A stretch of 22,333 nt of DNA from positions 1-22,333 of the IMG/VR virus record IMGVR_UViG_3300017758_000158; one strand, given 5' to 3'. This stretch comes from a virus. Made by a program: the position numbers and the translations under genes. Below, in pieces: positions 1 through 22,333 of the stretch. The notes below the pieces were generated by a model. It made no database searches. It was not told the origin of the DNA and worked only from the letters and a program-made list of their open reading frames with translations. Every line of letters begins with the position of its first letter. Position 1 is the stretch's first letter.

Positions 1-405
1 AGGTATTCTAGATTCGATCTCCAACGTCTGCATAGCCACTGGAAGAGATAATAGATTGGCGTAATCTGTTGGTTGCAAAACAATCGTCAAACCACCCCTG
101 ATTCCATTCTGACTTCCTGTAACCCGCTGAGTTCTAATATCCAAACTTTGCACAACCGCCGCCACTATCTGTGGTCCGGGATCTCCGGTTAGACCAAAGT
201 CAAATCTCAACACTCCAGAAGCAAGCGATATAATTTCAGGACAATCAAATAGAGCGGCAGCAACAATAGGCTGTAATGCAGACTTTATTCTCGCAACCCT
301 TCTTCTTACTTCCTTGTCGGTCATTTCTGCCAAAGCTTTGTTGATTTTGGCAACAATATTCCGGTTGGATTCTAATAATTTTACGGTTATTTTACTTTTA
401 GCCAT
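1..405 (-). CDS. Probable head-tail/tail completion protein (HK97 gp10-like), 3' end cut by window edge
   Basis: An open frame runs from an ATG at 405 to the window edge without a stop, giving the first 135 residues (begins MAKSKITVKLLESN). The N-terminus is basic and looks helical up to about residue 50, followed by a mixed alpha/beta stretch containing LRFDFGLTGDPGPQIV. The ATG overlaps the end of the upstream gene by 8 nt and is preceded by a purine-rich GGAATCGGA. A basic helical start and a position after the connector genes resemble HK97-gp10-like tail completion or minor tail proteins. That assignment is inference from position and general look, since no diagnostic motif is visible. 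The coding status is well supported by the long clean frame and the tight junction. Confidence 0.6.
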   Translation of the reverse strand, partial: MAKSKITVKLLESNRNIVAKINKALAEMTDKEVRRRVARIKSALQPIVAAALFDCPEIISLASGVLRFDFGLTGDPGPQIVAAVVQSLDIRTQRVTGSQNGIRGGLTIVLQPTDYANLLSLPVAMQTLEIESRIP

Positions 406-910
406 CTGTCCGATTCCAAAATGTTACTATGTATTTAGTTTCATTCTGCTTAAATCCTTGTGGGAATGACGGTCCATTTTTTTCGTATTTAGCTTTATCA
501 TACTTTTCTATACCATCATAGTTTGGTATCATATACTTACACTGTTCTATTTTTGGAAGATCTGTCATATATGCTATAGTTTGAATTGAGCCATCGGGAA
601 TATCAATAGAGGGTCCGATTTTGACCCAAGCCTTTCTATCCCAATATATTCTCAATGTAATATCATCAGTAGCCTCTATAGCTTTATACCCCTTGCCATT
701 ACAATAAGGACAAGGCATACCTCTTGCAAAAGGATAAGGCCCGCCAGCTTGATAAAAACTCACGGACTTATTTCGCGTGCCCATTGTGTTCATAATGCAG
801 TTGGGACAATCTTCTCTTTTTTCTGGATACACCAACGTTGCGGTTCTAGTGAAAAGTAAAACCGCCTCATTGTATGTATTAAAAACACTACTGGGAATAT
901 TAATCGCCAT
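398..910 (-). CDS. Probable virion structural or completion protein with a four-cysteine zinc-ribbon-like insert
   Basis: The 170-aa protein has two CxxC pairs: C35-P-N-C38 and C67-P-Y-C70, the second followed by NGKG as in DnaJ-type CxxCxGxG knuckles. Zinc binding is therefore likely. After the knuckle come aromatic-rich beta-like segments (ITLRIYWDRKAWVKIG, KYIVTFWNRTDG). The start overlaps the upstream stop by one base (TAATG), which indicates translational coupling; the Shine-Dalgarno is weak (AGGGTAGT). It sits between a probable virion protein and a gp10-like protein, so a role in head completion or the neck is plausible. I do not recognise the family. A structural zinc site in a virion protein is the simplest reading. 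Confidence 0.6.
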   Translation of the reverse strand: MAINIPSSVFNTYNEAVLLFTRTATLVYPEKREDCPNCIMNTMGTRNKSVSFYQAGGPYPFARGMPCPYCNGKGYKAIEATDDITLRIYWDRKAWVKIGPSIDIPDGSIQTIAYMTDLPKIEQCKYMIPNYDGIEKYDKAKYEKNGPSFPQGFKQNETKYIVTFWNRTDG

Positions 911-1425
911 TATACTACCCTATATGAAACGTGCCCGCCTAAAACTCCAGAGGAAGTGCTAATTTGTAAATCTACGCCTTGACTAGTCTCAAACAAACCA
1001 TCTACACTATTTGCAGAAACGCCACCATTTGCAGCTAAATGTACGCCGCTGACCAGCGGGATCGCACCGCCCAAGAACTCAATCGTCGTAGCTTTTTCAG
1101 CAACAACAACATAGTCTACAACCTCGATACTTCTGCCGGTAATCGCACTAACCACAATACCGGTAGCGTTTTCTCCTCCAGTCAATCCCAGTCCGATTGG
1201 GGCGAAATTAACATTGTCGGCATCGAATCTATGAGCTAGATCGGTGTTAATTGTTGCCACAGAATCGTCTATTTGACCGGCTGTGAGGGGAGGGAAGGGG
1301 CTTACAGTATTATTAGCGCCAATCTTATCAGCCGGTGCTAGCCCTCTTGCTCCAGCTATGCTAACAATCCCTTCACCGCCTTGAGGCTGTGCATTGTTAG
1401 AAATAATTTTTTGTGATATGGGCAT
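910..1425 (-). CDS. Probable virion structural protein (171 aa, function unknown)
   Basis: The protein is Gly/Ala/Val-rich with low charge. Residues 1-60 look extended. The C-terminal half is beta-rich and ends in a segment of the form ANGGVSANSVDGLFETS followed by a VDLQISTSSGVLGGHVSYRVV-like strand pair. Short beta-sandwich endings of this type (gain of a loop, 'LFETSxGxxL', final strand) occur in small phage surface or decoration proteins. The start has a clear AGGAGAAT Shine-Dalgarno 11 nt downstream of the connector gene's stop. It lies in the head-completion block and is translationally coupled to the next gene. Could be a minor head or neck protein. No enzymatic motif is seen. Confidence 0.5.
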   Translation of the reverse strand: MPISQKIISNNAQPQGGEGIVSIAGARGLAPADKIGANNTVSPFPPLTAGQIDDSVATINTDLAHRFDADNVNFAPIGLGLTGGENATGIVVSAITGRSIEVVDYVVVAEKATTIEFLGGAIPLVSGVHLAANGGVSANSVDGLFETSQGVDLQISTSSGVLGGHVSYRVV

Positions 1426-1436
1426 TTTTTATTCTC

Positions 1437-1937
1437 CTATTGGAAAGCGTTGCCGCGATAGTCAAACTGGTTAGCCCCTAATATCATACTACCCGGACTA
1501 TAGGGACCAAGAACAGCCTGACCAACCAGCGTATTGTTATATTGATATGTTTTTAGTAAGTCGTCGTATTTTTTACAGAAATCTTGATACATCATATTTA
1601 GATTTTGCGTCACTCCACGTAGATCAATTGCAGAGGGTCCATCTTTAATTGAGATGGCATTTGCTGCTTCTGTTTTAACTTCACTTCCTAAAAGAATGCA
1701 GGCAGATTTGTATACAGTTAAAGTGGTAAAATCTGTATCGTTTTGGGAAATTGGGTCTGGAGATATCGTAACTTCACCAACATCTACTGAATATGTTTGG
1801 CTAAAGTCTGCGTCATTAACAACATTATAAGCACCAAAAACTAAAATCTGTTTTAGTCTTTCGTCTGTAAATTTTGCATTATCTAGATCGCCTATTAAGG
1901 ATCTAAGCATTAAAACTAAGTCTATTTTCCAAGGCAT
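1437..1937 (-). CDS. Probable head-tail connector/adaptor protein
   Basis: The 166-aa protein begins with a helical segment (VLMLRSLIGDLDNAKFTDERLKQIL) followed by FGAYNVVNDADF, a beta hairpin (YSVDVGEVTISPDP), then helices containing ACILLGSEVKTEA and a long C-terminal helix (MYQDFCKKYDDLLKTYQ). An N-terminal 'xxLRxxIGDxxxxxFTDexL' helix with a mostly helical core is typical of phage head-tail connector/adaptor proteins of the HK97 gp6 type. That is family knowledge applied by eye, not a search. The Ig-like gene upstream ends 3 nt before this ATG, so the genes are co-translated. Coding is certain in context and the function is moderately supported. Confidence 0.55.
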   Translation of the reverse strand: MPWKIDLVLMLRSLIGDLDNAKFTDERLKQILVFGAYNVVNDADFSQTYSVDVGEVTISPDPISQNDTDFTTLTVYKSACILLGSEVKTEAANAISIKDGPSAIDLRGVTQNLNMMYQDFCKKYDDLLKTYQYNNTLVGQAVLGPYSPGSMILGANQFDYRGNAFQ

Positions 1938-1940
1938 GTT

Positions 1941-2276
1941 TTACTCGCTTTGTAAATTCTCGTGTACTTTGAAAGTGCCTACACTAGTGTTCCAAGTTCC
2001 AGCTCCAGTAGCTACGTAAGCTTGTAGGTTCCATGTTCCGGGACCATTTAAATCGCCATCAACTGAAATGTATTGAACATTTCCATCACTTCCATCTGTG
2101 GTAAAAACAGCAGTTCTTTCAAAAGTTGTGCCATCCGGCCTTTTAAATGTAAACTTTTTTGTCGATGCTGTACTAATATCGGCAACCGTGGTTCCGCCTG
2201 TAGACGTAGTGTCATACACGGTGACTCGAAAAATAGTACCTATATCGTTAACGTGTGCTTGTTCTACAAATGCCAT
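1941..2276 (-). CDS. Small Ig-like beta-sandwich virion protein (BppU-N-like)
   Basis: The 111-aa protein is almost entirely beta-like: FRVTVYDTTS, KKFTFKRPDGTTFERTAVF, VQYISVDGDLNGPGTWNLQAYV, TWNTSVGTFKVHENL. The pattern 'DIS.A..kkFtFkrPDG..f...A.f..dG.dG...y...dgDl...G.W' is the pattern of N-terminal domains of phage baseplate upper proteins and of free-standing Ig-like phage proteins. It would add a surface or attachment domain to the virion. The start is well defined by CGGAGGT 8 nt upstream. A TGTGTATAAATA promoter-like motif lies immediately before, so this gene probably begins its own transcription unit after the giant fibre gene. Confidence 0.6.
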   Translation of the reverse strand: MAFVEQAHVNDIGTIFRVTVYDTTSTGGTTVADISTASTKKFTFKRPDGTTFERTAVFTTDGSDGNVQYISVDGDLNGPGTWNLQAYVATGAGTWNTSVGTFKVHENLQSE

Positions 2277-2290
2277 AATATACCTCCGGT

Positions 2291-2307
2291 TATTTATACA
2301 CAGTTAA
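2291..2307 (-). promoter_or_regulatory. Late promoter candidate before the connector block
   Basis: The minus strand reads CTGTGTATAAATA ending 15 nt before the ATG at 2276. TATAAATA is the T4 late -10 consensus, and no -35-like element is visible at the usual distance. It lies in the 80-nt gap after the giant fibre gene. Confidence 0.6.
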
Positions 2308-2356
2308 CTTGCATTCCTTACCGAAATTGAGTTATTTCTGCTAAATCTGCCCCGTT

Positions 2357-5300
2357 TTAATCTAGCTTTAAGTGTTTTTTAATTTCTGCTATTTCTTTGG
2401 TTAAGTCTTGTATGGCGCCGACAATTAACGGTGTTAACTTACCATAATCTAATGTTTTAAAGTCCTTAAATTCCCCAGTCAGTTCTGGTTGTATCTTTTC
2501 TATTTCCTGAGCTATAAATCCAATATCCTTTCCTGAATTGCTGTGAACTTCCTCGTGACCTTCACGCCAATCAAATTCAACAGGGTTCATAGCTAATATT
2601 TTTTCTAGCGAACCTTCTATCTTTTTGATCTTGTTTTTCAGTCTTTCGTCAGAAACACCACTCCCACCACCGCCACTACCATTAGAAGCAGCAGTCAACC
2701 TTCCTTGTGCATCAACGGTAATATCTGCATTGGTGTATGAACCGGCAGTGACCGAAGTGTGAGCTAGTTTGTCAGCGGTAACTTGATTGTCACCAATGTG
2801 AGCAGTATCAATAGAGCCGTCAGTATAGTGTTCTGAATTAATTGCATCATCGGCTATCTGCGCGCCCGTCACAGCGTCAGCAGCAATCTTGCCAGTGGTT
2901 ACCGCTAAGTTATTAATCTTTCCAGTAGTTACTGCTAAGTTGTCAATCTTTCCAGTTGCAATAGCTAAGTTTGCAACCTTGCCAGTGGTTACTTGCAAGT
3001 TTCCTATGTGAGCCGTGTCAATTGAAAGGTCAACATAATGTTCACTGTTAATAGAATCATCTGCTATATTGTCTCCATCAACACAATCTGCTGATAAATG
3101 AACGTGGTCAATTGAGCCATCAACGTAATGCTGGCTGTTAACAGAGTCATCAGCCGGTGGTGCTCCAGCAGCCTCTAGATTTATAGTTCCTGCACCAAAG
3201 GTAAACGAAATTGTGCCACCCGAAGATGTCATAAGTGCGTTATCCCACTTGGATGAAGCATTATCGTATATCAATAGGTGACCATTTGCAGGACTAGAAA
3301 TGTTAGTGTCTGATAAGCCAGCAAGGGTAGAAGACCCGCCACCACCAGCAGCAGCCCATGATATATCTGTTCCGTCAGATGTTAATACATACGTGTTACT
3401 ACCCGCGGCCAACGCAGAAGGATTCCCACTAGAGTCTCCTACAATTAGACTACCCCTAGCAAGACCGGCCATTTTAGCGAGGGTTATTCCATCGTCCTTA
3501 ACCCTTATTGCATCGCTGTTAGTTTCTATGGTGGAATCATCCACATTGACGGCCATAACAGAATTGGACTTTGTTAAACCATCACCCGCAAGCAATCCCG
3601 CTAAGTCGTCTGTGCTACCTTTGGACGCTGCTCCAGTCGCTCCCCCGTCTAGGAAGATTAAGTTATCTCCGTGAGCTATTGTGGCGGCAGCAGCCTCACT
3701 AAGATCAACGTCTACCTGATTAGCCTGAACGTCTATAAGATTTCCTGCCCCTACAGCAAACGTTCTGTTGGCAGCTAGAGTTCCTCCACCAGTTAAACCA
3801 TCCCCAGCAGTAAGGTCAACCGCCTGCGTAGCTATCGTGTTGCCAGATGAATACGCGGCAATACCTGAAAGGTATACGTTTACATTGTCTGCCCAAGCAA
3901 CATCTGTACCATCAGAGGTTAACACTTGATTAGCAGCCCCTAAAGCTAATGCGGCAGGGTCTCCACTGCTATCGCCATATATAATCTTACCTCTAGCAAG
4001 ACCAGCCATTTTCGCTAAGGTTATTCCATTGTCTTTAACTCTTATTGCATCACTATTGGTTTCTATGGTAGAATCATCTACGTTAACCGCCATAACCGAG
4101 TTGGACTTTGTTAAGCCGTCACCAGCGAGGAGGTTAGCCAGATCGTCTGTGCTACCTTTGGACGCTGCTCCCGTTGCTCCTCCATCTAGGAAGATTAAGT
4201 TGTCTCCGTGAGCTATCGTAGCGGCAGCAGCTTCAGTGAGATCAACATCTACCTGATCGGCCTGAACATCTATAAGATTTCCGGCTCCCACGGCAAAGGT
4301 TCTATCGGATGCTAGCGTTCCTCCACCAGTTAAACCGTCTCCGGCAGTAAGGTCAATCGCTTGCGTGGCTATCGTATTTCCAGATGCGTAGTTCGCAATA
4401 GCTTGCGTAGCTATAGTGTTTCCAGAGGCGTAGTTAGCGACACCCGATACAAACGGAAATTCTCCAGCACTTGTTAACGTCCCGCCAACAGTGAGATCAC
4501 CACTAAAGTCCCCATCAACAGAATATACATCAGACCATCTTCGTGAATCCTTACCTAACGAACCTACGCCGTCAGGGTTAGGGTAGAAGCCTGTGCTGTC
4601 GTGAAGTATTCGAGCGTTAGCACCTACATAAAACACGCTTCCTGTAGTGTTCTTTAGTCGGAGATAGTCTGAGCCTACAATGCCGCCGTCCGTGTCAACA
4701 GTTACAGTACCACTGGTTGAAATATTACCGCTCGTTGCAATACTACCATCAGGAGCAACCTGTGCTACAACAACATCGTTGTTCGCTTGCCACTCTTGTA
4801 GGTTGGCAGACTGAGAAGCCGCAGCTTTAACTGCAAGTGGAACCTGAGATGAGCTACTATTTATCACAGACACCCGACCGTTAAATTCGCTCAAGCCTCC
4901 AGCGGTATAAATTGAATAGTTATTTGTGGCTCCTTTTGTTTGCTCTTCTATGTACATACCATAACAGTTGCCGACCGCTGTGTAAGTTGGATTTGTTGCC
5001 CAAAAGTTACGAACGTCTATTGTTCCGTCTACAGAACTTCCTTCAAGTTCACTTTTAAATCCAACAATCTTGGTACTTGAGTTAGAACTTGCTGGGTTGT
5101 AAGAAAAGCTGGTTGTACCCTTTACAGCTATAATTTCTGCCCCGTTGATATGGATGAAGTGACCATTGTTAAACTTGCCTTCCAGTCCTATTATATTATC
5201 ATTTGTAAAAGTAACGGGAGCGTTAAGAGTGACTTGAGACTTTCCACCCCAAAAGCTAGTGCCTGTATGATCACTGTCTCTAATATCTAAACTGTTAAAT

Positions 5301-8300
5301 ACGCCAACAATTTGGTTACTGGGTCCATCGCCCCGTACACTTGTTAGAAAATAATTTCCGTATTGGTTGTTTTGCCATGTGTTGTCGCTATTTAAATCTA
5401 TGCTAAATTGATTGCCCACGTTACTTAAATCAGAAGCGTGTTCCTTGTGGGCTTTGATTGATTCAAGCACTAACTGTTGATTACCACTGTCAAAAACAAG
5501 GTTGTCGCTTGTAGTAATCGCTCCGTGTTGACCAGCGTCTCCATAAAACGGGATACCAGAAGACGGACCAGCAGTAAGAACGCCGGAGGCGTAGTTCGCG
5601 ATGGCTTGCGTGGCTATCGTGTTCCCAGAGGCGTAGGATATGTTTATCTCGTTAGTGATCGCTAACCCAGAAGCGTAATTAACTCTTGCACTATTTGTAG
5701 AAATGTTGGAGGTGTTTGTTGAGATGTTCGACGCATTCGTGGCTATTGCGGTTTCGTTTTCGATAGCCTGACCCGACGCATAAGCTAGACCCAACTCATT
5801 AGTGATAGCTAGACCCGAAGCATAGTTGGCGATGCTTTGAGTGGATATCGTATTTCCAGAGGCGTAATTAGCAATACCAGAAGCATAGTTAAAATCTGCC
5901 GCACTAACACCACCACCGCTACTTTCCGCTTCCCAATTTGGAACATTGCCGTTCATTTTGAGAATGTAGTTGTCTGTGCCTTTAGCCAACCTAACAAAAC
6001 TTGTGCCATCGTGGTAAAGTAGGTCGCCTTCTGCGTTTGACCCAAAGGCGATGTTCGCTGTGTTGCCCGAAGCGTAGGCTATAAGACCATCGTTTAATAT
6101 GGTGTTACCGGACGCATAGGCTACGTTTAACTCGTTAGTAATAGCGAGTCCAGAAGCGTACGTTGCTATTCCAGAAGTGTAAACATCTACATTACTGCCA
6201 GCAGCTACGCCAGACACGTAAGATATGTCGATTTCATTCTGTATAGCTTGACCAGACGCGTATGTCACCCTAGCAGTATTAGTAGAGATATTTGTAGTAT
6301 TAGTAGCAATAGCCGTTTCATTTTCTATCGCCTGACCGGACGCATAAGACACGTTTAATTCATTGGTAATAGCCAGCCCAGAAGCATAGCCTACCCTAGC
6401 CGTGTTGGTAGAAATATTACTCGTGTTTGTAGATATGTTTGATACGTTAGTGGCTATTGCGGTTTCGTTTTCTATTGCTTGACCAGAGGCGTAGTTTGCA
6501 ATAGCTTGCGTAGCTATCGTGTTTCCAGAAGCGTAGGTGGCGACACCAGAAGTGTAGGCTAGGTCAGTTTCGTTCTGCACAGCCTGTCCAGAAGCATAAT
6601 TAACCCTGCCGGTATTCGTCAAGATGTTGGAGGTGTTTGTTGACACGTTTGAGGTGTTGGTAGCAGTGGCGGTTTGATTAGCAATCGCCTGACCGGAAGC
6701 GTATGTCGCAAGACCTTCGTTTTCTATTGCTTGACCAGAACCATATACAGCAACACCAGACACATAAGCATTAACACTATCACCACCACCACCAATAGTA
6801 GATCCGTTAAACTTAAGCGTGCCACCGTCATTGTAAAGCTTGTTTGTAGTTACTGATGGAACAAGCGGATTTATCAAAAATGCACCACTTGCGGAAATAG
6901 ATCCACTAGCCGAAACACTTCCTTCGCTAGAAATTTGAACAACAGGCACTGCGTTACTAGCCTGCCATTCCTGTAGGTTGGCTGATTGGGAAGCGGCCCC
7001 TTGAATAATAACCCCTATATCAGTGCTGTTTTTGGGCAAAATCTCAAGGGTTGCATCTGGTGTTATGTTAGATGCGTCCACGTTCCCAATAGCCAATTTT
7101 TTACTAGACATGTCTCCAATAATGGTGTTTCCAATATGGAGCTTATTGCTATAATTATCTATAACACTATTACTTGCACCGCTGGCAAGTATTTCTATAT
7201 TTTGACTTCCTTTGCAGTAAAATCCAGCTTGGTGACCAATGAACGTATTATATGTTCCGGACGAATAGGCTCCACCGTATTCACCAATATATGTATTTCT
7301 CTCGCCACTAGCACTAAGTCCTGCAAAGTAACCAACAACCTGCGAATAACTAAGATCTATAGAATTGAATCCAGTATAAAATCCAACCATAGCAGATCCG
7401 GTTGCCCCACTAGCATTTGTGGAGGTCTGGTATCCAATCGCTGTTAAGAAGCTAGAGTTCGTAATTCCATCATCACCAACATATCTACCAATCCTAACTC
7501 TTGAAGATGGTTCATTTACACTTATACGATCACCAATTACAGCAGCTCCAACTGTAAGTGTTGTATTCCCGCTATCAAAAGCGAAATCTGTTTCAGATGT
7601 AAGCCTACCTAGCTGATCATAGTATGGAACCTTGTGAGCAATACCGGTAGGTACTCCAACCGGACTTAAGTTCCAGTAAAGAGTACCTTCGACATTGTAT
7701 AGACTGTTAGAAGCGGTGATAGGCACAGCACTATCTATGAGAACACCCTGCCCGCTGACATGCACACCATTAACACCAAGAACACCAGAACTGGCCATTT
7801 TAGCCTGAATACCTCCAGCGGAGTTCTGCCATTCCGTTAAGTTTGCAGACTGAGAAGCGGCTCCTTTTACCACAAGTCCTGTATCTACAGATGAAGCCAC
7901 GCCAATATAAAAAGTGTCTTCTAAAGTCACGTCCGCAGCTCCGACAGCTAGTCTTTTTGACTGCATATCACCCTTGATAAGAGTGCGACTGCTAGACGGA
8001 GAACCGTTACCTATGTATAAATGATCATTGCTGCTATTGTTTTGTCCGGCGCTTTGACCTATGTAAATACTATCATCGGCAGACGAGCCCTTACCAGCCT
8101 GATAACCTATTCCTATAGACTTGCTAGAAGATGTGGCAGAAGATCCCGCCATATTACCAATCCAAACAGCACTTTCTCCGGCTGCCCCTTTAGCGGATTG
8201 ATATCCAACAGCAACCACATAGTCACTATTCATTCCGTCAGCGGCTTCGTTTCCAACCGCAACAGAATAGCTACCAATTCCAGAACCAGCCGCTGATCCA

Positions 8301-9061
8301 ATAGCAACAAATCCAAATTCATAGGCGGCAATACCTGCCTGATGACCAACCGCTGTTGAGTTTGATCTCATGCGACTTCCAGCTTTGTATCCTATAGAAA
8401 CACCATAAGATGCGGACGACGAGAAGTCGGACTCTGAGGGTCCAGACAGCGTACCAACGCTAACGTTTTGCACGCCACCATTTCCGGCTATAAACGGATT
8501 TGTTCCAACTACAGTGTTATCCGTGCCCGTTGTGCCGCTGGCTGCGCCATAGCCAATAATGGTATTGTTGTCGTTAGAGGGACCTGTCCCATCTCCAACC
8601 AAAAGGCTTTTATGAGTACTATCAAAAGATAAAATATTAGCAGAGGATATTGTGCCACTAGAGTCAACATTTGTTAGCTCTTGTAGTTTTCCCTCTTTTA
8701 TTACTGTACCATTAGAAAATATAACTCCAGACGCGCCTATATCTAAACGAGACTGTCCATCTCTATATACACTCCTGCCTGCGGGATACGTAATGAAAAC
8801 TGTTCCACTACCGCCCAAATTTATAGCATTGTCGTTATTAGAGCTAGCTAAAATATGGCTACGCACCATGTTGTCAGAACCATAAATGCCGAGACCGACC
8901 TCAAACTTATCATTTTCTTCTATGCAATAATATGTGGTGTCGCCACTTGCTAAGGCCGAGCTAAAACTAGCAAAGCCTACAGGGGTTGAGTTGAACGATA
9001 TATCGCCAGTACCCGTGCTGTTTGTTAGTTGCTTTATTCTGTCCGCTACTTTAAGTGCCAT
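2357..9061 (-). CDS. Giant fibre protein with C-terminal S74 intramolecular chaperone
   Basis: The 2234-aa virion fibre probably binds the host surface as a trimer. Residues 1-125 resemble the N-terminal attachment domain of many phage fibres (ADRIKQ, GDTTYYCIE, VFITYPAGRSVY). Residues 165-355 and about 520-625 hold YadA-like beta-roll repeats (SVAVG, IGYQAG). About 760-1165 is an array of YASGxxI / NETAIATN / NISTN repeats. Residues 1570-1722 and 1749-1901 are near-identical tandem copies. The motif SANLxEWQ occurs near 400, 690 and 1410. The last 98 residues match the peptidase S74 chaperone: SDERLKNKI at 2137 supplies the Ser-Lys pair, followed by GFIAQEIEKI and LIVGAIQDL. Self-cleavage before S2137 after folding is expected from the family. 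The start has GGCAGGAG upstream. Its position among head genes also allows a head-fibre role. Confidence 0.9.
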   Translation of the reverse strand: MALKVADRIKQLTNSTGTGDISFNSTPVGFASFSSALASGDTTYYCIEENDKFEVGLGIYGSDNMVRSHILASSNNDNAINLGGSGTVFITYPAGRSVYRDGQSRLDIGASGVIFSNGTVIKEGKLQELTNVDSSGTISSANILSFDSTHKSLLVGDGTGPSNDNNTIIGYGAASGTTGTDNTVVGTNPFIAGNGGVQNVSVGTLSGPSESDFSSSASYGVSIGYKAGSRMRSNSTAVGHQAGIAAYEFGFVAIGSAAGSGIGSYSVAVGNEAADGMNSDYVVAVGYQSAKGAAGESAVWIGNMAGSSATSSSKSIGIGYQAGKGSSADDSIYIGQSAGQNNSSNDHLYIGNGSPSSSRTLIKGDMQSKRLAVGAADVTLEDTFYIGVASSVDTGLVVKGAASQSANLTEWQNSAGGIQAKMASSGVLGVNGVHVSGQGVLIDSAVPITASNSLYNVEGTLYWNLSPVGVPTGIAHKVPYYDQLGRLTSETDFAFDSGNTTLTVGAAVIGDRISVNEPSSRVRIGRYVGDDGITNSSFLTAIGYQTSTNASGATGSAMVGFYTGFNSIDLSYSQVVGYFAGLSASGERNTYIGEYGGAYSSGTYNTFIGHQAGFYCKGSQNIEILASGASNSVIDNYSNKLHIGNTIIGDMSSKKLAIGNVDASNITPDATLEILPKNSTDIGVIIQGAASQSANLQEWQASNAVPVVQISSEGSVSASGSISASGAFLINPLVPSVTTNKLYNDGGTLKFNGSTIGGGGDSVNAYVSGVAVYGSGQAIENEGLATYASGQAIANQTATATNTSNVSTNTSNILTNTGRVNYASGQAVQNETDLAYTSGVATYASGNTIATQAIANYASGQAIENETAIATNVSNISTNTSNISTNTARVGYASGLAITNELNVSYASGQAIENETAIATNTTNISTNTARVTYASGQAIQNEIDISYVSGVAAGSNVDVYTSGIATYASGLAITNELNVAYASGNTILNDGLIAYASGNTANIAFGSNAEGDLLYHDGTSFVRLAKGTDNYILKMNGNVPNWEAESSGGGVSAADFNYASGIANYASGNTISTQSIANYASGLAITNELGLAYASGQAIENETAIATNASNISTNTSNISTNSARVNYASGLAITNEINISYASGNTIATQAIANYASGVLTAGPSSGIPFYGDAGQHGAITTSDNLVFDSGNQQLVLESIKAHKEHASDLSNVGNQFSIDLNSDNTWQNNQYGNYFLTSVRGDGPSNQIVGVFNSLDIRDSDHTGTSFWGGKSQVTLNAPVTFTNDNIIGLEGKFNNGHFIHINGAEIIAVKGTTSFSYNPASSNSSTKIVGFKSELEGSSVDGTIDVRNFWATNPTYTAVGNCYGMYIEEQTKGATNNYSIYTAGGLSEFNGRVSVINSSSSQVPLAVKAAASQSANLQEWQANNDVVVAQVAPDGSIATSGNISTSGTVTVDTDGGIVGSDYLRLKNTTGSVFYVGANARILHDSTGFYPNPDGVGSLGKDSRRWSDVYSVDGDFSGDLTVGGTLTSAGEFPFVSGVANYASGNTIATQAIANYASGNTIATQAIDLTAGDGLTGGGTLASDRTFAVGAGNLIDVQADQVDVDLTEAAAATIAHGDNLIFLDGGATGAASKGSTDDLANLLAGDGLTKSNSVMAVNVDDSTIETNSDAIRVKDNGITLAKMAGLARGKIIYGDSSGDPAALALGAANQVLTSDGTDVAWADNVNVYLSGIAAYSSGNTIATQAVDLTAGDGLTGGGTLAANRTFAVGAGNLIDVQANQVDVDLSEAAAATIAHGDNLIFLDGGATGAASKGSTDDLAGLLAGDGLTKSNSVMAVNVDDSTIETNSDAIRVKDDGITLAKMAGLARGSLIVGDSSGNPSALAAGSNTYVLTSDGTDISWAAAGGGGSSTLAGLSDTNISSPANGHLLIYDNASSKWDNALMTSSGGTISFTFGAGTINLEAAGAPPADDSVNSQHYVDGSIDHVHLSADCVDGDNIADDSINSEHYVDLSIDTAHIGNLQVTTGKVANLAIATGKIDNLAVTTGKINNLAVTTGKIAADAVTGAQIADDAINSEHYTDGSIDTAHIGDNQVTADKLAHTSVTAGSYTNADITVDAQGRLTAASNGSGGGGSGVSDERLKNKIKKIEGSLEKILAMNPVEFDWREGHEEVHSNSGKDIGFIAQEIEKIQPELTGEFKDFKTLDYGKLTPLIVGAIQDLTKEIAEIKKHLKLD
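3361..4354 (-). repeat. 179-codon tandem duplication in the fibre gene
   Basis: Two near-identical units of about 457 nt (3898-4354 and 3361-3817) with a 537-nt period, encoding residues 1570-1722 and 1749-1901. Blocks such as AGDGLTGGGTLA, FLDGGATGAASKGSTDDLA and SIETNSDAIRVKD-type sequence recur almost unchanged. DNA identity is high but not total, with many changes at third codon positions. Confidence 0.9.
5570..6770 (-). repeat. YASG repeat array in the fibre gene
   Basis: About 1.2 kb encodes repeated short modules: YASGQAI, YASGNTI or YASGLAI followed by ENETAIATN or TNELNVS, and NISTN/NTARV coiled-coil-like links. The array covers roughly residues 760-1165. A shorter stretch of the same module recurs near 4370-4450. 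This is a probable trimeric shaft. Confidence 0.85.
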
Positions 9062-9098
9062 AACTACTCCTGCCAGATATTAAGAGCCATAAATACTA

Positions 9099-9392
9099 TT
9101 ATCCGTTTGGATTACTGATATCTGGAGGTGTTGGTGTCGGAACGCTTTCTTTTTCCAGCTTTAATTCGTAGGCTACTGTATTGTTCATGAGATAATCTCT
9201 TGTCATACGATTCGCAAACTGATTTGTTGTTTCTGGGTTTGAAATGTATTGTGGGTTTGTGTCTGGATCTTCAGGCAAGCTTGGATCAAAATCAGGATTG
9301 GGTATATTTTCTGTGTAACCATAGTTTGCACACATAGCGGCAATTACTCTGCCCACATCACTATCTGCGATTATAATTGAAAATTCAGCCAT
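9099..9392 (-). CDS. Small protein of the fibre cassette, unknown function
   Basis: The 97-aa protein has a helical N-terminus (MAEFSIIIADSDVGRVIAAMCANYGY), a Pro/Asp/Asn-rich middle (residues 30-52), then a helix (FANRMTRDYLMNNTVAYELKLEKE) and a Pro-rich tail. The Shine-Dalgarno is strong (AAGAGGAGATAAC before ATG). It ends 37 nt before the fibre ATG. Small proteins with a 'QFANRMxRxYLxxxVxAYE' helix next to fibre genes are familiar from phage genomes, but I know no experimentally assigned role. It may be a minor virion protein or a partner in fibre assembly. No signal peptide or membrane segment is seen. Confidence 0.5.
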   Translation of the reverse strand: MAEFSIIIADSDVGRVIAAMCANYGYTENIPNPDFDPSLPEDPDTNPQYISNPETTNQFANRMTRDYLMNNTVAYELKLEKESVPTPTPPDISNPNG

Positions 9393-9394
9393 TG

Positions 9395-9613
9395 TTATCT
9401 CCTCTTGTTTAGATTTATTATTGTATTTATCGAAAGTTCATGATTTTGCAATTTGTTAATTCTTAAGTCAAAATTTGACACCTCGTTTATCCTTAGTGGA
9501 AAAGTCAGCGTCGAACTGTTAAAGTATATTATGGGTAGTGTGCCAAGAAATACACTCTCAGAAACTTTAATTTCGCTAAAAGCCGCTTCAGAAAAAGCTG
9601 TAGTACCAAACAT
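9395..9613 (-). CDS. Small fibre-cassette protein with FGTTAFSEAAFSE N-terminus
   Basis: The chosen ATG at 9613 gives 72 residues and has GGAGGTGG immediately upstream. An in-frame ATG at 9655 would start inside the T-tract of the MCP terminator, and one at 9625 overlaps the Shine-Dalgarno; both are rejected. The N-terminus FGTTAFSEAAFSE belongs to the repetitive Phe-Gly-Ala-Phe type seen in short proteins next to phage fibre genes. The rest is beta-like with a repeated RINxxxNxxLxIN flavour (LRINEVSNFDLRINKLQNHELSIN, three hydrophobic strands about 11 residues apart). The stop lies 2 nt before the next ATG. A promoter-like TTGTGTATTAT lies 14-26 nt upstream, making this the first gene of the fibre cassette. 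Confidence 0.5.
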   Translation of the reverse strand: MFGTTAFSEAAFSEIKVSESVFLGTLPIIYFNSSTLTFPLRINEVSNFDLRINKLQNHELSINTIINLNKRR

Positions 9614-9626
9614 ATCCACCTCCATT

Positions 9627-9639
9627 AAATAATACACAA
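9627..9639 (-). promoter_or_regulatory. Late promoter candidate before the fibre cassette
   Basis: The minus strand reads TTGTGTATTATTT, 14 nt before the ATG at 9613 and only 17 nt after the MCP terminator T-tract. It would restart transcription for the fibre genes. It shares TTGTGTAT(A/T)AT with the portal and protease promoters. Confidence 0.6.
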
Positions 9640-9655
9640 AAAAACGTGGATACAT

Positions 9656-9689
9656 AAAAAAAAGGCTACCCCGAAAAAACAGGGTAGCC
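9656..9689 (-). terminator. Rho-independent terminator after the major capsid gene
   Basis: On the minus strand a perfect 8-bp stem GGCTACCC/GGGTAGCC (9689-9682 with 9671-9664) with a 10-nt loop is followed by eight Ts (9663-9656). It starts 27 nt after the capsid stop codon, so it should end the head transcript. Confidence 0.92.
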
Positions 9690-9715
9690 CAAGGGTCAAT
9701 AAGCGGTGAACAATA

Positions 9716-10720
9716 TTAGAAGGAGCCCGCTAGAACTCTTCTGTTGTCAAGAACACCGAACCCAATTTCTGCCCAACCATAGTAACCCTGTCGTTGGTGT
9801 CTATGGAGACCTTCGTCTTCATAAATCTCAACTTCTTTCTTAACAGGCATTACGAAGCTGTCGTTTGGACCCTGATCAAGACCGATCACAAGCTCAACAT
9901 CGCCAGCGGCTAAAGAGCCACCAAGATCGCTAGTGAAGTAAGTCTGATACTCTTGGTTATCTCCAAACTCAAAGACATCGTGAAGGTTGACACCAAAGAC
10001 TCTAGTGATGGCTGGACCATCGTCAGTAGCCGTGTAAATTTCTCTACGAGAAACTTCATCAAGCTGGTCAACACCCCAGTTGCGAATATCTTCAATCGCT
10101 TCAGGAGAGCAGTAAAGGTCGCTAAGACGACCCGGAGCAGTGGCAGCATTACCACCACCGTTGCGACGCATGACAGTTTTCATCAAACTGATCAAACGCT
10201 TAGTGAACTGGCCAGCAGCAGCGTCAGCATCGTAAACCAAAATGTTTCGGTCTACAGCAGCGGCCAAAAGTGTGTGCCATCCGTCGTCGTTAATTTTCTT
10301 AACGAAGGACGATTCTAGCACCTGCATAGCACGAGCAACAACGTTCCAGTTAGCTTCACGAGCATATTTAAGCAAGAAATCAATCGAGCTAGAAATGCCG
10401 TAAGTGTTAACCATTACGTAGTCACCTTCTACGTGTCGCTCAGGAATTCGACCATTGCCGGGATTCGTGTAAGCGATATGCTCTGTCTCAGTTCCGGGTG
10501 CAAGAAGATCCAAAGGAAATTCTGGTGTAGCTCCCGGCTCTAAAGGCATTGCCTCGTAGATTGAAGTAACGATATCGCCAAACAAAACACCCTTACGAAT
10601 TGGGGTCTCTAGTGCTTTAGCGATTTCTCTTTGGGCCGCAACAGCGACCATCTTATCAGAACTACCCGAGCGCTTGAGCAACTCAATGAATTCGGGTGTA
10701 GGTCGATTTTTGATAGACAT
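9716..10720 (-). CDS. Major capsid protein (HK97-fold type)
   Basis: The 334-aa protein is a typical size for an HK97-fold capsid protein without a long N-terminal delta domain. It follows scaffold and decoration-like genes and is closed by a strong terminator, the usual context for the most abundant virion protein. Sequence features agree: an acidic/aromatic segment (HVEGDYVMVNTYGISSSIDFLLKYAREANWNV) followed by a spine-helix-like stretch (MQVLESSFVKKINDDGWHTLLAAA), and a C-terminal beta region with GYYGWAEIGFGVLDNRRV, which resembles the axial-domain ending of many capsid proteins. Shine-Dalgarno AAAGGAG lies 9 nt before ATG. There is no protease-type N-terminal extension, fitting the separate scaffold. 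Assignment rests on position, size and these segments. Confidence 0.8.
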   Translation of the reverse strand: MSIKNRPTPEFIELLKRSGSSDKMVAVAAQREIAKALETPIRKGVLFGDIVTSIYEAMPLEPGATPEFPLDLLAPGTETEHIAYTNPGNGRIPERHVEGDYVMVNTYGISSSIDFLLKYAREANWNVVARAMQVLESSFVKKINDDGWHTLLAAAVDRNILVYDADAAAGQFTKRLISLMKTVMRRNGGGNAATAPGRLSDLYCSPEAIEDIRNWGVDQLDEVSRREIYTATDDGPAITRVFGVNLHDVFEFGDNQEYQTYFTSDLGGSLAAGDVELVIGLDQGPNDSFVMPVKKEVEIYEDEGLHRHQRQGYYGWAEIGFGVLDNRRVLAGSF

Positions 10721-10749
10721 ATTAACTTTCTCCTTTTTAATTGGGTTGT

Positions 10750-11256
10750 TTAGCTAGCAGCTTCAGGATGATTGGTATTAGGAAGGTCGATAAACACTTT
10801 CGCGTAACCGTCTTCATCTACGCTCGACAAGAAACGTCCAACAATCTTAGTTCTGCCGTCTCCATCACTGTCATCATTAGACAGATCAGAAGCAGAAATA
10901 TTACCGCTGTGCGCCATGAATGCCGCATCGCCCGCGCTTGGGTTTGCTCCTTCCAAGCTGTTGGTAACAACCCAACCCTTAGTGAGAAGAGTGACTTTGC
11001 CACCTTTTTGAACTTCGTCTTTATGCTGGTTTAAATGCTGACGAGTAAGGTCAATGTTGACCATATCGTTAACAAGCAAACCAAGAGGTGTACCGCCGGA
11101 TGGAACAGCCTTGTATGTTACAAGCGCAGCGCCATTATCCATTGATGCACCCGAACCGCCTGTACTAAGGGCGACGACTCCACCTCTAGTAGCAGCCTCG
11201 TTCATGAAGAACGAGATGTCGGTTTGAAGGGTACTTCTATCTGTTTTAAGAGCCAT
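10750..11256 (-). CDS. Probable capsid decoration/head-stabilising protein
   Basis: The 168-aa protein lies between scaffold and major capsid protein, where lambda gpD-type or other decoration proteins usually sit. It is Gly/Ser/Thr/Val-rich and beta-like in the middle (GAALVTYKAVPSGGTPLGLLVNDMVNIDL, KGGKVTLLTKGWVVTN). It has an acidic Asp/Gly loop (DLSNDDSDGDGRTKIVGRFLSSVDEDGYAKVFIDL) near the C-terminus that could bind divalent metal. Shine-Dalgarno AAGGAGATTC precedes ATG. The assignment is by gene order and composition. It could also be a minor head protein. It shares the transcription unit of the protease/scaffold and capsid genes; no promoter or terminator is seen on either side. Confidence 0.6.
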   Translation of the reverse strand: MALKTDRSTLQTDISFFMNEAATRGGVVALSTGGSGASMDNGAALVTYKAVPSGGTPLGLLVNDMVNIDLTRQHLNQHKDEVQKGGKVTLLTKGWVVTNSLEGANPSAGDAAFMAHSGNISASDLSNDDSDGDGRTKIVGRFLSSVDEDGYAKVFIDLPNTNHPEAAS

Positions 11257-11285
11257 TATGAATCTCCTTTTTTCTTAAAATTAGG

Positions 11286-11999
11286 TTATTTGTCTTCTTT
11301 TGGAACGGACTGTAAAATAGAGCCAAGCCATTCGCTAGCAACTGCACGAAGCGATTCCGCTGGATCTTCTTCGCCAATAGCTTCTGCGATAGCAACGTCT
11401 GTAGATTCTTCAGCTTCTTCCAAAACTTCAGCACCGGCTTCGGCAACATCAGTTTCTTCGTCGGCTAATGCATCTTCTTCAGCCTTGGCTGGTTTTTCTT
11501 CCTTATCTTTTTTCTCTTCCATTTTCTTCTTGATGAAATCAGGCATTTCGGCCTTCTTTTTCATTGTTGCAACGATGTTTTCAAAAATTTCTTCTGAAAC
11601 ATCTTCAAATGTTGCAATAGTAGCTTCGCAGTCTTCATCGCTGAATCCGATTCCGCTAAGTTGAGCTTTACGCTTCATCATAGCTTCTTTTTTCTTCATA
11701 ACAGCTTCTTTTTTCTTCATAACAGCTAGTTCTTCTTCTTTCTCTTCCTTGTCTTTTTTCAGAGCTTCAACCTTTTCACTGTATTCAGTGATCTGGGCTT
11801 CTTTCTCTTCCAAATTGCTAGCAAGAGTTTCGTTAGCTTCAGTTTTTTCAGAGATCTTAGCTTCCAAAGCCTCAACCTTAGTCTGAAATTCTGCTTGTTT
11901 TTCGGCTACAACCTTATCTCGAAGTGCTTCGTTTTCGGTTTTTGCTTCAGCAAGCTCCTTTTGCAAATCAAATATTTGCTTTTCATAATTATCACTCAT
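11286..11999 (-). CDS. Nested scaffold protein from an internal in-frame start
   Basis: Within the protease-scaffold gene, codon 273 is an ATG (at 11999) preceded by AAAGGAG ending 6 nt before it, as good a ribosome binding site as any in the window. Translation from here would give a 237-aa protein (MSDNYEKQIFDLQ...) that is exactly the coiled-coil scaffold without the protease, sharing the same stop. This matches the known lambda C/Nu3 arrangement, in which free scaffold is made in excess over the protease fusion. The segment 250-272, just upstream, looks like a linker (FFDESKAEILTISSIKENT). The start and Shine-Dalgarno are seen directly; production of the protein is inferred. Confidence 0.75.
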   Translation of the reverse strand: MSDNYEKQIFDLQKELAEAKTENEALRDKVVAEKQAEFQTKVEALEAKISEKTEANETLASNLEEKEAQITEYSEKVEALKKDKEEKEEELAVMKKKEAVMKKKEAMMKRKAQLSGIGFSDEDCEATIATFEDVSEEIFENIVATMKKKAEMPDFIKKKMEEKKDKEEKPAKAEEDALADEETDVAEAGAEVLEEAEESTDVAIAEAIGEEDPAESLRAVASEWLGSILQSVPKEDK

Positions 12000-12815
12000 C
12001 GTATTCTCCTTTATAGAGGATATAGTTAAAATTTCTGCTTTCGATTCGTCAAAAAAATCGTTTCCTTCCAAAATTACACTACGAGGATTAGCAGGTTTGG
12101 AAACCAAGCCTTTACCAGAGAACGATAAGTTTCTTAACAATCTGCCAACTCTATAGTTTTGATATTCTCCACTTCCGCCATAAGATCTTAAGTGCTTTGT
12201 TAAAAATGCTGAGGCTTCATCTCGGGCAACCACGTTAGTGGAGCCGTCTTGAGCTGTTAGAGCATAATCAAATTCAGGAAAAAGGCATTCCATAGAAACG
12301 AACCATTTTCCATCCTCGATCTCAGAAACAATTTTACTCATTCTGTTTCTTTGATCCATATCGCTCCACTCAGTATATATAACAGAAGTGGTAAGTATAT
12401 TAAATTTGTCTGGCACATCGTCTTTTTCAATGTCGATTTCTTCTCCGTTGTAATCGACCACTTTATTGCCAGTTATGTGACCGATAATATCTTTTTCATT
12501 GTGCATGAAGTTAAACGGTTTATCTTCTGGTGTGTTTTTTGCATCCCATAATTCTTTAGGATCAAACACATCATCATTCTTATTCCATCCTGTACTTACA
12601 AGTATGGACTTAAGATAGTATAAGTCTATTTGGTCTTCATTCTGGGCGACGGAAACTTCATTAGAATTTTGAGCGATAACCCTCTTTAGGTTATCGACCT
12701 CTTCTGTTGATGTTTCTGGTTTATATGTTTGAGCAATACCACAACAAGCAACGCTTGTTTCTTTGGATAGTATGTCAGCTAAACCGTCGCTAATTTCAGA
12801 TTGATATATTTTCAT
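11286..12815 (-). CDS. Prohead protease-scaffold fusion protein
   Basis: The 509-aa protein is in two parts. Residues 1-270 form a herpesvirus/T4-gp21-like serine protease: GWNKNDDVFDPKELW near 76-90, H105 in FNFMHNEKDIIGH, S174 in WFVSMECLFPEFDYAL and GLVSKPANPRSVI near 237-248. H105 and S174 are the probable catalytic pair. Residues 273-509 are a highly charged coiled coil (275-370) with a twice-repeated VMKKKEA, then an acidic Ala/Glu-rich tail, as expected of a scaffold that is degraded during maturation. Between portal and capsid, this is the classical position. Start: CGGAGG upstream, preceded by a TTGTGTATTATGG promoter-like motif. The scaffold part also has its own start codon and ribosome binding site (separate entry). 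Confidence 0.85.
   Translation of the reverse strand: MKIYQSEISDGLADILSKETSVACCGIAQTYKPETSTEEVDNLKRVIAQNSNEVSVAQNEDQIDLYYLKSILVSTGWNKNDDVFDPKELWDAKNTPEDKPFNFMHNEKDIIGHITGNKVVDYNGEEIDIEKDDVPDKFNILTTSVIYTEWSDMDQRNRMSKIVSEIEDGKWFVSMECLFPEFDYALTAQDGSTNVVARDEASAFLTKHLRSYGGSGEYQNYRVGRLLRNLSFSGKGLVSKPANPRSVILEGNDFFDESKAEILTISSIKENTMSDNYEKQIFDLQKELAEAKTENEALRDKVVAEKQAEFQTKVEALEAKISEKTEANETLASNLEEKEAQITEYSEKVEALKKDKEEKEEELAVMKKKEAVMKKKEAMMKRKAQLSGIGFSDEDCEATIATFEDVSEEIFENIVATMKKKAEMPDFIKKKMEEKKDKEEKPAKAEEDALADEETDVAEAGAEVLEEAEESTDVAIAEAIGEEDPAESLRAVASEWLGSILQSVPKEDK
11682..11723 (-). repeat. Perfect 21-nt direct repeat in the scaffold region
   Basis: Two identical 21-nt units (11682-11702 and 11703-11723) encode VMKKKEA twice in frame, in the basic end of the scaffold coiled coil. 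A slippage-type expansion keeping the heptad phase is the likely origin. Confidence 0.85.
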
Positions 12816-12833
12816 TATATAAAAGCCTCCGTT

Positions 12834-12846
12834 CCATAATACACAA
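12834..12846 (-). promoter_or_regulatory. Late promoter candidate before the protease-scaffold gene
   Basis: The minus strand reads TTGTGTATTATGG, ending 19 nt before the ATG at 12815. It sits in the 50-nt gap after portal and leaves a very short leader containing CGGAGG. Confidence 0.6.
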
Positions 12847-12865
12847 AAAATAAAATCTTTGGTAA

Positions 12866-14974
12866 TTATTGGTCAAAATCATGCATTTCTACGAACGCGG
12901 AAGCGTGTATATATTTCATTTCAGAGCTGTTAGGCTGCTTGCTATTTGCAGAGTTAAAACAATTAACTTTCGCCTCAACTAAAGAATTGAAATCATTGGA
13001 TGGTTTTGTGCCTCTGTCCAACAAGTCTTTAACGACTTCCGGGGTTATTTCCATATATGGAGTCATACCTGTAAGAATGCACATCTTTAAGTACTCTAGT
13101 TGATCAACCTCAGCCTTGTTTAAGCTGCGAGCGTTCTTTTTATTGAAGTGCGAAAGAGCAATTGGGGACACAACTTCTGATATCTTGTTTTGAGCCTCAA
13201 CAGCCCATAAAGTTGCTGTTGTAGCATCTCCACTACGAGGAAGAACCCTTTTCTGTTTTCGCTTAGTTGTATCTCTAGAAAATCTAGGTCGTCCACCTTC
13301 GTTTTCTGGAGAATACTCCTCTTCTTGCTTGGTAGTGTTTGTTTCAACCACGTCTTTTTCTTCAACCGAAACCGGAGGAAGGCCAAGCTTGTCTAGATAC
13401 TGGTCAGAATCCAGCACATCTTTGGTTAATGCTATTTTAGCAACATCATCCTTGTGCTGAGGATTATGATAAGGTCCAGCCTTTTTAGGAGCGTTTTTAT
13501 CATTCGTACGCTCTCTTTCTTCACGACGGACACGAATTTTTTCAATACCCGGAAGCTCCCTAAATCTTTCGAGTAGGGTTTCGGTGGATATAATGTCTCG
13601 GTCTGCAAGCTGTATGAGAAGATTTTTTTCTGCCGCTTCATCGGAAAGAACAATTGAATCGAAGTGGATTTCTGCCGGAAATCTGAAGCCCATAGCTTTT
13701 CTAATTAGCTCAATCTCTTGTCTCCAAAACTGAGAAAGTATCTCTCTTCCGTACTCAAGTCTTTCAATAAGAGTCTTCAGTGATACATAGTTGTTTGTAT
13801 ATCCACCACTAGCAGAAGCTCCTGTTAAAGTCGGAGGAATTCCAAGCCCAGCGTATATACTAGTTAGAACGGGCTGGTATTTTTCAGCGCCTAGAAACTT
13901 ATAAACTTGAGACTGACTTTCTGAAAACTTAAGCTCTGGCCCCCATACCAAGTCCATTGTTCCACCACCAACATTACTTGCCAGTATGTCCCGAAGCTTA
14001 TTTATAGCGGCCTTTGTTGGAATAATTTTATGATCTAAGTCACCAACTGTCCAAAGTCTCACATTTGAAATAGCACCATCTAAAGCTGCTAAGTCTGCAA
14101 GTTTCATCTTTTCGAGCATAATGATATCGTCAAGAATTGCATATATCATAGGGTTTGCCCAAAGCAACCAGTCGTCTTTCTTATAATGGTAAAAACTTAC
14201 CTTATCTTCATCAAGAGGGATGGTTCTATCTCCACTCTTTAGTCTTTTCTGCAAGTCGTTTGGAAGTGTTTTAAAAATTGTCTTGTTTGTATTTGTACCT
14301 TTGACGAGAGATTCATAAGTGTATTTAGATAGATTTAAAACAAACTCAGGCTTACCCACCACCTGCGTACCGTAATCTCTTACGTCAATAGCTAACGGAT
14401 TTAAAAAATCATAAGTCCAAGGAACCTCTCTTCGATTTACCTTAATGTCTTCAATCTTAACGTCCGCTCCTGCGGCACGCCTAAGCTCTAGTTCTTTTTT
14501 GCGATTTAGTTTTGCCGTGCGTCTTTTTACAACAACATTACCACATCTATAAAGGTAGTTTAAAAATCTTTCAGATCTATCGACACCATTAACTTGGTTA
14601 AACCATTTCCTGTAGAATTTTTCTATAGTTTTGTTTGGATGTACTAGAGTAAGTCCCTGTGAGGAAAAATCGCTCATAAGATCAATAACATTACGAATAA
14701 TGCCAACCCTATCATAAGCCTGCATACTTTGCTTAATGATTCTTTTCTGATGGCTAGATACGGACTCTCCCGGTCGGAAGTTGTCATAGTCTTGGCGATT
14801 AAAGCCTGTTCTTACAGATCTGTTTGGCTCTATGTCTATGTAGCTGGTTCTTCTTCCATATGCTACAGCCTTTTGGATTCCATCATAAGCCTCAATCGCA
14901 TCAGAGGTTTGCAAGTAGGCATCTTGTTTTTGGGAATCGCTATCCCACGTTCTATATAGTGGTGATTTAGACAT
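12866..14974 (-). CDS. Portal protein
   Basis: At 702 aa, this would be the dodecameric portal through which DNA is packaged and ejected. It lies directly after the large terminase and before the prohead protease, the invariant portal position. Supporting segments include a N-terminal region with KRIIKQSMQAYDRVGIIRNVIDLMSD, a central EDKVSFYHYKKDDWLLWANPMIYAILDDIIMLEKMKLADLAALD-type clip/stem region, and GLGIPPTLTGASASGGYTNNYVSLKTLIERLEYGREIL, a segment characteristic of portals. After about residue 510 comes a charged low-complexity linker (DKNAPKKAGPYHNPQ, EEKDVVETNTTKQEEE) and a C-terminal helical domain to 702. It is longer than HK97-type portals (about 420 aa). Start: CGGAGATT; a tandem promoter-like motif lies 60 nt upstream. 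Confidence 0.85.
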   Translation of the reverse strand: MSKSPLYRTWDSDSQKQDAYLQTSDAIEAYDGIQKAVAYGRRTSYIDIEPNRSVRTGFNRQDYDNFRPGESVSSHQKRIIKQSMQAYDRVGIIRNVIDLMSDFSSQGLTLVHPNKTIEKFYRKWFNQVNGVDRSERFLNYLYRCGNVVVKRRTAKLNRKKELELRRAAGADVKIEDIKVNRREVPWTYDFLNPLAIDVRDYGTQVVGKPEFVLNLSKYTYESLVKGTNTNKTIFKTLPNDLQKRLKSGDRTIPLDEDKVSFYHYKKDDWLLWANPMIYAILDDIIMLEKMKLADLAALDGAISNVRLWTVGDLDHKIIPTKAAINKLRDILASNVGGGTMDLVWGPELKFSESQSQVYKFLGAEKYQPVLTSIYAGLGIPPTLTGASASGGYTNNYVSLKTLIERLEYGREILSQFWRQEIELIRKAMGFRFPAEIHFDSIVLSDEAAEKNLLIQLADRDIISTETLLERFRELPGIEKIRVRREERERTNDKNAPKKAGPYHNPQHKDDVAKIALTKDVLDSDQYLDKLGLPPVSVEEKDVVETNTTKQEEEYSPENEGGRPRFSRDTTKRKQKRVLPRSGDATTATLWAVEAQNKISEVVSPIALSHFNKKNARSLNKAEVDQLEYLKMCILTGMTPYMEITPEVVKDLLDRGTKPSNDFNSLVEAKVNCFNSANSKQPNSSEMKYIHASAFVEMHDFDQ

Positions 14975-15020
14975 TTATATTAATCTCCGGTCAATGTTAT
15001 TGTTAATGCTACTCTCAATA

Positions 15021-15044
15021 CTATTATACACAAGCTAATACACA
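15021..15044 (-). promoter_or_regulatory. Tandem late promoter candidate before portal
   Basis: Two copies 12 nt apart on the minus strand: TGTGTATTAG (15044-15035, which includes the terL stop codon) and TTGTGTATAATAG (15033-15021). The second has a full TATAAT. The leader to the portal ATG is about 45 nt and contains the CGGAGATT ribosome site. The first copy may be chance coding sequence. Confidence 0.55.
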
Positions 15045-17017
15045 TCCTGCATTTTTTCCGCAAACCAAGAAGGTCCGTGATAAAGTTGTTCGTTTTCAAA
15101 CTTGGAACTACTGTCTTTTTGCGCGAAACCGCCGATTGTATTAAATTTGGAAATACCCTTTTTTGTTATCAAGTTTCTGGCAGACATGTTCGCCATCAAC
15201 AAAGACGAATAACGATCTTTACGAAGTCTACTTTTTCTTCCTGCTGCCACCTTCACTTCAGGAGTATCCCATCTTTCACGACCGGTAGCCGTTTGTGTCA
15301 TAACTATCATGGATAGTTCGTCCTTAAGCTCCTCGATCTCCATTACGCAATCTTCAAGCGTATCGTATTTTCGCCCAGAAACCTTATCGTGCTCAATAGA
15401 TAGTCCAATACTTGCTGAATCAAAAAATGGAAAAAGCAATATTTTGTCTTCAAAGTCCTTTCTTAATCCGTGATTCGCTTCTGCTAACCAATCAGCCTTA
15501 GCAAATTGACAAAGCTTTAATATATGTAATCCGGAGTGGTCGTCAGTATCTTTGGCTTTATTCTCATCAATAACTGGCCAAATAGCAACTTCACCTTCTG
15601 GTATCTTATCTTTATCGTGAAGAGCCTCCATAACGGCAATACCACCACCCTGAGCATCAAGAGCTATCTCAGAGCAGGGAAATACTTTCATTAGCTGTCT
15701 AATTTTTTTTGCACAGTATGAATAAAAATCGTCTTCATCTACTATTTTTGATTTAAGCTTGTCTTTGTGCTGCTGTCGGTTTGTCGTCCAGCAATGTACG
15801 ATACGTCTATGATCTTCTCTGACCTCTAAAACAACAATACTAAAGTTGTCCACCTCAGAAGCCGGATCTACACCAAATATGTATCTTTGCTCTGAAGAAC
15901 CCTTTAAAAGCGATTCAAACGAAACCTCTCCAGATGGAAGCTTTACTGGTTTAGTTGGAGTTGTTGTGCATCCTTCTAATAGACTTCTTTTAAAGAATCC
16001 CTGACTATCTGTTGTAAAGCACGCTCCATACTCCATGTTATATATTCCAGAATGTACAGTGGCTTTTGCTCTACTAACCTGACCATCATCCATAAATCCG
16101 TCTGGTAGGGTATTAACAGGCATACGAATCACAGAGTATTCTGTCCAATCAAAGTCTGTTGGAGCATCCGATCCAAACACTTCTTTTAACTTAGTTGGGT
16201 TTCCTTGACTATTAACTATACTTCTATATCTTTTCCAATAGTCTGCAAAGTGATTGAAGTCATAATATGCTGTTCCGGAAAGTATAATCTGATTTGACTT
16301 TTCTGTAATGAGACTTTCTTTAGCCTCAATGTCAACACCAAGCTCTTTCGCTTTTTTTGCTTTAGCTTTGCTTTTTACTTTTTCTGACGGCGAAGCGGCA
16401 ACGGCGGCAAAACCAGCAACGACGTTTTCAAATATGTCTCTGGGTATAGAGGCAAACTCGTCTGCAATAATATCATTAGCTCTTTGACCTCTAATTTTTG
16501 ATCCATCGCCAAGAGGTAGACATGTGATTGTACTTTGATTGATATGCATAACACATCTATCGACATCTCTTCTTGGGCCACTATTACCACCGCACAAATC
16601 TCTTAAGATTGGAGCATTTTTCCATATAGTGTCCATGTATTCAAACAAGACCTTTGACTGCCTAAACGCAGCACCAACAACGACAATTTTTCTTCTTGGC
16701 ATAAATAGAGCCCGAAGAAGCGGGTATACCGAAAGTATAAAAGATTTACCCATACCACGAGAACCTATAAGCATTGGGAATTTTCTATTCCACATCTCGT
16801 ATAGTAGTAAAGACTGAAAAGGCAGCAATTCGATGTTTAGTATGTATTTACAGACAAAAGAAAAGTACTCTGGCCGAACCATGAGCCAAGCTATTCGCTC
16901 TAGCATATCGTCCCTGTCGGCACCTTCCATTATGAAGTCCATAGGGTTGAAAAGCTTGGATTCATCTACATCTATTCCCAACCAAGCGTTTTCTATTTTG
17001 TTGACGTTATTTGTCAT
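15035..17017 (-). CDS. terL: Terminase large subunit (packaging ATPase-nuclease)
   Basis: The 660-aa DNA-packaging motor protein cuts concatemers and pumps DNA into the prohead using ATP. The ATPase half has Walker A GSRGMGKS (85-92), Walker B IIADE (183-187, catalytic E187) and the coupling motif SGT (247-249). The nuclease half has the RNase-H-like acidic residues D384 (FGVDPA), D454 (ALDAQGGG) and D601 (RKDRYSSLLMA). A Lys/Ala-rich segment (213-226) lies between Walker B and motif III and may be a lineage insert. The start overlaps the end of the metallopeptidase gene by 11 nt; AAGGAAAAG is the nearest purine tract, rather far upstream, suggesting coupled translation. The stop lies inside the tandem TGTGTATTAG motif that precedes portal. 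Confidence 0.95.
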   Translation of the reverse strand: MTNNVNKIENAWLGIDVDESKLFNPMDFIMEGADRDDMLERIAWLMVRPEYFSFVCKYILNIELLPFQSLLLYEMWNRKFPMLIGSRGMGKSFILSVYPLLRALFMPRRKIVVVGAAFRQSKVLFEYMDTIWKNAPILRDLCGGNSGPRRDVDRCVMHINQSTITCLPLGDGSKIRGQRANDIIADEFASIPRDIFENVVAGFAAVAASPSEKVKSKAKAKKAKELGVDIEAKESLITEKSNQIILSGTAYYDFNHFADYWKRYRSIVNSQGNPTKLKEVFGSDAPTDFDWTEYSVIRMPVNTLPDGFMDDGQVSRAKATVHSGIYNMEYGACFTTDSQGFFKRSLLEGCTTTPTKPVKLPSGEVSFESLLKGSSEQRYIFGVDPASEVDNFSIVVLEVREDHRRIVHCWTTNRQQHKDKLKSKIVDEDDFYSYCAKKIRQLMKVFPCSEIALDAQGGGIAVMEALHDKDKIPEGEVAIWPVIDENKAKDTDDHSGLHILKLCQFAKADWLAEANHGLRKDFEDKILLFPFFDSASIGLSIEHDKVSGRKYDTLEDCVMEIEELKDELSMIVMTQTATGRERWDTPEVKVAAGRKSRLRKDRYSSLLMANMSARNLITKKGISKFNTIGGFAQKDSSSKFENEQLYHGPSWFAEKMQDVY

Positions 17018-17360
17018 CAGTAATGTCTTTTCCTTTGCCTAAAATAAAATTCTTAGCCTTTAGGTTTCTAGGATCGTCAAAAAAGCCTATAAGAAGCGTG
17101 GCTAATCTGGAAACGATCTTCTCCTCTTCTTCGGATTGCTGTATATACAAAAGAGACCAAGCCGCATGTAGTATTTCATGTAACAGAGTGTCTCTAATAA
17201 CAGACTCTGTAGTGCCGCAATATATTCTTATTCTTTTTTGTTCATTACAACAATCACCATATGCTTCTCTTTCTTTAAAAAGAGCTTGTGGCATTTCATG
17301 TATTTGATATTCATGACCGAGCACATAGGCTTTAGTAGGTAGTTTCTTGCCTCCCGCCAT
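17007..17360 (-). CDS. HExxH zinc metallopeptidase-like protein
   Basis: The start at 17360 gives 117 residues and has AAGAGGGA 5 nt upstream. A longer frame to 17462 lacks a ribosome site and lies inside the ERCC4 gene, so it is rejected. The zinc-binding motif HEILH is at 61-65 in LLHEILHAAW, followed by EEEEKIVSRLATLL (78-91), where E78-E81 could provide the third ligand, as in HExxH...E gluzincin-like M78/ImmA and SprT-like proteins. A preceding RIYCGTTESVIRDTLLHEI matches the 'I.i........r.tLlHEi.Ha' lead-in of those families. The substrate is unknown. Position between a nuclease and terL could mean a packaging-associated or anti-host role, but this is open. Confidence 0.7.
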   Translation of the reverse strand: MAGGKKLPTKAYVLGHEYQIHEMPQALFKEREAYGDCCNEQKRIRIYCGTTESVIRDTLLHEILHAAWSLLYIQQSEEEEKIVSRLATLLIGFFDDPRNLKAKNFILGKGKDITDDK

Positions 17361-17841
17361 CTTTGTCCCTCTTGTGAAAAAGTTCATTGAGTCTTTTGAA
17401 AAGACTGTTACACACCAAAAAAGCATTGTTCTTATTACCACAGAATATAATCTTGGTATCATACCAGATTTGAAATTCTAATAAGCACTTAAGTAAATAC
17501 TTGCCAGTAACACGCACCTTGGATCTAGCGCTTTTCGGAACCCTAGACCCTTCAGGATACTTCAAGAGGTCGTCCATGTCAAATTCGCAAATAATGAATG
17601 AAAAATTATAATCCTTCATTCTCTCCATCTCCGCTTGAAATGGTTTCTTTTTGCGACCCAAATTCATGGCTATTTCAGAAGCACAACCTTTTCTCTCGAT
17701 ACATACAACATCTTCAAACCCTCTCATCGTGTAATCTCCGGTGTGAAGCGTGTTAATCTCCATACCATCGCACTTGTCATAGGGTGAAAAGGTCCAACCG
17801 TCTTGTTCTCGCGTGTCCTTTATAACCGTGTAGTTTGGCAT
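17332..17841 (-). CDS. ERCC4/XPF-type nuclease
   Basis: The 169-aa protein has the ERCC4 nuclease core: IKDTREQDGWTF (D9, E12), LHTGDYTMRGFEDVVCIERKG (D36, E49-R50-K51), the acidic-ERK active site that binds divalent metal and cuts branched DNA in XPF/Mus81 relatives. A beta strand FSFIICEFD follows. A helical region (KYLLKCLLEFQIWYDTKIIFCGN, 114-136) completes the fold; no helix-hairpin-helix tail is present, so it is a single-domain phage form. The family motif ERKxxxD reads ERKGCASE here, so the final acidic residue is E rather than D. The ATG directly abuts the upstream stop (TAG-ATG) without a good Shine-Dalgarno, indicating coupling. Likely role: resolving recombination or packaging junctions. 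Confidence 0.8.
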   Translation of the reverse strand: MPNYTVIKDTREQDGWTFSPYDKCDGMEINTLHTGDYTMRGFEDVVCIERKGCASEIAMNLGRKKKPFQAEMERMKDYNFSFIICEFDMDDLLKYPEGSRVPKSARSKVRVTGKYLLKCLLEFQIWYDTKIIFCGNKNNAFLVCNSLFKRLNELFHKRDKDGGRQETTY

Positions 17842-18102
17842 CTATTTATCATCCACTACTGCTAATGTTTGTTTCAGTTGATCATAGTTAAATCTAAAAC
17901 CACGATCACTTTTGTCGTTCTTAAATTTATCGTTTAACTCATTAAACAAATATCCATCTACACCAGTTAGATTTATCTCGTCTCCGCTTTTCCATGATTT
18001 AATCTTTGCCACAGCTTGTTTTTCAATGGATGCTGGTACTTGTTTTAAAACTCCAGCTTTTACTGGATCTATTCGTGGCTTGTTTTCTTCTTTGTTAAAC
18101 AT
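17842..18102 (-). CDS. Small charged protein of unknown function
   Basis: The 86-aa protein is Lys/Asp-rich and hydrophilic, with no cysteines or membrane segment. It begins MFNKEENKPRIDPVKAG and includes IKSWKSGDEINLTGVDGYLFNELNDKF followed by RGFRFNYDQLKQTLAVVDDK. The pattern looks like a compact alpha/beta domain with a final helix. Shine-Dalgarno AAAGGTT lies 6 nt before ATG. It stops directly before the ERCC4 nuclease gene, with which it is probably coupled, so it could be a partner of the nuclease. I do not recognise the family. Confidence 0.5.
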   Translation of the reverse strand: MFNKEENKPRIDPVKAGVLKQVPASIEKQAVAKIKSWKSGDEINLTGVDGYLFNELNDKFKNDKSDRGFRFNYDQLKQTLAVVDDK

Positions 18103-18105
18103 TTG

Positions 18106-18375
18106 TTAACCTTTCTTTTTCTTTAGTAGTTCCATAAAGTATGTTATATAGTGGCTTTCTTTGCCACTTATGCTATCATGGCATTTTTTACATAAGGTTA
18201 TGCCATTGTCCACGTCGTATCTCAAAGAGGCCGCCGATGACCATTTCATTATATGATGAACGTTTAATCTAAGTCTTTTCCCCTTCTTTTTACACATTTG
18301 ACATGTAAATTTGTCTCTTTTTAAGACTTCCACCCTAAATGCCTTGTAGACTGGATCGTTGTAATTGCGTCTCAT
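18106..18375 (-). CDS. HNH endonuclease
   Basis: The 89-aa single-domain HNH nuclease shows the complete pattern: a zinc knuckle C25-x2-C28 and C62-x2-C65, the catalytic His pair in LNVHHIMKW (H40, H41), N57 in DNGITLC and H66 after the last cysteine. Family members next to terminase genes (HK97 gp74 type) stimulate terminase cleavage during cos packaging, and the context here (between small and large terminase candidates) fits that better than a free-standing homing endonuclease. The start overlaps the 3' end of gmd by 41 nt and is preceded only by a weak GAGAG, suggesting coupled expression. Homing activity remains an alternative. Confidence 0.85.
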   Translation of the reverse strand: MRRNYNDPVYKAFRVEVLKRDKFTCQMCKKKGKRLRLNVHHIMKWSSAASLRYDVDNGITLCKKCHDSISGKESHYITYFMELLKKKKG

Positions 18376-19468
18376 TTATATCGCTCTCTACCATTCTTTC
18401 TACTAATTTCTTGAATGAAACCTCGGGCTCCCATCCCAGTATGTCTTTTGCCTTGTCGGGCACACCTAGTAGGAAATCCACCTCTGCTGGACGGTAAAAT
18501 TCTGGATCAATAACTACATAATCCTGCCAATCTTGAATTTCTATATGGCTAAACGCTATATCTAGAAAATCTCTCACAGAGTAGGTTTCTCCTGTCGCTA
18601 TAACGTAATCGTCTGGATTTTTGTGTTGAACCATCTGCCACATGCCTCGCACATAGTCCTCTGCGTGGCCCCAATCTCGTTTTGCTTCAAGATTTCCTAG
18701 TCTTAGTTTTGGAATCCTAGAATCATTGCAGCAAATATAATCTCCATCGAAACTTGGAGTTGTATAGCCACACTCCATAGCCCAATTTTTAAATTCGCCA
18801 ATCCATTTTGTAATTTTTCTAGTGACAAACTTTTCTCCCCTTCTTTCACTTTCGTGATTAAACAGAATCCCGCTACAAGCAAATATGCCATAGCTATCGC
18901 GATAGTTCCTAACGAGGTGATGTGCTGCCAATTTAGCTATAGCGTATGGACTCTGAGGCATAAATGGTGTTTCTTCGTTCTGATACTTTGTTTCTCCAGA
19001 AACGCCTAGACTTTGCGCACCGCGATCATCAGGATCATTCCACGCGAGCTTTGATGGAATTTTTTTAGAGGTGTAGTTTTTACCAAACATTTCGCTAGAG
19101 CTGGCCTGATAAAACTTAATATTTTCTTTTCTGCCAGAATACCTTATTGCTTCTAGGATATTCAATACTCCACCAGCAGTAACATCCCATGTCAAGCTGG
19201 GTTGTTTAAAGCTAGTTCCAACATGAGATTGTGCGGCAAGATTATATATTTCGTCAGGCTCTTGTTCTTTGATTACATTGCTAACATTAAAGGCGTCTGT
19301 TATGTCGCCTTCTACAATTTTAATTTGGGGCAGGATATGACTAATTCTTTGAAGAGTGTCAACACTCACTCTGCGTGTTATTCCAACTACTTCATAGCCT
19401 TTTTCTAATAACAGTTCTGCGAGATAGCTTCCGTCTTGTCCTGTTATTCCAAATATGATTGCCTTCAT
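18335..19468 (-). CDS. gmd: GDP-mannose 4,6-dehydratase
   Basis: The 377-aa SDR-family enzyme converts GDP-D-mannose to GDP-4-keto-6-deoxy-D-mannose, the precursor of GDP-fucose, GDP-rhamnose and perosamine. Seen: NADP-binding GITGQDG (7-13), catalytic S124 and E126 in ASSSEMFG, Y175-x3-K179 in SPYAIAK, FVTRKIT (214-220) and RDWGHAEDYV (264-273). The usual catalytic set is therefore intact and the gene looks functional. Compared with the E. coli enzyme, there are two inserts, about 27 residues between E126 and Y175 and about 20 after FVTRKIT. No reductase or epimerase partner is in the window, so host enzymes would finish the sugar. Shine-Dalgarno AAAGGAAT precedes the ATG. Likely used to alter host envelope sugars or glycosylate virion parts. 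Confidence 0.93.
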   Translation of the reverse strand: MKAIIFGITGQDGSYLAELLLEKGYEVVGITRRVSVDTLQRISHILPQIKIVEGDITDAFNVSNVIKEQEPDEIYNLAAQSHVGTSFKQPSLTWDVTAGGVLNILEAIRYSGRKENIKFYQASSSEMFGKNYTSKKIPSKLAWNDPDDRGAQSLGVSGETKYQNEETPFMPQSPYAIAKLAAHHLVRNYRDSYGIFACSGILFNHESERRGEKFVTRKITKWIGEFKNWAMECGYTTPSFDGDYICCNDSRIPKLRLGNLEAKRDWGHAEDYVRGMWQMVQHKNPDDYVIATGETYSVRDFLDIAFSHIEIQDWQDYVVIDPEFYRPAEVDFLLGVPDKAKDILGWEPEVSFKKLVERMVESDINETQLQRSSLQGI

Positions 19469-19470
19469 TT

Positions 19471-20262
19471 TTATTCCTTTACTGTTTCCGATGTTAGAAA
19501 TGGTTGATCTACTTGTCCATCGTTGAAGGACATGTATTCCGATAATCGTTCTTTCTCATTTTCCATCGCTAGTCTCATTTTTTCCATTTCGATTCCTAGT
19601 TCGCTGCGGTATTGAGGATCGGTTGCTATTTTCTTAACGAGAGAAGCGAAAGTAAATTTAGAATCTTCAATTGCTTTGACTCGCTGCTCTCTGGTGCCCT
19701 TGAGATCCTTCAGCATGGTCGCCTTGCGTGCTTGAAGGTCTTTGTAGTCTTTAGACAGGGTTTCCTGTGAAGCCCTTAGAATGGCCACCTGACGCTCTAG
19801 ATTAATAATCACATCCATGTCGCGTTGATCCTTGTCAACACTTTTCTCTTCTCGCACCAGCCTTTCAGCTAATATTATTTCTTGTTGATTGTCTCGCTGA
19901 CTTTTGAGTATGCGGTTCATAAGTATTTCTAGTTTGATTGTATCAATTATTTGCATTTCTTCTGTATGAAACACATCCTCTTTAAATTGACTCCACATCT
20001 TTTTGAAATGAAACTCGAACATTTCCAACTCTTCACCAGAAAACTGATTGGAAAGCTCCTTGTAGTATGGCTTCTCTTTTAACTCATTCGCAACAGCAGC
20101 CTCTTTTTTCTGACTAGGAGAGAATCCCACATTTCTTTTGATCCAATCTCGTATCGAATCTGGATCTCTGTCTAGATGTTGTGCTATGGATTCTGGAGAA
20201 AGAACCTCGGCTTTCGCCTCGATAAAAGACATATCCTCTTTTGACAATCTACCCTTCTTCAT
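19471..20262 (-). CDS. Probable terminase small subunit
   Basis: From the ATG at 20262 the protein is 263 aa. That codon has TGGAG 6 nt upstream; an ATG at 20274 is itself part of the Shine-Dalgarno and is less likely. Residues 1-50 carry a helix-turn-helix (LSPESIAQHLDRDPDSIRDWIKRNVG), then a long helical coiled-coil region (about 60-240, e.g. DTIKLEILMNRILKSQRDNQQEIILAERLV). An N-terminal DNA-binding HTH followed by oligomerising helices is the small-terminase layout, and the gene lies in the packaging block, although gmd, HNH and three other genes separate it from terL. It is longer than most small terminases (about 150-200 aa). A DNA-binding regulator is the alternative. Confidence 0.6.
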   Translation of the reverse strand: MKKGRLSKEDMSFIEAKAEVLSPESIAQHLDRDPDSIRDWIKRNVGFSPSQKKEAAVANELKEKPYYKELSNQFSGEELEMFEFHFKKMWSQFKEDVFHTEEMQIIDTIKLEILMNRILKSQRDNQQEIILAERLVREEKSVDKDQRDMDVIINLERQVAILRASQETLSKDYKDLQARKATMLKDLKGTREQRVKAIEDSKFTFASLVKKIATDPQYRSELGIEMEKMRLAMENEKERLSEYMSFNDGQVDQPFLTSETVKE

Positions 20263-20767
20263 TATAATCTCCATTAATTATATCTTCTATAGCTTGTATA
20301 ACTATGGCCTTACGGCCTTTTGGCAAAGAAGAGTTTGTTTGGAGTCTTAGATAGTCACCTCGTAAGTCAGATGGGAGTTTTCTATCTATAAGCTCTAGGG
20401 TTTCAGTTATGTGGGCATTACTTAATGTTTCATCTTCTGTGGATACTGAATATAGTGCGGCAATGTCCATTGGTTCAAGAATACTCTTTTTACGTTCCTG
20501 TATCTTTTGGGCATTTCCGTAATCAAATCTATAATAGTTATCTCGTTTGAAATTCTTTAGACGATTATTAATGTGTGCGTACATGAAGTTTTCAAGAGGT
20601 TTCGATGAGTCATATCTTTTTAGTCCTTCTATACCCATCAAAAATGCTTCTTGTTCTATATCATCAACATCATATGAAGCAAAGACAAATTTATGGGCGA
20701 GTTTCTTAGCCACTTTTGTAATTACTTGTACTACTTCATCTTCTGTTAAGTTATTCGGGGTTTCCAT
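20249..20767 (-). CDS. Late sigma factor, T4 gp55-like
   Basis: From ATG 20767 the protein is 172 aa. This codon follows a purine-rich AAGGAACAGGAACAG, while an in-frame ATG at 20812 has no ribosome site. Residues 20-76 match sigma-70 region 2 in its phage-late form: VAKKLAHKFVFASYDVDDIEQEAF, then GIEGLKRYDSSKPLENFMYAHINNRLKNFKR. The order 'ia..L..rF.FasY....qEa...GieglkryD..k..np..Y....i...l..fkr' parallels T4 gp55 (185 aa), which directs host RNA polymerase to late promoters. A short helical tail (119-166) could hold a region-4-like or clamp-binding piece, but I cannot confirm this. It overlaps both neighbours (14 and 17 nt). Confidence 0.75.
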   Translation of the reverse strand: METPNNLTEDEVVQVITKVAKKLAHKFVFASYDVDDIEQEAFLMGIEGLKRYDSSKPLENFMYAHINNRLKNFKRDNYYRFDYGNAQKIQERKKSILEPMDIAALYSVSTEDETLSNAHITETLELIDRKLPSDLRGDYLRLQTNSSLPKGRKAIVIQAIEDIINGDYNEEG

Positions 20768-20981
20768 TCTGTTCCTGTTCCTTTTCCTCTTCGTCCGTTT
20801 GTGGGACGCCATTTATAACGTGTGGTATTGAGTTGGCTCCTGCTCCCCATGACTTTACATCGAACACGGGCGGGTCAGGAATGTCCTTAAATCCTTTTAG
20901 CGAGCTGTCTAGCTGGGCTGTACTCTTAGCGTGCAATTCTGTTTGTATGTTTTGCGAGTTTTTTCTTTTTTTGCGTGCCAT
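20751..20981 (-). CDS. Small hydrophilic protein, first gene of the minus-strand unit
   Basis: The 76-aa protein has a basic N-terminus (MARKKRKNSQNIQTELHAKS), a central DIPDPPVFDVKSWGAGANSIPHVING and an acidic Gln/Glu-rich tail (DEEEKEQEQNGNPE). No domain is recognised and it is probably partly disordered. Shine-Dalgarno TAGGAGC lies 6 nt before the ATG. It is the promoter-proximal gene: a GGTGTATAATAAGG motif lies 35-48 nt upstream. Its 3' end overlaps the sigma gene, so the two are translated together and it might be a sigma partner. No function is proposed. Confidence 0.6.
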   Translation of the reverse strand: MARKKRKNSQNIQTELHAKSTAQLDSSLKGFKDIPDPPVFDVKSWGAGANSIPHVINGVPQTDEEEKEQEQNGNPE

Positions 20982-21007
20982 GTAATAGCTCCTACTATAA
21001 AAACTGA

Positions 21008-21029
21008 TTCTTATACCTTATTATACACC
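21008..21029 (-). promoter_or_regulatory. Leftward promoter of the packaging/structural unit
   Basis: The minus strand reads GGTGTATAATAAGG followed by TATAAGAA. It is the GTGTATAAT late-type motif, 35-48 nt upstream of the first gene (ATG 20981). Eighteen nucleotides from TATAATAAGG onward (21025-21008) are repeated with one change at the rightward promoter 21434-21451. Confidence 0.6.
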
Positions 21030-21219
21030 AAAAACAAGGATATGCACACAAAACACGGACTCAAAGCGAAACTTGGGAAACTTTAGGGGCTAGTCGGATC
21101 TATTTAGCTAAGACATATTTGACAAATTTAACTCAATTGTGTTTGAACCACCCCGGCTTTTCTTCGTGAGGAAAACAAGTTCCAAACTGAACAAATAACT
21201 ACCCCGGCGCTTTTTTCCC

Positions 21220-21244
21220 TAAGTCTTTTGGTAGTAAGGACTTA
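21220..21244 (+). repeat. TAAGTC/GACTTA hairpin, copy 1
   Basis: A 6-bp perfect stem (21220-21225 with 21239-21244) encloses a 13-nt loop ttttggtagtaag. Two other copies near 22161 and 22213 have the same stem and loop length and a TTGGT core in the loop. No T-tract follows, so it is not a standard terminator. Confidence 0.7.
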
Positions 21245-21380
21245 CGACAATCGACAAATACCTTCTATAAAACTATATATCTTTTTAACTGGACACTTTG
21301 ATTCTGTGAATTTATTTATTGGTCGGCATTTCACCTCGGTTTTTACCGTGTCAAATAAATGGATTGCTTTTTTTCAGAAT

Positions 21381-21400
21381 CGACGTAAGTGATTGGTATG
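21381..21400 (+). repeat. Half copy of the hairpin element
   Basis: cgacgtaagtgattggtatg matches the left arm and loop core of hairpin copy 3 (cgacgtaagtccttggtat), but the right GACTTA arm is missing. It may be a decayed copy. It lies 34 nt before the rightward promoter element, similar to the distance from hairpin copy 3 to the second promoter block. Confidence 0.5.
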
Positions 21401-21433
21401 TATAGGGTTATGAAAATCATTTGACTACTCAGG

Positions 21434-21451
21434 TATAATAAGGTGTAAGAA
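21434..21451 (+). promoter_or_regulatory. Rightward promoter-like element, inverted copy of the leftward one
   Basis: TATAATAAGGTGTAAGAA matches 17 of 18 bases of the leftward promoter sequence but faces the other way. It carries a perfect TATAAT. TTGACT lies at 21421, too close (7 nt) to be its -35. It precedes the 28-aa reading frame. Confidence 0.5.
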
Positions 21452-21471
21452 GGAAAAAGGGAATTAAGACT

Positions 21472-21558
21472 ATGAAAAACAATGAAACAAACTGGGACGG
21501 CTTTGAGATTTACCTAGATTTTATTTTGGGAAATTCTGAAAAAGAATCTACAGAGTGA
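21472..21558 (+). CDS. Possible 28-aa acidic peptide
   Basis: ATG at 21472 opens MKNNETNWDGFEIYLDFILG followed by eight residues and TGA. A purine-rich AAGGAAAAAGGGAA lies 7-20 nt upstream, and the outward plus-strand promoter-like sequence ends 19 nt upstream of the ATG. The peptide is acidic and could form one amphipathic helix. Its length is too short for confidence from composition. It sits at the same position relative to its promoter as a real first gene would, which is the main argument. Confidence 0.4.
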   Translation: MKNNETNWDGFEIYLDFILGNSEKESTE

Positions 21559-21599
21559 CCTAACGTGTCGCATCAATAGACGATAATACTAATATAAGA
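21556..21599 (+). promoter_or_regulatory. Conserved spaced promoter-like block, copy 1
   Basis: TGACC, 4 nt, GTGTC, 9 nt, GACGATAATA, then ATAT and AGA. Copy 2 at 22277 has the same elements at the same spacing. GATAAT is -10-like, but no -35 lies 17 nt upstream; TGACC is 21 nt away. It begins at the TGA stop of the 28-aa frame and leads into an A/C-rich leader for the 75-aa gene. Confidence 0.55.
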
Positions 21600-21650
21600 A
21601 GTTAACAACAAGTTAACACAACACAACACGATCTCGAAAGGGTCAACATT

Positions 21651-21878
21651 ATGAACATTAAATTAGAACTAACAACCAGCTTAACTCCAATGGTTCTTAC
21701 CGGTGCTTACACTGGCAAGCAACATGGTAACAAAGTTATCTTCGGTGATTATCACGGTGAACCTACCGTTATCATGCAAGATATGATCAGATCATACAAG
21801 ATCTTAAATAAAACTAGAAAGGCTAGTGAGATTGATGCAAGCAACTATATCGCAAAGTATGGTTCGGCTGCTGAGTAA
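21651..21878 (+). CDS. Small plus-strand protein of unknown function (75 aa)
   Basis: The protein starts MNIKLELTTSLTPMVLTGAYTG, has a beta-rich first half (KVIFGDYHGEPTVIM) and a basic helical second half (QDMIRSYKILNKTRKASEIDASNYIAKYG). Shine-Dalgarno AAAGGG is 8 nt before ATG. The leader is A/C-rich with two GTTAAC hexamers and follows a conserved promoter-like block. The mix of N-terminal strands and a C-terminal helix is compatible with a small host-takeover or regulatory protein, but no family is recognised. It lies opposite in strand to the structural genes, in a sparse region typical of phage early genes. Confidence 0.65.
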   Translation: MNIKLELTTSLTPMVLTGAYTGKQHGNKVIFGDYHGEPTVIMQDMIRSYKILNKTRKASEIDASNYIAKYGSAAE

Positions 21879-21974
21879 GGGTTCGACCCGCAAGCCTTGC
21901 CTTAGTCGCAAGCATAGGTGGCGACCTATTCAAGATACGCATTTTTAAATTTTGTTTTTGTTTTAAGGTTTGAT
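21879..21974 (+). other. Structured leader between the 75-aa and zinc-ribbon genes
   Basis: After the TAA come GGGTTCGACCC, then GCAAG (21890-21894), CTTGC (21896-21900), GCAAG (21908-21912), and GTCGC (21905-21909) with GCGAC (21921-21925). CTTGC/GCAAG (21896-21912) and GTCGC/GCGAC (21905-21925) overlap and cannot form together. The next gene's ribosome site begins at about 21964. This could be a translational or attenuator-like switch, or RNA processing sites; the evidence is geometric only. Confidence 0.35.
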
Positions 21975-22151
21975 ATGATTTTATTTGAGTGTTCCGATTG
22001 TTTGACCGAGTGCTATGCGGACGAAGTAGTTTGCAGTTCGTGTGGTGCTGATCTAACCAATGAAGTGGACGCGTCTGATTACGATTACGACGATCACGAT
22101 GGGCAACCATCGGAGATGCAGGAATGGCACGACTTCGATCCCGATTGTTAG
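21975..22151 (+). CDS. Small acidic zinc-ribbon protein (58 aa)
   Basis: From ATG 21975 the sequence begins MILFECSDCLTECYADEVVCSSCGADL: C6-x2-C9 and C20-x2-C23 form a four-cysteine zinc ribbon, with another Cys at 13. The rest is extremely acidic (VDASDYDYDDHDGQ, then DFDPDC at the end). TAAGGTT 7 nt upstream supports this start over an in-frame ATG at 21918, which would add a hydrophobic stretch encoded by the structured intergenic DNA. A small zinc ribbon with an acidic, DNA-mimic-like tail suggests binding to a host nucleic-acid protein, for example RNA polymerase. This is inference only. Confidence 0.6.
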   Translation: MILFECSDCLTECYADEVVCSSCGADLTNEVDASDYDYDDHDGQPSEMQEWHDFDPDC

Positions 22152-22152
22152 T

Positions 22153-22193
22153 CGGCGACGTAAGTCCTTTGGTGGTAACGACTTAGGTCGGCG
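22153..22193 (+). repeat. TAAGTC/GACTTA hairpin, copy 2, extended stem
   Basis: The core stem is 22161-22166 with 22180-22185 and a 13-nt loop ctttggtggtaac. CGAC (22156-22159) pairs with GTCG (22187-22190) across one G-G mismatch, and CG (22153-22154) with CG (22192-22193) across another, giving about 12 paired bases. It starts 2 nt after the zinc-ribbon stop codon. Confidence 0.7.
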
Positions 22194-22204
22194 GGGCCGG
22201 GGCC
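22193..22204 (+). repeat. GGGGCC tandem in a GC-rich spot
   Basis: Two adjacent GGGGCC hexamers between hairpins 2 and 3, in otherwise A+T-rich intergenic DNA. The function is unknown. Confidence 0.5.
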
Positions 22205-22212
22205 GGATCGAC

Positions 22213-22239
22213 GTAAGTCCTTGGTATCAAACGACTTAC
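22213..22239 (+). repeat. TAAGTC/GACTTA hairpin, copy 3
   Basis: A 7-bp stem GTAAGTC/GACTTAC encloses the 13-nt loop cttggtatcaaac. It lies 28 nt after copy 2's core ends and 38 nt before the second promoter-like block. Confidence 0.7.
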
Positions 22240-22276
22240 AACTATTTATATAATCTTTTAATAATCTTTGAGATAG

Positions 22277-22319
22277 TGACCAGATGTGTCACACGCATGG
22301 ACGATAATATATATATGAG
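22277..22319 (+). promoter_or_regulatory. Conserved spaced promoter-like block, copy 2
   Basis: Same TGACC / GTGTC / GACGATAATA layout as copy 1 with identical spacings (offsets 0, 9 and 23). It is followed by alternating AT and an A/C-rich stretch to the window end, like the leader of copy 1, so a plus-strand gene probably starts just beyond the window. Confidence 0.55.
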
Positions 22320-22333
22320 AGAAACAAACAACA

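Follow-up and report, generated by a model that had tools for sequence, protein, structure and literature searches.

Several inverted repeats with the same outer hexamers lie in the early-side intergenic DNA of the window, which is the whole 22,333-nt stretch of viral DNA analysed here (IMG/VR record IMGVR_UViG_3300017758_000158). The question that they raise is what reads them: a factor that recognizes a folded hairpin, as was held in the initial annotation, or a protein that binds double-stranded DNA. On balance, the repeats are predicted from their sequence to be double-stranded, operator-type sites for a putative DNA-binding protein at early junctions, and not hairpins.

Paired palindromes in the window and in its relatives

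Three exact copies of TAAGTC-N13-GACTTA are present in the window (21220–21244, 22161–22185 and 22214–22238), against 0.00 expected from dinucleotide shuffles; the common TAAGTC/GACTTA stem and 13-nt interval first noticed there are thus real. The second and third copies form a single composite unit, in which palindrome P1 (22161–22185, TAAGTC CTT TGGTGGT AAC GACTTA) is followed by a 28-nt GC-rich linker (22186–22213, GGTCGGCGGGGCCGGGGCCGGATCGACG) and by palindrome P2 (22214–22238, TAAGTC CTT GGTATCA AAC GACTTA), 53 nt start-to-start. Linkers of the same length are found in relatives with this spacing. P1 begins approximately 9–10 nt after the end of a small early ORF on the plus strand (21978–22151), which encodes 57 amino acids with a zinc-ribbon match below cut-off. 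A promoter-like repeat on the plus strand (22275–22320, AGTGACC...GTGTC...GACGATAATATATATA) starts 36 nt past P2, and the distance of 34–38 nt claimed earlier for two such elements holds for this copy.

The copy at 21220–21244 stands alone, in the divergent region that separates the late (minus) from the early (plus) genes. It is taken for a P2 that has lost its P1 to decay, and the GC-rich stretch that precedes it (21197–21219) may be a remnant of the linker. L357, L358 and L359 have counterparts of this copy at the same position, 407–408 nt from the sigma gene, and L365–L369 have pairs nearby. The half-lost fourth copy of the initial annotation corresponds to a degenerate palindrome at 21386–21410 (TAAGTG ATT ... 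ATA GGGTTA), and L358 has a copy at equal distance. Past this palindrome, the promoter scan gave a sigma70-like candidate on the plus strand (21410–21439).

The interval between the hexamers is 13 nt long, as described, although it is not a plain loop: the TT at positions 8–9 and the AA at positions 17–18 are conserved like the stem. This TT/AA conservation was built into the pattern used for the IMG/VR scan, and it is also present in relatives found through their terminase. The half-site consensus from 162 copies is GNCS-TAAGTC-S-TT-R with a centre of approximately 5–7 nt, and it is matched by a profile built from 884 sequences with both strands included. The TTGGT core noted earlier is present on the plus strand in all three window loops but is not family-wide, as the central bases vary in relatives.

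Scanning with the extended palindrome TAAGTCNTT-N7-AANGACTTA matched at least 120 IMG/VR stretches, many of them multi-copy, and two or more palindromes were present in 94 of 201 loci (at least 90 IMG/VR loci), some of which overlap or come from one record. Further copies are thus plentiful, and a genuine family is supported over a local duplication. A relative of the window's terminase was encoded in 22 of the 28 records searched, with an identity of 52–86% in most and of 31–33% in G003, G004 and G011. Among the best 80 of 517 terminase-related stretches, 20 carried palindromes, on the early side. Since most of the tested records share a related terminase, the element-bearing records are, by these sequence criteria, a large uncultured phage clade. 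No close isolate phage was found by DNA search or by capsid search, isolate terminases were below 60% identity, and the short consensus gave chance-level matches only against isolate phages.

The spacing of the pairs over all loci was 53 nt 125 times, 52 nt 37 times, 50 nt 26 times and 41–42 nt 23 times. It is near-constant within a record, usually 52–53 nt, with 41–42, 47–50 or 58 nt in other lineages (for example, 41 nt seven times in L082, 50 nt seven times in L032 and 58 nt three times in L014). Strict helical phasing was dropped as a general rule, since spacings of 47–50 or 58 nt do not fit whole helical turns and a simple same-face model is therefore not general. Linkers of the 53-nt class contain a central GGCSSGCC-like box. 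In L022, L060, L078 and L101 the palindrome is flanked by TTATCCA, which resembles a DnaA box.

Similar sequences were also encountered in bacterial genomes. TAAGTC-N13-GACTTA in Planctomycetota, Spirochaetota and Fibrobacter has the outer hexamers and spacing of the phage palindromes, but these copies are mostly single, mostly without a partner at 38–60 nt, and complementary at position 7/19 (CG or GC in 99 of 113); they are probably unrelated to the phage units. Some of them (L151, L164, L180 and L219, Planctomycetota and others) adjoin apparent tRNA 3' ends, as judged by eye and with no tRNA scan; others (L135, L145, L183 and L199, Spirochaetota) are perfect palindromes whose conserved flank, CCGTCTCTCACGAATTCGAA, resembles the end of a repeated mobile element. 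Bacterial-genome contigs with phage-type 53-nt pairs were seen in L142, a Rhodobacteraceae metagenome-assembled genome, and in L204; in the L142 genome every exact site is on one contig, which is probably a binned phage contig. A Rhodobacteraceae regulator site was rejected as a candidate, the sites being confined to this single phage-like contig and absent from all 198 other genomes sampled from the family.

Base pairing and strand bias

Near-perfect inverted repeats are what an RNA or single-stranded DNA hairpin, recognized in folded form, would have. The pairing within them was analysed in 292 anchor-partner palindromes, which were selected on position with a low minimum score. Watson–Crick pairs at positions 4, 5, 6 and 7 numbered 144, 175, 176 and 103, against shuffled-column means of 160, 190, 185 and 128 (one-sided P for the deficit of 0.003, 0.0015, 0.015 and <0.0005 respectively), and doubly compensated changes were likewise rarer than in shuffled columns. 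In the 396 palindromes of 198 promoter-oriented units, pair 4 was G-C 203 times, A-C 63 times and G-T 56 times, and A-T did not rank among the seven most frequent types. Pair 5 was T-A 242 times, C-A 72 times, T-G 49 times and C-G four times. Position 7/19 prefers C or G and is often unpaired.

Changes of the G.U type and of the A.C type were about equally frequent in sense and antisense, with no strand preference. A sense-strand wobble, suggested by TAAGTC...GGTTTA variants, was rejected because TAAACC...GACTTA is equally common. The absence of stem covariation and of strand bias disfavours a hairpin of RNA or folded DNA. Where one half deviates, the other tends to match the consensus, which would be expected of a dimer that requires a single good half-site, and the fixed distance between half-sites is that predicted for a dimer bound to double-stranded DNA.

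Folding of the linker was considered as well. The linkers did not exceed dinucleotide shuffles in folding (z −0.31). Some symmetric covariation was present at spacings 41, 42 and 50, where the linkers are palindromic above shuffles, a point in favour of a hairpin, but there was none at spacing 53, and a structured GC linker was rejected for lack of signal at this spacing. The element matched no Rfam family. Recognition as RNA or folded DNA, the view of the initial annotation, is consequently rated very improbable. That annotation took the joint absence of compensatory changes in relatives and of further copies as a refutation; compensatory changes are indeed absent in relatives, and further copies are plentiful.

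Early-gene junctions, promoters and gene ends

Palindromes are restricted to one early-gene block of 10–20 kb per genome. All 37 in G009 (230 kb) lie within 35.4–56.1 kb, those in G014 (73 kb) are confined to 34.0–46.5 kb, and those in G004 (113 kb) lie in 85.1–93.7 kb with one outlier; reversed-sequence controls gave 0. Within the block, where gene calls are mechanical ORFs, units occupy most junctions of early transcription units.

For 244 pairs, a strong sigma70 promoter was found on the better side in 68%, a figure somewhat inflated by picking that side by score; the opposite side had one in 6%, and shuffles in 5%. Direction can be told by independent means in the terminase relatives, and there the expected orientation was found for 20 of 23 scored units. 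The association with plus-strand promoters first noted in the window is supported. The −35 element lay 30–70 nt past P2 in 95 of 137 strong promoters; this distance varies by tens of nucleotides, which counts against the operator. No palindrome precedes the first operon, next to the sigma gene, in G009 and G021, so not all early promoters have one.

The early promoters, mostly 30–70 nt past P2, have the form TTGACA-n-TG(C/A)CGATAATA-nn-GTATAAT (L241, L243, L246, G009, G021 and others). In many of them the spacer contains a CGATA box, which is unusual and could serve as an additional recognition element. The 46-nt repeat of the window, TTGACCTAACGTGTCAC...GACGATAAT, represents another promoter-like type; the repeat search gave a further plus-strand copy of it at 21554–21599, upstream of the ORF at 21651–21878 and 74% identical to that at 22275–22320; similar sequences follow units in L241, L243 and L274. 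Homologues of the mycobacteriophage L5 gp82 (PF25735) and of GP88 (PF17338) are encoded in the early block (G008 26837–27448, G021 9225–10016).

The same junctions could be explained from the other side if each unit were a factor-dependent or protein-roadblock terminator at the 3' end of an early transcription unit, the promoter being near through genome compactness alone. P1 most often lies 0–5 nt past the stop codon, and in G004 the TAA of TAAGTC can itself serve as the stop. The G004 unit at 93618–93692 lies between the last plus-strand gene and a convergent gene, where a 3'-end element would be expected, and this too counts against an operator. Intrinsic terminators are scarce in the early block (two in G009, none in G014 and one in G004). 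The repeats themselves are not intrinsic terminators, as already stated in the initial annotation, no terminator-like site having been found in the window region. However, units are also present in divergent regions (G014 46457/46510, window 21220, L365–L369), where a terminator is not needed, and these copies count for an operator. At two junctions (G009 54567 and G004 91754) a canonical intrinsic terminator already precedes the unit; linker folding is at the level of composition, and no T-tract follows the unit. A terminator as the main role is considered unlikely.

A role as a boundary for recombination or cassette exchange, in which units would promote shuffling of early cassettes by homologous or site-specific means, is rated lower still. 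It is consistent with spacing and some linkers that look homogenized within a genome. Break-points in alignments of relatives show a modest enrichment in units (12.0% versus 7.9% of alignment ends), but this enrichment is small and the end-points are not independent. The promoter early stem-loops (PeSLs) of T4-like phages are described as mediating such shuffling, in work cited in PMC4503421. Against this role, neither a PF00589 tyrosine integrase nor a PF00239 serine resolvase was found in 22 records, some longer than 220 kb and possibly fragments, with positive controls in 14 and 10 genomes, and a site for a phage-encoded recombinase was rejected.

As an operator, the unit would consist of four half-sites in two palindromes around the GC-rich linker. 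A dimeric protein, encoded by the phage or by the host, would occupy both palindromes, and its binding would set or shut off the early promoters together. The bound unit may also stop read-through from the preceding unit, and one sequence at all junctions may aid the exchange of units between phages. A unit could plausibly act as an operator and block polymerase as well, the roles of operator, roadblock and boundary not being mutually exclusive. More tentatively, the whole early region may be under a dispersed array of up to approximately 18 units, four-half-site operators for one putative, strongly conserved DNA-binding protein, with early units as interchangeable modules of site, promoter and gene. 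To our knowledge, such a clade-wide control scheme is not known from any isolated phage.

Candidate factors and known systems

Conservation of the half-site down to approximately 31% terminase identity suggests that the reader protein is itself conserved or host-wide. A search for shared gene families yielded two candidates only. The first is a sigma70 region 2 protein (20249–20812, minus strand), whose family occurs in more element-bearing loci than any other (30 of 72). The second, an adjoining protein on the same strand (19471–20274), has a weak helix-turn-helix match (HTH_23, below cut-off), looks coiled-coil-like by eye and was found in 25 of the 72 loci. This product may be a DNA-binding factor or may simply be the small terminase. 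In G004 its place is taken by a 348-amino-acid ORF that is similar by eye and was undetected by profile search.

The paired palindromes with lineage-typical spacing, and a promoter mostly 30–70 nt on, provide a sequence handle that delimits early regions and promoters in a clade without isolates. Joint control and exchange of early phage genes thereby becomes a testable question.

Of the known systems compared, PeSLs and stoperators come closest. The hairpin promoters of N4-type phage RNA polymerase have a short stem and a 3-nt loop, which does not fit the palindrome units. A search for single-subunit phage RNA polymerase (PF00940) gave no match, with the controls likewise silent.

The PeSLs of T4-like phages were reportedly described by Arbiol in 2010 and Comeau in 2014. 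In a PeSL, selection acts on the stem-loop structure, which is followed by a T-tract as in an intrinsic terminator. Like PeSLs, the palindrome units are a recurrent intergenic motif that adjoins early sigma70 promoters, in tailed-phage regions of small early genes that can be exchanged. In contrast, the units are two conserved palindromes with lineage-typical spacing and a GC linker, show neither selected base pairing nor a T-tract, and are conserved in sequence across a clade. For location at shuffling break-points, a further PeSL feature, the observation is the small enrichment given above, whose end-points are not independent. In PMC4503421, PeSLs are termed composite conserved promoter-terminator motifs.

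The stoperators of Cluster A mycobacteriophages are, according to PMC6550527 and PMC9283540, asymmetric 13-bp sites, mostly in one orientation, that are bound by a temperate-phage repressor. The palindrome units resemble them in the many dispersed copies of one site and in the single binding protein and effect on transcription postulated for it. They differ in being double palindromes, without the asymmetry and shared orientation of stoperators, and in being limited to the early block; the lack of an integrase in the 22 possibly incomplete records gives no support to a temperate life. Since a defining feature of PeSLs and one of stoperators are absent, the palindrome units are likened in function to an operator array and assigned to neither group.
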